DNA of 64,000 nt from Halobaculum limi (GTDB lineage: Archaea; Halobacteriota; Halobacteria; Halobacteriales; Haloferacaceae), in contig NZ_CP120468.1 of assembly GCF_029490015.1 (NCBI RefSeq), positions 434,001-498,000 on the forward strand, written 5' to 3'. How positions within the stretch are numbered: position 1 is the first letter of the stretch; each line of letters starts with the position of its first letter. Positions 1 through 64,000 of the stretch are shown one piece after another. The notes under the pieces are model-generated. The model worked only from the letters and a program-made list of their open reading frames with translations, did not search any database and was not told where the DNA came from. A program made the translations under genes and the position numbers.

Positions 1-291
1 GGCACCGTCGAGGATGACGTCGACGGCCCCCGGATCCGCCGGGAGATCCGATGCACCCGTGTTACGGACGTGGATGGTGACGTTCTCGTTGCCCGACCGA
101 TTGTACACGCTCGCGCCGGCGTCGGAGATTATCTCCGTGTCCGCACGGATCTCTCCGGCGACGTCGAGCGACTTCGCAGAGATGGCGTCGCTGACGCGGT
201 CCACCTCGCTAGTGAGGGTGCCCGCGACCGACGCCGCGATGACGATGGCTGCGATGAACAGGATGAGTTCGGCGGCGCTCCCACCCGCCAT
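1..291 (-). CDS. arlG: Archaellum stator-type protein ArlG (FlaG), C-terminus cut by window edge
   Basis: Partial gene: 97 codons are visible and the frame is still open at base 1. The visible protein begins MAGGSAAELILFIAAIVIAA, a short N-terminal hydrophobic helix (about residues 7-24), followed by a soluble beta-rich region with the sequons NRS and NVT. ArlF and ArlG are known as paralogous extracytoplasmic proteins that anchor the archaellum motor to the S-layer; position directly after arlF supports ArlG rather than a second ArlF. The ATG is one base past the arlF stop (TGA-G-ATG), so translation is probably coupled. The downstream motor genes arlH, arlI and arlJ would be expected beyond the left edge; this is inference. 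Confidence 0.85.
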   Translation of the reverse strand, partial: MAGGSAAELILFIAAIVIAASVAGTLTSEVDRVSDAISAKSLDVAGEIRADTEIISDAGASVYNRSGNENVTIHVRNTGASDLPADPGAVDVILDGA

Positions 292-292
292 C

Positions 293-727
293 TCAGTTCA
301 CCACCACCGTCGACGCGTCGCGGACGCCGTGGTCGACGACGACCTGTGCCCGGCCCGGTTCCGGCGTCAGGGACACTTCGAACTGCGCGGTCTCGCCGGG
401 GACCCACACGTCGGTCGTGTCGTTGCCGGCGACGGTCACGACCGGGTCGGTGACGTTGTTGTCGGCCAACAGCGTCGTGTCGCTCACGTCGAGCGTCGTC
501 GTGCCGTCGTTGGTGGCGTTCACCACGAGCGTCGAGTTCCCGGAGTAGTACGTCGCGTTGTGGACGACGACGGCCGTGTTCGCGCGGTCAAGCGCGCGGT
601 CGGCGGCGTCGTGACGCGCGTCGGTGACCTGTTCGAACCCGTTCGCGACGGCGGGGTACGCGACGCCGACCGCGAGGAAGACGCCGAGGAAAACGACACC
701 GGCGGAGGCACTAACGCTGAGGCCCAT
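293..727 (-). CDS. arlF: Archaellum stator-type protein ArlF (FlaF)
   Basis: A 144-residue protein with one N-terminal membrane helix (about residues 6-26) and a beta-rich external domain rich in Asn, Thr and Val with several N-glycosylation sequons (NAT, NST). This fits ArlF, the archaellum component that binds S-layer protein and, with ArlG, forms the stator outside the membrane. The start codon lies inside the end of the upstream arlC/E-type gene (17-base overlap, 711-727), and arlG follows after one base, so the three are co-translated. Length is normal for haloarchaeal ArlF. Assignment rests on topology, composition and operon position. Confidence 0.88.
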   Translation of the reverse strand: MGLSVSASAGVVFLGVFLAVGVAYPAVANGFEQVTDARHDAADRALDRANTAVVVHNATYYSGNSTLVVNATNDGTTTLDVSDTTLLADNNVTDPVVTVAGNDTTDVWVPGETAQFEVSLTPEPGRAQVVVDHGVRDASTVVVN

Positions 728-2150
728 GCATGCCCCCCGAGAGCTGTGGCCACCGGTCGATGACGACCGATTCGGCCGTGGCGTCGGTCAACTGCATGAT
801 GTACTTGAGCGAGCGCGTGTGATGATCCAGGTCGAGGTGGTCGGTGCCGGGGCGATCCATCAGGTTGCGGTCGATGTCGCCAAAGCCCGAGAGGAAGCCC
901 TTCAACTGGTCGGCGACCTCGGCGTCGATCCAGTCGACGCGCTCGTAGTAGTTGATAGCGCGGACCGCGTCGGTCGTGGTCGACTCCTCGACGAGGAACT
1001 CCAACCACTCCATCACCATCAGGTCGCCCACGTAGTCGCCCGGCAGGCTGGTGAGGTACGGCTTGTCTGGTTCTTCCGAGAGGTCGTCTTCCTCGACGAA
1101 CTCGAAGCCACCGTCGTCGTCCACGCCCTCCGAGCGTCGACTCGGGTCGGTCGGGCCGGCCGTCGACTCCGGTTCGGGGTCATCGTCGAAGCCGAGGTCG
1201 CCCGCCTCGTCGTGACCGTTGGCCTCCGGGTCGGCGTCGAGGGCGTCGAGTGGGTCGTCGGCCGCCTCTGCTTCGCCGTCGTCCCAGTCGGCGTCGCCGG
1301 ACTCGTACTCGTCTTTCAGTTCACTGAAACTCTTCCCGCCGCCGTTGTCAGTCGCCATGGTGTCAGTATCGGTGTCATCCGCGTCGTCATCCTCGAAGCC
1401 GTCGAGGTCGTCGTCGAACGCTTCTTCCTCGTCCATCTCGTCGAATCCGTCGTCGAGGTCGTCGTCAAGACCGTCGAGGCCGTCGAGGTCGTCCATCTCG
1501 TCGTCCTCGTCGTCGAAGCCCTCGTCTGCCAGATCCTCGTCGAAGAACCCCTCGGCGTCGGCGCTCGCGAGGTCGTCGTCGAGGTCTTCTTCGGCTTCCT
1601 CCTCGCCGCCGGCGTCGTCGAACAGGCCGAAGCCGCCGGCGTCACCGCCGAGGTCGCCGCTGGCCTGTACGTCGTCGACGAAGGGGTTGATCCCCCGCGT
1701 GACCATCTCGTAGATGTCGAGGAGGCTCCGGACGTCTTCCCCCATATCCTCGACCTTGCCGGAGATCTCCTCGTTCTCCGACCGGACGGTGTTGACCGTC
1801 GACGAGAGGCTCGCGACCTCGTTTTCGAGGTCGTCGACCCGCTTCTCGAGTTCGGCGACGCCGTCGTCACCGCCGCCGTCGTCGCCACCGAAGGGGTCGT
1901 CGTCGTCCCAGTCGTCCATTCCTCCGAGGTCGCCGAGGTCGTCGTCGCCGCCTCCGCCGCCGCCGAAGGCACCGTCGTCGCCACCGAGCAGATCGTCGTC
2001 GCCGTCGTCGACGTCCCCGGGTCCGTCGTCGCCGTCGCGGAAGCGATCGAGCAGGCTGGCGCCCAGGAGACCGAACGAGACCAGCAGTCCCGTTTCCATC
2101 CCCGGGGCCCATCCGATGCCCGCTCCCGATAGTGCGGTGAGGAGACCCAT
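711..2150 (-). CDS. arlCE: Archaellum motor-chemotaxis linker, ArlC/ArlE-type fusion
   Basis: A 479-residue protein. Near the N-terminus is a hydrophobic stretch (about residues 14-34), then a Gly/Asp-rich linker, a heptad-rich segment (about 97-160, LEKRVDDLENEVASLSS) typical of FlaC, a very long Asp/Glu region (about 165-370), and a C-terminal domain (about 375-470) with the FlaD/E-like end LKYIMQLTDATAESVVIDRW. In Euryarchaeota ArlC/D/E form the cytoplasmic ring linking the motor to CheF and phosphorylated CheY. Here one gene carries the C and D/E parts and no separate arlD is visible. A Shine-Dalgarno-like GGAGGTG precedes the ATG by about 12 bases, and a TATA-like box sits further upstream. 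Which of D or E the last domain belongs to cannot be settled by eye. Confidence 0.85.
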   Translation of the reverse strand: MGLLTALSGAGIGWAPGMETGLLVSFGLLGASLLDRFRDGDDGPGDVDDGDDDLLGGDDGAFGGGGGGDDDLGDLGGMDDWDDDDPFGGDDGGGDDGVAELEKRVDDLENEVASLSSTVNTVRSENEEISGKVEDMGEDVRSLLDIYEMVTRGINPFVDDVQASGDLGGDAGGFGLFDDAGGEEEAEEDLDDDLASADAEGFFDEDLADEGFDDEDDEMDDLDGLDGLDDDLDDGFDEMDEEEAFDDDLDGFEDDDADDTDTDTMATDNGGGKSFSELKDEYESGDADWDDGEAEAADDPLDALDADPEANGHDEAGDLGFDDDPEPESTAGPTDPSRRSEGVDDDGGFEFVEEDDLSEEPDKPYLTSLPGDYVGDLMVMEWLEFLVEESTTTDAVRAINYYERVDWIDAEVADQLKGFLSGFGDIDRNLMDRPGTDHLDLDHHTRSLKYIMQLTDATAESVVIDRWPQLSGGMHGPQR

Positions 2151-2175
2151 TACCGCGATACACCTCCGAACGAAC

Positions 2176-2210
2176 CATAAAGCCTCCCCGCGGATTATCG
2201 CGGGCGATAA
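2176..2210 (-). promoter_or_regulatory. Putative promoter and operator-like palindrome of arlCE
   Basis: On the minus strand a TATA-like GCTTTATGG lies at about 2176-2184, some 30 bases before the arlCE start. Just upstream is a 6-bp inverted repeat, TTATCG-CGGG-CGATAA (2195-2210). This is the spot where haloarchaeal activators or repressors commonly bind next to the BRE/TATA. It implies that arlC/E-F-G can be transcribed apart from the che genes. Seen in sequence; function inferred. Confidence 0.45.
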
Positions 2211-2292
2211 CAGTTGCCTGCGAACGACGCCGACAGCGGCGAGACTGACGCTGGCTACGACAGCGCTGCGACCGCTCAGCCGCCGGAAACAG

Positions 2293-2301
2293 CGAAAAAC
2301 G
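2293..2301 (-). terminator. T-rich candidate terminator after cheD
   Basis: On the minus strand CGTTTTTCGC occurs about 45 bases after the cheD stop codon. Archaeal terminators are mainly short U-tracts, so this can end the cheY-cheC-cheD transcript before the separate arlCE promoter. No strong hairpin accompanies it. Confidence 0.4.
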
Positions 2302-2344
2302 ACTCAAACGAGTATGGCTCGAACGGGCCAGTCGGGCGGTGACG

Positions 2345-2881
2345 TTACAGAACCGTCGTCTCGCCACCCGCGTACGAGACGGAGAGCGCACCAGTGTCGG
2401 TGTCGAACCGGAGCGAACGGCCCCGACTCCCGCCGGTGTCGCTGTCGACGATCTGAATCTGCCGGTTGGCGAGGGCCGCTTCCGCGGCGTCGACGTTGCG
2501 CGCGCCGACCGAGTCGGTGTCGGATCCCATGTCGAACTCGATCATCTCGGCGGCACCCGCGAGTTTCGCGCGGAGTTCGGTCGGGTCGGCCCCCGCGTCG
2601 TCGAGGTCGCCGACGAGGGTGTCGATTCCCTCGACGACGTACTTCTGGTCGAGGCCGCCGCGCCCTTCGGCGGCGGGAAGCATCGCGTGGAGCAGTCCAC
2701 CGACGCCGGTCGTTGGGTCGTACAGTGCGATTCCGAGACAAGATCCGAGTCCGCTGGTGACGAGCGTCTCGCCGTCGGTGGCGACGCCCGCGTCCGAGAG
2801 GCCGACTTTCCGACGAGTGGCCGGCGTGTCGGAGGTGGAGAACGCACTCGACCCCGCCGTCGGCGAGTCGGACGGACTCAC
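2345..2881 (-). CDS. cheD: Chemoreceptor glutamine deamidase CheD
   Basis: CheD deamidates glutamines in methyl-accepting transducers and, with CheC, adjusts adaptation. Residues (numbered from the chosen GTG) show the expected catalytic cysteine in TSGLGSCLGI (C48) and the histidine in LLHAMLP (H65), with the rest of the compact CheD fold and a C-terminal beta strand pair. I chose the GTG at 2881 (178 residues) because it lies eight bases after the cheC stop with a GGTGAGG ribosome-binding stretch; a longer frame would run far into cheC. The first 25 residues are Ser/Pro-rich and unlike the family, so a start nearer KVGLSDAG is also possible. Third gene after cheY and cheC. Confidence 0.9.
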   Translation of the reverse strand: MSPSDSPTAGSSAFSTSDTPATRRKVGLSDAGVATDGETLVTSGLGSCLGIALYDPTTGVGGLLHAMLPAAEGRGGLDQKYVVEGIDTLVGDLDDAGADPTELRAKLAGAAEMIEFDMGSDTDSVGARNVDAAEAALANRQIQIVDSDTGGSRGRSLRFDTDTGALSVSYAGGETTVL

Positions 2882-2888
2882 TGCGCCC

Positions 2889-4088
2889 TCACCGGGGGAG
2901 GCCGCCGTCGGTCGCAGCGGGTTCGATGCGGTCCAACGCCGCCGCCAACTCGCGCTGGTCGGGCAGCGCGTAGATGTCACACCGGACGTTGCCGTCGGGC
3001 GTACGGACCGTCGAGTCGATGATGAACGCGTGGTCTTGCGTCTGCCCGAGTCGGCTGACGAGCGGACTCATCACCGCCGATCCCATGTCGTGGACGAACT
3101 GCGGCGGCGTGTGTTCGATGCTCGTCCCGAGGACGTTCGCCCACCCGTCGATGAACCCCGAGGTCATAATGTTGCCCAGTTCCCGGAGCGCTCCCTTCTC
3201 CATATCGCCGATTCCGGGTTCGGTCTCGGTGGGAATCATCCCTCCGGCGACTTCCTCGGCCGACGCCTCGTCGAAGAGAATAGCGAGGTAGCCGCTCGGG
3301 TCGCCGTGGAGTTCGAAGACCGTCCCGGCGACTGTCTCCTTACCTAGTTCCGACGGGACGTCCTGTACGGGGACGAACCGGAGCCGCGACACCTCGACGT
3401 CGGTCTCGGTGCCCGTCATCATCGTGATGTTGTCGGCCGCCGACGAGGCACCCTCCTTCGTCATCCGGTTGAACGCCGGCAGTTTGTTCACCGGGACGGC
3501 GTCGCCCGCCTCGCCGACGGGACCGTCGTGGCCGAGCATATCCGTGAAGCCGGCGTACTCGGGGAGCATGTAGATGGTGAACTCCAGATCCTCGTCCATC
3601 GAGGACACCTGCGACTCGAACATAAACACGCCCTTGCGGTCGTCGTCGAACGCGCCGTCCGGGAGGATGTCCGTCCCCGACGCGCGGACGTACGCTGGCG
3701 GAGTCATATCGATGCCGACGCCGAGGTGGTTCGCCCACCCGTCGATGAACCCCGAGGTCATGATGTTGCCCGCCTCGGTGACGCCGCTTCGGACGAACTC
3801 ACCGTCGCCGCCGCCGGGGATGAGTCGGTTCACGAGGTTGCGAGCGGCGTCCAACTCGAACGCCATCACGGTCTCTCCGGCGATTCCACCCTCCAGTCCG
3901 ATCTCGACGCCGACGAACTCCCGTCCCGCGAACGCCTCCCGCAGGTCGCCCGCGGCCATCAGCGTCACGTCGGTGACGTCGACGTACACGTTCGCGTCCG
4001 CCAGTTGTCCGAGTGCGTCGGCCGCACGGTCGGCACCTTGGCTCGCGAGATCAGAGAACTCCCCCAGCGACTGGATATCGACGTACAT
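2889..4088 (-). CDS. cheC: CheC-type phosphatase with two CheC domains in tandem
   Basis: A 399-residue protein made of two CheC-like halves. Each half carries the family's helix motif with the conserved Glu and Asn: GVTEAGNIMTSGFIDGWAN in the first half and LRELGNIMTSGFIDGWAN in the second, so both putative CheY-P phosphatase sites look intact. CheC removes phosphate from CheY-P and binds CheD. Usual single-domain CheC is about 200 residues, so this is a duplication-fusion. The ATG at 4088 (MYVDIQSLGEF) is two bases after the cheY stop; the longer open frame overlapping cheY is not coding-like. cheD follows directly. Confidence 0.9.
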   Translation of the reverse strand: MYVDIQSLGEFSDLASQGADRAADALGQLADANVYVDVTDVTLMAAGDLREAFAGREFVGVEIGLEGGIAGETVMAFELDAARNLVNRLIPGGGDGEFVRSGVTEAGNIMTSGFIDGWANHLGVGIDMTPPAYVRASGTDILPDGAFDDDRKGVFMFESQVSSMDEDLEFTIYMLPEYAGFTDMLGHDGPVGEAGDAVPVNKLPAFNRMTKEGASSAADNITMMTGTETDVEVSRLRFVPVQDVPSELGKETVAGTVFELHGDPSGYLAILFDEASAEEVAGGMIPTETEPGIGDMEKGALRELGNIMTSGFIDGWANVLGTSIEHTPPQFVHDMGSAVMSPLVSRLGQTQDHAFIIDSTVRTPDGNVRCDIYALPDQRELAAALDRIEPAATDGGLPR

Positions 4089-4090
4089 CC

Positions 4091-4453
4091 CTACGCGGGG
4101 ACGACGTCGTTGATGGCTTCGAGCACGTTCGGCTTCTGGAACGGTTTCGTGATGTACCCCTCCGCGCCCGCCTTGATGGCGGCTTTCATCTTCTCTTCTT
4201 GCCCGACGCTCGTACACATAATGACGTTCGCGTCGGGGTGCTCCTCGGTGATCTCGGTGGTCGCCTCGATCCCGTTGCGGATCGGCATCACGATGTCCAT
4301 CATCACGATGTCGGGACCGTGTTCGCCGTAGAGGTCGACCGCCTCAACGCCGTTTTCGGCCTCACCGACGATCTCGAACTCGCCTTCGAGGATCTCTCGG
4401 AGGAGGTTCCGCATAAACTCGGAGTCGTCTGCGATCAGCACGCTGGTCGGCAT
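4091..4453 (-). CDS. cheY: Chemotaxis response regulator CheY
   Basis: A 120-residue single receiver domain. Acidic pocket D9-D10, phospho-acceptor D53 (VMMDIVMP), T81 in CTSVGQ and K103 in TKPF are all present, so it should be phosphorylated by CheA and dephosphorylated by CheC. In archaea CheY-P contacts CheF and the ArlC/D/E ring to switch rotation. It is followed by cheC with no real gap. A TATA-like CGTTTATCTTG 25-33 bases before the ATG suggests its own leaderless promoter in addition to read-through from upstream. No cheA, cheB, cheR or cheF is in the window. Confidence 0.96.
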   Translation of the reverse strand: MPTSVLIADDSEFMRNLLREILEGEFEIVGEAENGVEAVDLYGEHGPDIVMMDIVMPIRNGIEATTEITEEHPDANVIMCTSVGQEEKMKAAIKAGAEGYITKPFQKPNVLEAINDVVPA

Positions 4454-4477
4454 ATAGCAGGTATCGCCTCTGGAATC

Positions 4478-4487
4478 AAGATAAACG
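4478..4487 (-). promoter_or_regulatory. Putative leaderless promoter of cheY
   Basis: Minus-strand CGTTTATCTT (4478-4487) is centred about 29 bases before the cheY ATG (4453), the spacing expected when transcription starts at or next to the start codon. It lies in the 66-base gap after the upstream unknown gene. Confidence 0.5.
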
Positions 4488-4519
4488 CTCCCCCGAGGCT
4501 ATCAGCGATGAAAACTGGA

Positions 4520-5446
4520 TTACTTCAACTGGAGTCCACCGGCGCGGTCGAGCGCCGTCAGGAGGTCCTCGACGGTGTCGTCGCGGGAGAGGCCCAGTCT
4601 CGCGAGCGCGGCACGAACCGCGTTGGGCGGGATGCGCGGTCCCTCGTCCATCCCGGCGAGGAGGATGCCGAGCGCGTCTTCGGGCGGCGTGTCGCCGCCG
4701 GCGGCGTCCGCGAACCACGTCACGAGCGTCTCGAACGTCTCGCCGACGTCGTCAGAGGCCATCCGATGGCGGGCCGTCCGACCGTCGAGCGACAGCGTCG
4801 CGTCGAAGCCGTAGGAGAACTCCGTGTCCGCGAGTGAGGCCGCGAGCCACTGACCCACCGCACCGGCATCGAGGTCGACGGGCGCTCCGGTGGCGTCGCC
4901 GCCACCCCGCGGCGCACCCCGTCGCTCGTGAGAGGCGGGGCGGTCCGACGTTCCCTCGGTCGGTCGGTCGGCGCTCGTCGACGGGTCGGCCGACTGGGTC
5001 GCCGTCGAGTCACTCGCGGCGGCGTCGTCGCCACTGCTGGCCGTCGGATCGGTCGGAAGTCCGTCGTCACTTCCGGCGGGTCCGCTCGGCTGTCGCGGAG
5101 ACTCCCGAGACGCCGGTGCAGCATCGGCAGATGACGACTGACTCTCGGGAGACGACGAATCAGCAGGACGTGACGACTCACGCCGGCGTCTGTCCGTCGA
5201 CGACGATGGTTGGGCGTCTTCGGGGGCCAATCCCTCGCGAACGTCGTCGGCGCTCGGTAACGAGTCGGTGGGGCGACGCTCGGGGGCGTCGCCGTCGACG
5301 TCCGACTCCTGCGGGACGGGCGGCGGGCGACGCCCCGGCGAGACGACGTAGCGGTCGTCCCCGAGTTCGCGGACGTACTCGCTCTTCGAGATATCGAGGT
5401 CGTCGGGGTCGACGCCAGGGTTGCCGCGCGGTGCGTCGTCGCTCAT
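4520..5446 (-). CDS. Uncharacterised Ser/Asp-rich protein between archaellins and cheY
   Basis: A 308-residue protein I cannot assign to a function. Residues 1-45 form a short conserved-looking segment (DDLDISKSEYVRELGDDRYV then VSPGR), residues about 46-190 are low-complexity Ser/Pro/Ala/Asp/Gly and probably disordered, and about 195-308 form a compact domain (GQWLAASLADTEFSYGFDAT, then GPRIPPNAVRAALARLGLS and a terminal helix). No membrane helix or signal peptide. Its fixed place between the archaellin genes and cheY argues for a role in motility or taxis, perhaps as an adaptor, but that is inference from context only. A T-tract before its ATG can act as archaellin terminator and as TATA box for this gene. 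Confidence 0.75.
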   Translation of the reverse strand: MSDDAPRGNPGVDPDDLDISKSEYVRELGDDRYVVSPGRRPPPVPQESDVDGDAPERRPTDSLPSADDVREGLAPEDAQPSSSTDRRRRESSRPADSSSPESQSSSADAAPASRESPRQPSGPAGSDDGLPTDPTASSGDDAAASDSTATQSADPSTSADRPTEGTSDRPASHERRGAPRGGGDATGAPVDLDAGAVGQWLAASLADTEFSYGFDATLSLDGRTARHRMASDDVGETFETLVTWFADAAGGDTPPEDALGILLAGMDEGPRIPPNAVRAALARLGLSRDDTVEDLLTALDRAGGLQLK

Positions 5447-5469
5447 GCTACGCTGTTCGGTGGTGTGCG

Positions 5470-5478
5470 CTAAAAAGT
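5470..5478 (-). promoter_or_regulatory. T-tract: archaellin terminator and/or TATA box of the next gene
   Basis: In the 46-base gap after the second archaellin the minus strand reads ACTTTTTAGC, centred about 28 bases before the next ATG (5446). A U5 tract can terminate the strongly expressed archaellin mRNA, while its spacing also fits a TATA box for a leaderless downstream message. Confidence 0.45.
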
Positions 5479-5492
5479 GTGGGCGGCCGAGT

Positions 5493-6098
5493 TTACAGTT
5501 CGACGCCCTGCTGTTGCCCGAGCGACTCGGGCACCGTGAACCGGATCGTGGTCGTCGAACCGGCCCGCGTGTTGATCTTGATCGTCACCTCGTCGCCCTC
5601 CTCCAGCACGCTCGGCTGGTCGCTGCCGGAGCTGAGGTCGAAGTTGATGGAGAGTCGGTCGTCCGGGTCGTCGAGGACGGTCGGTGACCCGTCGACGTTC
5701 TTGATCTCCGAGGTGTCGAAGCTGTCGTCGACGCTCTGACTCGCGTTTGCGTGGTTGAGCAGGAACGTGCCGTCGGGACCGATCCAGGTGACAGTGGCGT
5801 TCTCGAGGTCGATCTCGCCGGCGCCGGGCGCCTGCGTGACCGTCACGTTGACCGCGTCGATGTACGGCCCACTGCCGTCCTCGGTGACGTTCCCGACCGT
5901 CGCGACCTCCTGCAGGCGATTGCTGACCTGCTTACTGCTCTGTTGCCCCGTCTCCTGGGCTTTGCTCTGGAGGAAGCCCGCGGTGTTGACCAGGACGCCG
6001 GCGGCGATCGCCGCCACGAGCACCATCGCGATGAACACGATGAGTGTCCCGATACCGACCTGACCCCGCTCTTCTTCGTCGGTGATGAACTCGAACAT
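5493..6098 (-). CDS. arlA2: Archaellin (major archaellum filament protein), second copy
   Basis: A 201-residue archaellin. It starts [20 protein letters not shown], a class III signal whose processing site for PibD is between G12 and Q13, followed by the hydrophobic assembly helix (about residues 14-36) that forms the filament core. The external domain carries four N-glycosylation sequons (NVT, NVT, NAT, NAS). The ATG is only two bases after the stop of the other archaellin gene, so they share a message. The first 65 residues are almost the same as in the neighbour; the surface domain differs. Symbol follows the haloarchaeal habit of naming tandem copies by order and is tentative. Confidence 0.93.
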
Positions 6099-6100
6099 CG

Positions 6101-6694
6101 TTACAGTTCGACCGCGCTCTTCTGACCGAGCGACTCGGGCACCGTGAACCGAATCGTCGTCGTCGCGCCCGACATCGTGTTGACCTTGATCGTGACTTCG
6201 TCGCCCTCATCGAGTGCGGACGGGTTCTCGCTCGTACCGAGGTCGAACTCGATGTTGAAGCGATCGTCCGCGTCGTTGAGGACAGTCGTGTCCGAGTCGG
6301 TGTTCTTCACCGCGGAGGTGTTGAAGTACGCGCCCGACGACGCCTCGGCGGTGGTGTTGTGCGTCAGCGTCTCGGTCCCCTGCGGTCCGATCCAGTTGAT
6401 CGTCGCGTTCGAGAGGTCGATCTCGCCGGCTCCCGGTGCCAGCGTCACCGTCACGTTCACGTAGTCGATCTGTGTTCCATCGACGTTCCCGGTGGTGACG
6501 ACCTCCTGCAGGCGATTACTGACCTGCTTACTACTCTGTTGACCCGTTTCCTGCGACTTGCTCTGGAGGAAGCCCGCGGTGTTGATCAGGACACCCGCAG
6601 CGATCGCCGCTACGAGCACCATCGCGATGAACACGATGAGTGTCCCGATACCGACCTGACCGCGTTCTTCCTCGTCCGTAATGAACTCGAACAT
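6101..6694 (-). CDS. arlA1: Archaellin (major archaellum filament protein), first copy
   Basis: A 197-residue archaellin starting at the ATG at 6694 with [12 protein letters not shown], the PibD class III signal (cut after G12), then a hydrophobic helix. The frame is open 69 bases further upstream but those codons have no archaellin character. Four sequons (NVT, NAT, NTT, NTS) are present in the outer domain and the C-terminus ends like its partner with a beta strand [16 protein letters not shown]-type stretch. As the promoter-proximal copy it is likely the major subunit. The upstream region is strikingly AT-rich with a TATA-like box, and is shared with a divergent winged-helix gene. Confidence 0.93.
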
Positions 6695-6757
6695 TGTCTG
6701 GTTCTCTCGGTCCCGACCCGACCGTGGGGCGGGCGCTGTGACCGAAAACACACAAAT

Positions 6758-6770
6758 ACTCAATAAATCC
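6758..6770 (-). promoter_or_regulatory. Putative archaellin promoter (TATA-like box)
   Basis: Minus-strand GGATTTATTGAGT lies about 65-75 bases before the archaellin ATG, implying a leader of roughly 40 bases. The next 40 bases upstream (6780-6820) are unusually AT-rich for this genome and contain AATTTCGAATT, a possible regulator site. Confidence 0.5.
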
Positions 6771-6870
6771 TCGCCGCTGAATTTCGAATTTGATATTCTG
6801 CGCGAAAGTATCGAAACGGAGAACCAGTCCGAGATCGTGTGAATTCGCCAGAATGGACGGCGAAGAGGCG

Positions 6871-6889
6871 GTACCCTTATGAGGGGTAC
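6871..6889. promoter_or_regulatory. Palindrome over the putative promoter of the winged-helix gene
   Basis: GTACCC-TTATGAG-GGGTAC is a 6-bp inverted repeat with a 7-base spacer. The spacer holds a TATA-like TTATGA about 27 bases before the ATG at 6907. A dimeric regulator bound here would block that promoter, so it looks like an autoregulatory operator; this is inferred from layout. Confidence 0.45.
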
Positions 6890-6906
6890 AATCAGTATTG
6901 AGATCT

Positions 6907-7248
6907 ATGCCTGCGGACGACGAGGCCATCATCGAGGTACTGGGGAACAAGTACAACCCCGAGATCCTCGACGCGGCGGGCGAGCCAAAATCGGCACAGG
7001 AGCTATCCGATCAACTCGGCGTGCCGATCGCCACCTGCTACCGCCGGATCAACGAACTCGAGGACACGGAACTGTTGGAACTACACGACCGCCCGCTCTC
7101 CGACGAGCACCGACGAATCAAGGTGTACCGTCGGAGCGTCGACGGCATCTCGGTCACGTTCCGCGACGGCTTGACCGTCGAGTTGGAGGAGCGCTCCGAG
7201 GTGAAGAACAAACTCGACGACGTGTGGCGGACGATGACCGACGGCTAA
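6907..7248 (+). CDS. Winged helix-turn-helix regulator divergent from archaellins
   Basis: A 113-residue ArsR-like winged-helix protein: helices around EILDAAGEPKSAQELSDQLG, a recognition helix near VPIATCYRRINELEDTELLE (about residues 37-56), then a wing (DEHRRIKVYRRS) and a short C-terminal strand and helix that may dimerise. It is transcribed away from the archaellin genes from a shared 212-base region. This position suggests it may control archaellum expression, but nothing in the sequence proves the target. I use the ATG at 6907, preceded by a TATA-like TTATGA at leaderless spacing inside a palindrome; a TTG three codons upstream is less likely. Confidence 0.85.
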   Translation: MPADDEAIIEVLGNKYNPEILDAAGEPKSAQELSDQLGVPIATCYRRINELEDTELLELHDRPLSDEHRRIKVYRRSVDGISVTFRDGLTVELEERSEVKNKLDDVWRTMTDG

Positions 7249-7292
7249 ACCGATCGACGCGCGGCAGCGTGGAAGCGAGGTCGCTCGTCGGT

Positions 7293-8045
7293 TCAGAACC
7301 CCTGGTCCGGTCCGTCGCGACCCATCATCGAGAACCCGCCCGCACGCTCGTACACTTTGATGCCGCCCTCGGCGATCTCCATCGGGAAGATGTCGGTGTC
7401 GATGTCCTGTTTACGCATCTTCGCCACCCAGACGTAGCGGTTGACGCCCGAGTCGGTCGGCGTCTGGATGAAGTAGATGTTCCCGTCGGTGAGGAAGTTC
7501 TCCAGTCCGATCTCCGTCTCGGGAAACACCGCGCCCTGTTCGTTGATGAGCAACGAGGTGAGGCCGTTCTGCTTCAGGATGTCCGAGAACTTCAGCAGGT
7601 ACGTCCGCTTCTCCTTCTCGTCGTCGAAGAACAGCGAGAACATCGTCAGCGAATCCAGCACCAGGCGGTCCGATGCGGCGTCAGCGAAGTCTTCGAGCAG
7701 CGTCTCCAGCGCCGACGAGAAGTCGCCTTCGCGAAGCATATGCTGCTTGTCGTACACCTTGATCCGCCCCTCGTCGACGAACTCACCCCACTGGTCGAAG
7801 CCGATGGACTCGGCCGCCTGCCGGATGTCCTCCTCGTTCTCCTCGAAGGAGATGTAGATGCCGTTCTCGTCGTGGTCTCTGACCCCATCGTAGAGATACT
7901 GGATGCCGAACAGCGACTTCCCCGTCCCGGGGTTTCCGCTCACCAACACCGTCGCGTTCTCGACGAGCCCACCGTTGAGAATGGAGTCGAGGCCGTCGAC
8001 CCCGGTCGGAATCGTGTCTACCATGTCAGTATCCGGCGTCCTCAT
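7293..8045 (-). CDS. Single-domain KaiC-like (RadA/RecA-superfamily) ATPase
   Basis: About 250 residues with one KaiC domain. Walker A is SGNPGTGKS (residues 36-44), the catalytic glutamate pair follows in SFEENEED (E68/E69), and Walker B is RLVLDSLT (D131). There is no second KaiC domain, membrane helix or kinase fusion. Haloarchaeal proteins of this class are often linked to signal transduction, and ArlH in the motor is a distant relative, but this protein is too long and too far from the arl genes to be called ArlH. Starts at 8045 (MRTPDTDMVD) or 8024 (MVDTIPTG) are both plausible. It is divergent from a HalX response regulator. Confidence 0.85.
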   Translation of the reverse strand: MRTPDTDMVDTIPTGVDGLDSILNGGLVENATVLVSGNPGTGKSLFGIQYLYDGVRDHDENGIYISFEENEEDIRQAAESIGFDQWGEFVDEGRIKVYDKQHMLREGDFSSALETLLEDFADAASDRLVLDSLTMFSLFFDDEKEKRTYLLKFSDILKQNGLTSLLINEQGAVFPETEIGLENFLTDGNIYFIQTPTDSGVNRYVWVAKMRKQDIDTDIFPMEIAEGGIKVYERAGGFSMMGRDGPDQGF

Positions 8046-8167
8046 ATCTGAAAACGGTTCCGCCGTGGCGTCGCCATCACAGCGATCGTGTCGCCAATAT
8101 GACTGCGACCGCCGCACGAGGAGGTGATCGAGGCGCGCACGGAGCACTGCCAGTTGTTGGTGCGATA

Positions 8168-8177
8168 GTTTTAAGCG
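8168..8177 (+). promoter_or_regulatory. TATA box for the leader ORF / halX message
   Basis: AGTTTTAAGC is centred about 28 bases before an ATG at 8200. The spacing predicts that transcription starts at that ATG, so the mRNA would be leaderless for the 14-codon ORF and would carry it ahead of the response-regulator gene. Confidence 0.55.
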
Positions 8178-8199
8178 CAAACGACGCAGGTTCACCAAT

Positions 8200-8244
8200 A
8201 TGACCGAGGGCGGTTTCGAGCACGCGGGAGGGGAGCGTTGGTGA
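8200..8244 (+). CDS. Candidate 14-residue leader peptide ahead of the HalX regulator
   Basis: ATG at 8200 opens the frame MTEGGFEHAGGERW, stopping with TGA at 8242-8244. The stop overlaps the GTG start of the response regulator (GTGA arrangement), so the two would be translationally coupled. A TATA-like box lies 28 bases before the ATG and the purine-rich GGAGGGG needed for the downstream GTG lies inside this ORF. It is too short to judge by composition. Alternatively the region is just an untranslated leader. Confidence 0.4.
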   Translation: MTEGGFEHAGGERW

Positions 8245-8819
8245 CACGGCGCGTGCTCATCGTCGAAGACGAACCCGAGGTAGCCCAACTGTACCGAGGC
8301 TACCTTGCGGGTGAGTACGACGTGTCGGTGGCTACCACCGGCGAGGAAGCGTTGGACCTTGTCGACGGGAACACCGACGCAGTCCTCCTCGACCGCCGTC
8401 TCCCCGACACCTCCGGGTCGGAGGTGCTCGCAGAGATTCGCGACCGTGACCTCGACTGTCGAGTTGCGATGGTCACTGCGGTCGAACCAGACGTCGACAT
8501 CGTCGAGATGGGCTTCGACCTGTATCTCGTGAAGCCGGCCACGCGCGACGACATCCAGTCGGCCGTCAAACGCCTCGACACACGGGCACAGTACGACGAC
8601 ACGCTCCAGCGCACCGCCTCGCTGGTGACGAAGCGCGCCGTCCTCGAAGCCGAGCGCACGCCCGCCGAACTCCGCTCGTCGCCCGAGTACGAGGAGTTGC
8701 TCTCCGACATCGACACCCTACAGTCCGACCTTGACGACCTCGCGTCGGCGTTCTCGCCGGACGACTACCGTATGTTGTTCCGCGAGATGGGGTCGACGTC
8801 GTCCTCCGAGTCGGCGTAA
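8241..8819 (+). CDS. HalX-type response regulator
   Basis: A 192-residue protein. Residues 1-115 form a receiver domain with acidic residues E9-D10-E11, phospho-acceptor D51 (VLLDRRLPD) and a lysine in LVKPA. Residues about 118-175 match the HalX domain, a haloarchaeal helical domain (LQRTASLVTKRAVLEAERTP, then a heptad-like SDIDTLQSDLDDLA) usually found after receivers and of unsettled function. No DNA-binding domain is visible. The GTG at 8241 has GGAGGGG eight bases before it. It is divergent from the KaiC-like ATPase, which may work in the same pathway. Confidence 0.92.
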   Translation: MTRRVLIVEDEPEVAQLYRGYLAGEYDVSVATTGEEALDLVDGNTDAVLLDRRLPDTSGSEVLAEIRDRDLDCRVAMVTAVEPDVDIVEMGFDLYLVKPATRDDIQSAVKRLDTRAQYDDTLQRTASLVTKRAVLEAERTPAELRSSPEYEELLSDIDTLQSDLDDLASAFSPDDYRMLFREMGSTSSSESA

Positions 8820-8876
8820 GCCGGACGCGGACGCCACGGCTCGTCTTCCACTACACTCCTCGCCCGACAGCGCCGG

Positions 8877-10355
8877 CTACTCGTCATCGTCCAACTGCTC
8901 GCCGATGATTCGGTCGACCGCCGCGAGGAAGTCGTCGCGGCGGTCGGCGGGGATGGTCGCCCCCGCGGCCACGTCGTGTCCGCCGCCGTCGCCGCCGACC
9001 GCGTTGCTGGCCTCTCGCATCGCCGCCGAGAGGTCGAGGCCCTTGCCCACGAGGAACTCACTCCCCCGCGCAGAGACTTTCGTCTCGCCGTCGCCGGCGT
9101 CCGCGAACGCGACGATGGGTTTCTGGGCAGAGATGCCGTCCGCGCCGACGGCCATCCCCGCGACGATGCCGACGATGGTCTCGCGGATGCGCGTGCCCGC
9201 GTCGAACCACTGGACGTTGTCCTCGCGTTCGACGCCCTCAGTGGTGACCCACTGGAGCCCCTCCGAGAGGTTGCGTCGGTGGTTGCGAAGCAGCGTTCGG
9301 GCGCGGTCGAGCGCTGCCCCGCGGTCGCCGAGACACACCGCGAGGCCGACGTCAGCGCGTTCGTACCGCGCGGTCGCGTTGAGCAGGGTGGAGAACTCGC
9401 TCACGTCGCGCAGTTCCGTGCCAGGTTCCTCGTCGGCGAGGACGTACGTCGCCCCGACGAGCGAGTCGATTCGCTCGCTGGGGACGCCCGAGGAGACGGC
9501 GCGGCGGATGAGGGCACTCGCGACCGTCTGGCGCTCGTCGGCGTCCAGGTCGACCCAGCGCCGCCACTCGCCGTCGCCGTCTTTCATCGGCACGTCTAAC
9601 TCCGAGAGGAACTCGATGCTGCCCGCCTCGTCGTTCGAGATACCCGGAATTCGCGCCTCACTCGCGTACTCCAAGAGTTTCGGGAGCGGCCGCGTCTGTC
9701 GGCCGTACAACGCCAGGTCGGTCACCTCCGCGAGTGCGCCCGCGTCGACGGCGTCGGCGACGAGCGCCTCGTTCGCCCCGGAGAGGCCACCCTCGCCGTC
9801 CTGCATGTCTCCGACTGCGCCAACGACGGCGAGCGCCGCGAGGTCGCGGTTGTCCGTGCCGGTGGCGTCGCCGAGCGCCCGCGCGAGGAGGTAGGCGGCC
9901 CCCGCGCCCGACAACTCACTCGCGCCGTCGAGGCCCTCCAGCAGGGGGTTCAGGTGGTACTCGGTCTCCGCGTCCGCAGGCTGGTGGTGGTCAGCGATGA
10001 CGGGGACGAAGTCGCCCGCCTCCTCGTGTGGCGCGATGACGTCGAGTTGCCCGCTCCCGAAGTCGGTGAAACAGACGACGTCGTAGTCGGTGGCCGCGAT
10101 GCGCGCGACGGTCTCGGCGTCGAGTTGCTTGAAGAACGCCGTCTCGAAGTCGAAGCCCGCGCGCTCGAACGCCGCGGTGGCGACGGCGGCGCTCGTCAGG
10201 CCGTCGGCGTCGATGTGCGAACACAACAGGAACGTCTCGGCCTCACGGAGTCTGGTGGCACACGCCTCCGCACGCTCGCGGAGTTCCGGGACGGGGAAGC
10301 CGTCGGCTCCGTCCGTCGATTCGTCCGCGTCCCCGTCGGCATCGGCGCTCGCCAT
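8877..10355 (-). CDS. recJ: RecJ-like DHH/DHHA1 phosphoesterase (single-strand nuclease)
   Basis: A 492-residue DHH-superfamily protein. Metal-binding motifs are in order: CSHIDADG (about residues 45-52), FTDFGSG (about 97-103), ADHHQP (about 121-126) and the DHHA1 glycine motif GGDGGGHDVAAGA near residue 460. This arrangement is that of archaeal RecJ/GAN nucleases, which digest single-stranded DNA or RNA and in some archaea bind GINS at the replisome. The first 20 residues are Asp/Ala-rich and probably a haloarchaeal tail. Haloarchaea carry several RecJ paralogues; which one this is cannot be told here. The gene stands alone between halX and engB. Confidence 0.88.
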   Translation of the reverse strand: MASADADGDADESTDGADGFPVPELRERAEACATRLREAETFLLCSHIDADGLTSAAVATAAFERAGFDFETAFFKQLDAETVARIAATDYDVVCFTDFGSGQLDVIAPHEEAGDFVPVIADHHQPADAETEYHLNPLLEGLDGASELSGAGAAYLLARALGDATGTDNRDLAALAVVGAVGDMQDGEGGLSGANEALVADAVDAGALAEVTDLALYGRQTRPLPKLLEYASEARIPGISNDEAGSIEFLSELDVPMKDGDGEWRRWVDLDADERQTVASALIRRAVSSGVPSERIDSLVGATYVLADEEPGTELRDVSEFSTLLNATARYERADVGLAVCLGDRGAALDRARTLLRNHRRNLSEGLQWVTTEGVEREDNVQWFDAGTRIRETIVGIVAGMAVGADGISAQKPIVAFADAGDGETKVSARGSEFLVGKGLDLSAAMREASNAVGGDGGGHDVAAGATIPADRRDDFLAAVDRIIGEQLDDDE

Positions 10356-10457
10356 TACTGTCGGTGGATGAGGCGGTCCACGGCATAAACACTCGTACTC
10401 CGCGGGCGTCGTGAGCGATGCCCAAGCGACAGGGTGGCCGGCGACTCGCCGGCCGCG

Positions 10458-11081
10458 CTACTTCACGAACTGGAGGAGGTCGTCGCGTTTCGCCTCGCGA
10501 AAGTGGGTCCGCAGCGCCGCCTGCAGCGGTTCGATAGATCCCTTCTTGGCCGTGATGGGCGCGATGGTGTCGTCCCACTGCTGCCACGGTGGGTAGAGAC
10601 CGAGGCGCTCACACAACTCGTTCAGTCGTTCGTCGCGGTCGTCCACCTTGTCCATCTTATTCACCGCGACGACGGGCGCGACGTCGACGTCCTGCAGGAA
10701 GCCGAACATCTCCACGTCGTGGGGGATGTCGCCCTCGGCGCTGTGGCGGTCGATGATGTCGATGACGGCTTTCCCGTCGACGACGAGGACGCCCGCGATG
10801 ATGGAGTCGGCGTTGTCCTCGATGTACCGGACCACATCCGTCTTGATTGCCTCGCGGGCGTCCTCCTCAACGCCGCTCATGAACCCGAATCCGGGGAGGT
10901 CGGTGAACATAAACGACTGCGGGGCCCAGTCGAAGTGGTTGGGAGACCGCGTGACGCCCGGTTTCTTCCCCGTCGTGAAGTCGTGGCCGGTCAACTCGCG
11001 CATCAGCGTCGACTTGCCGACGTTCGACCGCCCGACGAGTACGACCTCGGCGTCGCGGTCGGGTCGTCCCTCGAAAGTCAT
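10458..11081 (-). CDS. engB: EngB/YihA-type ribosome-associated GTPase
   Basis: A 207-residue TrmE-Era-EngA-EngB family GTPase. G1 is GRSNVGKS (residues 17-24), G3 is DLPGFGF, G4 is NKMD, and a late-switch region is present. EngB aids large-subunit assembly in bacteria; archaeal orthologues are assumed to act similarly. The ATG at 11081 gives [10 protein letters not shown]; the frame runs a further 126 bases upstream over the neighbouring promoter region and was not used. The next gene is divergent, with 80 bases between. Confidence 0.93.
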
Positions 11082-11161
11082 ACCAGAGAGAGGACCGCGA
11101 CGGCGGATAAGCGGCGCGGGTCGGTCGGACCACTTTACTCCGATCGGTCTGACGACAGATT

Positions 11162-12043
11162 GTGAGCGACTCGAAGTGGTGGTACGGCATCGCCATTCCC
11201 CCCGCATTGGAACTGCTTGGACACGGAGGGATCGCCGCCCTGCGAGCGTTCGGCGGCCTCACTCCCGGATCAGCGCCCGTCGCGCTCGGATTCGCGTTCA
11301 CGGTGGTCATCGGACTACTGCTGATCCCCGTGTTCGCTGGGTCGCTGTTCTTCGACGCGCGTGCCGTTCGCGACGCCGGCGGTTCGTGGACGCCGAACCC
11401 GTGGGCGTGGGGTGTCGGCGGATTACTCCTGCCTGTACTCGGCCTCGCCACGGTGAGTGCGTCACTGATGGTTCCGATTGGGGTCGTCTACCTCTGGCGT
11501 CGCTTCGACCGCGACGCGACAGCACCAGCCCCCGATTCGCTCGACACAGTCGACGTGACCGACACCACAGACAACGGCATCGACCTCGGTGCGTCGGGAC
11601 GCGGTGACGACACCGAAGCCGGTGAGGTCGACGCCGACACTGGGTACGACCGTCCGATCAGTCGCTGGTGGTACGGCGTCGCCGGAACCGTCTCCCTGTA
11701 CGCAGTATTCGCTGTCGTCGCCGCCCTCGTCACCGGGCCCTTCAATCCGGTGGGTGTGACTCCTGGAAGCACATCGGCGGTCGTGAGTCTCGTGGGTGGC
11801 CTGTACCTTGTCGTCTCGATTCTGTTCTTGTTCGTCACCGCACCCATATTCGCCGTGTGCCTGTGGTTGGACGCGAAGCGTCTGCGCGAGGCGGACGTCT
11901 GGCAGCCGAACCGCCTCTTGGTCGGGGCACTCGCCGTCACCCACCTGAGTACGATGGTCGTCTCGCTCGCGATGCTCGTCACCGTTCCCGGTGCTATCGG
12001 GTACCTGTTGTTCCGATGGCGACGAGTCGGGCTGTTCGCATAA
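11162..12043 (+). CDS. Membrane protein of unknown function with two repeated halves
   Basis: A 293-residue protein from a GTG start. Two similar halves are visible: SKWWYGIA... at residue 3 and SRWWYG... at about residue 166, each followed by three or so hydrophobic helices, a cytosolic-type signature ([21 protein letters not shown] versus [19 protein letters not shown]) and a closing [11 protein letters not shown] / [14 protein letters not shown] helix. A 45-residue Asp/Thr-rich linker joins them. Each half resembles a small haloarchaeal membrane domain of unknown role, so this looks like an internal duplication. No enzymatic motif is seen. Confidence 0.8.
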
Positions 12044-12087
12044 CTCCGCAGCGACGCTCCCAAGTCCTCGCCGGTCGAGCCAGTCCT

Positions 12088-12813
12088 ATGGACAAACAGC
12101 CCCTCCGCGAACGCATCTGGACCACGTTGGAGGATTCCGGCGAGGCCCGCTTCCCGTTCCCGCCGCACGGCCGCATCCCCAACTTCGCGGGCTCAGACGC
12201 CGCCTGCGACCGCCTGACGGCCACTGACGAGTGGACCGCGGCGGACGCCGTCAAGGCGAACCCCGACGCGCCACAGTTGCCCGTCCGTCGCGCCGCTCTC
12301 CGCGCGGGCAAGACCGTGTATATGGCCGTCCCAAGGCTCCGTGAAGAGCACCCATTCCTTCGCCTGTCGCCCGAGGAAGTGCCCGACATCGACGACGCGA
12401 CGACCGTATCCGGTTCCTCGAAACACGGCGTCCCGGTCGGTCCCGAGGAGGTTCCCCACATCGACCTCGTCGTGTCGGGGAGCGTCGCCGTCACCGAAGC
12501 GGGCGGCCGCGTCGGGAAAGGCGAGGGGTTCGCGGACCTGGAGTTCGCGGTGCTGTCGGAACTGGGTGCCGTCGACACGGAGACGACGATTGCGACGACG
12601 GTCCACGAGATGCAGGTCGTCGACGACGACGAGGTGAAACTGGACGCCCACGACGTGCCGGTAGACCTGATCTGTACTCCCGAGCGAACGATCAGAACGG
12701 CCGAGTACCGCGACGGCGACGCGCCCGCCCGACCCGCGGGCGTCGACTGGAACGCCCTTCCAGACGAGAAACTGGCGTCGATTCCGGTGTTGCAGCGACT
12801 TCGACCCGAGTGA
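12088..12813 (+). CDS. 5-formyltetrahydrofolate cyclo-ligase family protein
   Basis: A 241-residue member of the 5-FCL/MTHFS-like family, which converts 5-formyl-THF to methenyl-THF with ATP. Visible family features are the N-terminal helix MDKQPLRERIWTTLE, a substrate-pocket region near GKTVYMAVPRL, and the phosphate-binding GGRVGKGEGFADLEF (about residues 134-148). The archaeal type often lacks parts of the bacterial enzyme, and true cyclo-ligase activity is not established for it. The downstream gene is separate, 83 bases away. The ATG at 12088 is clear. Confidence 0.82.
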   Translation: MDKQPLRERIWTTLEDSGEARFPFPPHGRIPNFAGSDAACDRLTATDEWTAADAVKANPDAPQLPVRRAALRAGKTVYMAVPRLREEHPFLRLSPEEVPDIDDATTVSGSSKHGVPVGPEEVPHIDLVVSGSVAVTEAGGRVGKGEGFADLEFAVLSELGAVDTETTIATTVHEMQVVDDDEVKLDAHDVPVDLICTPERTIRTAEYRDGDAPARPAGVDWNALPDEKLASIPVLQRLRPE

Positions 12814-12896
12814 CGGCGTGTAGTAGAAGAGGAGACCGGACCGCCCGCAGCGCCGATGTCCGTCGGCTATAACTGGCCGCTCCGTGAGGAACGGCC

Positions 12897-14237
12897 GTGC
12901 GACTCGTCCAGGTGATGGTGCCCGCGGGCAAGCGCGAAACGGTGCTGGCGACGCTCGACGAGGAGGGCATCGACTACGTCATGTCCGACGAGACGAGCGG
13001 CCGCGATTACACCGCCGTCGTCTCGTTCCCACTACCGACTGAGGCGGTCGAACCCATCCTCGAATCGCTCCGCGAGGCGGGGCTGGAACGCGACGCCTAC
13101 ACCGTCGTGCTGGACGCCGAAACCGTCGTCTCCAACCGCTACGAGGAGTTGGAGGAGCGGTACGTCGACGAGGACGAGGGGAACGGCGACCGCATCGCCC
13201 GCGAGGAGTTGGCTGCGCGAGCGACCGACATGGCCCCGCGACTCACCGCGTTCGCGACGCTGACCGTCATCAGCGCGGTCGTCGCCACCGCGGGTTTGTT
13301 GCTCGACTCGGCGGCCGTCGTCGTCGGGTCGATGGTCATCGCGCCGCTCATCGGCCCAGCGATGGCCGCCAGCGTCGGCACCGTCCTCGATGACGACGAG
13401 TTGTTCCGCCGTGGCGTCCGCTTGCAGGTACTCGGCGGCTTCCTTGCCGTGGGGAGCGCCACCGCCTTCGCCGCCATCCTCCGGTACGGGATGATCGTTC
13501 CGTTCTCTGCGACCGAGGTGTTCGCCGTGCCCGAGGTGCGCGAACGCCTCGCGCCGGACGTGCTCTCGTTACCCATCGCGCTGGGGGCGGGCGTCGCGGG
13601 CGCGCTCTCGCTGTCGTCGGGCGTCTCCTCGGCGCTCGTCGGCGTCATGATCGCGGCGGCGCTCGTTCCACCGACGGCCGTCGTCGGCATCGGCATCGCG
13701 TGGGGAGCGCCGGCGGCGGTGTCGGGCGCGGCGTTGCTCGTCCTCGTCAACTTCATCTCGATCAACTTCGCCGCGCTGGGCACGCTGTGGTACAAAGGCT
13801 ACCGCCCGGAGCAGTTCTGGCAACTCGACGAGGCGCGAGCGACGACGCTCAAGCGAGTGGGCATCCTCGGCGTCGGCATCCTCCTCGCGACGGGCGTCCT
13901 TGCGGGCGTGACGGTCGCCTCCTTCGAGAGCGCGCAGTTCGAGACCGCCGCCCACGCCGAGGCGGAAGCGCTCCTCGACGGCGACGGCCGAGTGCTCGAC
14001 GTGGAGGTGACGTACGGCGGCTTCCCGTTCCGCCAGCCGACCGCGGTGACAGTGACTGTCGGCCACCCGCCAGGTGAGACACCGCCCCGGATCGCCGACC
14101 GGCTTAGCGACAGTCTCGCTGACGACGCCAGCGCGCCCTTTGGCATCGGGGACGCCGCGACCGTCGAGGTGTCCGTCCGCTACCTCGTCGTCGAAGAAGG
14201 GCGCGTCGACGGCAACGGCGGCAACGACGGCACATAA
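12897..14237 (+). CDS. DUF389 (TIGR00341-type) membrane protein
   Basis: A 446-residue protein from a GTG start. Residues 1-80 form a small regulatory alpha/beta domain (MRLVQVMVPAGKRETVLATL), then from about residue 115 come at least six membrane helices with the small-residue motif VVGSMVIAPLIGPAMA typical of DUF389, and a C-terminal soluble beta domain. The family is of unknown function; it has been proposed to be a transporter or channel. An acidic loop (YVDEDEGNGD) separates the domains. Monocistronic by spacing. Confidence 0.85.
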   Translation: MRLVQVMVPAGKRETVLATLDEEGIDYVMSDETSGRDYTAVVSFPLPTEAVEPILESLREAGLERDAYTVVLDAETVVSNRYEELEERYVDEDEGNGDRIAREELAARATDMAPRLTAFATLTVISAVVATAGLLLDSAAVVVGSMVIAPLIGPAMAASVGTVLDDDELFRRGVRLQVLGGFLAVGSATAFAAILRYGMIVPFSATEVFAVPEVRERLAPDVLSLPIALGAGVAGALSLSSGVSSALVGVMIAAALVPPTAVVGIGIAWGAPAAVSGAALLVLVNFISINFAALGTLWYKGYRPEQFWQLDEARATTLKRVGILGVGILLATGVLAGVTVASFESAQFETAAHAEAEALLDGDGRVLDVEVTYGGFPFRQPTAVTVTVGHPPGETPPRIADRLSDSLADDASAPFGIGDAATVEVSVRYLVVEEGRVDGNGGNDGT

Positions 14238-14295
14238 CACAAATCGGCGTTTGTGTGTAAGCCAGCTTAATGCGCTGAGCGAGCGAGTTGCAAGT

Positions 14296-15048
14296 ATGGA
14301 TCGAACGAAAACCCTCCCTGCGGTCGTCGTCGCCGCGATGCTCGTCCTCGCTGGCTGTGCCGGCTTCGCTGGCAACGCACCGGCGGCCACGACGACACAG
14401 ACGAACGGGAACACGAACGGAACCGATGCGAGCGTGAACACGGTCACTGCCGGTGGCAGCGCAACAATCAGCGCTAGTCCCGACCGCGCGGTCGTCGGTG
14501 TCGCCGTCGAAGTGACCGCCGAGACAGCGACCGAGGCGCGGTCACAAGTCGCCGAGCAAGTGAACGGCCTCCGGGACGCCCTCACCGAGGCGGGCTACGA
14601 GGTACAGACGGTCGCGTTCCGCCTGTCTCCCGAGTACGACTACAGCGGTGAGGAGCGCCAACTCGTCGGCTACCGTGCGTACCACGCCCTCCAGTTCGAG
14701 ACGACGCCCGACGACGCCGGCAGCGCCGTCGACCTCGCCGTCGACAACGGCGCGACCAGCGTCGACCGCGTTCAGTTCACCCTGAGCGACGAGAAGCGCG
14801 CGGAACTGCGCAGCGAGGCGCTCGCCGCTGCCGTCAACGACGCTCGCACGACGGCCGAGACGGTCGCCGGCGCGGCCGACCGCTCGGTCGGCACCGAACT
14901 GTCGATGCAGGTCGGCTCCGCGGGATACCAGCCGTACGACGGCCGTGTCGCCTACGAGACCGCCGCCGACGCGGGGGGAAGCACTTCCTTCGAACCCGGA
15001 CCCGTGACCGTCACCGCGTCGGTGACGGTGACGTACGAACTGGAGTAA
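14296..15048 (+). CDS. SIMPL-domain (DUF541) lipoprotein
   Basis: A 250-residue secreted lipoprotein. The signal ends in a lipobox, LVLAGC with the cysteine at position 21, followed by a Thr/Asn-rich spacer (about 25-45) that is likely glycosylated in the S-layer zone. Residues about 48-250 are a SIMPL domain (TVTAGGSATISASPDRAVV at its start, and the terminal VTASVTVTYELE strand). SIMPL proteins form multimers outside the membrane in many prokaryotes, with no settled role. Start ATG at 14296. Confidence 0.9.
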   Translation: MDRTKTLPAVVVAAMLVLAGCAGFAGNAPAATTTQTNGNTNGTDASVNTVTAGGSATISASPDRAVVGVAVEVTAETATEARSQVAEQVNGLRDALTEAGYEVQTVAFRLSPEYDYSGEERQLVGYRAYHALQFETTPDDAGSAVDLAVDNGATSVDRVQFTLSDEKRAELRSEALAAAVNDARTTAETVAGAADRSVGTELSMQVGSAGYQPYDGRVAYETAADAGGSTSFEPGPVTVTASVTVTYELE

Positions 15049-15128
15049 GCGCCTCGCGTATCCCGTTTTTCAACCGCCCGAAACTCACGAGCGGAAGTCC
15101 CAAGTCCCCGATCACCGACAGATCGACG

Positions 15129-15521
15129 ATGAGCGACTCCTCCCCGCGACTCGTCACCGGCGCGATGCTCGGTCTGTTCCTCGCGTTCGGCGTCGACACG
15201 GTCGTCATCGTCGCAGCGCTGTGGTACGTCGGCCGCGTCTCCGCGAACGTCGCGGGCGGCGTCTCGGTCGCCGTGCTTGCCGTCTTCGGTGCGTGGGTCG
15301 TCGGCCGGTGGCTCCGACTTCGTGGCGTCGGTTCCGGCGACGACGCTGACGATGGAGACACCGAGGATGACCCCGTCGAGCGACTCAAGCGCCGCTACGC
15401 GGACGGTGAGATCGGAGACGAGGAGTTCGAAGCGCGACTCGACCGACTGCTCGACGCGGACGAACGGAGCGCAGAACGCGACGGCGACGGCGAACACACC
15501 CGCCTTCGAGAGTCAAACTGA
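15129..15521 (+). CDS. Small membrane protein with C-terminal SHOCT domain
   Basis: A 130-residue protein with two hydrophobic helices (about residues 10-33 and 42-60), an acidic linker, then a SHOCT motif (DPVERLKRRYADGEIGDEEF and ARLDRLL, about residues 85-112). SHOCT is a short oligomerisation or binding module attached to many unrelated proteins. The acidic tail after it is typical of halophiles. It converges with the GTPase gene that ends nine bases away. Confidence 0.88.
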   Translation: MSDSSPRLVTGAMLGLFLAFGVDTVVIVAALWYVGRVSANVAGGVSVAVLAVFGAWVVGRWLRLRGVGSGDDADDGDTEDDPVERLKRRYADGEIGDEEFEARLDRLLDADERSAERDGDGEHTRLRESN

Positions 15522-15530
15522 GCGGCCGCG

Positions 15531-16499
15531 TCAGTTCTCGCCGCGCGTCGGCAGGTCCGGTTCGAAGCCGACAGCGTCGACGGCCATCTGTAACACCTCG
15601 TCGACGTTCTCGTTCTCGGTGATGCTCATGTACGCGTCCGCCTCGACGTCGGTCGAGCGGTCGCTCTTGTTACAGACGACGAGGACGGGCGCATCGAACC
15701 GCTCGCGGACCTCCGCGAGCAACTCCAACTGCGCCTCCAGTGGGTAGCCACAGTCGCCGGAGGCGTCGACGACGAACAGGACGGCGTCCGCGAGGTGCGT
15801 CAGCGCGGAGACGGCCTGCCGTTCGATGCCGTTGCGGTCCTCTTCCGGGCGGTCGAGGAGGCCGGGCGTGTCGATGATCTGGTAGCGGATGCGGTCACGC
15901 TCGAAGTGGCCGATCTGGACCGCCTTCGTCGTGAACGGGTACGACGCAATCTCGTTGGAGGCGCGGGTGACGTGGTTGACGAACGACGACTTGCCGACGT
16001 TGGGGTAGCCCGCGACGACGAGGGCGGGTTCGTCCGGGCGGATGTCGGGCAGCGTCTTCAGGGCGTCACGCGCCTCGCCGACGGTCAGCAGGTCGTCTTC
16101 GATCTCGTCGAGGATGTCGGCCATCCGGGCGAACGCCTGCTTGCGGTGCTTGCGCGCGGTCTCGACGCCGGAGCGGCGCATCTTCGCCTGGTACTCCGAG
16201 CGGAGTTCGTCGATCTGACGGGAGGCCCAGTTCACCTCCGAGAGCGCCTGTCGCAACTCGTCGACGTCGACGACGGCGTCGGCCAGTTCGTAGTAGAAGG
16301 GTTCGACCTCGAACTCGAAGTCGGGCCAAGAGGTGGAGACGTTGGCGAGGTTGTCAGAGAGGATGTTCGCGGCAGTGATCAGCATCGACTCCTGGGCGTC
16401 CCAGCCGTCTTTCGCACGGCCGGTTCGCGAAGCACGGGAGAACGCCTTGTCGAGGAGTTCCTCCGCGCGGGGAGTCGTGGGGAGGTCTTCGAACGTCAT
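15531..16499 (-). CDS. NOG1-family GTPase
   Basis: A 322-residue GTPase of the NOG1/Obg-related type. An N-terminal helical bundle (about residues 1-150, PTTPRAEELLDKAFSRA) precedes the G domain: G1 AGYPNVGKS (163-171), G2 near SYPFTTKAV, G3 DTPGL, G4 CNKSD. Eukaryotic NOG1 acts in 60S maturation, and the archaeal form is taken as a ribosome-assembly factor. A second ATG six codons upstream (16517) is possible, but MTFEDLPTTP matches the family start better. Divergent from aIF2-gamma. Confidence 0.9.
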   Translation of the reverse strand: MTFEDLPTTPRAEELLDKAFSRASRTGRAKDGWDAQESMLITAANILSDNLANVSTSWPDFEFEVEPFYYELADAVVDVDELRQALSEVNWASRQIDELRSEYQAKMRRSGVETARKHRKQAFARMADILDEIEDDLLTVGEARDALKTLPDIRPDEPALVVAGYPNVGKSSFVNHVTRASNEIASYPFTTKAVQIGHFERDRIRYQIIDTPGLLDRPEEDRNGIERQAVSALTHLADAVLFVVDASGDCGYPLEAQLELLAEVRERFDAPVLVVCNKSDRSTDVEADAYMSITENENVDEVLQMAVDAVGFEPDLPTRGEN

Positions 16500-16707
16500 A
16501 GTCAGTTGGCTGGACATTGACGACGACCGCGTATAAGCCCGTTCGTTCGGGTTTCGGCGCGTCTGTGCGGCGTTCACAGTGGGATCGGCCGCGAATCCGA
16601 CGACGGCATCGGGCGGCGGCGCTCCGTGCGGGCGTTCCACCCGAAATGAGGGGTCGCGGCGGGGCCTGAAACACAACGACACGCACGCCTCGGCCCCCGT
16701 CCCCGTA

Positions 16708-16718
16708 ACAGCACCTTT
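16708..16718 (+). promoter_or_regulatory. Putative promoter of the aIF2-gamma operon
   Basis: CACCTTTATCAAG is a TATA-like element about 50 bases before the aIF2-gamma ATG, giving a leader of about 25 bases that includes CTCGGAGG just before the start. The rest of the 266-base divergent region (16500-16765) shows nothing else I can name. Confidence 0.5.
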
Positions 16719-16765
16719 ATCAAGCGCACGCGGCGAAGTTCCAACGAGATTACTCTCGGAGGCCC

Positions 16766-17995
16766 ATGGTGACGGAGAAAACACAACCGGAGGTGAACAT
16801 CGGACTCGTCGGTCACGTCGACCACGGGAAGACGACGCTCGTTCAAGCGTTGTCTGGCGACTGGACCGACCAGCACAGCGAGGAGATGAAACGCGGTATC
16901 TCCATCAGACTGGGGTACGCCGACGCGACGTTGCGTCGGTGCCCAGAGTGCGACGAGCCCGAGTGTTACACTGTCGAGGAGACGTGCCCGGAGCACGACG
17001 TCGAGACCGAGGTCCTACGGACCGTCTCGTTCGTCGACGCACCGGGCCACGAGACGCTGATGGCGACGATGCTGTCCGGCGCGTCCATTATGGACGGCGC
17101 CGTGTTGGTCGTGAGCGCCACCGAAGACGTGCCGCAGGCGCAGACCGAAGAGCACCTTATGGCGCTCGACATCATCGGCATCGAGAACATCGTCATCGCA
17201 CAGAACAAGGTCGACCTCGTCGACGACGAGCGTGCCCGCGACAACTACGAGCAGATCCAGGAGTTCGTCGAGGGCACCGTCGCAGAGGACGCCCCGGTCG
17301 TCCCCGTCAGCGCCCAGCAGGGCGTCAACGTGGACCTGGTCATTCAGGCGCTGGAGGAGAACATCCCGACGCCCGAGCGCGACGAGTCGCTCCCGGCGCG
17401 GATGTACACCGCCCGCTCGTTCGACATCAACCGCCCCGGCACGAAGGCGAAGGACCTGCTGGGCGGCGTCATCGGCGGGTCGCTCGCACAGGGCACCCTC
17501 TCGAAAGGCGACGAGATCGAACTGCGCCCCGGCCGCGAGGTCGAGGAGGGCGGCTCCTCGGAGTACCACTCCATCGAGACCTCCGTGCGCTCGCTGCAGG
17601 CGGGCGGCAACCCCGCCGACGAAGTCGGCCCGGGTGGACTGCTCGGCGTCGGGACGGGACTGGACCCCAGCCTGACGAAGGGTGACGCGCTCGCAGGACA
17701 GGTCGCCGGGAAACCGGGGACGCTCCCGCCGACGCGCAACGGCTTCGAGATGGAGGTCGAACTGCTCGACCGCGTCGTCGGCGAAGGCGAGGTCGAGGAG
17801 ATATCCACCGGTGAGCCGCTGATGCTCACGGTCGGGACCGCCACGACCGTCGGCGCGGTGACGAGCGCGCGCGACGACGAGTGCGAGGTCAACCTCAAGC
17901 GTCCGGTGTGTGCCGACGAGGGCGCAAAGATCGCGATCAACCGCCGGATGGGCGCTCGCTGGCGTCTCATCGGCGTGGGAACCCTCAGAGAGTAA
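16766..17995 (+). CDS. eif2g: Translation initiation factor aIF2 gamma subunit
   Basis: A 409-residue GTPase, the core subunit of aIF2, which brings initiator Met-tRNA to the ribosome. G1 is GHVDHGKT (residues 16-23), the zinc knuckle has C59, C62, C67 and C74 (CPEC...C...C), G3 is DAPGHE, G4 NKVD, and domains II and III follow ([10 protein letters not shown], and [15 protein letters not shown]). Family length is normal. It heads an operon: PIN protein 5 bases on, then rpoE1, spt4 and the dephospho-CoA kinase with almost no gaps, coupling translation initiation and transcription genes. Confidence 0.97.
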
Positions 17996-18000
17996 CGACG

Positions 18001-18393
18001 GTGACGACGGTCGTGCTCGACACCAACGCGCTCATGATGCCGGTTGAGTGCGACGTTCGCGTGTTCGAGGAACTCGACCGTCTCCTGGACGACCCGGAAC
18101 TCATCGCCCCCGAAGCGGTCGTCGCCGAGTTGGAGAAACTCGCGGCGGGTGCTGGCGAGGCGGCCACGGCGGCGTCCGTAGGCCGTGACCTCGTCGAGCG
18201 GTGCCGGGTGGTCGAGACGACGGAATCGTACGCCGACGACGCGGTCGTCGAACTCACCTCGGGCGATTCCGAGGCGGAATTCGACGGCTACGTCGTCACG
18301 AACGACCGCCCCCTGCGCGAGCGCCTCCTCGCTCGGGGCGTACGCGTAATCGGTTTAAGGGGCGCGAACACACTCGCGATAACAGAACCATAG
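18001..18393 (+). CDS. PIN-domain nuclease-like protein
   Basis: A 130-residue PIN domain from a GTG start. The first acidic residue is D7 in VVLDTNALMMP, followed by the conserved Glu-containing region VVAELEKLA (about residue 43), and late acidic residues near VTNDRPLRERL (about residue 102). It resembles the archaeal Fcf1/Utp24-like PIN proteins that sit beside aIF2-gamma and rpoE, so a role in rRNA processing is more likely than a toxin; no antitoxin partner gene is present. A TATA-like GGTTTAAGG near its end may serve rpoE1. Confidence 0.85.
   Translation: MTTVVLDTNALMMPVECDVRVFEELDRLLDDPELIAPEAVVAELEKLAAGAGEAATAASVGRDLVERCRVVETTESYADDAVVELTSGDSEAEFDGYVVTNDRPLRERLLARGVRVIGLRGANTLAITEP
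18349..18359 (+). promoter_or_regulatory. Possible internal promoter for rpoE1
   Basis: CGGTTTAAGG lies within the last codons of the PIN gene, about 40 bases before the rpoE1 ATG. It could give extra transcription of rpoE1-spt4 independent of aIF2-gamma. Confidence 0.35.
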
Positions 18394-18394
18394 C

Positions 18395-18973
18395 ATGTAC
18401 AAACGGGTACGACTCAAGGACACGGTCGAGGTTCCGCCGGAGCACCTGGCGGACGTGAGCCGCGACCGCGTTCGCAAACTGTTGCAGGACAAACTGGAAG
18501 GGCGGATGGACGAAGACGTTGGTAGCGTCGTCAGCGTCACGGAGGTCCACGACATCGGCGACGGTGCCGTCCTCCCGAACAGACCGGGCGTGTACTACCA
18601 GGCGGAGTTCGACGCCGTCACCTTCGATCCGGACATGCAGGAAGTCGTCGACGGCAACGTCGTCGAGGTCGTCGAGTTCGGTGCCTTCGTCGGCATCGGC
18701 CCCGTCGACGGCCTCCTGCACGTCTCGCAGATCTCCGACGAATACCTCGCGTACGACGGCGAGAACCAGCAGCTCGCGTCGACGGAGTCTGATCGAACGC
18801 TCGGCGTCGAAGACCCCGTCCGCGTGCGCATCGTCACGAAGAGCATCGACGAGCGCAACCCCCGCGACTCGAAGATCGGGCTCACGGCGAAACAGCCGGG
18901 ACTCGGCAAGCACGAGTGGCTCGAAGCCGACGTGCGGCGGCGGGCCGAGGGGGCCCCGGCGGAGGGTAACTGA
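18395..18973 (+). CDS. rpoE1: RNA polymerase subunit Rpo7 (RpoE')
   Basis: A 192-residue Rpo7, the stalk subunit that with Rpo4 binds nascent RNA. Residues 1-80 are the tip domain (MYKRVRLKDTVEVPPEHL), and from about residue 82 comes an S1/OB RNA-binding domain (GNVVEVVEFGAFVGIGPVDGLLHVSQI). The start is one base after the PIN gene stop and the stop overlaps the spt4 ATG (TGATG). Gene neighbourhood rpoE1-spt4 is widely kept in archaea. Confidence 0.97.
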   Translation: MYKRVRLKDTVEVPPEHLADVSRDRVRKLLQDKLEGRMDEDVGSVVSVTEVHDIGDGAVLPNRPGVYYQAEFDAVTFDPDMQEVVDGNVVEVVEFGAFVGIGPVDGLLHVSQISDEYLAYDGENQQLASTESDRTLGVEDPVRVRIVTKSIDERNPRDSKIGLTAKQPGLGKHEWLEADVRRRAEGAPAEGN

Positions 18974-19170
18974 TGGCGGAGGACCGCCTCGCCTGTCGCG
19001 AGTGCCACTTCGTCAACGAACCCGACAACCAGACGTGTGAGAACTGCGGGTCCTCGTCGCTGACGGAGGACTGGGCCGGATACGTCATCATCACGCACCC
19101 CGAGCAGTCGGAGATTGCGCCGGAGATGAACGTGAGCCAGGCCGGCAGTTACGCCCTGAAGGTCCGCTAA
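18973..19170 (+). CDS. spt4: Transcription elongation factor Spt4 (RpoE'')
   Basis: A 65-residue zinc protein. Four cysteines form the zinc site: C8 and C11 (CREC) with C22 and C25 (CENC). The rest (DWAGYVIITHPEQSEIA) forms the Spt5-binding sheet. Spt4-Spt5 clamps RNA polymerase to increase processivity; spt5 is not in the window. The start overlaps the rpoE1 stop by one base. Confidence 0.96.
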   Translation: MAEDRLACRECHFVNEPDNQTCENCGSSSLTEDWAGYVIITHPEQSEIAPEMNVSQAGSYALKVR

Positions 19171-19173
19171 GGG

Positions 19174-19707
19174 ATGCTGACGCTCCCGGACTCACTTCGC
19201 GGGGCGTTCAAGGATCCGCTCGGGCCGGTGTACACCGACACCGAGCGACTGCTCTCGGAGGCGGGCGACCCCATCGTCGCCGTCGGCGACGTCGTCACCT
19301 ACCACCTCCGCGTCGCCGGCCGCGACCCCGACGTCGCCGTCATCGACGGGAAGACCAAGCGGGAGGCCGTCGGTGAGGAGATCGCCGCCGTTCTCGACGG
19401 TGGCAACCGCCGGATCGACGTGGAGAACAACCCAGCGACGCTCTCGCGCGCGATGTTCGAGGCGCTCGCAGCGGCGCTCGCGGCCGATGAGCCTGTCGTG
19501 ATTCACGTCACCGGCGAGGAGGACCTCGCGACCGTCCCCGCGGTCGTCGCCGCGCCCGACGGCGCGAGCGTCGTTTACGGCCAGCCCGACGAGGGGATGG
19601 TGCTCGTCGACGTGACCGCCGAGTCGCGAGCACACGCACGCGACCTCCTCTCGCGGATGGACGGCGACACCGCGGCGGCGTTGTCGGCGCTCGGCGTCGA
19701 CGCGTAG
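19174..19707 (+). CDS. GTP-dependent dephospho-CoA kinase (DUF359)
   Basis: A 177-residue DUF359 protein. The family was shown in archaea to phosphorylate dephospho-CoA with GTP, the last step of CoA synthesis. Conserved pieces are VGDVVTYHLRVAGRDPDVAV, VIDGKTKRE (about residues 60-70, acidic metal site plus lysine), the VENNPATLS segment and the acidic strand HVTGEEDLATVPAVV. Start ATG three bases after spt4, so it belongs to that operon. A hairpin with an AAAA loop follows the stop. Confidence 0.92.
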   Translation: MLTLPDSLRGAFKDPLGPVYTDTERLLSEAGDPIVAVGDVVTYHLRVAGRDPDVAVIDGKTKREAVGEEIAAVLDGGNRRIDVENNPATLSRAMFEALAAALAADEPVVIHVTGEEDLATVPAVVAAPDGASVVYGQPDEGMVLVDVTAESRAHARDLLSRMDGDTAAALSALGVDA

Positions 19708-19753
19708 CCGGGCACGACCGGCCGCCCGTGGGTCGGTCACACCGGTCGAACGC

Positions 19754-19769
19754 CGGCGGAAAACCGCCG
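19754..19769 (+). terminator. Hairpin after the aIF2-gamma/spt4 operon
   Basis: CGGCGG-AAAA-CCGCCG is a perfect 6-bp stem with a four-base loop, 47 bases after the dephospho-CoA kinase stop. CCTTTTCC follows about 25 bases later. It may mark the operon end, but it could equally lie in the upstream region of S24e. Confidence 0.35.
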
Positions 19770-19826
19770 TACGCACCCTTCGAAATCCTTTTCCGGCTCT
19801 CGGGTGGACGTACGGACAACTGAACC

Positions 19827-20135
19827 ATGGACATCGACATCATCTCCGAGGAGGAGAACCCCATGCTCCACCGGACGGACGTCCGGTTCGAGGTGCAGCA
19901 CGACGAAGCAACGCCCGCGCGACTGCAGGTCCGCGACTCGCTGGCGGCGAAACTCGACAAGGGCTCCGACGAGGTCGTCATCCAGGAACTGGACACGAAG
20001 TTCGGGATGCGCAAGACCGTCGGCTACGCGAAGGTGTACGAGACGGCCGAACACGCCGCCGACATCGAACAGGACTACGTCCTCGAGCGGAACGCCATCA
20101 CTGGCGACGAGGACGCGGAAGCAGAGGAAGCGTAA
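19827..20135 (+). CDS. rps24e: Small-subunit ribosomal protein eS24
   Basis: A 102-residue eS24. Family features are MDIDIISEEENPMLHRTDV at the start and KFGMRKTVGYAKVYET (about residues 62-77), with an acidic halophile tail. The 119-base region before it (19708-19826) holds CGAAATCCTTTTCCGG as a possible BRE/TATA. Kae1-Bud32 begins six bases after its stop. The small zinc ribosomal protein eS31/S27ae, which often follows eS24 in archaea, is absent from this spot. Confidence 0.96.
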   Translation: MDIDIISEEENPMLHRTDVRFEVQHDEATPARLQVRDSLAAKLDKGSDEVVIQELDTKFGMRKTVGYAKVYETAEHAADIEQDYVLERNAITGDEDAEAEEA

Positions 20136-20141
20136 CGCCGG

Positions 20142-21752
20142 ATGCGCGTCCTCGGCGTCGAGGGAACCGCCTGGTGCGCCAGCGCCGCGGTGTTCGACGC
20201 CGAGACCGACGCCGTTTTCATCGAATCCGACGCCTACGAACCCGACAGCGGCGGCATTCACCCACGCGAGGCCGCCGAGCATATGGGCGACGCCATCCCG
20301 CAAGTCATCGAGACGGCGCTCGAACACGCTCGCGACGAGTACGACGACCGTACCGGAGACGAACCGCCAGTCGACGCTGTCGCCTTCTCTCGCGGCCCCG
20401 GACTTGGGCCGTGTCTCCGCATCGTCGCGACCGCCGCCCGTGCGCTGGCGGGGTCGCTCGACGTGCCACTCGTCGGCGTCAACCATATGGTCGCCCACTT
20501 AGAGATCGGTCGCCACCGCGCGGGCTTCGACTCGCCCGTCTGTCTGAACGCCTCGGGCGCGAACGCCCACCTGCTGGGCTTTCACGACGGGCGCTACCGC
20601 GTGCTCGGGGAGACGATGGACACCGGCGTCGGCAACGCTCTCGACAAGTTCACCAGACACGTCGGGTGGAGTCACCCTGGCGGCCCGAAGATCGAATCTC
20701 ACGCAAAAGACGGCGAGTTCGTCGAGTTGCCGTACGTCGTGAAGGGGATGGACTTCTCCTTCTCCGGGATTATGTCCGCGGCGAAGGCCGCCTACGACGA
20801 CGGCGTTCCTGTGGAAGACGTCTGTTTCTCTCTGCAAGAGCACGTCTTCGCGATGCTGACGGAGGTGAGCGAGCGAGCGCTGTCGCTCACGGGGACGGAC
20901 GAACTCGTCCTCGGCGGCGGCGTCGGGCAGAACGCCCGCCTACGAGAGATGCTCGCGGCGATGTGCGAGCAGCGCGGGGCCGAGTTCCACGCGCCGGAAC
21001 CGCGCTTCCTCCGCGACAACGCTGGGATGATCGCGGTGTTGGGCGCGAAGATGGCCGCCGCTGGCGACACTATCGCTATTGCGGACTCCGCTATCGACGC
21101 CAACTTCCGCCCGGATCAGGTGCCGGTGACGTGGCGCGAGGGCGAGTCGGTCGCGCGCGTCCCCGCCCCCGGCGACGCCGACCTACGTGGCGCGGAGGCG
21201 ACCGTCGAGATTCGCGGCGCGGAGGTGGTGAAGCGACGGCTCCCGAAGGCGTACCGCCACCCCGAACTCGACGCGACGCTGCGTCGCGATCGGACGGTCG
21301 CAGAGGCGCGTCTGCTCGCGTCGGCGCGGAAGGCGGGCGTGCCGACGCCGCTCGTACACGACGTGGACGTTTCCGAGGCGACGCTGACGATGCAGTACGT
21401 CGGTGACTGCGACCTAGCGGCCGCGCTGACGCCCGACCGCGCCCGCACGGTCGGCGGACACCTCGCCAGACTCCACGAGGCGGGTATCGTCCACGGTGAC
21501 CCGACGACGCGCAACGTCCGGGTGGAAAGCGAGGCCGAGCGACTGTCTCTCATCGACTTCGGCCTCGGGTTCTCCTCCGACCACGTCGAAGACTACGCGA
21601 TGGACCTCCACGTGTTCGAGCAGTCGGTGCAGGGGACCGCACGCGACGCCGATCCGCTCGTGGACGCGGTCGAAGCGGGCTACCGTGAGGTCGGCGACGA
21701 GGAGGTGTTGGCGCGGCTTCGCGGCGTCGAGGGACGCGGTCGCTACCAGTAG
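20142..21752 (+). CDS. Kae1-Bud32 fusion, KEOPS tRNA t6A synthase and kinase
   Basis: A 536-residue fusion. Residues 1-325 are Kae1/TsaD, with the metal-binding histidines in NHMVAHLE, the glycine loop SGANAHLL, and GGGVGQNARL; it transfers threonylcarbamoyl to A37 of tRNA. Residues about 345-536 are Bud32, a small atypical kinase, with catalytic HGDPTTRNV and the metal motif DFGLGFSSDHVEDYAMD. The fusion is known in several Euryarchaeota. Partners Cgi121 and Pcc1 are elsewhere. The start is six bases after eS24, so it is likely co-transcribed with it. Confidence 0.97.
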   Translation: MRVLGVEGTAWCASAAVFDAETDAVFIESDAYEPDSGGIHPREAAEHMGDAIPQVIETALEHARDEYDDRTGDEPPVDAVAFSRGPGLGPCLRIVATAARALAGSLDVPLVGVNHMVAHLEIGRHRAGFDSPVCLNASGANAHLLGFHDGRYRVLGETMDTGVGNALDKFTRHVGWSHPGGPKIESHAKDGEFVELPYVVKGMDFSFSGIMSAAKAAYDDGVPVEDVCFSLQEHVFAMLTEVSERALSLTGTDELVLGGGVGQNARLREMLAAMCEQRGAEFHAPEPRFLRDNAGMIAVLGAKMAAAGDTIAIADSAIDANFRPDQVPVTWREGESVARVPAPGDADLRGAEATVEIRGAEVVKRRLPKAYRHPELDATLRRDRTVAEARLLASARKAGVPTPLVHDVDVSEATLTMQYVGDCDLAAALTPDRARTVGGHLARLHEAGIVHGDPTTRNVRVESEAERLSLIDFGLGFSSDHVEDYAMDLHVFEQSVQGTARDADPLVDAVEAGYREVGDEEVLARLRGVEGRGRYQ

Positions 21753-21868
21753 GGCTGACAGGCGGCCCTGGTCTCGACTCCGCGCACACACCGTCGGGCC
21801 GCACACCCGCTTCCCGGCGCGTGGGTTCGGTCAGCGCATCGGAACGACTGTGTCGCCATCTGAGATGA

Positions 21869-21909
21869 ACGTTCGCGGGGACCGCGAACGTGGGCAAAAC
21901 CATTTATCT
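21869..21909 (+). promoter_or_regulatory. 23-bp perfect palindrome next to a BRE/TATA promoter
   Basis: ACGTTCGCGG-GGA-CCGCGAACGT (21869-21891) is a perfect 10-bp inverted repeat. Ten bases on comes CATTTATCTC (about 21900-21909), a TATA-like box 25-30 bases before the ATG at 21931. The palindrome therefore lies where an activator or repressor dimer would touch the BRE. It could instead act as a late terminator for Kae1-Bud32, but it lacks a T-run on its own. Confidence 0.55.
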
Positions 21910-21930
21910 CACCGGATCGTTGTCAGGTGT

Positions 21931-22206
21931 ATGGCAGACAAACCGCAGTCTGGCGAACTCTTCGGCATCCCCTACAACTTCGAGCGTCCGAGCGTCGGCC
22001 GCCTGCTCTCCTCGTACTGGCAGCCCGGCAAGGGGATGCTCGTGACGAAGCCGTTCGGCATCGGGTACACGCTCAATCTCGCGAACTGGCGCTCGTGGGT
22101 CGTCCTCCTCGTCGCCGGCGTGATGCTGTACCTCGAACGGTCGAGCCGCGACGGCGAGGCCTCCGAGGAGTCCGAGCCAGTCGAAGTCGTCGTCGACGAC
22201 GACTGA
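21931..22206 (+). CDS. DUF5808-like protein with one membrane helix
   Basis: A 91-residue protein resembling the DUF5808 family: GELFGIPYNFERPSVGRLLS, then a trait of the family in which a Trp-Pro-Gly turn and KPFGIGYTLNLANWRSW lead into a hydrophobic helix (about residues 57-72). The tail is Glu/Asp-rich. Function unknown. The start ATG is at leaderless distance from a TATA box that is flanked by a strong palindrome, so expression may be tightly controlled. Confidence 0.8.
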   Translation: MADKPQSGELFGIPYNFERPSVGRLLSSYWQPGKGMLVTKPFGIGYTLNLANWRSWVVLLVAGVMLYLERSSRDGEASEESEPVEVVVDDD

Positions 22207-22215
22207 GCGCGGTCG

Positions 22216-22635
22216 TTACCGCTTCCACTCCTCGGATCTGGCGCGGGCGCGCCACGCCTGTTGTTGAAGCCGCTCCGAGACGTGGTCGACGCCCTCCGCG
22301 AGGTCGTCTCTGATCGCCGTCTCGAAGGCGTCGAGTTCCTCCACGAGTCCGCCTCGATACTCCGTCACGAGTTCGTACGTCCAGCGGTCCTCGACCGCGC
22401 CCGCGGGCAGGAGGTCGTCGCGGATGCGGTCGGCGTACTCGTCGTGCCCCGCCTCGCGCAGCAACCGTTCGGCCTCCGCGAATCGGTCCATCGCGTGTCC
22501 CGTGCGGTGGTGACACGCTAACAGGTCTGCGTACGCGCGATAGGCGTGTTCGATCCCCAGTTGGATCGAGTGAAGGGCGTCCATCTCCGCGGGGGCCAAC
22601 TCAGGGACGTCCGTCCCAGTGTCGTCGACTGCCAT
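22216..22635 (-). CDS. Conserved-looking haloarchaeal helical protein, function unknown
   Basis: A 139-residue, almost entirely helical protein. MDALHSIQLGIEHAYRAYADLLACHHRTGHAMDRF contains His residues spaced along a helix, which recalls ferritin-like or metal-binding four-helix bundles; the evidence is weak. No membrane helix. The single cysteine is in ACHH. It converges with the DUF5808-like gene, nine bases apart. I do not recognise a named family. Confidence 0.7.
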   Translation of the reverse strand: MAVDDTGTDVPELAPAEMDALHSIQLGIEHAYRAYADLLACHHRTGHAMDRFAEAERLLREAGHDEYADRIRDDLLPAGAVEDRWTYELVTEYRGGLVEELDAFETAIRDDLAEGVDHVSERLQQQAWRARARSEEWKR

Positions 22636-22720
22636 ACCGTGTACTATGTGAGCGAGGGAGAAGTCTGTTGCGCGCGTTCCCGCCCGAATGGTTAGGAGAC
22701 TCGGCGATGCAAACCGGGGT

Positions 22721-22927
22721 ATGGACCAGACGTTCCTCGCGGCGGCCGCGCTGACAGCGCTGTCGACCGTGGGCTATCTCGTCGGCGTCGTCGCCGCGTA
22801 CCCTGGCCGGGAAGCGTCGCTCGTGGGGCTGATGGTCGGCATCGCGCTTGCGACCGTCACCTACGGCCGCGAGCCGAGCGCACCCGACGACGCCGACGCG
22901 ACAGACGGAGGTGACGCGCCGCGATGA
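22721..22927 (+). CDS. Small membrane protein coupled to corA
   Basis: A 68-residue protein with two hydrophobic helices (about 3-27 and 31-48) and a short Asp-rich tail. The stop codon overlaps the corA start (ATGA at 22924-22927), so the two are translated together. Such a close link suggests a helper for the transporter, but no family is recognised. An upstream in-frame ATG 33 bases earlier exists; I prefer 22721 because the hydrophobic helix begins at once. Confidence 0.65.
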   Translation: MDQTFLAAAALTALSTVGYLVGVVAAYPGREASLVGLMVGIALATVTYGREPSAPDDADATDGGDAPR

Positions 22928-23931
22928 TCCGCGCGATGTCGTACACGGACAGCGAGGCGTCGACGTTCGAGGCGACCGACGAGGCCGTGGCCGCACCGGG
23001 AACGACGTGGGTGTGGGTCGACATCGAAGCGGAGTCGCGAGCGACGGCCGAGGGGAACGGTCCGCCGAAACTGACCGGAGAGGTGGCGACGGTCGCCGAC
23101 CGCTTCGGGATCCACCCGCTCCACGTCGAGGACGTGACAGGCGACGTTCGGCCCAAGTCGGAACTGCTCGAGGAGTACACCTTCCTCCTCCTCAAAGCCG
23201 CCCGATTTCGCGTCGGCGAGACGACGTTCCTCGAGGAGATACGCACCCAACCTGTCGGCGTGTTCGTCGGCGACGACTGGCTGGTGACCGTGACGAACGG
23301 TGGCGCCAACGCGGTCGAACCCGTCTGGAACCGCCTCACAGGCGCGGAACGACGGGCGCTGGGCCGGGGCCCGGACTTCGCGGGCTATCTCGTCGCCGAC
23401 CGCGTCGTCGACGGCTACTTCGCGCTGTTGGACGAGTTGGAGGACGACATCGAGACGGTCGAAGAACGCGTCATCGACGCGCCGGACCCCGACACGCTCT
23501 CGGTCATCAACGACCTCCGGCGGGAGTTGCTCTCCGTGCGCCGGGTAGTGTGGCCGACGCGTGACGCAGTGAATCCCCTCTCGCGGGGCGACGCCGACCA
23601 CGTCTCGGAGTCGACCGAGAAGTACTACCGCGACGTGTACGACCACGTCGTCCAGTTGGTCGAGTTGACCGAGACGTATCGCGACCTGACGTCAGGTGCG
23701 CGCGACATCTACCTCAACACGCTCTCGCAGTCGACCAACGAGGTGATGCGTCGCCTCACCGTCGTCGCCACCGTCGTCTTGCCGCTCACGTTCGTCGCGG
23801 GCGTGTTCGGGATGAACTTCCAGTCGATGCCGGAACTGTCGTGGCCGTACGCCTACCACGCGACGATGCTCGGGATGGCAGGCATCACCGTGGTCCTCGT
23901 AGCGTACTTCCGCCGTGAGGGGTGGCTCTGA
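22924..23931 (+). CDS. corA: CorA-family magnesium/divalent cation transporter
   Basis: A 335-residue CorA. A large cytosolic funnel domain (residues 1-270) is followed by two membrane helices near the C-terminus; the signature GMNFQSMPE loop (about residues 297-305) lies between them, and the end is basic (YFRREGWL). CorA pentamers take up Mg2+, sometimes Co2+ or Ni2+. The usual second-loop sequence is typical of the distant archaeal branch. Start overlaps the preceding small membrane gene by four bases; MSYTDSE four codons later is a possible start. Confidence 0.93.
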   Translation: MIRAMSYTDSEASTFEATDEAVAAPGTTWVWVDIEAESRATAEGNGPPKLTGEVATVADRFGIHPLHVEDVTGDVRPKSELLEEYTFLLLKAARFRVGETTFLEEIRTQPVGVFVGDDWLVTVTNGGANAVEPVWNRLTGAERRALGRGPDFAGYLVADRVVDGYFALLDELEDDIETVEERVIDAPDPDTLSVINDLRRELLSVRRVVWPTRDAVNPLSRGDADHVSESTEKYYRDVYDHVVQLVELTETYRDLTSGARDIYLNTLSQSTNEVMRRLTVVATVVLPLTFVAGVFGMNFQSMPELSWPYAYHATMLGMAGITVVLVAYFRREGWL

Positions 23932-23975
23932 CCGGCCGCCGCGGGGTTTACGCCCGGACCGCACGTATCACGCCT

Positions 23976-24971
23976 ATGACCGACTGGACTGCGGCCGACC
24001 TCCCCGAGATGACGGGCACGCGCGTCGTCGTGACCGGGGCTAACAGCGGCATCGGGAAGGAAGCGACGCGGGCGTTCGCCCGTGTCGGCGCGGACGTGAC
24101 GCTCGCGTGCCGCAGCGTCGACCGCGGCGAGGAGGCCGTCGCCGACATCGAACGCACGGAGTCGCGCCTCCCCGGTGAGATGCAGGTGCAAGAACTCGAC
24201 CTCGCGGACCTCGACTCCGTGGCGGCGTTCGCCGACGGTTGGGAGGGACCGCTGGATATCCTCTGCAACAACGCGGGCGTGATGGCGATTCCCCGCACCG
24301 AGACGCACGACGGCTTCGAGACGCAGTTCGGCGTGAACCACCTCGGCCACTTCGCGCTCACGGGTCGCCTCCTCGACGCCCTCCGCGCGAGCGACGGCGA
24401 GGCACGAGTCGTCACGCAGTCGAGCGCCGTCCACGAACGCGGCGATATCGACTTCGACGACCTGCACGGCGAGCGATCCTACGACAAGTGGGAGGCGTAC
24501 GCCCAGAGCAAACTCGCGAACGTCCTGTTCGGCTACGAACTCCAGCGCCGCCTCGACGCCGCTGGCATCGACGACGTGACGAGCGCCGTCTGTCACCCCG
24601 GCTGGGCGGCGACGAACCTCCAGCGACGCGGTCCAGAGGCCGAGGGGTCGGAACTGAAGCGCCTGCTGATGAAAGCGGCCAACGGCCTGTTCGCACAGTC
24701 GGCCGAACGTGGCGCGTGGCCGATGCTGTACGCGGCCGTCGCCGACGATGTCGCCGGCGAGTACGTCGGCCCCGGCGGTTTTATGAACGCACGCGGTGCG
24801 CCCGAGCGACAGCGGTCGAGCGAGCGGTCGTACGACGAGGCGACTGCAGCGCGTCTGTGGGAGGTGTCGAGCGACCTCACCGGCGTCGACTACGAGTTCG
24901 CAGGCGACGACGCCGACACCGCAGCGACCGACGAGAGCGACACGGCCGACAGCGCGACCGCCGACGACTGA
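23976..24971 (+). CDS. Short-chain dehydrogenase/reductase
   Basis: A 331-residue SDR of the retinol-dehydrogenase-like type. Cofactor motif TGANSGIG (about residues 19-26), NNAG (about 98-101), the catalytic serine in TQSSAVH, and YAQSK (tyrosine and lysine, about residue 174-178) are all present. An Arg in ACRSVDRG points to NADP use. Substrate cannot be told. The last 30 residues are an acidic Asp/Thr/Ala tail. Stands alone, converging with the PQQ-type dehydrogenase. Confidence 0.92.
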   Translation: MTDWTAADLPEMTGTRVVVTGANSGIGKEATRAFARVGADVTLACRSVDRGEEAVADIERTESRLPGEMQVQELDLADLDSVAAFADGWEGPLDILCNNAGVMAIPRTETHDGFETQFGVNHLGHFALTGRLLDALRASDGEARVVTQSSAVHERGDIDFDDLHGERSYDKWEAYAQSKLANVLFGYELQRRLDAAGIDDVTSAVCHPGWAATNLQRRGPEAEGSELKRLLMKAANGLFAQSAERGAWPMLYAAVADDVAGEYVGPGGFMNARGAPERQRSSERSYDEATAARLWEVSSDLTGVDYEFAGDDADTAATDESDTADSATADD

Positions 24972-25019
24972 GCGACCCGCGTCGGCCCACCTGCGACGAC
25001 CGACGTGTGAGGTTCGCAG

Positions 25020-26402
25020 TCACTCCGCGACGATTCGCGACACTGCGCCGCCGTCGTCGCCGGTCGTGCAGACGTACAGTTCGCCGTCCGGCCCCTGACC
25101 GAACGAGAGGACGCTCCGGCCCAACCCCGCCGTCTCGACCGTCCGGGTCGGCCAGCGGCCTTCCTCTTGCGGGTCCGCGAGAAACAGGTCGCCGCCGGGG
25201 CGGAAGTCTGCAAACAGGTACGTCCCCTCGAGCGCCGGAATCTCGTCGCCACGGTAGACGTACCCGCCGATGACAGAGATACCAGACACGCCGTCGCCGG
25301 AGTGCGGGTACTCCAGCACCGGGTCGATGAGGGGGTCGCCGTCGGGCGTCTCCGTCGGCGCGGAGTCGCGGTCGAACGGGTGGAAGCCCTCGCGGACGTT
25401 CCAGCCGTAGTTGCCGCCCGATTCGACGCGATTGACCTCCTCCCACGCGTTCTGTCCCACGTCGGCGACGAGGAACTCGCCCGTCTCGCGGTCGAACGAG
25501 AAGCGCCACGGGTTGCGGAAGCCCCACGCGAACTGCTCGGGGAGGCCCTCACCGCCGACGAGCGGGTTGTCCTCGGGGATCGCGTACGGGTCGCCGTCGC
25601 CGTCGACGCCGACGTCGTCGCCGCCCAGTGGGTCGATGCGGAGGACGCTGCCGAGGAGGTTCTCGGTGATATCCTGCCCGTTGCCGCCGTCGAGTGCGTC
25701 GTACCAGTCGTCGACGTGGCCGGTGCCGCGGTCGCCGCCACCGCCGCCGTCGCCGACGCCGACGTACAGCAGTCCGTCGGGGCCGAACGTCACCGACCCC
25801 GCGTTGTGGTTGCCCTGTGGCTGTGGCACCTCCAGTAGGGTGCGCTCGGTGTCGAAGTCGGCGGCATCGGGCGTCGCCCGGACCTCCGAGAGGACGAACG
25901 TGTGGCTGTACCCGCTGGGTGTGCCGTCGCGGCCCGGGGCGCTATATCGGACGTACACGCGGTCCTCGTCGGGGAACTCGGGATGGAACGCGAGACCGAG
26001 CAGTCCCTGTTCGGAGTAGCCCCCACCGAGGTCGACCATCCGGTCGCGCACGTCGAGGAACGTGGCGCGGTCGTCGCCGTCGACGACCGTCACCGTCCCG
26101 CGCTGGTCGACGACGTACAGGCGGCCGTCGACGTTCGGCGGCGCTTCGAGGCCGAGCGGTGCGGCGAAGCCGTCCGCGACGACCTCGGTCGCGAGCGTTT
26201 CGGGGCCGAATTCGTCGTCTGCAGTGTCTGTCTCGGCCGTCCCGCTGTCGCTCCCACTCCCCCCACCGGTCCCGTCGTTGCCGGCGGTCCCCGGCGCGCC
26301 GACACAGCCAGCGATGCCGACCGTCGCGAGCGTGCCCGTCGCGCCGACGCGCCGGAGGAACGCGCGGCGGTCGGTCAGCGGAGTGCCGTCGAATCGAACC
26401 AT
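25020..26402 (-). CDS. Exported PQQ-type soluble aldose sugar dehydrogenase
   Basis: A 460-residue protein. The N-terminus has a Tat signal, TDRRAFLRRVG, ending at a lipobox-like VGIAGC, so a Tat lipoprotein is likely. After a Gly/Ser/Asp spacer comes a six-bladed beta-propeller of the Asd/GdhB family: GLLGLAFHPEF, the His-containing PQGNHNAGSVTFGPDGLLYV, VGDGG, and WGFRNPWRFSFD. These bind calcium and PQQ in homologues, which oxidise glucose and other aldoses. I chose the ATG at 26402; the open frame upstream is an artefact of GC content. Whether the cell makes PQQ is not visible. Confidence 0.9.
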   Translation of the reverse strand: MVRFDGTPLTDRRAFLRRVGATGTLATVGIAGCVGAPGTAGNDGTGGGSGSDSGTAETDTADDEFGPETLATEVVADGFAAPLGLEAPPNVDGRLYVVDQRGTVTVVDGDDRATFLDVRDRMVDLGGGYSEQGLLGLAFHPEFPDEDRVYVRYSAPGRDGTPSGYSHTFVLSEVRATPDAADFDTERTLLEVPQPQGNHNAGSVTFGPDGLLYVGVGDGGGGGDRGTGHVDDWYDALDGGNGQDITENLLGSVLRIDPLGGDDVGVDGDGDPYAIPEDNPLVGGEGLPEQFAWGFRNPWRFSFDRETGEFLVADVGQNAWEEVNRVESGGNYGWNVREGFHPFDRDSAPTETPDGDPLIDPVLEYPHSGDGVSGISVIGGYVYRGDEIPALEGTYLFADFRPGGDLFLADPQEEGRWPTRTVETAGLGRSVLSFGQGPDGELYVCTTGDDGGAVSRIVAE

Positions 26403-26527
26403 ACAGACGAGAGGCGCTACAGCGGGGAATAGGCGTCGCCGGATTCCGGTGAGCGCTGGAGAGTCGCGCGAGCGACGGTGGCAGCGACCGAGCGAACAGC
26501 CATATCCGTTGAGCGCGAACGACCAGT

Positions 26528-27223
26528 ATGAAGCGAACCACCTCGCTCCTCCTCGGCGTCGGCGGCGTCGTCGGTGCCCTCGCGCTGTGGAACCAGTACC
26601 AACGCTACACGACGGAGACGGTGCCGTACACCGTCGTCGCTCGTATCGGCGACGTGGACCTCCGGCGCTACCCGCCGACGGTCCTCGCGGAGACGGTCGC
26701 CGACAGTCGCCGCGAGGCGTTCGGACGGCTGTTCCGTTACATCTCCGGCGCGAACGACGCCGACGCCGACCTGTCGATGACCGCGCCCGTAAAGATCGGT
26801 GACGGCGACGAGGGCAGCAACGGCGTCGCAATCCCGATGACCGCGCCCGTCGAGGTCAGCGGCGGCGACCGTCGCATCCCGATGACGGCCGCCGGCAGCG
26901 ACAGCAATGGCGACGCCGACGGCGTCCGGATGGCCTTCTACCTCCCCGAGGAGTACGACGCCGAGTCCGCCCCACGACCGACCGACGAGGACGTGACCAT
27001 CGTCGCGGTGCCGGAGCGAACGCTCGCCGTCAGGCGCTTCTCGTGGCGGCCCACCGAGCGCCGTCTCGAACGCGAAGTGAACCGTCTCGAAGCGACGCTA
27101 TCGGAAGCGTCGGTGCCGCTGGCGGGCGAGCCGTTCTACATGGGCTACGACGCGCCGGGGACGCTCCCGTTCCTCCGGCGCAACGAGGTGGCCGTCGAAG
27201 TGGAGTCGGCGGCCGCGACCTGA
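26528..27223 (+). CDS. SOUL-family haem-binding-like protein
   Basis: A 231-residue protein with an N-terminal membrane helix or signal (residues 5-21), followed by a SOUL domain: VPYTVVARIGDVDLRRYPP, then three repeats of the family phrase SMTAPV / PMTAPVEV / PMTAAG, and FYLPEEYD. The last part, RRFSWRPTERRLEREVNRLE, is also typical. SOUL proteins bind haem or hydrophobic groups; haem ligands are not conserved in all. Acidic Gly/Asp loops between strands look like halophilic insertions. Confidence 0.92.
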   Translation: MKRTTSLLLGVGGVVGALALWNQYQRYTTETVPYTVVARIGDVDLRRYPPTVLAETVADSRREAFGRLFRYISGANDADADLSMTAPVKIGDGDEGSNGVAIPMTAPVEVSGGDRRIPMTAAGSDSNGDADGVRMAFYLPEEYDAESAPRPTDEDVTIVAVPERTLAVRRFSWRPTERRLEREVNRLEATLSEASVPLAGEPFYMGYDAPGTLPFLRRNEVAVEVESAAAT

Positions 27224-27242
27224 GTCGGCCGGTCGCGACCGC

Positions 27243-27665
27243 TCACCGGAACCGCCAGGTCACTGCCACGCCGCCGAACCACGCGACGGCGAACACCGCC
27301 GCGAGCACCAGCGTCGCCCCGGAGAACCTGCCACCGAGAGCGTACGCCGCCGCGAACAGCACCGCCGCCGCGACGAGAATCGTGCCGACCACGCGACGGA
27401 ACCACCGCGCCGGGTCGTCGACGCGCTTGATCAGCGAGCCGTTGAGCAACACGCCGCCGAGCGCTCCCACACCCGCCACCGAGAACACCGGGAGTGCCCC
27501 AGTGACGGCGATTCGACCGGTCGCCGTGAGGAACGCCAGCACGGTCGCCGCCGACGCGGCGACCGTCAGCGCTCCCGCCACCGCCGCGTGCCCCTGCCGC
27601 GAGACGCGTCGCTCGCGGCGTTCGAGGACGGCCTCCGGGTCGATGTCGTCGTCGCCGCCGGGCAC
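27243..27665 (-). CDS. Small four-helix membrane protein, function unknown
   Basis: A 140-residue protein with four hydrophobic helices (about residues 26-46, 52-72, 88-108 and 113-133) and a short acidic then basic N-terminus (LERRERRVSRQ). No motif is recognised. It lies between the SOUL gene (convergent, 19 bases) and a beta-CASP nuclease gene that would be read first on the minus strand, 63 bases away. Confidence 0.7.
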   Translation of the reverse strand: MPGGDDDIDPEAVLERRERRVSRQGHAAVAGALTVAASAATVLAFLTATGRIAVTGALPVFSVAGVGALGGVLLNGSLIKRVDDPARWFRRVVGTILVAAAVLFAAAYALGGRFSGATLVLAAVFAVAWFGGVAVTWRFR

Positions 27666-27728
27666 GAGGGATCGAACGGGCCAGCGCGAGTTGGACGTTA
27701 CGGCGGAAACGACGAGGGGACTGACACC

Positions 27729-28967
27729 TCAGACGACGACTCGCTCCCCGAGTTCCGGGGCGCTCGCGTCGAATCCCTCGCCGCGCAGTTCTTCGGCGAA
27801 CGCCGGACAGCGGTCGCCGTGGTTGACGAGGACCGTCGCGTCGCGATACGAGTCGAGGAACGAACGCAGGCCGTCGCGGTCGGCGTGCGCCGAGAAGTCG
27901 AACAACTCCACGCGGGCGGCGACGGGGACGACGCCGCCGTCGAGGTCACAGCGCCCGTGTTCGAGCAACTGCCGGCCGTTCGTCCCCTCGACCTGGTAGC
28001 CGGTGAGCAGCACCCGGTTCGTCGGGTCCGACCGCAGCATCGGGAGATACCGCATCACCGGGCCGCCAGAGACCATTCCCGAGGTGGTGACGATGGCCTC
28101 GTTGTCGGCGGCGATGCGCTCTCGCTGGCCATCGCTCCCGGTGACGTACCGTGCGCCGGATTTCGCCCGCTTCAGGAGGTCCGGGTCGCGCACGAACTCG
28201 GGGTGGCGACGGACGATGTCGGTGACACGCTGCCCCATCCCGTCGAGATACGGCCGAATCTCGCTGTCCGCCAGCACGCACAACACCTCCTGCGTCCGCC
28301 CGATGGCGAACGCCGGAATCAGCGCGGTTCCACCCTCGTAGCGGGTAGTGCGGACCGTCTCGACGAATCGCTCCTCGACGCTGGCACGGTCCTCGTGGGT
28401 CACGTCGGAGTAGGTGCTCTCACAGATGACCACGTCCGCGTCCGGCCGCGCGGTCGACCCCGAGAGGAGGCGGGTGTCGTCGGTGTGGAAGTCCGCCGTG
28501 TAGCAGAGTCGCGTGTCACCGTCGTCGACGAGGACGTGCGCGCTGCCGGGGATGTGTCCGGCGTTGTAGAAGGTGACCTCGTAGTCGGTGCCGCCGGCGG
28601 CGACGGTGAACGGCGCTCGGTAGCCGTGGCGCTGTTCCACCTCGCCCAGTCGTTGGACGTGGTTCTCCGTGAACGTGCAGTCGTAGCCGCGGAGTTTCAG
28701 CGTGTCACGCGCGAGGACGCGAGCGAGTTCGCTCGTCGGCGGCGTCCAGTGAATCGGCGGGCGGCGGTCGCCGCGGAGGAGTGCCGGAACTTGCCCGACG
28801 TGGTCGAGGTGGCCGTGCGAGACGACGATTGCGTCCGGTTCCGGGCGACCAACGGGATACTGCGGCGGGTCGGCAGTCAGCGTGCCGTAATCGAGGAGGA
28901 GGGCGTCGTCGACGAGGACCGCGGAGCGCCCCACCTCGCGGGCACCGCCGAGAAACTGAATCTCCAT
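27729..28967 (-). CDS. Metallo-beta-lactamase/beta-CASP ribonuclease-type protein
   Basis: A 412-residue beta-CASP family protein. Motif II is SHGHLDHVG (HxHxDH, about residues 50-57), further metal ligands are GHIPGSAH and the Asp in YTADF, and the beta-CASP region holds FAIGRTQE, MVSGGPVMRYLP and SAHADRDGL. No KH domain is present, unlike archaeal aCPSF1, so it matches the shorter aCPSF2-like or aRNase J-like branch that cuts or degrades RNA. Start at MEIQFLGGAREVGRS is the family's usual beginning. Confidence 0.92.
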   Translation of the reverse strand: MEIQFLGGAREVGRSAVLVDDALLLDYGTLTADPPQYPVGRPEPDAIVVSHGHLDHVGQVPALLRGDRRPPIHWTPPTSELARVLARDTLKLRGYDCTFTENHVQRLGEVEQRHGYRAPFTVAAGGTDYEVTFYNAGHIPGSAHVLVDDGDTRLCYTADFHTDDTRLLSGSTARPDADVVICESTYSDVTHEDRASVEERFVETVRTTRYEGGTALIPAFAIGRTQEVLCVLADSEIRPYLDGMGQRVTDIVRRHPEFVRDPDLLKRAKSGARYVTGSDGQRERIAADNEAIVTTSGMVSGGPVMRYLPMLRSDPTNRVLLTGYQVEGTNGRQLLEHGRCDLDGGVVPVAARVELFDFSAHADRDGLRSFLDSYRDATVLVNHGDRCPAFAEELRGEGFDASAPELGERVVV

Positions 28968-29018
28968 CGGGCGTGAGAAGCGTCTCGACGGGGTTGGCTC
29001 CGTCGGTTCGGTGACGCC

Positions 29019-29111
29019 TCAGAACACCTGCACCGCGACCAGTGCCCCAGCTCCCACCGCCATCACGATCAGTGCGCCGATCGAGATAGTCGACATCCGC
29101 TTCGTGTTCAT
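29019..29111 (-). CDS. Candidate 30-residue membrane peptide
   Basis: MNTKRMSTISIGALIVMAVG followed by ten more residues (AGALVAVQVF) forms one hydrophobic helix after a short basic head, then a stop. It is below usual annotation limits. Support: a TATA-like GGTTATCAG lies 24-32 bases before the ATG at leaderless spacing, a palindrome lies between, and the composition is that of a real membrane helix. There is no other gene in the 281 bases between the beta-CASP gene and the FAD enzyme. It could be a small regulatory membrane protein or a chance frame. Confidence 0.5.
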   Translation of the reverse strand: MNTKRMSTISIGALIVMAVGAGALVAVQVF

Positions 29112-29112
29112 A

Positions 29113-29142
29113 CAGACGACCAGCGTCTGCTGCTGATAACCG
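29113..29142 (-). promoter_or_regulatory. Promoter and operator-like palindrome of the 30-residue ORF
   Basis: CAGACG-ACCAG-CGTCTG (29113-29129) is a perfect 6-bp inverted repeat directly before the ATG, and the minus-strand GGTTATCAG (about 29134-29142) is a TATA-like box. A protein bound to the repeat would cover the start site. The remaining bases to 29248 show nothing recognisable. Confidence 0.45.
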
Positions 29143-29248
29143 TTCGGCCGCAACTATCAGTGGTGAAAGCGGACCCTCGGAGACGACGCGCTACCGAGCG
29201 GTGACCGCGCGACCGTGCGGTCCCACGGAGTCGCGAGCGACGACCACC

Positions 29249-30706
29249 TCAGTCAACGAACTGCTCGCGGGCGACGCTGACGCTCCGGTCGCCGAGCGCG
29301 AACGACTCGACCGCGCGCCGGAGCAGCCCCGAGCGGGGAACGACCGCGCCGGCGAGTGCCGTCGCTCCGCGGACGAGTGGCGGAGGAACGTACCGACCGT
29401 ACTCGAGCCAGAACGCGAGGTTGTCGGCGGCACGACGCTGGAGACCGATCACGCGCTCGACGGTCGGCCGGCGCCGGGCCTCGTACGCGCGGAGACACGA
29501 ACGAGGGAGCGGGCCGTCGCCTTCGACCGACCCGTGCTGGCCCGTCGCACCGTCGAGCGCACGGACGAGTCGGTCGTGTGCGACGACCGCGTCCTCGACG
29601 GCGAGGGGGTTCCCCTGCGCGCCGAGCGGGCTGGCGACGTGTGCGGCGTCCCCGAGCAACACGAGTCCGTCGCGGGTCCACTCGGGCGCGAGTCCGGGGG
29701 CGACGTCGAGCAGCGTGGTGTCGGCGAAGCCGTCGAGGTGTGCCGCCATCGCGGCGGCGACGCCCGGGTCGACCGCGGCGACCCGCTCGCGGAACGCCGG
29801 AAACCCGGACTCGCGGATCGCCGACCACGTCCCCGCGTGGATCGGGTAGCCGACCTGGAGTTCACCGGCCCCGAGTCCGAAGTGCACGAGCACGCCGTCG
29901 CGGGCGATCTGTCCCTGCGTGTCGGTCTCGACCGCGCCCGACGGGAGTTTGAACCAGACGAGATCGATCGGCGAGTCGAACAGTCCCGCGCCGATTCCGG
30001 CGCGCTCGCGGACCGCCGAGTAGCGGCCGTCGGCGCCGACGACGCACCGGCCCTCGAACCCGACCGTCTCGTCGGCCGAGCGGTCGCGGGCGACGACGCC
30101 ACCGACCGGAACGGCGTCCCGGTCCCCGGAGTTCTCGTCGGTCCACAGGTCCGTGACGGTCGTGCTCGGGTAGAAGTCGAACCCCTCGTACGCGCTCGCG
30201 CGGTCGACGAGCAGTTCGAGCAGCGCTGGCTGCTCCATCAACAGCGCGTACGGGTAGTCGGTGTCGAGGAGGTCGAAGTCGAGGACCGACACCCGGCGAC
30301 CGTACAGCGAGAACGAGCCGTCGGTGACGGTCTCGTGTGCGAGAGCGAGGACGTCCGCCAGCAGGTCCATCTCGTCGAACAGTCGAACGACGCCGGGGTT
30401 CCAGCCGAACCCGCGGTACTCGCGCTGGAACGTCGACTCGCGTTCGACGAGAGCGACGTCGACGCCGCTCCGCGCGAGGAGGTACGAGAGGACCGCCCCG
30501 CCGGGACCACAGCCGACGACCACCACGTCGGCGTCGACCGTCCGGTCTGGAGCCGAGGCGTCGACCGTCCGGTCCGGAGCCGAGGCGTCGACCGTCCGGT
30601 CTGGAGCCGAGGCGTCGACCGTCCGGTCCGGAGCCGAGGCGTCGACCGTGTCGCCGGTGTTCGGTCGGTCGTCGGTATCAGGCCGACCGTCGGTGTGCTC
30701 GGCCAT
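29249..30706 (-). CDS. FAD-dependent class A monooxygenase-type protein
   Basis: A 485-residue flavoprotein. The dinucleotide-binding motif VVVGCGPGGAVLSYLLA starts at about residue 60, the second FAD motif GDAAHVASPLGAQG at about residue 345, as in aromatic hydroxylases. Before it are 59 residues with no family counterpart, including four perfect copies of TVDASAPDR encoded by a 27-bp repeat. The aldehyde:ferredoxin oxidoreductase gene ends ten bases upstream on the same strand, so both are probably one message. The substrate is unknown; a membrane-edge C-terminus (LVRGATALAGAVV) is mildly hydrophobic. Confidence 0.88.
   Translation of the reverse strand: MAEHTDGRPDTDDRPNTGDTVDASAPDRTVDASAPDRTVDASAPDRTVDASAPDRTVDADVVVVGCGPGGAVLSYLLARSGVDVALVERESTFQREYRGFGWNPGVVRLFDEMDLLADVLALAHETVTDGSFSLYGRRVSVLDFDLLDTDYPYALLMEQPALLELLVDRASAYEGFDFYPSTTVTDLWTDENSGDRDAVPVGGVVARDRSADETVGFEGRCVVGADGRYSAVRERAGIGAGLFDSPIDLVWFKLPSGAVETDTQGQIARDGVLVHFGLGAGELQVGYPIHAGTWSAIRESGFPAFRERVAAVDPGVAAAMAAHLDGFADTTLLDVAPGLAPEWTRDGLVLLGDAAHVASPLGAQGNPLAVEDAVVAHDRLVRALDGATGQHGSVEGDGPLPRSCLRAYEARRRPTVERVIGLQRRAADNLAFWLEYGRYVPPPLVRGATALAGAVVPRSGLLRRAVESFALGDRSVSVAREQFVD
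30534..30650. repeat. Coding 27-bp tandem repeat, 4.3 copies
   Basis: Four copies of a 27-bp unit (30534-30560, 30561-30587, 30588-30614, 30615-30641) plus a 9-base partial copy. Copies 1 and 3 have GGTCTGG and copies 2 and 4 GGTCCGG at the same place; otherwise they are identical. The alternating difference shows that a 54-bp pair was duplicated as a block. It encodes TVDASAPDR repeats in the FAD enzyme N-terminus. Confidence 0.95.
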
Positions 30707-30716
30707 CGTGACCCCC

Positions 30717-32405
30717 TCAGTCGTCCGCCGTCGCGGGGTCGGAGCCGGTCTCGCCGAGTCCGGGGACGACGCCGTCCGCTCGCCACCCGCGCGCCTCGTA
30801 GTAGGCGTCGAGGGCGTCCTCGAACCCCGGCAGGTCGTACGGGAGGGTGTCGTCCGCGCGGTCGAAGCCGCGGCGGTTGTTGAACGCTCGCTCCAGTTCG
30901 ACGACGCGCGCGCCGACCGCCAGGAGGTCGTCGTAGTCGGCGTCGAGCAACGCCCCGAGTCGGTCCTCGGTCATGAAGTCGCGCGAGAACTTGCAGACGA
31001 CGCCCGAATCGAGCAGGGCGTTGTGGTTCTCCGCCCGCGCGACCATCGGGGCCTTCCCGTCGAGGCCGCGCTTGTCGACGGCCTGTGATTTGTCGACGAG
31101 GGGATACTCCTTCGAGTAGAAACTGGCGTACATGTGGTCGGCCCCGCGGTTCGACGTGGCGAACGAGAGGCCCTGCCCGTTGAGCGTCCGGCCGTCGTGG
31201 GCGGCGAACTCCAGACCCTTGACCGACCAGTCCTCGACGCCCAACTCGGGGGCGGCGCGGTGGACGCCCTCGGCGAGAAGGTCACCGAGGTCACCCTCGC
31301 GATACGCCGCCTTCCGAAGTGCGTCGCGGGCGCGTTCGGGGTTGGGGAGGTCGTCTTCGCTCGTGAGGTAGGCGGCGACGGTGTCGCCCGCGGAGATGGT
31401 GTCGACGCCGAGGCGGTCACACAGGTCGTTCGCCTTCATCACCTCGACGACGTCGTCGACGAGTTGGTTCGACCCCCACGCCATCACCGTCTCGAACTCC
31501 GGCCCCTCCGTCTCGACGCCCGCCGCCTCGTCTCTCGTCGGGAGTTTGCACGCGAACGCACACTGCGAGCAGGTTCCCTTCTTGTACTTCTTCGACTCCA
31601 CCGCGTCGCCCGAGATGCCCTCGACGCCGTCGAACGAGAGTGCCGAGAAGTAGTCCGTCGGCAACGCCTCCACCTCGTTGGCGTACTCGGTGACGCTGGT
31701 CGTCCCCTGCCGCTTCATAATGTGGTCAGAGGTAGCGGCCTCGCGGTGGACGTCCACCTGAATTGGGTCGATGTCGACGTCTGCTTCCGCGTCGCCGTCG
31801 AAGGTGAGCACCTTCACGTTCTTGCTGCCGAGGACCGCGCCCAGGCCGGTGCGACCGAACGCGCGCGTCTCACTGGTCATCACGCAGGCGTAGCGGACCA
31901 AGTGCTCTCCGGCGGGGCCGATACACGCGAGGTGTTCGGGGTCGAGATCGTGTTCGGTGGCCGCCCACTCGCTGACTTCGGGGACCTCCGCACCCGCGAG
32001 GTTGGGGACTTCCTCGAAGGTGACGCCGTCCTCGCGGACGTGGACCGCCAGCGGCACGTCGCTCTGGCCGCGGAGTTCGACGGCGGCGTAGCCCGTTCCG
32101 GTGAAGTTGCGCGAGAGGAAGCCACCGGCGTTCGAGGAGGCGAGACCGTCCGTCAGCGGCGAGACGGCGGTCATATTCATCCGTCCGGTGAAACTCATCG
32201 TGGAGTGTTGGAGCGGTCCGGTCGTCAGGTACACCCGGTTGTCGGGGCCGAGTGGGTCCGCGTCGAACGGCACGCGGTCGAACGCCAGTTTGGTGGCGAC
32301 GCCACGGCCGCCGACGAACTCCGCGAGGACGTCGTCGATGTCCTCCTCGGTCGTCGTCTGCGCCGAGAGGTCGGCGGACAACAGCGGACCAGTCGTGTGA
32401 ATCAT
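30717..32405 (-). CDS. Tungsten/molybdenum aldehyde:ferredoxin oxidoreductase family protein
   Basis: A 562-residue AOR-family enzyme. The N-terminal domain has GGRGVATKLAFD and TGRMNMTAVSP, and the FeS cluster cysteines are CSQCAFAC (CxxCxxxC) with a late cysteine in VVCKFSRD. Tungstopterin ligation region includes SKNVKVL and RGADHMYAS. AORs oxidise aldehydes to acids with ferredoxin; haloarchaeal members often have unknown substrates. A 2Fe-2S ferredoxin gene is 6.5 kb away. The ATG at 32405 follows family length. Probably co-transcribed with the FAD monooxygenase. Confidence 0.93.
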   Translation of the reverse strand: MIHTTGPLLSADLSAQTTTEEDIDDVLAEFVGGRGVATKLAFDRVPFDADPLGPDNRVYLTTGPLQHSTMSFTGRMNMTAVSPLTDGLASSNAGGFLSRNFTGTGYAAVELRGQSDVPLAVHVREDGVTFEEVPNLAGAEVPEVSEWAATEHDLDPEHLACIGPAGEHLVRYACVMTSETRAFGRTGLGAVLGSKNVKVLTFDGDAEADVDIDPIQVDVHREAATSDHIMKRQGTTSVTEYANEVEALPTDYFSALSFDGVEGISGDAVESKKYKKGTCSQCAFACKLPTRDEAAGVETEGPEFETVMAWGSNQLVDDVVEVMKANDLCDRLGVDTISAGDTVAAYLTSEDDLPNPERARDALRKAAYREGDLGDLLAEGVHRAAPELGVEDWSVKGLEFAAHDGRTLNGQGLSFATSNRGADHMYASFYSKEYPLVDKSQAVDKRGLDGKAPMVARAENHNALLDSGVVCKFSRDFMTEDRLGALLDADYDDLLAVGARVVELERAFNNRRGFDRADDTLPYDLPGFEDALDAYYEARGWRADGVVPGLGETGSDPATADD

Positions 32406-32572
32406 ACCCACGGCTTCGGCCGCGGGCGTGGTAAATCCCGTCGGCGGCCGAAATCGTCCCACGCTCATTTCCGCCTCCCGACAGATATGGGGCCGTGCGG
32501 GCCGGTTCCGGTTCGCACAGGTCGGTTCGGGTCGGAACCACTATCCCATCCGCCGTCACACCTACGAACCGA

Positions 32573-33949
32573 ATGAAAGTCTTCGGTTCGAGTGGCACCC
32601 GCGGGGTTGTGGGCGAGGAGTTCACGCCCGAGTTCGTCTCGCGGGTCGCCGCCGCCGCGGCGACGACGTGGGAGGCAGACCGCGTCGCCCTCGGCCGCGA
32701 CACACGTACCTCGGGGCGGACGTTCGCGGACGCCGCCGCCGCCGGCATCACCGCCGCTGGCGTCGACGTGGAGCGACTGGGCGTCGTGCCGACGCCGAGT
32801 CTGGTTCGCTACTGCGAGGTCGAGCGAGTACCGGGCGTGATGATCACCGCATCGCACAACCCGCCGGAGTTCAACGGCGTGAAACTGGTCGGCGACGAAG
32901 GGATCGAACTCCCCGTCCACCGACTGGAGGCCATCGAAGAGCGCCTGCTTGCGGAGGGGACGACGACGGTGACGTGGGACCGGATGGGTGCCTCGCGCCA
33001 CATCGACGACGCCAACGACGACTACGTGGCGGAGATGCTGGCGACGGTCGACCGCGACGCCATCGCGGCCGCGAACCTGACCGTGGCGCTCGACCCCGGC
33101 CACGGCGCGGGTGCGCTCACCTCTCCCGAGTTCCTGCGCGAACTCGGCTGTGACGTCGTCACCGTCAACGCACAGCCAGACGGCCACTTCCCGGGTCGCG
33201 ACCCCGAACCCGTCGAGACGAACCTCGGCGACCTGCAACGCCTGGTCCGCGCGGCCGACGCCGACGTGGGCATCGCACACGACGGCGACGCCGACCGCGC
33301 CGTGTTCATCGACGAGACCGGCGCGTACGTCGAAGGCGACGCGTCGCTGGCGGCACTCGCGGCACGCGACCTCGGCGAGGGCGACACCACCGTCGCCGCC
33401 GTCAACGTCTCCCAGCGACTCGTCGACGTGTGCGAGGCGGCGGGCGCGAACCTCGAACTCACGCCCATCGGATCGACGAACATCATCACCCGCATCAAGG
33501 AGTTGTGGCAGGAGGACGAGTCCGTGCCCGTCGCCGGCGAGGGGAACGGCGGCGTCTTCTTCCCCGAGTACCGACTGGTCCGCGACGGCGCGTTCATCGC
33601 CGCGAAGTTCCTCGAACTGCTCGCAGAGCGCGGCGAGACGGTGAGCGACGTGGTCGCCCCCTACGAAGACTACACGAACGTCCGCGAGAACCTCGTGTAC
33701 GAGTCGGACGCCGAACTGAACGCGATGCTGGAGGCGGCCGCGGCGTACGCCGAGGAGGCCGACGCCGACCCGGACACGAAAGATGGCTACCGCCTCGACT
33801 ACGGCGACGCGTGGGTGCTCGTGCGCCCCTCCGGCACCGAACCGAAGGTGCGCGTGTACGCCGAGTCCGCCGACCCAGAGCGTGCCGCGGCGCTGGCCGC
33901 AGAGGTACGCGAAGCACTCGAAGCCGCAAAACGCGGCGTCGAAGCGTAG
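32573..33949 (+). CDS. Phosphohexomutase (phosphoglucosamine/phosphomannomutase family)
   Basis: A 458-residue alpha-D-phosphohexomutase. The phospho-serine is in TASHNPPEFNG (about residue 93), the metal loop is DGDADRAVF (about residue 238), the sugar loop is AGEGNGGVFFPEY and the phosphate loop RPSGTEPKVRVYA near residue 425. The family converts glucosamine-, mannose- or glucose-6-phosphate to the 1-phosphate for glycan and glycoprotein synthesis. GEGNGG in the sugar loop differs from the common GEESG, so substrate is uncertain. Start ATG at 32573. Confidence 0.94.
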   Translation: MKVFGSSGTRGVVGEEFTPEFVSRVAAAAATTWEADRVALGRDTRTSGRTFADAAAAGITAAGVDVERLGVVPTPSLVRYCEVERVPGVMITASHNPPEFNGVKLVGDEGIELPVHRLEAIEERLLAEGTTTVTWDRMGASRHIDDANDDYVAEMLATVDRDAIAAANLTVALDPGHGAGALTSPEFLRELGCDVVTVNAQPDGHFPGRDPEPVETNLGDLQRLVRAADADVGIAHDGDADRAVFIDETGAYVEGDASLAALAARDLGEGDTTVAAVNVSQRLVDVCEAAGANLELTPIGSTNIITRIKELWQEDESVPVAGEGNGGVFFPEYRLVRDGAFIAAKFLELLAERGETVSDVVAPYEDYTNVRENLVYESDAELNAMLEAAAAYAEEADADPDTKDGYRLDYGDAWVLVRPSGTEPKVRVYAESADPERAAALAAEVREALEAAKRGVEA

Positions 33950-33991
33950 TCGACGCCGCCCGCCGCCCGAGGCTCCTATCAGCGCCCGGTT

Positions 33992-34795
33992 CTACTCGAT
34001 ACGCTCGACGTGAACCAGCGCCGCTGGTTCGTCCCATCCGTACACCGCCGGGTCGAGGTCGCCATCGCCCGAGATACCCGGGTGCGGACGGATGACGCCG
34101 TCCTCCGCGAGGTCCGGGTTGCTCTCGGCCGTCCCGCCATCCGCTTCACCGCCGAGGATGAGTGACTGTGCGGGCGGGACCAGATCCTCGTACAGTTCGG
34201 TGTTCTCCTCGGTACCCACGTCGTAGCCGTTGGCGTAGTGGGTCTCGGAGGCGTTCACCTCGGACGGGAGTTCGACCGTATCGAGGCCCACGATACCGTC
34301 GTTAGTCGCGATGAGCATCGACACGACGGTCATATGCGTCGCGCTCGCATCCGCCGACAACTCCAGCGACGAGTAGTACGGGAGGCCGGTCTCGCCGGGG
34401 TCGCTCTTCGGGACGAGCGGCGACCCGCCGACCGCGGCCGTGCGGATGGCATCCGTCTGTCCGATCAGTTCCAAGAGTGGGTCGAGGTTGCCGTTCTCCG
34501 CGAGTTGTTGGGTCGGCTCGTTCGCCGGTTCGCCCACCGAGAACACCTGCACGCTCGGGCGGTGGAGCGCCACCGCCGGCGGCGTGAACGGCTGACCCGG
34601 CGTGAGGTTCGCCACCGTCACCCGGTAGGTTCGGGCGTTGCCGCCGCCCTGCCCACCGCCGTTCTCGTCGTCGTCATCGTCGTCTTCTTGCGCGGTGACG
34701 AGTGTGCCGCCCGCCAGCGTGAACGCCCCGAGTGTCGCACCACCGGCCGCGAGCGCACGACGCCGTGTGAGCCACGGGAACTCTGCGTCGGTCAT
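33992..34795 (-). CDS. Tat-exported spondin-domain protein
   Basis: A 267-residue protein with a Tat signal (LTRRRALAAGGATLGAFTLA, no lipobox cysteine), a Asp/Gly-rich spacer, then a spondin_N-type domain: YRVTVANLTPGQPFTPPAVA, HRPSVQVFSVGEPA, and late HYANGYDVGTEEN. Spondin domains bind matrix partners in animals; in halophiles such proteins are exported and of unknown role. Halophile markers are strong (six Asp in a row). The 298 bases upstream (34796-35093) are the largest gene-free gap; I see only promoter-like AT stretches in it. Confidence 0.88.
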   Translation of the reverse strand: MTDAEFPWLTRRRALAAGGATLGAFTLAGGTLVTAQEDDDDDDENGGGQGGGNARTYRVTVANLTPGQPFTPPAVALHRPSVQVFSVGEPANEPTQQLAENGNLDPLLELIGQTDAIRTAAVGGSPLVPKSDPGETGLPYYSSLELSADASATHMTVVSMLIATNDGIVGLDTVELPSEVNASETHYANGYDVGTEENTELYEDLVPPAQSLILGGEADGGTAESNPDLAEDGVIRPHPGISGDGDLDPAVYGWDEPAALVHVERIE

Positions 34796-35093
34796 CCGTC
34801 GGTCCCTCCGTCCGTCCACGTCGCACCTGTCGTGTTCATTGCCGAACAGTACCCTCACGCTCCGGGAACACTTCGTTATTCGATGGCCCGTCACCGGTAG
34901 TGTGAGTCGCCGCGCTCGCCGGAGCGAACGGTGAGAGAGTAATCTCCCGTTTCGTTCGGGTACGGTCGCTGACGAACGGCGTCGGCGTGTCGCGGAATCC
35001 GAACGTACTCGTGGTACGGTCGGTCGAGACGCGCCGTGGACGGGCACGAGAGAAACACCAGCCGTTTTTGCGGAGTGGGTCACACACCTGCGT

Positions 35094-35618
35094 ATGGACC
35101 CCGTCGTTCGCCCGGCCGCCTCACCCGCGGAGTTTCGCGCTGCCCTCGCCGTCAACAACGCCGCGTGGCGCGACGCCTACGCCCACATCCTCCCGGCGCA
35201 CTACCTCGACGAGATGACCGTCCCCTCCGGTTCCGACCTCCAGCGACGGTACGACGAGGCGACGGGTCCCGGCCGGTCGTTCCTCGTCTGTGTCGACCGG
35301 AAACCGGGGGCAGTCGTTGGCTTCGCCTCGGTCGTGTGGGGCGACGGGAGAAAGGCGTTCTGCGAGGACGACGACGCCGAACTTCGAGCGCTGTACGTCG
35401 ACCCACAGCGACAGGGAGTGGGGATCGGAACCGACCTCCTCCAAGCCGCACTCGACCGTGTGCCGACCGACTGCGACAGGGCCGTGTTGGAGACGTTCGA
35501 GGCGAACGACGCCGCCCGTGGCTTCTACGAGGCGCGCGGCTTCGAGCGTATCGGCTCCTCGTCGTTCACCGTCGCCGGAGAGTCGTATCCGACGGCCGTG
35601 TACGCGAAGCCACCATAA
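35094..35618 (+). CDS. GNAT-family N-acetyltransferase
   Basis: A 174-residue GNAT protein. The acetyl-CoA loop is VDPQRQGVGIGTDLL (about residues 103-117, pattern Q/RxxGxG/A), preceded by the beta strand AELRALYV and followed by FYEARGFERIG. The target is unknown; RimI-like and small-molecule acetylation are both possible. A TATA-like CCGTTTTTGC lies about 30 bases before the ATG. Confidence 0.92.
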   Translation: MDPVVRPAASPAEFRAALAVNNAAWRDAYAHILPAHYLDEMTVPSGSDLQRRYDEATGPGRSFLVCVDRKPGAVVGFASVVWGDGRKAFCEDDDAELRALYVDPQRQGVGIGTDLLQAALDRVPTDCDRAVLETFEANDAARGFYEARGFERIGSSSFTVAGESYPTAVYAKPP

Positions 35619-35640
35619 GTAGCCGCAGTTCGCGGCCCCG

Positions 35641-36825
35641 CTAGTCGTCAGCGTCCAGTGCCTCGGCGAGCGCCGCCCGTCGCCTGCGTGCGGCGGTCAG
35701 TTCCGCGTCGACCGCGCCCGAGGCGACCCGGTCTGCCTCCGCGTCGGATAACTCCGACTCGGCCTCGGCGGCCCGGCGCAGGCGGTCGTACTCGGGGTGG
35801 TCGGCGACCGCTCTGAGTTCGCGGGCGCGAGCGACGACCGACTCGGGCGCGAACGTCGCGACCAGCGAGACGAGTTCGTCCCGCTGGAACCGCAGCGTCT
35901 CCGCCTCGGGCGGCGGCCAGTCGACGGTGAGCGGGTCCGCAGCGAGTCGTTCGAGGTAGGTGCGGTGCGGGCGCACGCGGGCGGCGAACGTGCCCGAATC
36001 TTCGACGTAGTGGCTGAGTTTCGACGCCGAGTAGTCGGCGTACTCCAAGAGGTCGGAGATGGACTCCTCGCCTGCCGACGACGAGTCGAGGTACGAGCGC
36101 AACTCCGGCGGCGGCGCGGTGTAGTCGACGAACGGCGTCGCGGCCGCCTCGGCGACGAACGCGAGTACCTCGCGGGCGGCCCCGTCGCGCAGGAACGTCT
36201 GAAAGGCGTCGCGGACGGCGTCGTTGTACGCGGCGATGGGGTCGTGTAGTTCCTCGGTCGGTGCTGTCAGGTCAGCCTCGCCCAGTTCGACGAGGCGCGC
36301 GAGATCTGCGATGCGGTCGTCGAGTTCGTCCACGCGGCGCTCGACGTCGCGTTCGGCCTCGTACAGCGCCGTTTGTGCGTCTTCGCGTTCGGCGAGTCTG
36401 TCTGCGAGGTCGCGTGCAGGCGCGAGCGCCTCGCGTGCCCGCTCGAAGTCGGACTCGGAGAGACGGCGACCGTCGACCGCCTCGTTGGCCCGCTCGAACG
36501 CCTCGTATCCGGGCGTATCCTCGTCGAGGCCCTCGACGACGCCCGCGAACTCGCCTTGGAACTCGACGTACGCCTGGAAGTCGCCGGTGCCGGTCGCGGA
36601 GTCGACGTACCGTTCGAGCAGCCTGTCGGCCCGGGCAACCGCGTCGCTGACGGTCTCCAGCGTCGCCTCGCCGTGTTCGGCCACCGCTTCGTCGGCGGCG
36701 GCGCGGCGGTCACGGGCCTCGCGAAGCGCCGTGACCAGTTCGGCGGCGTCGCGGTCGGTGTCGGGGAGCGGGTCGGGCGTGGCGGCCGGGTCCGGGTCGG
36801 CGTCGTCGGCGACGTTCCCCGCCAT
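35641..36825 (-). CDS. Long coiled-coil protein of unknown function
   Basis: A 394-residue, highly charged helical protein. Heptad-like stretches occupy about residues 25-65, 115-190 and 330-390 (LYEAERDVERRVDELDDRIA as an example), with a more compact central region (FVDYTAPPPELRSYLDSSSA). No membrane helix, signal or enzymatic motif. The domain is of a haloarchaea-restricted kind in my view. Its stop is on the hisI side: hisI lies immediately downstream of it in coordinates but is upstream in transcription, with three bases between, so they are likely one operon. Confidence 0.75.
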   Translation of the reverse strand: MAGNVADDADPDPAATPDPLPDTDRDAAELVTALREARDRRAAADEAVAEHGEATLETVSDAVARADRLLERYVDSATGTGDFQAYVEFQGEFAGVVEGLDEDTPGYEAFERANEAVDGRRLSESDFERAREALAPARDLADRLAEREDAQTALYEAERDVERRVDELDDRIADLARLVELGEADLTAPTEELHDPIAAYNDAVRDAFQTFLRDGAAREVLAFVAEAAATPFVDYTAPPPELRSYLDSSSAGEESISDLLEYADYSASKLSHYVEDSGTFAARVRPHRTYLERLAADPLTVDWPPPEAETLRFQRDELVSLVATFAPESVVARARELRAVADHPEYDRLRRAAEAESELSDAEADRVASGAVDAELTAARRRRAALAEALDADD

Positions 36826-36828
36826 CGA

Positions 36829-37221
36829 TCACTCGTACACTGCGTCGGGGTCGAACACGCGCTCGCCCACCTCGTCGCCGTCGACGGTACGGTGGAAACA
36901 CGAGCGGTGGCCCGTGTGACACGCGCCGCCTGTCTGGTCGACGAGATACAGGAGGGCGTCGGCGTCGCAGTCGACGCGCACCTCCTCGACGGCCTGGGTG
37001 TGGCCGCTGGTCGCGCCTTTCTCCCACAACTCCTCGCGAGAGCGCGAGTAGTAGTGCGCCCGACCCGTCTCGCGGGTGCGCTCCAGCGCTTCTTCGTTCA
37101 CGTACGCGAGCATCAACACCTCGCCCGAGTCGGCGTCCTGTGCGACGGCGGGCACGAGACCGTCGGCCCCGAAATCCACGTCGACGCCGTCGCCGGCGGC
37201 GTCGGCCTGCGAGTCACTCAT
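36829..37221 (-). CDS. hisI: Phosphoribosyl-AMP cyclohydrolase HisI
   Basis: A 130-residue HisI, third step of histidine synthesis. Metal and catalytic residues are in [16 protein letters not shown] (Cys and Asp ligands) and [12 protein letters not shown] (two more cysteines), with [13 protein letters not shown] and [13 protein letters not shown] typical of the substrate pocket. No HisE fusion. The ATG at 37221 gives a short acidic N-terminal tail. The coiled-coil gene follows three bases after the stop. Other his genes are not in the window. Confidence 0.96.
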
Positions 37222-37277
37222 CGGTCGAATGTCGGGGCTGTGGCGGATAGGTCTTGTGCGTGGGGAGGGCCGCAGCG

Positions 37278-37688
37278 TCAGTCGACCGGATCGGAAGCCG
37301 TCCCGTCGGCCGGATCGTCGCCGACGTCGAACCAGGCGACTGCGCTGACGATGCCGACGCCGTAGGCCGCCAGCATCGCACCGACGGCTAACAACAGCAG
37401 CGACACGCGGAGGTCGAACGACAGCCCAAGCCCCGTGTTCAGTCCGAAGATGCCGACGAGAATCGTCAGCGGACCGCCCGTCGCCGCCCACCAATCCGGG
37501 CTGTCGGTGTCGGTCCCTTCGCGCTGGTAGACGCGTTGGGCGCGGATGAGGAGACCGGAGCCGACGGTGAACAGTACCACGAGCGTCGCCGTCAGTGGGA
37601 CGTTCGGGACGAACAGCGTCCAGTTCGCGACGCCGACGGCGACACCGACAGTTGCACCGAGCGCCCAGCGTGTCCTCCGGGTTGCCAT
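37278..37688 (-). CDS. Membrane protein of unknown function (four helices)
   Basis: A 136-residue protein with hydrophobic helices at about residues 8-26, 30-48, 68-86 and 92-114, and an acidic C-terminal tail. [20 protein letters not shown] segment looks conserved in style but I cannot name a family. It lies between pibD (38 bases upstream in transcription) and hisI (56 bases on), all on the minus strand. Confidence 0.7.
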
Positions 37689-37726
37689 CGTCGGCGAACG
37701 TCGGCGAAGCGACAAGACTCCGCCGA

Positions 37727-38821
37727 TCAGACGAGGCCGAGTGCTCCGAGCGCCACCGTCAGCGCATCGCCGTACGTCAGCGCGAGCAGTAGTCCGCCGA
37801 ACAAGGGGACGAGGAATGGCAGTCCCGGCGACACCCACACGGCGTCCTCGCTGGTCGCACGCTCTAATCCCTCTCGCAGCGTCTCGGCCGTCGTCCCGTA
37901 GGCGGTTCTCTCGATGTCGTCGAGGAACTGTTCGGCGGCCCACGGGTCGTCAGCCGGCGCGTCCGCCTCGTCACCGGCAGTAGCGTCGTCGTCTGCCACT
38001 CCCGCCTCGGGGAACTCGAAGCCACCGTCGGCGTTCTCCGGCGTCTCGTCGCGTCCACCGTCCGTCCGGGGGCCGTCGTGAACCGCGCCGTCGGTCGGAG
38101 GATTCGTCTCTGTCACGGAGTCCGGGTCACGAAACACATCGGGATTCTCGCGAACCGCCGCGAGCGTCGTCCCGCGCCATCGGAGGTACATCCGAAGCGC
38201 GTCGAGGTCGAGGCTGCGGTGGAGTCGGAGTCCCTCCACCCGGATCAGTTGGCCGTGGACGGTGGGCAGCGACGAGACGGGCGTCCACTTGCCGACGAGC
38301 ATCGCCGGCGAGAGGCGGCCGCGGAGGAGGTTCGACCCGAACAACGCGAGGACGTACACCGCACCGAACAGCACGGCGTTCGTCAGCGCCGACATCGCGG
38401 CGACGCCGAGCGCCGACGGGTGGACGGGGAAGCCGACGGCGTGGAGCCACGTCACGTCGGGGAGTATCCACAGTGGGACGACGTACTGCGGCGTCGTCGG
38501 GAACGCGACCGCGAGGACGACGAGCGCCTTCATATCGGCGCCGCCGAAAGCGGCCATCCGATACGCGAGCACGGAGAACGGAATCAGAAACAGCAGCGAG
38601 AATCCGGTTTGGACGAGGAATACTCGGCCCGCGTAGTCGGCGAACGGGTACGCTCCGGCGGCCTCGACGGCGAGTGCGAGCGCACCGATAGCGAGCAACG
38701 GGAGCCACAGACTACTCGCGACGCGGCGGGTGCGGATATCGCGGTAGGCGGCCCACGCGAACCCCGGAAGGATGAGGAGTCGGAGCAGGTCGGCCGCGGT
38801 AGCGATGCCGAGAACGCGCAT
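37727..38821 (-). CDS. pibD: Prepilin/archaellin signal peptidase PibD
   Basis: A 364-residue aspartyl membrane peptidase that cuts class III signals of archaellins and pilins, such as the two archaellins near 6 kb. Its catalytic aspartates are D28 in [11 protein letters not shown] and the Asp of FGGADMKAL (about residue 96). Several membrane helices surround them, and a last one sits at the very C-terminus (about residues 335-360). Between them is a long hydrophilic part of about 150 residues ending in an Asp/Glu/Ala-rich stretch (about 235-300). Located far from the arl genes. Confidence 0.92.
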
Positions 38822-38951
38822 ACCGGGTCGGGTGCGGCCGAGGAGTTAGTCGTTGTCGTTGTGTCGGTGTGGTGCGTACGGCTGCCGATCCGATCGACGG
38901 CGCAGCCGCTACGCGGTCGAAAGAATGGAGAACGTTGGACGCGAGTGAACC

Positions 38952-39341
38952 TTAGATGACGCGGTTCTGGAGGTAGTCCAGGTGCTTCGCGTTGTAGACG
39001 ATCTTGATCTCGTCGGCCTGGGGCGACCCGATGCACGTCAGGCGGACGTTCTTGTCGTCGACCTCCTCGTCGGAGAGGATCTGCTGCATGTCCATCTCGA
39101 TTTCACCCTCCTTGAGGATCGCTGCGCAGTTCGCGCAGGCACCGGCGCGGCACGAGAAGGGCCAGTCGTAGCCCTGCGCCTCGGCGGCCTCGAGGATGTA
39201 CTCGCCTTCGTTGACTTCGAGCGAGCCGTAGTCTTCTGCGTCGAGGCCGGCGTCTGCCGCGTTCTCGAAGAGGTCGTCGTCGTCGAGGTCCCAGCCGTTG
39301 TCGTCCAGCACTTCGTAGTTGAGGTATTCGACCGTGGGCAT
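38952..39341 (-). CDS. Halophilic plant-type 2Fe-2S ferredoxin
   Basis: A 129-residue ferredoxin. Cluster ligands are C64, C69 and C72 (CRAGACANC) and C103 (LTCIGS). The N-terminal insertion of about 25 strongly acidic residues ([20 protein letters not shown]) is the hallmark of haloarchaeal ferredoxin, adding a hydrated surface. It is the electron acceptor for 2-oxoacid oxidoreductases and possibly for the AOR in this window. A TATA-like GCCTAAAGC lies about 70 bases before the ATG on the minus strand. The 130 bases after it contain a weak 7-bp hairpin (38879-38908). Confidence 0.97.
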
Positions 39342-39484
39342 TTCGTCCGGCGTTTCGCCGCCCGGCCCATTAGTTGTTGCTATCTCGCAAAGCGAATCGC
39401 CGCCGTACAGGCTTTAGGCGTGCCAAAACCACCGATCTACGGATCGAAGTGACCGGATCGGTCGGGAGCGACGTGATAGCCCGT

Positions 39485-40672
39485 TTACAGCGGAACGAAC
39501 GCGAACAGGGCGTACGAGCAGACGAACGAGATGGTCGGCGTGAAGATCCAAAACGAAACCACGCGTCCGGTCGTCCCCGCGTCGAACAGGTCCTCGGCGA
39601 GGAGTTCGTCGCCCTGCTCTTCGCCCATTCGCGGGACCCCGCCGTCCTTGGAAGGGCGTTCGGCCGCGAGGGCGTTGACCGACACCTCCGGGCGCTTGTC
39701 CGGGTGGCCGTCGCCGCCGATAGCCTCGCCGACAGCGTCGCCGATGGTGGTCGTTCGGGTCGCCCGCCCCCACCCGAGACCGACGATGCACATCGTCGCC
39801 GACACCGCCAGCGACGCAGGAATGCCGATGTACGACAGGAAGGTGATGAGGCTCGCGGAGACGGTCTCGACGATGAGTGCCGCCAGCAGGGGGAGGTCAG
39901 TGAGGTCGTTGCCGACGGTGTCGAGCGTCCGGCGAGCGATGGTGAACGCACCGAGGCTGATGGCCGCGCCCGCGAGGAGGACACCGGCGTCGACCGAGAG
40001 GTTCACCTCGGGACTCCCGACTAGGGGAGCGACGGCGTTGGCGGCGTTCGACGCGCCCGCCGAGAACGCCATGTAACAGGCGATGACGAGGACCGCGACG
40101 GTCCCGACTATCTCGCGGGTGGTCGCGTCGTCGGCGATACGGGGACGCAGGCCGTCGAGTGCGACGACGCCGCCAGCCGAGCGGTCGATGGCGAACGCGG
40201 CGTCGAGATACGGGTACAGATACCGACCGATCACCGCACAGATCCAGAACGCGACGACGGGGGCGACGAGCCACCACCCGACGATTCGTAACATCACGTC
40301 GGCGTTGAGCGTCCCCGTCGCCGCACCCAATCCCGCGATGGCACCGACGGCGGTCATCGAGGTGGACGCGGGGACGCCGAACGTGTTGGAGACGAGGAGT
40401 GCGAGGCCGACGAAGAAGAGGACGCCGACGCTGGCGACGAGCGTGAACGACGACGCGGGGACAATGTCGCCGCCCATCGTGTCGATGACGTTTCGTCCGA
40501 CGGTCCAACCGCCCGCGAGCGCGAACGCAGACATCAGCGCCGCCGCGGTCGTCTTCGAGAGCGTGCCGCTCCCCACGGCGGGACCGAAGGAGACGCCGGT
40601 CGAGGAACCACCGATGTTGAAGCCGACGAACACCGCGACGAGTAGCCCGACTACGAGAAGTGCCTCAACCAC
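39485..40672 (-). CDS. PiT-family inorganic phosphate permease
   Basis: A 395-residue transporter with about ten membrane helices in two inverted halves. PiT signatures are NIGGSSTGVSFGPAVGS near the N-terminus (in place of GANDVANA-like) and SAGASNAANAVAPLVG in the second half. I start at the GTG at 40672 (VEALLVVGLLVAVFVGF); the open frame upstream covers the divergent promoter. A TATA-like ACTTATAGG sits about 25 bases before that GTG. A Lys/Glu/Asp loop of about 60 residues comes before the last helix. No phoU neighbour is seen. Confidence 0.93.
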   Translation of the reverse strand: MVEALLVVGLLVAVFVGFNIGGSSTGVSFGPAVGSGTLSKTTAAALMSAFALAGGWTVGRNVIDTMGGDIVPASSFTLVASVGVLFFVGLALLVSNTFGVPASTSMTAVGAIAGLGAATGTLNADVMLRIVGWWLVAPVVAFWICAVIGRYLYPYLDAAFAIDRSAGGVVALDGLRPRIADDATTREIVGTVAVLVIACYMAFSAGASNAANAVAPLVGSPEVNLSVDAGVLLAGAAISLGAFTIARRTLDTVGNDLTDLPLLAALIVETVSASLITFLSYIGIPASLAVSATMCIVGLGWGRATRTTTIGDAVGEAIGGDGHPDKRPEVSVNALAAERPSKDGGVPRMGEEQGDELLAEDLFDAGTTGRVVSFWIFTPTISFVCSYALFAFVPL

Positions 40673-40749
40673 ACCACTACTGGCGACCGTTCGCCTATAA
40701 GTCCGTCCGACTGGGAACGGGGCGTGGGTTGAGAGAGTCCGCACCCACG

Positions 40750-40762
40750 ACAGGGTTTAAGC
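40750..40762 (+). promoter_or_regulatory. Putative leaderless promoter of htpX
   Basis: CAGGGTTTAAGCCG is TATA-like and centred about 27 bases before the htpX ATG. The divergent TATA for the phosphate permease is at about 40693-40700. The 111-base region holds both. Confidence 0.5.
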
Positions 40763-40783
40763 CGTGCGTACGGTAGTAGGGGT

Positions 40784-41656
40784 ATGGAATGGAAGACGGA
40801 CTGGGGGCTCCGCGGACGAATGGTCCTGACGGGGTTTCTCCTGTTCGCCCTCTACATCGTGTTCGGTGCCGTCGTCCTAGAGCTGGGCTACGGTGGAATG
40901 CTCATCTTCATGGTGCCGTTCCTGTTCGCCCAGTTCTTCTTCAGCGACAAGCTCGCGCTGTACTCGATGGGCGCACACGAGGTGTCCGAAGAGGAGTACC
41001 CCGACCTCCACCGCACCATCACGCGCCTCTCACAGCAGGCCGACCTCCCGAAACCGAAGGTCGCGGTCGCCGACTCGCGCGTTCCCAACGCGTTCGCGAC
41101 CGGGCGCTCACAGAAGAACTCCGCCGTCTGCGTGACGACCGGCCTGCTCCGGACCCTCGACGACGAGGAGTTGGAAGGCGTCCTCGCGCACGAACTCGCG
41201 CACATCAAGAACCGTGACGTGATGGTGATGACCATCGCGTCGTTCCTGTCGACGGTCGCGTTCATCATCGTGCGCTGGGGGTGGCTGTTCGGCGGCGGCG
41301 ACAACCGCGGCGGCAACCAAGCACCGGTGTTGGTCGCCATCGTCGTGTCGTTGGTCGTGTGGATCGTGTCGTTCCTGTTGATCCGCCTGCTGTCGCGCTA
41401 CCGCGAGTTCGCGGCCGACCGCGGCGGTGCGGCCATCTCCGGCAAGCCTGGTGCACTCGCGTCTGCACTCATCACCATCGACAGCGGGATGGAGCGCGTG
41501 CCGCAGGAAGACCTGCGCGACACCGCCGAGATGAACGCGTTCTTCGTCATCCCGATCAAGTCCGGGTTCGTCGGCAAACTGTTCTCGACGCACCCCTCGA
41601 CCGAGAAGCGCGTGGAGCGCCTCCGCGAACTCGAACGCGAGTTCGAGAGCGCCTGA
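40784..41656 (+). CDS. htpX: HtpX membrane zinc metalloprotease
   Basis: A 290-residue M48 protease. Two N-terminal membrane helices (about residues 10-34 and 35-55), then the zinc motif HELAH (about residue 139-143) with the third ligand glutamate in SRYREFAADR (about 207), and two more helices between them. HtpX degrades damaged membrane proteins under stress. It heads a small group with a LURP-one protein and PspAB, the latter a known companion of htpX. Confidence 0.95.
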   Translation: MEWKTDWGLRGRMVLTGFLLFALYIVFGAVVLELGYGGMLIFMVPFLFAQFFFSDKLALYSMGAHEVSEEEYPDLHRTITRLSQQADLPKPKVAVADSRVPNAFATGRSQKNSAVCVTTGLLRTLDDEELEGVLAHELAHIKNRDVMVMTIASFLSTVAFIIVRWGWLFGGGDNRGGNQAPVLVAIVVSLVVWIVSFLLIRLLSRYREFAADRGGAAISGKPGALASALITIDSGMERVPQEDLRDTAEMNAFFVIPIKSGFVGKLFSTHPSTEKRVERLRELEREFESA

Positions 41657-41752
41657 ACGAGGGGCACGACGCGTTTTTCTTCGGCGTTCCTTCGGCAGAC
41701 AGATTCACTCCCCGCCAGAGGGTTCAAATACGTTCCTGGCACACCACCGACC

Positions 41753-42331
41753 GTGAGCGACCGCACCTACGACATCGCCGGTATCGAGTTGTCCGACGAC
41801 CGCTACACCGTCGTCCAGAGTCTCGTCCGCAACAAGTACCGTGCAGAGGACGCCGCCGGGAACGTCGTCCTCCGGGGGAAACAGAAGCTGTTCAAACTGA
41901 AAGAGGAGTTTCCGTTCGTCGACGCCGACGGCGACGACGTGTTCACGGTGAAGGCCGCCGGGATGCTCGACGTCGCTGGTAACTACGTCCTCTCGGACGC
42001 ACAGACAGGCGAGGAACTGGTGATCCTCGACAACGACTACTCGATGCTGCAGGATACGTGGACCATCCGCGACGCCGACACGGAGGCGAAACTGGCGACG
42101 ATCGACTCGCAGGGCGCCGCCGTCACCATCGCTCGGAACGTCCTCCCGTTCGGCGAGTGGATCCCCCACAAGTACGAGATAACCGACGCAAATGGCGGGC
42201 ACGTCGGGTCAATCGACGGGCAGTTCTCGTTGCAGGACACGTACGACGTCACCATCGACGACGCGAGCGATGTCCCCAAGGAACCAGTCGTCGCCGCCGC
42301 GATGGTCATCGACGCGATTCAGGGGAACTAA
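41753..42331 (+). CDS. LURP-one/scramblase-like (Tubby-fold) protein
   Basis: A 192-residue protein from a GTG start. It has the repeating beta-strand pattern of the LURP-one/scramblase superfamily: YTVVQSLVRNKYRAEDAAGN, KLFKLKEEFPFVDADGDDVF, and a terminal helix PKEPVVAAAMVIDAIQG that would be buried in the Tubby-like barrel. Bacterial and archaeal members have no established role; some link to membrane lipids. It lies 96 bases after htpX and 117 bases before pspAB on the same strand. Confidence 0.88.
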   Translation: MSDRTYDIAGIELSDDRYTVVQSLVRNKYRAEDAAGNVVLRGKQKLFKLKEEFPFVDADGDDVFTVKAAGMLDVAGNYVLSDAQTGEELVILDNDYSMLQDTWTIRDADTEAKLATIDSQGAAVTIARNVLPFGEWIPHKYEITDANGGHVGSIDGQFSLQDTYDVTIDDASDVPKEPVVAAAMVIDAIQGN

Positions 42332-42448
42332 CGGCCGAGCGTCGCGGTCGCCCGTCGGGTTCCGCTGTTGGCCGTCACACCCGACCCAGACTCGCTTGTT
42401 TGAGGCGACGGCTTGAACACCTCTCCCGTCGTCGATCCGACAACGACG

Positions 42449-43057
42449 ATGGGCATTCTCGATACACTCAAATCGGTGATGGGCGTGCGCGCGGAGTCGG
42501 ACGCCGTCAGCGACGCCGACCCCGAGGATCTGTTCGGGATGAGCACCGCCTACGTCACGATGGAGGCGGACCTCGGGTTCCACTCCGTCGGCGAGGCGGC
42601 GCTGTGCTTCTCCTCGGTCGACTCTACCGACTTCGCAGACACCGTCGACGCCGTCGAGGCTATCCTCGACGCCGGCGCAGAGGAGACCGGGACGACGTTC
42701 CGCCGCCACGAGGACGATTACGGCTACCACTGGGTCGTCCTCGCGGACGACGACCCCGAAGACCTCGTCACCTCCGTCCACTTCGCGGCTGACGAGTTCG
42801 TCGAACGCGGCTACGGGTCGCGCCTGCTCGCCGCCGTCTTCGGCTTCGAGCGAAACGCCGGCGACCGCGCCTACTGGGTTTACTCGTTCCGCCGGGGAGC
42901 GTATTACCCGTTCGCGCCGACCGGGACGAGCAACCGCGACAACAAGATCGAGTTCAAACTGGAGTCGATGTTCGACGGCGAGTTGGGCTTGGAGTCGGAC
43001 AAACAGTACTGGTACCCGCTGTGGCCCGACCGCCCGAACGGCCACCCCTGGGGGTAG
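42449..43057 (+). CDS. pspAB: PspA-associated protein PspAB
   Basis: A 202-residue PspAB. It starts MGILDTLKSVMGVRAES and has the family's DLFGMSTAYVTMEADLGF, GEAALCFSSV, and the closing SDKQYWYPLWPDRPNGHPWG-type end. Function is unresolved; the gene is typically near htpX or pspA in envelope-stress loci, and here htpX is two genes upstream. The ATG at 42449 is preferred over one 12 codons earlier because MGILDTL is the conserved start. Confidence 0.88.
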   Translation: MGILDTLKSVMGVRAESDAVSDADPEDLFGMSTAYVTMEADLGFHSVGEAALCFSSVDSTDFADTVDAVEAILDAGAEETGTTFRRHEDDYGYHWVVLADDDPEDLVTSVHFAADEFVERGYGSRLLAAVFGFERNAGDRAYWVYSFRRGAYYPFAPTGTSNRDNKIEFKLESMFDGELGLESDKQYWYPLWPDRPNGHPWG

Positions 43058-43178
43058 CGTCGACGCCGAGGTCCATCCCACGGCGACGCCACCCGACCAC
43101 CCATCCCTTCTGAACGTTCGGACACCAGACGTGAGCGACCCGTCCACGTACCCCGATTTCACTTTCACTCTACTGTTA

Positions 43179-43190
43179 ACGAGGGTTTAT
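43179..43190 (+). promoter_or_regulatory. Putative radA promoter
   Basis: GAGGGTTTATGTG is TATA-like, about 30 bases before the radA ATG. Some 20 bases upstream are two copies of TTTCAC in tandem (GATTTCACTTTCACTC, about 43150-43165). The rest of the 161-base region shows no further signal. Confidence 0.5.
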
Positions 43191-43218
43191 GTGGTGAGCG
43201 GAGCAAGGACGGAGTACG

Positions 43219-44250
43219 ATGGCAGAAGACGACCTTCAAGAGCTTCCGGGAGTCGGGCCGGCAACCGCGGACAAACTCGTCGACGCAGGCTTCGACAGTT
43301 ATCAGAGCATCGCGGTCGCGAGCCCCGCCGAACTGGGCAACACGGCCGACATCGGCGACTCGACCGCCAACGACATTATCCAGGGCGCGCGAAAGGCTGC
43401 CGACGTCGGCGGCTTCGAGTCGGGCGCACAGGTGCTGGAACGGCGCGAACAGATCGGGAAGCTCTCGTGGCTCATCCCCGAGGCCGACGACCTGCTGGGC
43501 GGCGGCCTCGAGACGCAGTCCATCACCGAGGTGTACGGTGAGTTCGGTGCCGGGAAGTCGCAGGTGACCCACCAGATGTCCGTCAACGTCCAACTGGACC
43601 CCGACGACGGCGGCCTCGGTGGCTCCGCCATCTTCGTCGACTCCGAGGACACGTTCCGCCCCGAGCGGATCGACGACATGGTCCGCGGCCTCGACGACGA
43701 GATTCTCGAACGCGAGTTCGAGCGCCGTGAGATCGAGGGATCGCCCGACAACGACGAGGACATGAAGACGCTCGTCGAGGACTTCCTCGACCACATCCAC
43801 GTCGCGAAGGCGTTCAATTCCAACCACCAGATCCTCCTGGCGGAGAAGGCGAAGGAACTCGCCAGCGAACACGAGGACAGCGAGTGGCCCGTGCGCCTGC
43901 TGACGGTGGACTCGCTGACGGCCCACTTCCGCGCGGAGTACGTCGGCCGTGGCGAACTCGCCGAGCGCCAGCAGAAACTCAACAAGCACCTCCACGACCT
44001 GATGCGCATCGGCGACCTCTACAACTCGGTCGTCCTCGTGACGAACCAGGTCGCCTCGAACCCCGACTCGTACTTCGGCGACCCGACCCAGCCCATCGGT
44101 GGCAACATCCTCGGCCACACCTCGACGTTCCGTATCTACCTCCGCAAGTCGAAAGGCGACAAGCGGATCGTCCGCCTCGTCGACGCGCCGAACCTCGCCG
44201 ACGGCGAGGCCGTGATGCGCGTGCAGGACGCCGGCCTCAAGCCCGAGTAA
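43219..44250 (+). CDS. radA: DNA recombinase RadA
   Basis: A 343-residue RadA, the archaeal RecA/Rad51 strand-exchange protein. N-terminal helix-hairpin-helix domain ([20 protein letters not shown]), Walker A GEFGAGKS (residues 107-114), Walker [12 protein letters not shown], and loop L2 near [16 protein letters not shown]. No intein interrupts it, and an acidic insert ([19 protein letters not shown]) follows the ATP site. Monocistronic, ended by a hairpin with a T-tract. Confidence 0.98.
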
Positions 44251-44279
44251 CGCCGCCGGATCGACGACTCCCGGACTCG

Positions 44280-44305
44280 CCCACGACCCAATCGTGGGAG
44301 TTTTT
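44280..44305 (+). terminator. radA terminator hairpin overlapping the next promoter
   Basis: CCCACGA-CCCAA-TCGTGGG (44280-44298) is a perfect 7-bp stem, followed by AGTTTTT (to 44305). It has the shape of an intrinsic terminator. The T-tract is also 28 bases before the next ATG (44333), the right distance for a TATA box, so it may serve both. Confidence 0.6.
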
Positions 44306-44332
44306 AACACATCTCGGCTCGTCTTGACAGCT

Positions 44333-44716
44333 ATGAGTACCGAGACAGCCTCCGGCGGGTTCGCGTTGCACACCGAGTCGATGACCGGCCTCCACTGGCT
44401 GGGCGTCGCCACCGCTGTCGTGAGCGGAGTGATCCATCTGTGGCTCGCCGTCTCGTTCATCGGTGAGAGCCTCGGCCTCGGAATTGGCTTCCTCGTCGCC
44501 GGCGTTGGCTTCCTCGCCGGTTCGGCGGCCGTCCTCTTCGACTATCGCCGTCGCGCGTTCTACGCGCTCGGCATCCCGTTCACGCTCGGGCAGATCGTCA
44601 TCTGGCTGGCAGTGACGCCCGCCGACGAGTACCTCTCGCCCATCGCCGTCACCGACAAACTGGCGCAGGTAATCTTGGTCGTCGTCCTCGTCGTGCTGTT
44701 CCGCCGCGCCTCCTGA
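44333..44716 (+). CDS. Small membrane protein (DUF7475-like), function unknown
   Basis: A 127-residue protein with four hydrophobic helices (about residues 20-40, 44-62, 70-88 and 100-122). The first 18 residues (TASGGFALHTESMTGLHWLG) look family-typical; I match it only loosely to the unstudied DUF7475 group. Nine bases later comes a second membrane protein, so they are likely co-transcribed from the T-tract promoter. Confidence 0.7.
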   Translation: MSTETASGGFALHTESMTGLHWLGVATAVVSGVIHLWLAVSFIGESLGLGIGFLVAGVGFLAGSAAVLFDYRRRAFYALGIPFTLGQIVIWLAVTPADEYLSPIAVTDKLAQVILVVVLVVLFRRAS

Positions 44717-44725
44717 TCGGCCGTG

Positions 44726-45280
44726 ATGGCGTTCACCCACGCGCTGGTCGGCGCGGCACTCGCCGCACCGGTCGTCGCGTTCGCACCCGAACTCGCCGTG
44801 CCAGCGGTATTGGCTGGGATGGTCGGCGGCCTCGTTCCCGACGTCGACCTGTTCGTCGGTCGCCACCGGCGCACACTCCACTTCCCGATTCTCGGGTGGG
44901 CGCTCGCGCTTCCAGCGGTCGCGCTTGCGCTGTTCGCGCCCGGCGTCGCCACCGTCGCGGCCGCGGTCGGGACCGTCTCGTTCGCCGTCCACGCCGGGAT
45001 GGACGCACTCGGCGCTGGCGACGAAGTTCGCCCGTGGGAACGTACCTCTAGAGAGGCCGTGTACGACCACCTCCGCGGGAAGTGGGTCGAGCCACGCTTT
45101 TGGATCCGCTACGACGGCGCGCCCGAGGACGCCGTCGCCACCGCGATACTCGCGGCCCCGGTCGTCGTCTTCTACCCCGACCCGTTCCCGGCTATCGCCA
45201 CGGCGTGTGTCGTCCTCGGGGTCGGGTACGCGGTCGTCCGTCGTCGGCTTCCGCCGGTCGTCGAAGAGTTCGTCGGCTGA
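44726..45280 (+). CDS. YdjM/DUF457-type membrane-bound metal-dependent hydrolase
   Basis: A 184-residue protein starting MAFTHALVGAALAAPVV. The family's metal ligands appear: His5 in THAL, the Asp pair in GLVPDVDLFVGRHRRTLHF (DxD and later His), and HAGMDALG. About four membrane helices. DUF457 proteins are LexA-linked or phospholipase-like in bacteria, unproved here. I start at the second ATG (44726) as the ribosome could use either of two adjacent ATGs. Confidence 0.85.
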   Translation: MAFTHALVGAALAAPVVAFAPELAVPAVLAGMVGGLVPDVDLFVGRHRRTLHFPILGWALALPAVALALFAPGVATVAAAVGTVSFAVHAGMDALGAGDEVRPWERTSREAVYDHLRGKWVEPRFWIRYDGAPEDAVATAILAAPVVVFYPDPFPAIATACVVLGVGYAVVRRRLPPVVEEFVG

Positions 45281-45406
45281 ATCGCAGACGGGTCACGACA
45301 CGTTTACGGTACCCGACTCGCAGGATGCGATAACTGACCGGACTCCACGGCGGACGAAGTCGTCGGCTCCCGTCCGCGCCGTCACCACCGACGCAGTCAC
45401 CCCAGT

Positions 45407-45802
45407 ATGACCTATCGTACGACCGTCACGCGCCAGTTCGTCGCACAGCATTACCTCACCGTCCCCAACCCCGGTCCCGAGGGCGACCTTCACTCACACG
45501 TCTTTCGCGTCGAGGTCACGTTCGCCGGGCCGACGCTCAACGAGTTCGACTACCTCGTCGACATCGACGACGTGCGGGCCGCCCTCGACGACGCGGAGGC
45601 ACGGTACTGCGACGCGACGCTGAACGACCTCCCGGAGTTCGAGGGGTACAACCCCAGCGTCGAGCGATTCGCCCGCGTCCTCCACGACCGTCTCGCGCCC
45701 GCCGCGGCCGACGACCCTGCCGAGTCGCTCCGCGTCACCGTCTGGGAGGACGACGAGGCCGCCGCGGGCTACGAGGCACCCGTCGATGGAGGAACAGAGT
45801 GA
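45407..45802 (+). CDS. PTPS-family pterin enzyme with Glu in place of catalytic Cys
   Basis: A 131-residue protein of the 6-pyruvoyltetrahydropterin synthase/QueD family. Zinc histidines are H15 (FVAQHYL) and H29, H31 (LHSH). The usual catalytic Cys, four residues before the HxH pair, is E25 here (GPEGDLHSH). In bacterial and Plasmodium PTPS-III enzymes a Glu at this place goes with cleavage of dihydroneopterin triphosphate to a hydroxymethyl-pterin. Late residues EGYNPSVERFARVLHDRLAP fit the family. It precedes a glycosyltransferase and a methyltransferase. The 126 bases upstream show nothing clear. Confidence 0.87.
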   Translation: MTYRTTVTRQFVAQHYLTVPNPGPEGDLHSHVFRVEVTFAGPTLNEFDYLVDIDDVRAALDDAEARYCDATLNDLPEFEGYNPSVERFARVLHDRLAPAAADDPAESLRVTVWEDDEAAAGYEAPVDGGTE

Positions 45803-45850
45803 GACTGCCGGAGACGATGCAACCGTGTCGATGAAGTCGGGTGACGACTC

Positions 45851-46936
45851 GTGAACGGCGAGAATCCCCTAACCGTCGCGCTCGTCGTCCCGGGCGACCC
45901 CGAAACGACGTCCGGCGGCTTTCGCTACGACCGCCGACTGGTCGAACAGTTGCGGGCGACCGGCGTCGACGTGCGGGTGTTCTCGGTCCCGTGGCGACGA
46001 TACCCGCTCGGCGTCGTCGACACGCTCGGTCTCGCGACCGGCGTTCCCAACCGTCTCAGCGATGCAGACGTCGTGCTCGTCGACGAACTCGCACACCCAG
46101 GGACCGTCGGCCTCGCCGCCCGCCTCGAATGGTCGGAGACGCCCGTCGTCGCGCTGGTCCACCACCTCCAGTGTGTCGAGGGCAGGTCGCTCGCTCCCGT
46201 CGCACGACGCCTCGAACGGCTGTTTCTCCAGCGATGCTCTGCTGCAGTCTGCGTAAGTCGCGCGACCGAACGCGACGTTCGGAGCCTCGCCGGGAAGCAG
46301 ATCCGGACCCACCGCGCCCCGCCGCCGGCCGACCAGTTCGACCCCAGCGTGACGCCCGGTGACGTCGCCGTTCGTGCCCGAACCGTGCCGTTCCGCGTCG
46401 TCTCGCTGGGGTCGCTCGTCCCGCGAAAGGGGCACGCGACACTGCTGCGGGCGCTCACGGACCTCGACGCCGACTGGTCGCTCGCCGTCGTCGGCCCCGA
46501 ACCGGAACCCAACCACGCGGCGGCGATGCGGTCGCTCACGGCCGACCTCGGCGTGCGTTCGCAGGTCGCGTTCCACGGCGAACTGTCGAGCGACGACCTC
46601 ACCGACGTGTTGCGCGACTCCCACGCCCTCGCGATTCCCTCAGCGTACGAGGGGTTCGGAATGGCGTATCTGGAGGGGATGGGCTTCGGTCTCCCGGCAG
46701 TAGCGTCGAGCGCGGGCGGCGCGGAGTCCGTCGTCACGGACGGCGAGAACGGCTTCCTCGTCGACCCGGGCGACGTCGCGGGTGTCCGCGCGGCGCTGTC
46801 GTCGCTGGCGACCGACCGCGAGCGCCTGGCCGCAATGGGCGAGGCGGCGCTGGCGCGATTCGCGGCCCATCCCGAGTGGGCCGACACGGTCGCCGGCGTC
46901 CGTGCGTTCCTGACGGAGGTAGCGTATGGAGGGTGA
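45851..46936 (+). CDS. GT4-type glycosyltransferase (GT-B fold)
   Basis: A 361-residue retaining glycosyltransferase from a GTG start. N-terminal Rossmann half begins TVALVVPGDPETTSGGFRYD; C-terminal half begins FRVVSLGSLVPRKGHATLL, with the nucleotide-sugar glutamate motif PSAYEGFGMAYLEGMGFGLP (EX7E, about residues 275-283). No membrane helix. The last 11 bases overlap the methyltransferase start, so products are made together. Acceptor unknown; the PTPS-type neighbour hints at a pterin. Confidence 0.9.
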   Translation: MNGENPLTVALVVPGDPETTSGGFRYDRRLVEQLRATGVDVRVFSVPWRRYPLGVVDTLGLATGVPNRLSDADVVLVDELAHPGTVGLAARLEWSETPVVALVHHLQCVEGRSLAPVARRLERLFLQRCSAAVCVSRATERDVRSLAGKQIRTHRAPPPADQFDPSVTPGDVAVRARTVPFRVVSLGSLVPRKGHATLLRALTDLDADWSLAVVGPEPEPNHAAAMRSLTADLGVRSQVAFHGELSSDDLTDVLRDSHALAIPSAYEGFGMAYLEGMGFGLPAVASSAGGAESVVTDGENGFLVDPGDVAGVRAALSSLATDRERLAAMGEAALARFAAHPEWADTVAGVRAFLTEVAYGG

Positions 46937-47810
46937 CGACGTGGCGTACCTAGAGGCGGCCGCGACCGTCGACGACCGGGCACACTCGCAGGAAGGGACG
47001 GCGGCGTTTCGGGACGCCCTCCGTCGGGACGACGACGCCGACGGCGTCCGGGTGCTGGAGGCGGGCGCGGGCACCTGCGGGATGCTCCGCAGACTGCTCG
47101 CCGACGACGCCCTGCCGACCGGCGAGTGGGTCGCAACTGACACCGACGAGCGCGTGTTGGACGCCGGCCGCGACCTGTTGCGAGCGGCGGCGGCGGAAGC
47201 GGGCTATCGGGTCGAAACGGAAGGTTCGGCGGACGTGTTTCGACGCGGTGAGAGCCGCCTGCGCGTGCGGTTCGTCGCCGACGACGCCCGCGCGGTCGCC
47301 GCCGGATACGACGCCGACGGCGTCGTGGGTCGCTCGTTCGCGGACCTACTGGCGCCCGAGGACGTCCACTCGCTGCTCCGGGCGGCCGCGCCGGACGGCT
47401 GGTATCACCTCCCGCTCACCTTCGACGGCGAGACACGGTTCTCACCGTCACACCCTGCCGACGACGCCGTGCTGGACGCCTTCCACGCGACGATGCGCAA
47501 TCGCGGCCGGGCGGCGACGCTGGTGGCAGAGCGGTTCGCCGACGCCGGGACGCCGCCGACGGTCGACGCCCGGTCGGACTGGGTCGTCGAGAGAGTCGGG
47601 GATGCCGACGGACCCGACGACGGCTACCCCGTCGACGAGGAGACGTTCCTGCGGACGATTCTCGACACCGTCGTTGCGTCCGTGCGTGACTCCGGACGGG
47701 TACCGGAGGCGACGCTCCGGGAGTGGGCCAACACGCGAGAACAGCAGTTGGCGCAGGGAAGGCTCGGCTACGTCGCGGTGAATCGGGACCTGTTCGGGCG
47801 CGTGCCCTGA
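46926..47810 (+). CDS. Class I SAM-dependent methyltransferase
   Basis: A 294-residue protein with a Rossmann SAM-binding core: motif I VRVLEAGAGTCGMLRRLLA (about residues 41-58), motif II acidic VATDTDERVL, and a DGVVGRSFADLLAPED strand (about 131-146). It overlaps the glycosyltransferase by 11 bases. Together with the PTPS-like enzyme the trio suggests a modified, glycosylated and methylated small molecule. The acceptor cannot be read from sequence. Confidence 0.88.
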   Translation: MEGDDVAYLEAAATVDDRAHSQEGTAAFRDALRRDDDADGVRVLEAGAGTCGMLRRLLADDALPTGEWVATDTDERVLDAGRDLLRAAAAEAGYRVETEGSADVFRRGESRLRVRFVADDARAVAAGYDADGVVGRSFADLLAPEDVHSLLRAAAPDGWYHLPLTFDGETRFSPSHPADDAVLDAFHATMRNRGRAATLVAERFADAGTPPTVDARSDWVVERVGDADGPDDGYPVDEETFLRTILDTVVASVRDSGRVPEATLREWANTREQQLAQGRLGYVAVNRDLFGRVP

Positions 47811-47843
47811 GAACGGGAGCGTGGTTGTGGACGAACGCGAGCG

Positions 47844-48272
47844 TCAGTCCTCGGTCTTCGTCACGTCGAGGTCGTCGATGTCGCCCTCGTGGAGTTTCGC
47901 GCCGTCTTGCGCCACCTGCCGCGCGAGGACGGCACACTTGATCCGCATCGGCGAGATGTCGACGCCGAGCATCTCGGTCACGTCGTCGGTGTCCATCTCT
48001 TCCAGTTCTTCCAGCGTCATCCCCTGCAGGCGCTCGGACAGCATCGACGCCGACGCCTGCGAGATGGCACAGCCATCGCCCGAGAAGGCGACGTACTCGA
48101 TGGTCTCGTCGTCGTCTTCCAGACGCACGTCGACGCGGATGGTGTCGCCACAGGAGGGGTTCTCGCCGGTGTGGGAGAACGTGGCGTCGTCGAGTTCGCC
48201 GTAGTTGCGCGGGTTCTTGTAGTGGTCGAGGATCTGCTGGCGATACATATCGGAGCCGCCGCCAATGCCCAT
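47844..48272 (-). CDS. sufU: Iron-sulfur cluster scaffold SufU
   Basis: A 142-residue SufU/IscU-type protein. The three conserved cysteines are in NPSCGDTI, GDGCAISQA and MRIKCAVLA, and the start DMYRQQILDHYKNPRNYG is typical. SufU takes sulfur from SufS and carries new FeS clusters, or acts as zinc-dependent sulfurtransferase to SufB. The SufS gene lies two genes away on the same strand (50262-51539), separated by a hydrolase and a regulator. The acidic tail DLDVTKTED is unremarkable. Confidence 0.94.
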   Translation of the reverse strand: MGIGGGSDMYRQQILDHYKNPRNYGELDDATFSHTGENPSCGDTIRVDVRLEDDDETIEYVAFSGDGCAISQASASMLSERLQGMTLEELEEMDTDDVTEMLGVDISPMRIKCAVLARQVAQDGAKLHEGDIDDLDVTKTED

Positions 48273-48417
48273 TGTTGTCGGAAATTGGCGAGTGCGACCG
48301 TTAAGCGTTCCGGGGAATCGAAGGCAGGAGGACGCCACCGTCGCGGCCCGGTTCGAAACGGCCGGCGTCGACACGCCTCGCGTCGCGCCGGTGGACGGCG
48401 CCGACCCCCGTGACGGG

Positions 48418-49299
48418 TCAGACGTCGACCGGGACGCCGAGGAACGGAGCGAGCAGTTCGACGAGTCGTTCGGGGTTGTCTTCCGGAACCAGCGCGTACG
48501 AATCGTCGACGAGTTCGAGTCGCGCGTCCGCGAACGAGTCGACCAACCGCTCGGCGTCCGCGAGCGGGAAGATCGGGTCGTCGGGTGCCCACGCGACCAA
48601 GACGGGCCCGTCGAACGTCGAGAACGCCTCCGCGGCCGTGTTGGTGTACCGTGGGGAGACGCCGAGCAGGAACGTCCGGAGGTCGCGGCGCACCCGCGGG
48701 TCGCGCAGGCCGGCCGTGTACCCGGCGAGCACTTCGGGCCGGATGGGGTGTTTGGCGAGCAGTCGGAACGCGAGCCGACGGACCGTCGCCGACCGGAGGG
48801 TACGGGCGAACACGCTCACGAGGCCCGGAACGCGAGCCCCCCAAATGAACGGGCGAGCGCCCAGCGGGGGGAAGTTGTCGAACGCGTCGCAGTTCGTGAG
48901 GACGAGTCGCTCGACGCGCTGGGGGTACTCGGCGAGGAACACCTGACTGACCGCGCCGCCGGAGTCGTTCCCCACGAGCGTCACGCGGTCGATACCAAGC
49001 GCGTCGAGGAACTCCGCGAGGTGGGCGGCCAGGCCCGTCGGCGTGAGGTCTGCGCCCGGACGCATCGGGGCGTCGTGACCGCCCAGCGGGAGCGTCGGGA
49101 CGAGCGAGCGGACGCCCGCAGGGAGCGACCACGCGACGTCGCGCCACAGCGATCCGTCCGCGAACGCGCTGTGGACGAACAGCACGGGGTCGCCCTCCCC
49201 GACGTCGTGATAGCGGATCGGGCCGCGCGAGAGGTCGAGTTCGTGGGGCACGTCGGCGAGGCCGTCTGGTCCCGGGTGGCCCGGGTCGGAAGCGGTCAT
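48418..49299 (-). CDS. Alpha/beta hydrolase-fold protein with Asp nucleophile
   Basis: A 293-residue alpha/beta hydrolase. The nucleophile elbow is VGNDSGGA (G110-N-D112-S-G114), placing Asp, not Ser, at the nucleophile position as in haloalkane dehalogenases and epoxide hydrolases. The acid is probably in WAPDDPIFP. Where the catalytic His should follow (about residue 270), the sequence is LVDDSYALVPEDNPERL with no His, so a full triad is not visible. TNCDAFDNFPP is a motif I associate with a dehalogenase-like group in actinobacteria. The next gene is a divergent regulator. Confidence 0.85.
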   Translation of the reverse strand: MTASDPGHPGPDGLADVPHELDLSRGPIRYHDVGEGDPVLFVHSAFADGSLWRDVAWSLPAGVRSLVPTLPLGGHDAPMRPGADLTPTGLAAHLAEFLDALGIDRVTLVGNDSGGAVSQVFLAEYPQRVERLVLTNCDAFDNFPPLGARPFIWGARVPGLVSVFARTLRSATVRRLAFRLLAKHPIRPEVLAGYTAGLRDPRVRRDLRTFLLGVSPRYTNTAAEAFSTFDGPVLVAWAPDDPIFPLADAERLVDSFADARLELVDDSYALVPEDNPERLVELLAPFLGVPVDV

Positions 49300-49427
49300 A
49301 TCCGATCGAGGCGCGCGGGCGGCCTCAACACACCGACGCGGAAATTCCGAGGTGCGCGGAATCGTCGGACCCCGCCGGACCATCGCCGACCGCGAAGGTT
49401 CTTGTGACGGCCAGGGTACCGACACGT

Positions 49428-50174
49428 ATGGACGGGACGGACTTCGTGGAGTTACTGCGCCTGCGACACGACGTGTTGCGGGCGCTGGCGGACGCGCCGC
49501 GGGAGCGACGCGCGCTCGTCGACGCGCTCCCCGACTCGAAGTCGACGGCGTACAAGGGGCTCACACAGCTCGAGGCCGCGGGCCTCGTGGAGCGCACCGA
49601 CGACGGCTTCGCGCCGACGCTGTTCGGCTCGGTGGCGCTCGCGCGCTACGAGTCCCTCGCCGAGACCGCCGCCGTCGGCGACCTGCTGGCCGGATTTTCG
49701 GGCGACTGCGTCGATCCGGCCGCGCTGACCGGCGCGTCGGTCGTCCGCCCCGACGAGACGGACGCCGAGCGCCACCTCGACGCCGTCTGGGAGCTACTGG
49801 CCGACGCAGCGGCGGTCCGGGGAGTCGCGCCCGTCGTCTCGCCTGGATACGTCGACCGGTTCCGGGCGTTGCTCGCCGACGGGCTGACCGCCGAGTTGGT
49901 GCTCCCCGTGTCGGTGGTGCGATCGCTGGAGGCGGACCACGCCGAGGCGCTGGCGGCGGTCGCCGAATCGACGGACATCTACGAGACGACCCAGTCTGTC
50001 CCCTTCGGTGTCGTTGTCACGACAGGGGAGCGGCCGCGGATGGCGATCGAACTCCGCGAGGGGCCGCTCATCACCGGGCTGGTCACCAACGACACGCCTG
50101 CAGCGATCGAGTGGGCCGAAGCGACCGTCGACCGGTTCCGGGCGGCCGCAGTTCGGGTCGACGCGACGGCCTAA
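49428..50174 (+). CDS. Winged-helix regulator, FilR1-like C-terminal domain
   Basis: A 248-residue transcription factor common in haloarchaea. Residues 1-75 form a winged helix (LLRLRHDVLRALADAPRERR, DSKSTAYKGLTQLEAAGLVE), and from about residue 120 comes the FilR1-type sensory domain (PGYVDRFRALLADGLTAELV, ITGLVTNDTPAAIEWAEATV). It is divergent from the Asp-nucleophile hydrolase with 128 bases between, so it probably regulates it, possibly in response to its substrate; inference. Confidence 0.87.
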   Translation: MDGTDFVELLRLRHDVLRALADAPRERRALVDALPDSKSTAYKGLTQLEAAGLVERTDDGFAPTLFGSVALARYESLAETAAVGDLLAGFSGDCVDPAALTGASVVRPDETDAERHLDAVWELLADAAAVRGVAPVVSPGYVDRFRALLADGLTAELVLPVSVVRSLEADHAEALAAVAESTDIYETTQSVPFGVVVTTGERPRMAIELREGPLITGLVTNDTPAAIEWAEATVDRFRAAAVRVDATA

Positions 50175-50261
50175 CCATCGGTCACTGTACGGACTGTCGT
50201 TCACTGGGACCGAACTCGGCCCCGAATGCAAGCCAGTACCGCGTTCGGGAGTGAACGAAGC

Positions 50262-51539
50262 CTACGCGAACAACTGCCGCGCGTCGTCGACGGCCTCGAC
50301 CAGTTTGTCTATCTCCTCGCGCGTGTTGTAGATGTAGAAACTCGCACGAGCAGAGGCTGGAACGCCGAGTTTGTCGTGGAGTGGCTGGGTGCAGTGGTCG
50401 CCGGCGCGGACGGCCACACCGTGGTCGTTGAGGATGCTGGAGAGGTCGTGCGCGTGGACGCTGTCGACGTTGAACGCCACGAGCCCGGCGCGGTCGTCGC
50501 CCGGCGGCCCGTACACCTCCACGTCGTCGTGGGCGGTGAGTTCGTCGTAGGCGTACTCCGCGAGTAACTGCTCGTGGGCGTGGACGTTCTCCATCCCCAA
50601 CTCTTCGAGGTAGTCGATGGCCGCGTGGAGCGCGATACCCTGCGCGATGACTGGCGTTCCGGCCTCGAACTTCCACGGGAGGTCCTCCCACTCGCTGTCC
50701 TCGAAGGTGACTTTCCGGATCATCTCGCCGCCGTACAGATACGGCTGCATCTCTTCGAGGAGGTGCTGTTTGCCGTAGAGGACGCCGATGCCGGTCGGTC
50801 CGCACATCTTGTGCCCCGAGAAGGCGAAGAAGTCGGCGTCGATGGCCTGCACGTCGACAGGCAGGTGGGGCACGGACTGCGCGCCGTCGACGAAGATGAG
50901 GCCGTCGTGGTCGTGCACCAGATCGGCGAGTTCGGCCACGGGGTTGACCGTGCCGAGCGTGTTCGAGACGTGGACGACGTTCGCCATCGCGGTGTCGTCG
51001 TCGACGAGTTCGCGGGCGTGGTCCATATCGAGTCGGCCGTCCTCATCGACGCGGATGAAGCGCACGTCCGCGCCGGTCTTCTTGCCGATCTGTTGCCACG
51101 TGACCAGCGAGGCGTGGTGTTCCATCTCGGTGAGGACGACGTTGTCCTCTGGACCGAGTTCGTTCAGGCCCCACGCGTACGCGACGAGATTCTCGGCCTC
51201 GGTGGTGTTTTTCGTGAAGACGACTTCCTCGCGACCCTCGGCACCGATGAACTCCGCGACGCGGTCGTGGGCGTGTTCGTAGGCGGTGCTGGCCTCCTGG
51301 CTCAACTGGTGGATGCCGCGATGGACGTTGGAGTTGTACGAGCGGTAGTAGTCGGCGATAGCGTCGACCACCTGCTCGGGCGTGTGACTCGTCGCCGCGT
51401 TGTCGAGGTACACGAGCGGCTTCGTGTCTCCCTCACTCTCGCCGGGGACGGTGACGTCGCCACCGACCTTCCGGTCGAGGATGGGGAAATCGGCGCGGAC
51501 CGCCTCGACATCGAGCGGATACGGTTCCTGAATTCCCAT
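50262..51539 (-). CDS. sufS: Cysteine desulfurase SufS
   Basis: A 425-residue PLP enzyme of the SufS/CsdA group. The PLP lysine is in SGHKMCGPTG, the early motif is LDNAATSHTP, and the active cysteine is in VRAGDHCTQPLHD (C about residue 376). It takes sulfur from cysteine for FeS clusters and passes it to SufU. Start at MGIQEPYPLDVEAV. The sufU gene is nearby on the same strand but not adjacent. Confidence 0.95.
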   Translation of the reverse strand: MGIQEPYPLDVEAVRADFPILDRKVGGDVTVPGESEGDTKPLVYLDNAATSHTPEQVVDAIADYYRSYNSNVHRGIHQLSQEASTAYEHAHDRVAEFIGAEGREEVVFTKNTTEAENLVAYAWGLNELGPEDNVVLTEMEHHASLVTWQQIGKKTGADVRFIRVDEDGRLDMDHARELVDDDTAMANVVHVSNTLGTVNPVAELADLVHDHDGLIFVDGAQSVPHLPVDVQAIDADFFAFSGHKMCGPTGIGVLYGKQHLLEEMQPYLYGGEMIRKVTFEDSEWEDLPWKFEAGTPVIAQGIALHAAIDYLEELGMENVHAHEQLLAEYAYDELTAHDDVEVYGPPGDDRAGLVAFNVDSVHAHDLSSILNDHGVAVRAGDHCTQPLHDKLGVPASARASFYIYNTREEIDKLVEAVDDARQLFA

Positions 51540-51616
51540 TGTCGGAGACAGGGGACCGAGGGGTAACATCCCTTCGGTCGAACGGCTGAACTGGTCGAAA
51601 CCGACGTGACGAGGCG

Positions 51617-51817
51617 TCAGTCGTCGGTGTCGACTGCGGCGAACAGGTACGCCGAGGCGTACGACCAGACGGCGTACAGGCCGACGGCGACGACGGCCAC
51701 GGCGAGTCCACCGACGATCACATCGTCGGCGAGGACGTCGAGTGCATACACGATCACCGCGATAGCGACGAGTCCGAGGAACACGTCCAGTCGGACCAGG
51801 AGTTCTGAGTCTGCCAC
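51617..51817 (-). CDS. Small two-helix membrane protein
   Basis: A 66-residue protein with two hydrophobic helices (about residues 10-28 and 34-56). Function unknown. The C-terminal DTDD is acidic. It lies between DUF424 (upstream in transcription, 42 bases) and sufS on the minus strand. The lack of any frame shadow of similar quality supports it, but a real product is not certain. Confidence 0.6.
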   Translation of the reverse strand: MADSELLVRLDVFLGLVAIAVIVYALDVLADDVIVGGLAVAVVAVGLYAVWSYASAYLFAAVDTDD

Positions 51818-51859
51818 GGCGTCAGGGAGACGCGAGCCGATAAGAAGGCGTCGACGGTC

Positions 51860-52237
51860 TCACAGCCAGAGCAACTGCGCGTGGAGTGTCTCGCCGACTT
51901 CGAGGACGCGGTCGGCGTCGATGATGCCGGCGTCGACGGCGACACCGACGCAGTCCTCGCCGACGAGGTTCGCGGTGTCGGCGTCGTACAAGCCCTGGAC
52001 GACCGCGTCGGCGTCGGCGGGTTCCGCCTCCGCGCCGCCGTAGAACTCCTCGCTCACGTCGAGTGACACCGCGCCGTCTGCGAACGACTCGCCGAGTACG
52101 TCGGCGTCACACACCGCGACCAGCGTTCCCTCCGGGGTGTCGCGGCGCGTGAGGAGGAACGCCTCGTCGTCGGCGTCGCCACCGCTGGTGGCGTCCGCGG
52201 CGTCAGCGGCGTCGACCGGCCCGGCGTCGTCGGTCAT
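51860..52237 (-). CDS. DUF424-domain protein
   Basis: A 125-residue archaeal DUF424 protein. After an acidic 25-residue tail it shows FLLTRRDTPEGTLVAVCDAD, LGESFADGAVSLDVSEEFYGG, and NLVGEDCVGVAVDAGIID, all typical. The family occurs next to ribosome and translation genes in many archaea; its activity is unknown. The ATG directly follows the stop of the TPR gene with no gap (TAGATG), so translation is coupled. Confidence 0.88.
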   Translation of the reverse strand: MTDDAGPVDAADAADATSGGDADDEAFLLTRRDTPEGTLVAVCDADVLGESFADGAVSLDVSEEFYGGAEAEPADADAVVQGLYDADTANLVGEDCVGVAVDAGIIDADRVLEVGETLHAQLLWL

Positions 52238-53113
52238 CTACAGGCCTCCCAAGTCCGGGCCACCGCCACGACCGTCGCGGTCGCCGCGACCGCCGCGGCC
52301 CCCACGCTCGCCAGCGCCGCCGGGTGCGCCACCCGCACCGCCCATCGCGCCGCCGGCACCGCCGCCGCTCTGTTCTTCGACCATCTGCTGTTCGGCCTCC
52401 TTGCGGATCTCTTCGGCGCGTTCGGCGGCCTCCTCGGCCTCGTCCTCGCGACCGAGTTCGTCGAGCGCCCGCGCCTTCTCTTCCAGGACCTCCGCGTTGC
52501 GCATCCCCAGTCGGATCGCGTTGTCGAAGGCGGTGACGGCGTCCTCCAGCAGACCACGTTCGACGAGGAAGAAGCCCCGATTGTACCACGCCTGCGGGAA
52601 GCGCGGGTCGATCTCGACGGCCTTCTCGGCGTGTTCCAGCGCCTGCTCCGTGCGGCCGGACTCGTGGAGTGCGTACGCGAGGTTCGTCTCCGCGCTGGCG
52701 GCGTGTTCGGAGTCGTCGTCGATACGGAGCGCCTCCCGGTAGGCGCCGACGGCCTCGTCCCACTCCTCCAGTTGCGCGTGGGCGACGCCCTTGTTCGTCC
52801 ACGCCTCCTGTTCTTCGAGGGAGTCGTCCTCGGCGAACTGCGCGGCGCGCGCGAACGTCTCGGTGGCCTCCTCGAAGCGGTTGATGCCCATGTACGACAG
52901 GCCCACCTCCATCAGGCTCTCCACGTCGACGCGGTCTTTCGGGATGTTTCGCTCGTCGAGAAGATCCGTGAGGACCCGCGTGTCGACGGGGTCGACCTGC
53001 GAGGGGTCGGCGTTCAGCGCCTCGGGGTCGAGGGTGAACTCCTCGTAGTCCTCGTCGAGGCCCTGGCCCTCGGAGAACTTGTGTGGTCGGCGTTCGGCGT
53101 CGTCGTCGCTCAT
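52238..53113 (-). CDS. TPR-repeat protein with Gly/Arg-rich (RGG) tail
   Basis: A 291-residue protein with about four TPR units (about residues 65-225; WYNRGFFLVERGLLEDAVTA is one), a coiled section ARALDELGREDEAEEAAERA, and a last 45 residues rich in Gly, Ala and Arg with GERGGRGGRGDRDGRGGG. TPRs bind other proteins; RGG tails bind RNA in eukaryotes. Its stop touches the DUF424 start. The N-terminus (DDDAERRPHKFSEGQGLD) contains acidic tails found in haloarchaeal TPR proteins. Confidence 0.9.
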   Translation of the reverse strand: MSDDDAERRPHKFSEGQGLDEDYEEFTLDPEALNADPSQVDPVDTRVLTDLLDERNIPKDRVDVESLMEVGLSYMGINRFEEATETFARAAQFAEDDSLEEQEAWTNKGVAHAQLEEWDEAVGAYREALRIDDDSEHAASAETNLAYALHESGRTEQALEHAEKAVEIDPRFPQAWYNRGFFLVERGLLEDAVTAFDNAIRLGMRNAEVLEEKARALDELGREDEAEEAAERAEEIRKEAEQQMVEEQSGGGAGGAMGGAGGAPGGAGERGGRGGRGDRDGRGGGPDLGGL

Positions 53114-53208
53114 TACCGTCGTCTCGGCCGCGTGGACGGATGTATGTTGCGCGTGCGGGACGAACGTGCCTGCGGCGCTGTTTTGTCACTCCACGTCGAA
53201 GTTCTCGT

Positions 53209-53808
53209 ATGCCGCGACTGTTCGTCTCGGTCGACCTGCCCGACCGCCTCGCGGACGCCGTCGGCGAGATACAGGAACCGCTCCGCGACGTCGAGAGCCT
53301 CAGGTTCACCGATCCGGCACAGGCGCACTGCACGCTGAAGTTCCTCGGCGACGTCGACGACTCCCGCGTCGACGACGTGGTCGAGGCGCTCGAAACCGCC
53401 GTCGACAGCGTGGGGCGCAGTCCCACGAGCAGCCGGACGCAGTCCGGCAACGACGACGGTGTGGGGCCGTTCGAGGCCGAAGTCGGCGGCCTCGGTGCGT
53501 TTCCTTCCCGCGAGTACATCAGCGTCGTCTGGGCCGGGTTCCGCGACGGGAGCGCCGAACTGACGACGCTCGCGGAGGCCATCGACCGCGAGACGGTCGA
53601 ACTGGGTTTCGACCCCGCAGACCACGCGTTCACGCCCCACGTCACGCTCGCGCGAATGGACGACGCCCGGGGGAAAGCCCGCGTTCAAGAGTATCTCGAC
53701 AGCGACCCCACCGTCGGGCGGTTCGAGGTGCGCGACGTTCGCCTCACCGAGTCGACGCTGACCCGGGAGGGGCCGCGCTACGAGACCCGGGCGCGGGTGT
53801 CGCTGTAG
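53209..53808 (+). CDS. thpR: RNA 2',3'-cyclic phosphodiesterase ThpR (2H family)
   Basis: A 199-residue 2H phosphodiesterase. The two HxTx motifs are HCTLKFLG (H40) and HVTLAR (about residue 145). The enzyme opens cyclic 2',3'-phosphates at RNA ends, related to tRNA ligation in vitro. Between the two halves is an extra loop (SPTSSRTQSGNDDGVG, about residues 70-85) with low-complexity Ser/Asp. Start ATG at 53209, divergent from the TPR gene with 95 bases between. Confidence 0.94.
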   Translation: MPRLFVSVDLPDRLADAVGEIQEPLRDVESLRFTDPAQAHCTLKFLGDVDDSRVDDVVEALETAVDSVGRSPTSSRTQSGNDDGVGPFEAEVGGLGAFPSREYISVVWAGFRDGSAELTTLAEAIDRETVELGFDPADHAFTPHVTLARMDDARGKARVQEYLDSDPTVGRFEVRDVRLTESTLTREGPRYETRARVSL

Positions 53809-53841
53809 CGACGACCGGGGAAGCGACCCGTCAGGATGCGC

Positions 53842-55131
53842 TTACGTCCCGTGCTGCCACGACCCCATGTACTCGCGCTGGTCGTCGCTGAGGTCGTCGA
53901 ACTCGACGCCCTCGGCAGCGAGTTTCACCTCGGCGACCTCCCGGTCGAGTTCGTCGGGGACCTCGTGGACGCCCGCGTCGTAGGCGTCGCCGTTCTCGAC
54001 GAGTTCGCGGACACAGACGGCCTGGATGCCGAACGACTGGTCCATCACTTCGACCGGGTGGCCAAGCGCGATGGGCGCGGCGAGGTTGACCAGACGACCC
54101 TCGGCGAGGACGTTCAGGCGACGGCCGTCTGCCATCTCGTACGCCTCGACGCCGTCGCGGGCCTCGTAGCGGTCGACGGCCAGGTCGTCCAGTTGGTCGA
54201 GGTTGATCTCCACGTCGAAGTGGCCGGCATTGGCGAGGAGGACGCCGTCCTGCATCTGTTCGAAGTGCTCGGCCGTGATCACGTCGCGGTTACCCGTCGT
54301 CGTGATGAACACGTCGCCCTGCTTTGCGGCCTCGGCCATCGGCATCACGTCGTACCCTTCCATATGGGCTTCGAGCGCCTTGCGGGAGTCGACCTCACAG
54401 ACGATGACGTTCGCGTTCTGCCCGGCGGCCTTCTTCGCGACGCCCTTGCCGCAGTAGCCGAAGCCGCCGACGACGACGTCTTTCCCGGCGAACGAGAGGT
54501 TCGTCGTCATCGCGATGGTGGCGAGCGACGCCTCGCCCGTCCCGTGGACGTTGTCGAACAGGCGCTTCATCGGCGTGTCATTGACGGCGAAGACGGGGTA
54601 CTTCAGTTCGCCGTCGGCGTCCATCGCGCGGAGGCGGTGGACGCCCGTAGTGGTCTCCTCGGCGCCGCCGATGATGGAGTCGATGAGTTCGGGATAGTCC
54701 TCGTGGATGGCCGCGACCATGTCCATCCCGTCGTCGACGGTGATGGTCGGGTCGTGGCTGATGACCGACTCGATGGCGGCGTAGTAGTCGTCGTCGTCGA
54801 CGCCGCGCACCGCGTAGGAGGTGATGTTGTCGTGGGTGTCGAGGGCGGCGCTCACGTCGTCGTGCGTCGAGAGGGGGTTACAGCCGGTGATGGCGACCTC
54901 CGCGCCGCCGTCGGCGAGGAGTTCGACGAGGTTCGCCGTCTTCGCCTCGACGTGCATCGCCATCCCGATGGTCTGCCCTTCGAACGGCTTGTCGGCCTCG
55001 AACTCCTCGCGGAGGTGCGCGAGGATGGGCATGTGCTGGAGCGCCCAGTCCATCTTGCGGCGACCCTCCTCGGCGGCGGATTCGGGGTCGTCGAGGTGGT
55101 CGGTGACCGGCGGATACGTCTGCGTGCTCAT
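53842..55131 (-). CDS. ahcY: Adenosylhomocysteinase-family enzyme (SAH or S-inosylhomocysteine hydrolase)
   Basis: A 429-residue NAD-dependent hydrolase of the SahH family. The substrate domain has MAMHVEAKTANLVELLAD and CNPLSTHDDVSAAL, the catalytic Lys/Asp region is VNDTPMKRLFDNVHGTGE, and the NAD site GGFGYCGKGVAKKA (GxGxxG). The C-terminus lacks the usual long KPDHYRY-type tail, as in the archaeal/thermophile branch. That branch in methanogens is known to prefer S-inosylhomocysteine. An MtaD-type deaminase is 1 kb away on the same strand, so either substrate is possible. Confidence 0.93.
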   Translation of the reverse strand: MSTQTYPPVTDHLDDPESAAEEGRRKMDWALQHMPILAHLREEFEADKPFEGQTIGMAMHVEAKTANLVELLADGGAEVAITGCNPLSTHDDVSAALDTHDNITSYAVRGVDDDDYYAAIESVISHDPTITVDDGMDMVAAIHEDYPELIDSIIGGAEETTTGVHRLRAMDADGELKYPVFAVNDTPMKRLFDNVHGTGEASLATIAMTTNLSFAGKDVVVGGFGYCGKGVAKKAAGQNANVIVCEVDSRKALEAHMEGYDVMPMAEAAKQGDVFITTTGNRDVITAEHFEQMQDGVLLANAGHFDVEINLDQLDDLAVDRYEARDGVEAYEMADGRRLNVLAEGRLVNLAAPIALGHPVEVMDQSFGIQAVCVRELVENGDAYDAGVHEVPDELDREVAEVKLAAEGVEFDDLSDDQREYMGSWQHGT

Positions 55132-55215
55132 ACGACTCGGATCGGTTGGGGCCGGTATAATCCCGCCGGAGTCGGCGCGGATCGGGCCCCATTCGCCTCG
55201 CCGAGAGCGACGCCG

Positions 55216-56085
55216 CTACGCCGGTCCCGCGCCGGAGAGATACGGTCCCCACAACAGGGAGAGACCGGCGAGCAACGCGAGTGCCGCCGCCGCGCCCGCG
55301 AGTCGCCATCGCGTGCGTTTCCGGGAGAGCAATCGGTCCTCACGAAGCGTCGAGACGATCATCGGCGTGTCTCCCTCCGGATCCGTGCCGACGGTGACGT
55401 GTTCCGCCCGCGGCGGCGTCGGGGCCTCCGGGTCGACGCGGGCGTGCCCGAGGACGTACACCGAGTCGTCTTCACCGATGGTCTGTGAGTGGTAGCGACG
55501 CTCGCCGTGGGCGTTCCCGATATCGATCAGGTTGGTGATCGACCCCGACTGCGTGTCGACGTCGCGGTGACTGTGGACGAACGACCGGATGCGGTCGGGG
55601 GTGCCAGATTCGGGGTCGACCTGGACGTGGGGCATCCGCCGGACCTCGACGGCGAGGTCGCCGACGGCGACGCCGCTCATCCCGGTAGAGAGCAGCGACT
55701 CGGGCAGCGAGAACGATCCCGACGACTCGGTCGGCACGTCGACGACCACCTCCTCGCAGTCGTCGGTTTCGAGGACGAACTCGCCGCCGTCGACGCCGAG
55801 TGCGAGCGTCTTCCACCGCGCGCCGTCGCCGCGTTCGTTCCACTCCTCGACCTCCCACGCCTCGACGGCCGCGGTGTCGTGGCCGTGGACGGTCGGGGCT
55901 GCCGTCTCGCGCACCGCAGAGACGGTTCCCTTCAACTCGACCGTGCCCGCGTCGACGGTCGTGAGGTCGGTGGTCGGCGTGTCAGCGACGATTCGGTACC
56001 GGCGGTAGTGGCTGAGGGCGTACGCGCCGAGGACGCCGCCCACCGCGAGGAGGACGACGCCGGCGACGCTCTGGAGGGCGACCAT
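55216..56085 (-). CDS. GIDE-domain-like two-helix membrane protein
   Basis: A 289-residue protein with a first helix at residues 6-24, a large beta-rich external part, and a second helix (about 262-282) close to the C-terminus. The conserved pattern (VELKGTVSAVRETAAPTVHG, then YHSQTIGEDDSVYVLGHARV) matches the GIDE/Mulan-type domain of membrane ubiquitin ligases, but no RING is present. Archaeal members have no known role. Lies between ahcY and the deaminase on the same strand (84 and 66 base gaps), so all may be one message. Confidence 0.8.
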   Translation of the reverse strand: MVALQSVAGVVLLAVGGVLGAYALSHYRRYRIVADTPTTDLTTVDAGTVELKGTVSAVRETAAPTVHGHDTAAVEAWEVEEWNERGDGARWKTLALGVDGGEFVLETDDCEEVVVDVPTESSGSFSLPESLLSTGMSGVAVGDLAVEVRRMPHVQVDPESGTPDRIRSFVHSHRDVDTQSGSITNLIDIGNAHGERRYHSQTIGEDDSVYVLGHARVDPEAPTPPRAEHVTVGTDPEGDTPMIVSTLREDRLLSRKRTRWRLAGAAAALALLAGLSLLWGPYLSGAGPA

Positions 56086-56151
56086 GTCGCCGGATACCGA
56101 TAGATCGGTGATAGGTCTTGTCCTGCGGCGTGGCGAGCGCCGATAGCGACC

Positions 56152-57453
56152 TCAGTCCTCGGCGCGGCCGACGACTGCTTCGGCGTGTTCCTGCGCCCGT
56201 TCGCGGACCGCTTCCTCGTCGAACCCGAGTACGTCGCGGTCGCGCATTACCACCTGTCCGTCACAGACGGTGTGGCGCACGTCGCTCCCGCGGACGGCGT
56301 ACGCGAGGTGCGAGACGAGGTCGTGTTCGGGCGTCAGATGTGGTGCGTCGAGGTCGATGATAGCGAGGTCGGCGGCCGCGCCCGCCTCGATGCGACCGGC
56401 GTCGAAGCCGAGCGCTTGTGCGCCGCCCTCGGTCGCCATCCGCACCGCGGTCTCGGCAGAGACTGCCGATGCGTCGTCGGCTGCGAGTTTGCCGATCATC
56501 GCGGCGTCGCGCATCTCGTCGAAGATATCGAGGTCGTTGTTCGAGGCCGCGCCGTCGGTCCCGAGTGCGACGGGCACGCCCGCGTCGAGCATCGCTTGGA
56601 CGGGTGCCATCCCCGAGGCGAGTTTCATGTTCGACGCCGGGCAGTGAACGACCGCGGTGCCGCGGTCGGCGAGGAGTTCGATCTCCGTCTCGTCGGTGTG
56701 GACGCCGTGCGCGACGAAGGCGGTGTCCGAGAGGAGACCGAGATCGTCGGCGTGTTCGCTCGGGCGAACGCCGTGGTCCTCGACGATGGGCGTCACTTCG
56801 TCCTCCGTCTCGTTGAGGTGGAAGTGGATCGGAATCTCCGCGTCGGCGGCGCGGTCGGCCGTCTCGCGCAGGAGGTCGTCACCCACGGTCGTCAGCGAGT
56901 GCGGCATTACGGCCGTCCTGATGCGGCCGTCGGCCGCGCCGTCGAGACGCTCGGCCACGTCGAACGACTCGTCGAGGTCGGCGCTGGCGGCCTCGTCGTC
57001 TTTCCCGACGGTGACGACGCCGTGGCCGAGGCGGGCGCGGATGCCCGCTTGTTCGACGGCGGCGGCGACCTCGTCGACGGCGAAGTACATATCCGCGAAG
57101 GCGGTGACGCCCGAGCGGATCATCTCCACGAGGCCGAGTTCGGTGCCGACGCGGATGTCCCCGGGCGTGAGTTCGCCCTCGACCGGCCAGACGTGGTCGC
57201 GGAGCCACGTCTCCAGCGGTTCGTCGTCGGCGTACCCCCGCAGGAGCGTCATCGCGGCGTGACAGTGGGCGTTGACGAGGCCGGGCATCACGAGCGACCC
57301 GGAGGCGTCGAGCGTCTCGTCGGCGTCGCCCGCGAGGTCCGGCGCGACGTCGAGAATCTCGCCCGCATCGGCGTCGACGAGGACGTCCGCCTCGACCACG
57401 TCGAGGTTGGGCGTGAGCACGCGGCCGTCGGTGACGGCGAGTGTGTCGGTCAT
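56152..57453 (-). CDS. mtaD: MtaD/DadD-type amidohydrolase (adenosine-derivative deaminase)
   Basis: A 433-residue metal-dependent deaminase. Ligands: NAHCHAAM (HxH, about residues 61-63), H in HFHLNETEDE, H in VAHGVHT, and D in LGTDGAASNNDLD (about residue 297). This subset deaminates 5-methylthioadenosine, S-adenosylhomocysteine or 5-deoxyadenosine to the inosine form. In methanogens (DadD) it feeds S-inosylhomocysteine hydrolysis. Close position to ahcY makes the same route likely here. Next gene upstream in transcription is a nucleoside-gate membrane protein. Confidence 0.92.
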   Translation of the reverse strand: MTDTLAVTDGRVLTPNLDVVEADVLVDADAGEILDVAPDLAGDADETLDASGSLVMPGLVNAHCHAAMTLLRGYADDEPLETWLRDHVWPVEGELTPGDIRVGTELGLVEMIRSGVTAFADMYFAVDEVAAAVEQAGIRARLGHGVVTVGKDDEAASADLDESFDVAERLDGAADGRIRTAVMPHSLTTVGDDLLRETADRAADAEIPIHFHLNETEDEVTPIVEDHGVRPSEHADDLGLLSDTAFVAHGVHTDETEIELLADRGTAVVHCPASNMKLASGMAPVQAMLDAGVPVALGTDGAASNNDLDIFDEMRDAAMIGKLAADDASAVSAETAVRMATEGGAQALGFDAGRIEAGAAADLAIIDLDAPHLTPEHDLVSHLAYAVRGSDVRHTVCDGQVVMRDRDVLGFDEEAVRERAQEHAEAVVGRAED

Positions 57454-57512
57454 ACCGGTGGGTGCGCGGGTCGGCTACTGAAAGCGTCGGGTTCGGTGCG
57501 GCGTTCAGCCGC

Positions 57513-58568
57513 TCACACCAGAAACACCACCAGCGCCACGCCGATGAACACCACCTTCAGCGCGGTGTTCAACGCGACCACCTTCGACCCGAACGCCGGG
57601 CCCCAGATGCCGTACTGGAACGGGATCGAGCGCTTGAACGTCGAGAACGCAAAGGAGACGATACCGCCGACGAGCATCCCTGCGACCGCCTGCTCCGGCG
57701 TGAGCGTCGTCCCGATGAGCGGTGCGAACGCCGCTGCGCCCGCCGTCGTGTCGAACACGAACACGACGATGGCGGGGACGACGGCGGCCGGGAGGCCGGC
57801 CACGTCCGCCAGCGGTCCCGCCACCTCTGAGAGCGCCCGGAGGTCGGCGCGGGCGACGAGGACCGTGACGAGGGTGTAGACGAGTGCGAGACGCGGGACG
57901 ATGCGCTTCAGTTTCGACCACGTTGACGCGGCCGCCGCCTCGAGGCGGTCGCGGAGAGTTGGGTCGGGGTCGTCGCTCGCGTCGTCTGCCGCGGCATCGC
58001 TGGTCGCGCCGCCGTCGGTCGTCGCGTCCTCGGTCCGCCCGTCGGCGGCGTCGCTCGCCGCCCACGAGTCCCCGCGCAGGAGGAGCGCTCCGCCGAGGAC
58101 ACCCGTGAGGGTGATGGCGAGCGCGATGGCCCCGCGCGTGCCGACGTACAGCACGCCCGTCTCCCGCCCGAGGATGGGGATGATCACGGGAATGTAGAAC
58201 GTGAACAGGTGCTGGACGAATCCGAAGAACGTGTTGATGGTGACGGCGATGAGCGTCCCCCGGTCGGAGAGGCGGCCGGACTCGCGGAAGTCCGCGAGCA
58301 TTCCGTAGCCGGCAGTGGTCGACGCCGCCGTGGTGACGATGGCCGTGCCGACTTCGCCCGGGAGGTTCGCCGGGCCGGTGAGGTACCGCGAGAAGCCCGC
58401 GATACGCTCGACGAGGCCGAACTCGACGGCGACGTTGGCGAGGAACACGCCGAGCGCGATGTAGACGGCGATGCGGGCGACGCGGCCGAGAGCGTCGACG
58501 ACGAGTGGGAGCGAGTCCACGAGCGCCGGGAGCAGGCCATCGACGACGGCGACGCCGAACGACTCCAT
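57513..58568 (-). CDS. Nucleoside recognition (Gate)-domain membrane protein
   Basis: A 351-residue protein with about eight membrane helices. Two Gate domains are seen (AVYIALGVFLANVAVEFGLVE and AIVVFVFDTTAGAAAFAPLI), separated by a soluble Ser/Asp/Ala-rich loop (about residues 190-225). Gate proteins resemble nucleoside transporters and spore-germination proteins; transport is not proved. Located directly ahead of the deaminase gene (59 bases), possibly moving nucleosides for it. I start at ATG 58568 (MESFGVAVV). Confidence 0.85.
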   Translation of the reverse strand: MESFGVAVVDGLLPALVDSLPLVVDALGRVARIAVYIALGVFLANVAVEFGLVERIAGFSRYLTGPANLPGEVGTAIVTTAASTTAGYGMLADFRESGRLSDRGTLIAVTINTFFGFVQHLFTFYIPVIIPILGRETGVLYVGTRGAIALAITLTGVLGGALLLRGDSWAASDAADGRTEDATTDGGATSDAAADDASDDPDPTLRDRLEAAAASTWSKLKRIVPRLALVYTLVTVLVARADLRALSEVAGPLADVAGLPAAVVPAIVVFVFDTTAGAAAFAPLIGTTLTPEQAVAGMLVGGIVSFAFSTFKRSIPFQYGIWGPAFGSKVVALNTALKVVFIGVALVVFLV

Positions 58569-58697
58569 ACCCGAAACACAGGCCGGAAGCGACAAGCCCG
58601 TTTCGTCCTCGACGTGGGGCAGTGCCGGTGAGTCGCCGTCAGCCGCGACCCGCCGCCAGCGGCGGTTTTATTCCGTATCCCGGAGTACGACGAGCGA

Positions 58698-59186
58698 ATG
58701 CGGCCACGCGGACAGACGCGGACGACGTTGCGCTACCGGGTGAGCGAGCCTGCACTCGCGGGTCTCACCGCCGGGGCGGTCGTCGTCCCCGCGCCCCTGT
58801 TCGCCGCGGCGGTCGCCGTCGACGGGTGGACTGCCGGGTTGGTCGGCCTCGCGGCCGCCGTCGGCATCGCGGTCCACGCGGCGCTTGCGGCCGCTCGCGA
58901 CGACGAGGGCGCGCTTTCGGTGGGGAGCGAACAGATCAGACGCGCGGCGTTCGGCGGCGGCGGCGCGTTCCTCGCGGGCGCGCTCCCGTCGCTGTCAATG
59001 CTCGTGGGCGGGACGGTCGGCTACGTGCTCGCGGTCAGCGTCGTCGCCGTCGAACTCGGCGTCGTCGCCGGCCTCCGCGTGCGACTCGTCGGTCGCGACG
59101 TGACCGAGGCGGCTGTCCGAGTCGTCCTCGGGGGCGCGCTCGCAGCGGCGCTGGGGGCGGGGCTGGGGTCGCTGGCCGGGTTGTAA
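58698..59186 (+). CDS. Hydrophobic membrane protein, function unknown
   Basis: A 162-residue protein with about five hydrophobic helices, very Ala/Gly/Val-rich. Only one small basic and acidic loop ([19 protein letters not shown]) stands out. No family is recognised. It is upstream of L39e by 124 bases, and not clearly in the ribosomal operon. The 129-base region to the divergent Gate gene has a TATA-like GGTTTTATTCC (about 58663-58672). Confidence 0.7.
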
Positions 59187-59242
59187 AAACACGGTGGCAC
59201 AGGAGTCGACCGACGCGCAGCACTGCGGTGGGAGTCCTGTCG

Positions 59243-59257
59243 CGCACGCGTCGTGCG
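59243..59257. promoter_or_regulatory. 15-bp palindrome upstream of L39e
   Basis: CGCACG-CGT-CGTGCG is a perfect 6-bp inverted repeat, about 55 bases before the L39e ATG and about 20 bases ahead of the GGTTTTCAG that could be its TATA box. It may be a regulator site or only a hairpin in the upstream unit's 3' end. Confidence 0.35.
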
Positions 59258-59310
59258 TGGCGGCCGGATGGACAGGGTTTTCAGTTCTCGCAGCAAATCG
59301 GCCAGATACC

Positions 59311-59463
59311 ATGACCAAGAAGTCCAAGGCGAAGAAGAAGCGCCTCGCCAAGCTGGAGCGGCAGAACAGCCGCGTTCCGGCGTGGGTGATGATGAAGACC
59401 GACATGGAAGTGACCCGCAACCCGAAGCGACGCAACTGGCGGCGCTCGGACACCGACGAGTAA
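59311..59463 (+). CDS. rpl39e: Large-subunit ribosomal protein eL39
   Basis: A 50-residue basic protein, [20 protein letters not shown] followed by [10 protein letters not shown] and [11 protein letters not shown], as in all archaeal L39e. It lines the lower exit tunnel. Its stop is directly followed by the L31e ATG with no gap. First of the operon L39e-L31e-aIF6. Confidence 0.97.
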
Positions 59464-59739
59464 ATGAGCGCGAACGACTTCGAGGAGCGCGTCGTCACGG
59501 TTCCGCTGCGCGAAGCGAAGCAGGCCCCGAGCCAAGAGCGCGGCGACAGGGCGATGTCGCTCATCCGTGCCCACCTCGCGAAGCACTTCTCGGTCGACGA
59601 GGGCGACGTCCGTCTCGACCCCGCGGTCAACGAGACCGTCTGGGAACGCGGTCGCTCGAAGCCGCCGGCGAAGGTCCGCCTCCGTGCGGCCCGATTCGAC
59701 GAGGACGGCGAGGTCGTCGTCGAAGCGGAGCCGGCCTGA
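59464..59739 (+). CDS. rpl31e: Large-subunit ribosomal protein eL31
   Basis: A 91-residue L31e with EERVVTVPLREAKQAP, LAKHFSVDEGDVRLDPAVNE and RGRSKPPAKVRLRAARF. It sits near the tunnel exit. The acidic tail is halophilic. ATG follows the eL39 stop at once; aIF6 begins six bases after its own stop. Confidence 0.97.
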   Translation: MSANDFEERVVTVPLREAKQAPSQERGDRAMSLIRAHLAKHFSVDEGDVRLDPAVNETVWERGRSKPPAKVRLRAARFDEDGEVVVEAEPA

Positions 59740-59745
59740 TACGGC

Positions 59746-60411
59746 GTGCTTCGCGTCTCGTTCGCCGGATCGTCGTACGTCGGAGTCTACGCGCACGCGG
59801 CCAGCGACTGCCTCATCGTGCGCCCCGACGTCGACGACGACCTGGCCGACAAACTCACCGACGAGTTCGGCGTCGAGGTGCTCCGGACGACCGTTGGTGG
59901 CTCCGGAACCGTCGGCGCACTCACCGCGGGCAACGAGAACGGTACGCTTGTCTCCGGACAGGCGACCGACCGTGAACTCGACGCCCTCGCCGAGGCCACG
60001 GGCGACCCAGTTGCCCGCCTGCCAGGGAAACTGAACGCCGCCGGCAACGTCGTACTCGCGAACGACTACGGCGCGTACGTCCACCCGGACCTCGCGGACG
60101 ACGCCGTCGACACCGTCGCAGAGACGCTCGACGTGCCGGTGAAACGCGGAACGCTCGGCGGCGTCAACACCGTCGGCACCGCCGCCGTCGCCAACAACAC
60201 CGGCGTCCTCTGTCACCCGCACAGCGAGGAACCGGAACTGGAAGCGCTGGAAGAACACCTGAACGTGTACGCCGACCTCGGCACCGTCAACTACGGCGCG
60301 CCGCTGGTCGGGTCGGGACTGCTTGCTAACGACGAGGGCTACGCCGTCGGCGAGGAGACGACCGGGCCGGAACTCGGTCGGATCGACGATACGCTCGGCT
60401 TCATTGAGTAG
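59746..60411 (+). CDS. eif6: Ribosome anti-association factor aIF6
   Basis: A 221-residue pentein-fold protein from a GTG start. Five repeats are visible ([52 protein letters not shown] and others). aIF6 binds uL14 and keeps the 50S free before initiation. Last gene of the L39e group; its stop begins a 190-base region of hairpins before LX. Confidence 0.96.
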
Positions 60412-60601
60412 CGCGAGACCGAGCGAAGCGAGGTCTCGACAGGCCGGCGGAACGGTCTTCGTGCCGTTCCGCCCACGGAAAGCGCGTCGCCGAACGGAGT
60501 GAGGGGACGAAAGAAGCGTCCCCGTACAGAGTGAGCCGACAGCGCCCGTGGGATACCCGAGTCGGAAGGTACTTCCCGCTCGCGGGCGCTTTTTCGCCCA
60601 C
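60412..60601 (+). ncRNA. Candidate structured RNA region between aIF6 and LX
   Basis: Four stem-loops in a row fill this gap. Stem 1: CGAGACC/GGTCTCG (60414-60420 with 60432-60438). Stem 2: GGCGGAACGG/CCGTTCCGCC (60446-60455 with 60464-60473), perfect 10 bp. Stem 3: GGGGACG/CGTCCCC (60503-60509 with 60517-60523). Stem 4: AGCGCCCG/CGGGCGCT (60541-60548 with 60583-60590), closed around an inner GGAAG-GTA-CTTCC hairpin, then TTTTT. No ORF, TATA box or tRNA is evident. It may be a leader of LX, a terminator stack, or a dispersed repeat. Confidence 0.45.
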
Positions 60602-60778
60602 ATGAGCCAGTTCACTGTTAGCGGCCAGTTCAAGACCCGTGACGGGATGCAGACGTTCACGCGGTCGATCGACGCCGTGAACGAAAACGTCGCGCGCGAA
60701 CACATCTTCTCGAAGTTCGGTGCCGAGCACAACCTGAACCGCACCCAGATCGAGATCAGCGAGGTGGTGGCAGAATGA
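60602..60778 (+). CDS. rpl18a: Ribosomal protein LX (eL18a/eL20-like)
   Basis: A 58-residue archaeal LX with MSQFTVSGQFKTRDGMQTF and FSKFGAEHNLNRTQIEIS. The ATG follows a T5 tract by only seven bases, so its mRNA must start further upstream, within or before the hairpin region. The stop overlaps the prefoldin alpha start (ATGA). The LX-pfdA-ftsY order is found in many Euryarchaeota. Confidence 0.95.
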   Translation: MSQFTVSGQFKTRDGMQTFTRSIDAVNENVAREHIFSKFGAEHNLNRTQIEISEVVAE

Positions 60779-61257
60779 GTCTCGGTGGCGGCGGTCAGGG
60801 TCAGCAGCAGCTCCAGCAGATCTCTCAGGAGATTCAGGCCATCGAGGGCGAGATCGAAGAACTCGAAGGCGACGTCGACGACCTCCGACAGGAGCAGCGT
60901 GATATCGACGAGGCCATCGAGGCCATCGGCCACCTCGACGACGGCTCGACGGTGCAGGTGCCGCTGGGTGGCGGCGCGCACGTCCGCGCGGAGATTCTCG
61001 ATATGGACGAGATCATCGTGAGCCTCGGTGCCGACTACGCCGCAGAGCAGGAGGAAGACGACGCCGTCGAGACGCTCGAACGCCGCAAGGAGGCGCTCGA
61101 CGAGCAGGTCGAACAGGTCAACGAGGAGAAGCAGGACCTGGAAGCAGAGCGCGAGCAGCTCGAAGCGCAGGCCCAGCAGATGCAACAGCAGATGCAGCAG
61201 CAGCAGATGCAGCAGATGCAGCAGATGGCCGACGAGGCCGACGACGGGGACGAGTAA
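60775..61257 (+). CDS. pfdA: Prefoldin alpha subunit
   Basis: A 160-residue coiled-coil chaperone subunit: helix 1 (QQISQEIQAIEGEIEELEGD), central beta hairpins (STVQVPLGGGAHVRAEILD), helix 2 (LERRKEALDEQVEQVNEEKQ). The last 30 residues are Gln/Met repeats (QQMQQQQMQQMQQM) and an acidic end. It holds unfolded proteins with prefoldin beta. Start overlaps LX by four bases; ftsY follows after three bases. Confidence 0.96.
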   Translation: MSLGGGGQGQQQLQQISQEIQAIEGEIEELEGDVDDLRQEQRDIDEAIEAIGHLDDGSTVQVPLGGGAHVRAEILDMDEIIVSLGADYAAEQEEDDAVETLERRKEALDEQVEQVNEEKQDLEAEREQLEAQAQQMQQQMQQQQMQQMQQMADEADDGDE

Positions 61258-61260
61258 GGA

Positions 61261-62418
61261 ATGTTCGACGGCCTGAAGGACAAGCTCTCCTCGTTCCGGA
61301 AGGACGCCGCCGAGGAAGTCGAGGAGAAAGCCGAGGAAGCTGAGGCCGAGGCAGAAGCCGAAGCCGACGCTGAAGCCGATGCGTCCGCAGAACCCGAAGC
61401 AGAACCGGCCGCCGAGGCCGCGACGGCCGACCCCGAGGACGCCGCTGCCGACGTCGACACTGATGTCGACGAGACGGAGGCAGACCCGACACCGGATCTG
61501 ACCGACGACGACGGCTCCTCGTCAGGCCCGGGACGGTTCAAGCGAGCGGCGGCGTTCGCCACCGGGAAGGTCATCATCGAGGAGGAAGACCTCGAACAAC
61601 CCCTTCAGGACCTCGAACTCGCGTTGCTCTCCAGTGACGTGGAGATGAGCGTCGCCGACCGCATCCTCGACGCCGTCCGCGAGAAGATGGTCGGCGAGAC
61701 GCGCGCGCAGGTGGAGACGACGAACCAACTCGTCACCGACGCGTTGCACGACGCACTGGTCGAAGTCATCAGCGTCGGGCAGTTCGACTTCGAACAGCGC
61801 ATCGCGGAGGCGGACAAGCCCGTGACCGTCGTGTTCACCGGTGTCAACGGTGTCGGCAAGACCACCAGCATCGCGAAACTCTCGCGGTGGCTCGAAGAAC
61901 GCGGCTACTCCACCGTCCTCGCGAACGGCGACACCTACCGCGCCGGCGCGAACGAGCAGATCCGCGAGCACGCGGAGGCGCTCGACCGGAAACTCATCGC
62001 CCACGAACAGGGTGGCGACCCTGCCGCCGTCATCTACGACGGCGTCGAGTACGCCGAGGCCAACGACATCGACGTCGTCCTCGGCGACACGGCCGGTCGC
62101 CTGCACACCAGCAACGACCTGATGGCGCAGTTGGAGAAGATCGACCGCGTCGTCGACCCCGACCTCACGCTGTTCGTCGACGAGGCCGTCGCCGGACAGG
62201 ACGCCGTCCGCCGGGCACAGGAGTTCAACGACGCCGCGGCCATCGACGGCTCCATCCTCACGAAGGCCGACGCCGACTCCTCAGGCGGCGCGGCCATCTC
62301 CATCGCGTACGTGACGGGCAAGCCTATCCTCTTCCTCGGCGTCGGGCAGGGATACGACGACATCCAACTGTTCGACCCCGAAGAACTGGTCGACTCGCTG
62401 CTCGGCGACGACGAGTAA
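61261..62418 (+). CDS. ftsY: Signal recognition particle receptor FtsY
   Basis: A 385-residue FtsY. A short helix (MFDGLKDKLSSFRKDAAEEV) is followed by about 70 Glu/Ala/Asp residues (25-95), then the N domain and G domain. G1 is FTGVNGVGKTT (about residues 192-202), G3 region DTAGR, G4 region TKADADSSGG, and the terminal GVGQGYDDIQLFDPEE. It receives SRP-ribosome complexes at the membrane. srp54 is not next to it. Third gene after LX and pfdA. Confidence 0.97.
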   Translation: MFDGLKDKLSSFRKDAAEEVEEKAEEAEAEAEAEADAEADASAEPEAEPAAEAATADPEDAAADVDTDVDETEADPTPDLTDDDGSSSGPGRFKRAAAFATGKVIIEEEDLEQPLQDLELALLSSDVEMSVADRILDAVREKMVGETRAQVETTNQLVTDALHDALVEVISVGQFDFEQRIAEADKPVTVVFTGVNGVGKTTSIAKLSRWLEERGYSTVLANGDTYRAGANEQIREHAEALDRKLIAHEQGGDPAAVIYDGVEYAEANDIDVVLGDTAGRLHTSNDLMAQLEKIDRVVDPDLTLFVDEAVAGQDAVRRAQEFNDAAAIDGSILTKADADSSGGAAISIAYVTGKPILFLGVGQGYDDIQLFDPEELVDSLLGDDE

Positions 62419-62503
62419 TCGCCCGCCGGTCACGACTTCTCGGCGTTCGACGCATCCGTCGACGAGCGATCCGTTTATCGATCTGACTCGTGACCTGCCG
62501 GCT

Positions 62504-62731
62504 ATGTGCCCTCCAAACTACCTGTTTCTCGCCGTCGTCTGCTTTCCGCTCGGACTGCTCGCGACGGCGCGGCCGTACACACTGACGAAGGCGTTCGAAA
62601 TCGTCGACGCCATCGGCCGCAATCCGAGCGGCCCGGTCGAACCCGCCGACTGGAACGTTGCGCTCACCCGGTTGGTCGGCGCAGCGTTCGCGCTGGTCGG
62701 CGGCGGCGCGGCGGTCACGTGCCTGCTGTAG
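62504..62731 (+). CDS. Small membrane protein, function unknown
   Basis: A 75-residue protein with two hydrophobic helices (about residues 6-22 and 54-74) joined by an amphipathic loop with EPADWNVALTRLVG, which resembles the unstudied DUF6199 group only loosely. A TATA-like CCGTTTATCGATC (about 62471-62480) is about 30 bases before the ATG, so it has its own promoter. Converges with the methyltransferase gene, 12 bases apart. Confidence 0.75.
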   Translation: MCPPNYLFLAVVCFPLGLLATARPYTLTKAFEIVDAIGRNPSGPVEPADWNVALTRLVGAAFALVGGGAAVTCLL

Positions 62732-62743
62732 TCCGTCGCTCGG

Positions 62744-63721
62744 TCACTCCCGTTCGAGGACGTGAACGTGGCGGACGAGACTGCGGTGGACGCGGCGCTC
62801 GAAGGTGTCGGTGACGCGCCACCCGGCGTCGAGCGCCTCGGTCCGCCACGAGCGGTCGGCGACGAGGACGCCGCGCGGGGCGACGCGGGCGGCCTCCGAC
62901 AGCGCCGCCGACACGAGGTCGTCCAGACTGTGACGTGCGATCTTCGACTGCCGGCCGTACGGCGCGTCGAAGACGACGCCGTCGACGGCGTCGTCGCGGA
63001 GGGCGAGGGCGGTCGCGTCGCCACGGATCACGCCGTGGTCGACGTCGTCACCGAGGTAGTGCGCGAGGTTCTCGCGTGCGCCGCGGGCCATCTTCGCTTG
63101 CGCGTCGTTGCCGACGACGTCGCTGCCGACGAGACCCGCCTCGATGAGGACGCCGCCCGTCCCGCACATCGGGTCGAGTATCGTCGCGTCCGGCCCCGCG
63201 CCGGCGACGTTGGCGTACGCGCGGGCGTCCATCGGGGCCATACTCCCCGGTTGGAAGAAGGGGCGGTCAGTGGGGCGGCGCGTCGAGAAGTCGCGGACGG
63301 ACTTGGCGACGACCCAGCCAACGAGACAGGTGTCGCCGCCGAAGACGACCCGGAGCGTGTGGTCGGGGTCGTCGAGGTCCACGTCGAAGCCGCGGTCGAC
63401 CAGCGCCGCGCCACACTCGCGTTCGACCGTCGCGGTGGAGACGTCGGCGGAGTCGCGGACGACGCGGGCGCGGACGGCGACCGTGCCGGTGCGCTCGATG
63501 CTCGCGGCTTCGACGACCGCGCGGGCGCTGGCGGGGTCGGCGTCGCCCCGACCCAACAGGTCCACCGCCGCGTGAGTGTACGCGAGGCCGCGCACCCGGT
63601 CGGGGTCGACGGCGTCGGCGACGGCGATTCCGGGGCCGACTGCCTCGATCCCTGCGGCGGCGGCGCTCGCCTCGCGTGCGGCGAACGCGTCTTCTTCACC
63701 GGCGAACTCCAAGCCGTACAC
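62744..63721 (-). CDS. trmG10: tRNA (guanosine-10-N2)-methyltransferase, THUMP-type
   Basis: A 325-residue archaeal Trm-G10 enzyme (Trm11-like). The THUMP-type N-terminal part includes RTGTVAVRARVVRD; the Rossmann part begins DPMCGTGGVLIEAG (about residue 184), and the N-methylase motif IV is DAPYGRQSKIA (D/NPPY variant, about 255). It methylates G10 of tRNA once or twice. A deletion of the far N-terminus relative to larger family members cannot be excluded. Divergent from TBP. Confidence 0.9.
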   Translation of the reverse strand: MYGLEFAGEEDAFAAREASAAAAGIEAVGPGIAVADAVDPDRVRGLAYTHAAVDLLGRGDADPASARAVVEAASIERTGTVAVRARVVRDSADVSTATVERECGAALVDRGFDVDLDDPDHTLRVVFGGDTCLVGWVVAKSVRDFSTRRPTDRPFFQPGSMAPMDARAYANVAGAGPDATILDPMCGTGGVLIEAGLVGSDVVGNDAQAKMARGARENLAHYLGDDVDHGVIRGDATALALRDDAVDGVVFDAPYGRQSKIARHSLDDLVSAALSEAARVAPRGVLVADRSWRTEALDAGWRVTDTFERRVHRSLVRHVHVLERE

Positions 63722-63798
63722 GCACGGAGATTGGGGCCGGCCCGCTTGAACGTCCGGATCCGACCGCGCGTGGAACTGGCATCGGGCGTGGCGGTACT

Positions 63799-63816
63799 AC
63801 TTTAAGCGTTTAAACC
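63799..63816 (+). promoter_or_regulatory. Paired TATA-like boxes before tbp
   Basis: ACTTTAAGC and GTTTAAAC (63808-63815, a perfect palindrome) lie 18-34 bases before the TBP ATG. TTTAAG at 63801 fits the leaderless distance. As the product is TBP itself, the two closely spaced boxes could allow autoregulation. Confidence 0.5.
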
Positions 63817-63832
63817 GTTTTTCCACGTACGA

Positions 63833-64000
63833 ATGGCTGACCCCACCGAGTCGATCAACATCGAGAACGTCGTCGCGTCGACGGGGATCGGCCTGGAGTT
63901 GGACCTCCAGACGGTCGCTATGGACTTGGAGGGTGCCGACTACGACCCCGAACAGTTCCCCGGTCTCGTCTACCGGACGACCGACCCCAAGAGCGCGGCG
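63833..64000 (+). CDS. tbp: TATA-box-binding protein (TBP), cut by window edge
   Basis: The first 56 codons are visible: ESINIENVVASTGIGLELDL begins the first of the two TBP half-repeats, with FPGLVYRT as its core. TBP binds the TATA box with TFB to recruit RNA polymerase. Haloarchaea carry several tbp copies; this one lies beside core translation genes, typical of the housekeeping copy, though this is inference. The frame stays open at base 64000. Confidence 0.96.
   Translation, partial: MADPTESINIENVVASTGIGLELDLQTVAMDLEGADYDPEQFPGLVYRTTDPKSAA

Follow-up and report, generated by a model that had tools for sequence, protein, structure and literature searches.

A PTPS-family gene in the window (the whole stretch of 64,000 nucleotides of Halobaculum limi DNA analysed here) is followed closely by the genes for a glycosyltransferase and a methyltransferase. 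Proteins of this PTPS family are automatically annotated as 6-carboxytetrahydropterin synthase (QueD-type). The arrangement raises the question of whether that name is right, and of whether the three genes act together on one small molecule. The genes concerned, with their two upstream neighbours, are as follows.

44294..44716, plus strand: DUF7475 small membrane protein, a probable accessory member of the gene set
44723..45280, plus strand: YdjM-like membrane metal-dependent hydrolase, membership uncertain
45407..45802, plus strand: PTPS-like protein of 131 aa (Pfam PF01242, 88 bits; COG0720 PTPS fold), with zinc ligands His15/29/31, Glu25 and Asp69 in place of the Cys and the His of QueD, and the pterin-anchor Glu114
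45851..46936, plus strand: GT4 retaining glycosyltransferase with a GTG start, PF00534 and PF13692, and the EX7E motif E267/E275
46926..47810, plus strand: class I SAM-dependent methyltransferase (MT), co-inherited with the PTPS gene

The three frames described in the first-pass annotation stand where it had placed them, and those of GT4 and MT share 11 bases (46926-46936) as it said. The GT-B family 1/4 domains together with the EX7E motif place the glycosyltransferase in GT4. The MT had zero matches in Pfam or NCBIfam in the domain search; the fold modelled for it by AlphaFold2 (pLDDT 89.9) is that of a class I SAM methyltransferase. Motif I reads EAGAGTCG, and the Foldseek matches are partial only, with TM about 0.5.

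Active site of the PTPS-like protein

Glu25, His29 and His31 were read correctly by the first-pass annotation, and an alignment with E. coli QueD puts Glu25 where that enzyme has its catalytic Cys. Of 58 haloarchaeal orthologues aligned, 57 share this Glu, which is therefore not a chance substitution. Asp69 replaces the catalytic His of QueD, again in 57 of the 58, and His15, His29, Ser30 and His31 are invariant in all. Glu114 is invariant across the haloarchaeal proteins, PTPS-IV and QueD; it is the counterpart of the Glu with which PTPS enzymes grip a 2-amino-4-oxo-pyrimidine or pterin ring.

Glu25 had also been interpreted as the substitution typical of PTPS-III, and this identity was rejected on the sequence. 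In the literature PTPS-I is marked by CxxxHGH, PTPS-II by CxxxxxHGH and PTPS-III by ExxHGH (PMC5041015), the Glu of the last standing three residues ahead of the first His (PMC5041015; PMC5445326). The window family has the motif ExxxHSH, with its Glu four residues ahead and Gly26 in the PTPS-III Glu position, and therefore departs from the PTPS-III signature; in addition to the wrong motif register, the catalytic His is changed to Asp69. The folate-type PTPS-III enzymes resemble it in having a Glu near the HxH pair, but the window Glu lies one residue further out, and no folate genes were seen in the conserved neighbourhood.

An identity as QueD was rejected as well. The T-fold, the three zinc His and the ring-anchoring Glu are common to QueD (PTPS-I) and the window protein, whereas CxxxHGH and the catalytic Asp-His pair are absent from the window family, Cys being replaced by Glu25 and His by Asp69. 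A second PTPS homologue in the same genome is of the Cys type and, on inspection of the sequence, is flanked by QueE-like and QueC-like frames (L002); the window type has no QueC or QueE neighbours and sits instead with dehydrogenase (ADH), GT4 and MT genes. QueD of this genome is thus that separate Cys-type protein and not the one in the window. The database annotation of the family as a QueD-type enzyme of the queuosine pathway is wrong.

Co-inheritance in haloarchaea

The PTPS gene was found in 87 of 99 family-level genomes and in 72 of 116 class-level genomes, the latter being the sample of haloarchaea on which the co-occurrence tables are based. Within 8 kb of 59 haloarchaeal PTPS loci, a zinc-type dehydrogenase gene was encountered at 51, the MT at 48 and the GT4 at 43, followed by DUF7475 (39), a CDP-alcohol phosphotransferase (30) and the GTP cyclohydrolase III ArfA (21). 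Genome-wide, the dehydrogenase is present in 69 and the MT in 70 of the 72 genomes with PTPS, and neither occurs in the other 44. The CDP-alcohol phosphotransferase, found in 68 of the 116 genomes, belongs to 67 of the 72 and to only one of the 44. All these co-occurrences have Fisher p-values below 1e-24, calculated over related genomes that are not independent. Presence and absence are both found inside at least eight genera (g1, g11, g32, g34, g35, g49, g50 and g51), where the genes switch together. The lone E25D protein (L047) comes from a genome (G150) that lacks both dehydrogenase and MT.

PTPS, GT4 and MT thus belong to a co-inherited set of at least six genes, and the locus counts and co-inheritance establish a conserved multi-gene unit. 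The first-pass annotation had expected the three genes to be neighbours in relatives and part of a functional unit, which is borne out, and its guess at two further neighbours was right, as the unit includes both a GTP cyclohydrolase and an alcohol dehydrogenase. The three-gene haloarchaeal set of that annotation is real, but the unit has further members and extends beyond haloarchaea. Given this distribution, it is extremely unlikely that an ordinary PTPS-III folate enzyme or QueD merely lies next to unrelated glycosyltransferase and MT genes. The fold and the automatic annotation are what such a reading would have in its favor; the motif register, the separate Cys-type QueD and the co-inheritance with ADH, MT and CDP-alcohol phosphotransferase contradict it.

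The members need not be clustered. In the genome that contains the window the set is dispersed: only PTPS-GT4-MT lie in the window, whereas the ArfA gene lies at 1.386 Mb, that of the CDP-alcohol phosphotransferase at 2.578 Mb and that of the dehydrogenase at 3.002 Mb. Where the MT is relocated, as for instance in G010, G036, G055, G080 and G028, it adjoins the CDP-alcohol phosphotransferase. The GT4 gene adjoins the PTPS gene in most relatives. Of the 72 PTPS-bearing genomes, 44 have a DUF7475 family gene no more than 8 kb from PTPS, and the YdjM-like hydrolase gene adjoins PTPS in the Halobaculum group and is scattered in others. At about 20 loci, a gene for a fused Gfo/Idh/MocA-aldo/keto reductase (L041:11948-13945 and homologues) stands 3-5 kb from PTPS, often with a sulfatase-like gene; this protein may supply or modify the sugar.

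The CDP-alcohol phosphotransferase is co-inherited nearly as tightly as the MT, which would suit a unit that mainly serves envelope glycolipids or glycoconjugates and is made up of CDP-alcohol phosphotransferase, GT4, MT, sulfatase-like and oxidoreductase genes; the PTPS-fold protein would then have been taken over to act on something other than a pterin. Sulfatase-like genes near the loci in both domains, the archaeal Gfo/Idh-aldo/keto reductase and bacterial flippase-like genes point in the same direction. Nevertheless, the linkage to GTP cyclohydrolase and RibD genes is repeated and the ring-anchoring Glu114 is conserved, and we hold such a system to be quite unlikely.

Bacterial counterparts and PTPS-IV

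The order dehydrogenase-PTPS-GT4-MT recurs on plasmids of Methylosinus, Agrobacterium, Rhizobium, Thiodictyon and Streptomyces; in Palleronia and on a Rhodobacteraceae plasmid, the GT4 is missing between PTPS and MT. Profiles (HMMs) built from haloarchaeal sequences only match the bacterial cluster genes at E-values down to 1e-18 for PTPS, 1e-22 for the MT, 1e-56 for the GT4 and 1e-71 for the ADH, and within those loci the MT and PTPS profiles have no other matches. The homology of the module, including the GT4 of the window, is thereby established across the two domains. RibA, RibD_C, creatininase and CDP-alcohol phosphotransferase genes are added to the bacterial clusters in varying combination. 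RibA of the Streptomyces cluster, which is adjoined by a creatininase gene, has Met at the position of Tyr105 of E. coli RibA, the substitution by which the reaction of SCO6655 reportedly ends at the formylaminopyrimidine. In Agrobacterium and Palleronia, RibA retains the Tyr and the listed neighbours include no creatininase.

Three matches were set aside. The PTPS match in Parvularcula (L021) has a folate-like context without the module and was judged unrelated. A Streptomyces anthocyanicus PTPS (L122) and a Rhodococcus ADH (L080) were left out, as neither is surrounded by the module; the former (L122:7923-8348, on a plasmid) lies among genes for MEKHLA-domain and cupin proteins and possibly represents another subgroup.

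All eight PTPS members of the bacterial clusters carry FGPAQ, the published signature of PTPS-IV, and belong to that group; the haloarchaeal proteins have PGPEG instead. The PTPS-IV proteins align Ala25, Ala31 and Tyr69 with the haloarchaeal Glu, His and Asp, which makes the archaeal type a distinct active-site variant with all three zinc His kept. With neither of the two carboxylates nor the third zinc ligand present in PTPS-IV, the archaeal and bacterial proteins may differ in chemistry. The nearest solved structure to the window protein is that of SCO6650 (PDB 3d7j), with a profile E-value of 4.7e-17 (1.4e-8 for QueD) and Foldseek rank 1 at 5.1e-10. An unrooted PTPS tree places the archaeal, PTPS-IV and QueD proteins in separate groups; because a tree of three groups only cannot root itself, the archaeal-bacterial sisterhood rests on the profile scores and the shared module. 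By these comparisons of sequence and fold, the haloarchaeal protein appears to be the counterpart of PTPS-IV.

The neighbourhoods of the haloarchaeal and the PTPS-IV genes have much in common: dehydrogenase, PTPS, GT4, MT, CDP-alcohol phosphotransferase and a GTP-opening cyclohydrolase form the common module, with ArfA replacing RibA in haloarchaea. Genes of PF00925 and PF01872 have been reported as neighbours of PTPS-IV (PMC5445326), and the section of that paper on IPR007115 calls PF00925 GTP cyclohydrolase I/FolE2. By Pfam, however, PF00925 is GTP cyclohydrolase II (RibA), and this changes the pathway inference. Both families are present in the bacterial clusters, whereas archaeal loci have ArfA (PF05165) instead, and RibD and creatininase are not consistently found there. 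The literature searched contained no activity for PTPS-IV and no description of HVO_1282, SCO6650/SCO6655, phosphohalopterin or the whole cluster.

Several proteobacterial clusters contain a cytochrome b561-type gene (L077:12996-13529, L121:12015-12554 and L078:12500-13057), which suggests a redox partner in the membrane; at haloarchaeal loci the small DUF7475 membrane protein takes its place.

A proposed pathway from ring-opened GTP

ArfA is required for riboflavin and also feeds F0. Its presence in 113 of the 116 haloarchaeal genomes is expected because of riboflavin, and for the same reason part of its linkage to PTPS (at most 4 kb apart in 28) may be regulatory. Two ArfA genes were found in 13 genomes; 11 of these bear PTPS, and in 11 of 11 one copy stands beside it, which argues for a dedicated supply of formylaminopyrimidine. 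Two loci of a related kind were noted. One genome (G173:C1:1631061-1633282) lacks PTPS, the dehydrogenase and the MT; here a partial second ArfA adjoins DUF7475 and CDP-alcohol phosphotransferase genes and looks like a decayed remnant of the set. On a Natrarchaeobaculum plasmid (L082:8243-10633), ArfA and the dehydrogenase are paired, with a hypothetical gene and an IS5 transposase where PTPS, GT4 and MT would be expected; this is probably a disrupted copy.

The link of the set to ArfA or RibA is established, and because the linked cyclohydrolases are these two and not GTP cyclohydrolase I, dihydroneopterin triphosphate is disfavoured as the substrate that the first-pass annotation had proposed. 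A conventional pterin glycoside would start from dihydroneopterin phosphate, the PTPS-fold enzyme giving a 6-substituted pterin that the GT4 and MT decorate in the manner of cyanopterin or solfapterin. Glycosylated and glycosylated-methylated pterins do occur in Sulfolobus (solfapterin, glycosylated) and cyanobacteria (cyanopterin, glycosylated and methylated), and the PTPS fold, the conserved zinc site and Glu114 agree with such a product. The pathway of cyanopterin and biopterin glucoside also shares the logic of a PTPS-type enzyme plus a glycosyltransferase, and the sugar of cyanopterin is methylated. Its input, however, comes from GTP cyclohydrolase I, unlike that of the window set, and it is not known to include a module of ArfA/RibA, RibD or CDP-alcohol phosphotransferase. 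With the catalytic Cys and His replaced, neither GTP cyclohydrolase I nor MptA linked, and RibD and creatininase added in the bacterial members, we consider this route unlikely.

A role in making or modifying coenzyme F420 is suggested by the feeding of F0 by ArfA, by an F420-dependent oxidoreductase gene close to the Streptomyces cluster and by an unpublished result according to which PTPS-IV is involved in F420 synthesis (PMC5041015). Yet 115 of the 116 haloarchaeal genomes, 43 of the 44 without PTPS among them, give a strong match of the CofH type (E about 1e-76 or better). Since CofH occurs without the set, the set is not required for core F420; it may optionally modify the cofactor, and the F420 reading as a whole is very unlikely. 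With the early riboflavin/F420 pathway (ArfA, ArfB/BrbF, RibD) the clusters share ArfA or RibA and homologues of creatininase and RibD_C, but no lumazine synthase, riboflavin synthase or CofG/H was seen in them.

We think it rather probable that the genes encode a conserved small-molecule pathway of archaea and bacteria, fed by GTP ring opening of the riboflavin type, with a glycosylated, methylated and probably phosphodiester-linked pterin-like product. We infer its substrate, order of steps, product and product class as follows. ArfA in archaea, or RibA in bacteria, would open GTP to a formylamino- or diaminopyrimidine ribosyl phosphate, on which a creatininase-type deformylase, where needed, and in many bacteria a RibD-type reductase may act. 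The PTPS-fold enzyme, with Glu114 kept, would then rearrange or close the ring system; in haloarchaea, zinc and two carboxylates (Glu25 and Asp69) would replace Cys/Asp/His. A BchC-like dehydrogenase may shift the oxidation state of a side-chain alcohol, after which the GT4 would attach a sugar and the MT a methyl group, and the CDP-alcohol phosphotransferase would make a phosphodiester, possibly to a lipid.

The set, dispensable in about 40% of haloarchaea, thus probably builds a sugar-decorated, methylated small molecule from GTP, for which a glycosylated, methylated pterin-like compound is plausible. Phosphorylated pterins ('phosphohalopterin') were reportedly found in haloarchaea by White's group, and a compound of this type would be a natural candidate. 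A more specific form of the proposal, and an unlikely one, is a membrane-linked cofactor or metabolite common to haloarchaea, actinobacteria and proteobacteria: a glycosylated, methylated pteridine (or ribityl-pyrimidine) joined by a phosphodiester to lipid, in whose synthesis a T-fold zinc/Glu/Asp enzyme would work on riboflavin-pathway pyrimidines instead of dihydroneopterin triphosphate.

A pathway whose key enzyme is annotated as QueD-type is carried by about 60% of the sampled haloarchaeal genomes and by diverse bacteria. The strict co-inheritance of PTPS, dehydrogenase, MT and CDP-alcohol phosphotransferase delimits it for genetics and metabolomics in haloarchaea. Resolving the pathway would settle the meaning of PTPS-IV, and would show one T-fold active site rebuilt in three ways: with Cys/His/zinc, with Glu/Asp/zinc, and with Ala/Tyr and no third zinc ligand.
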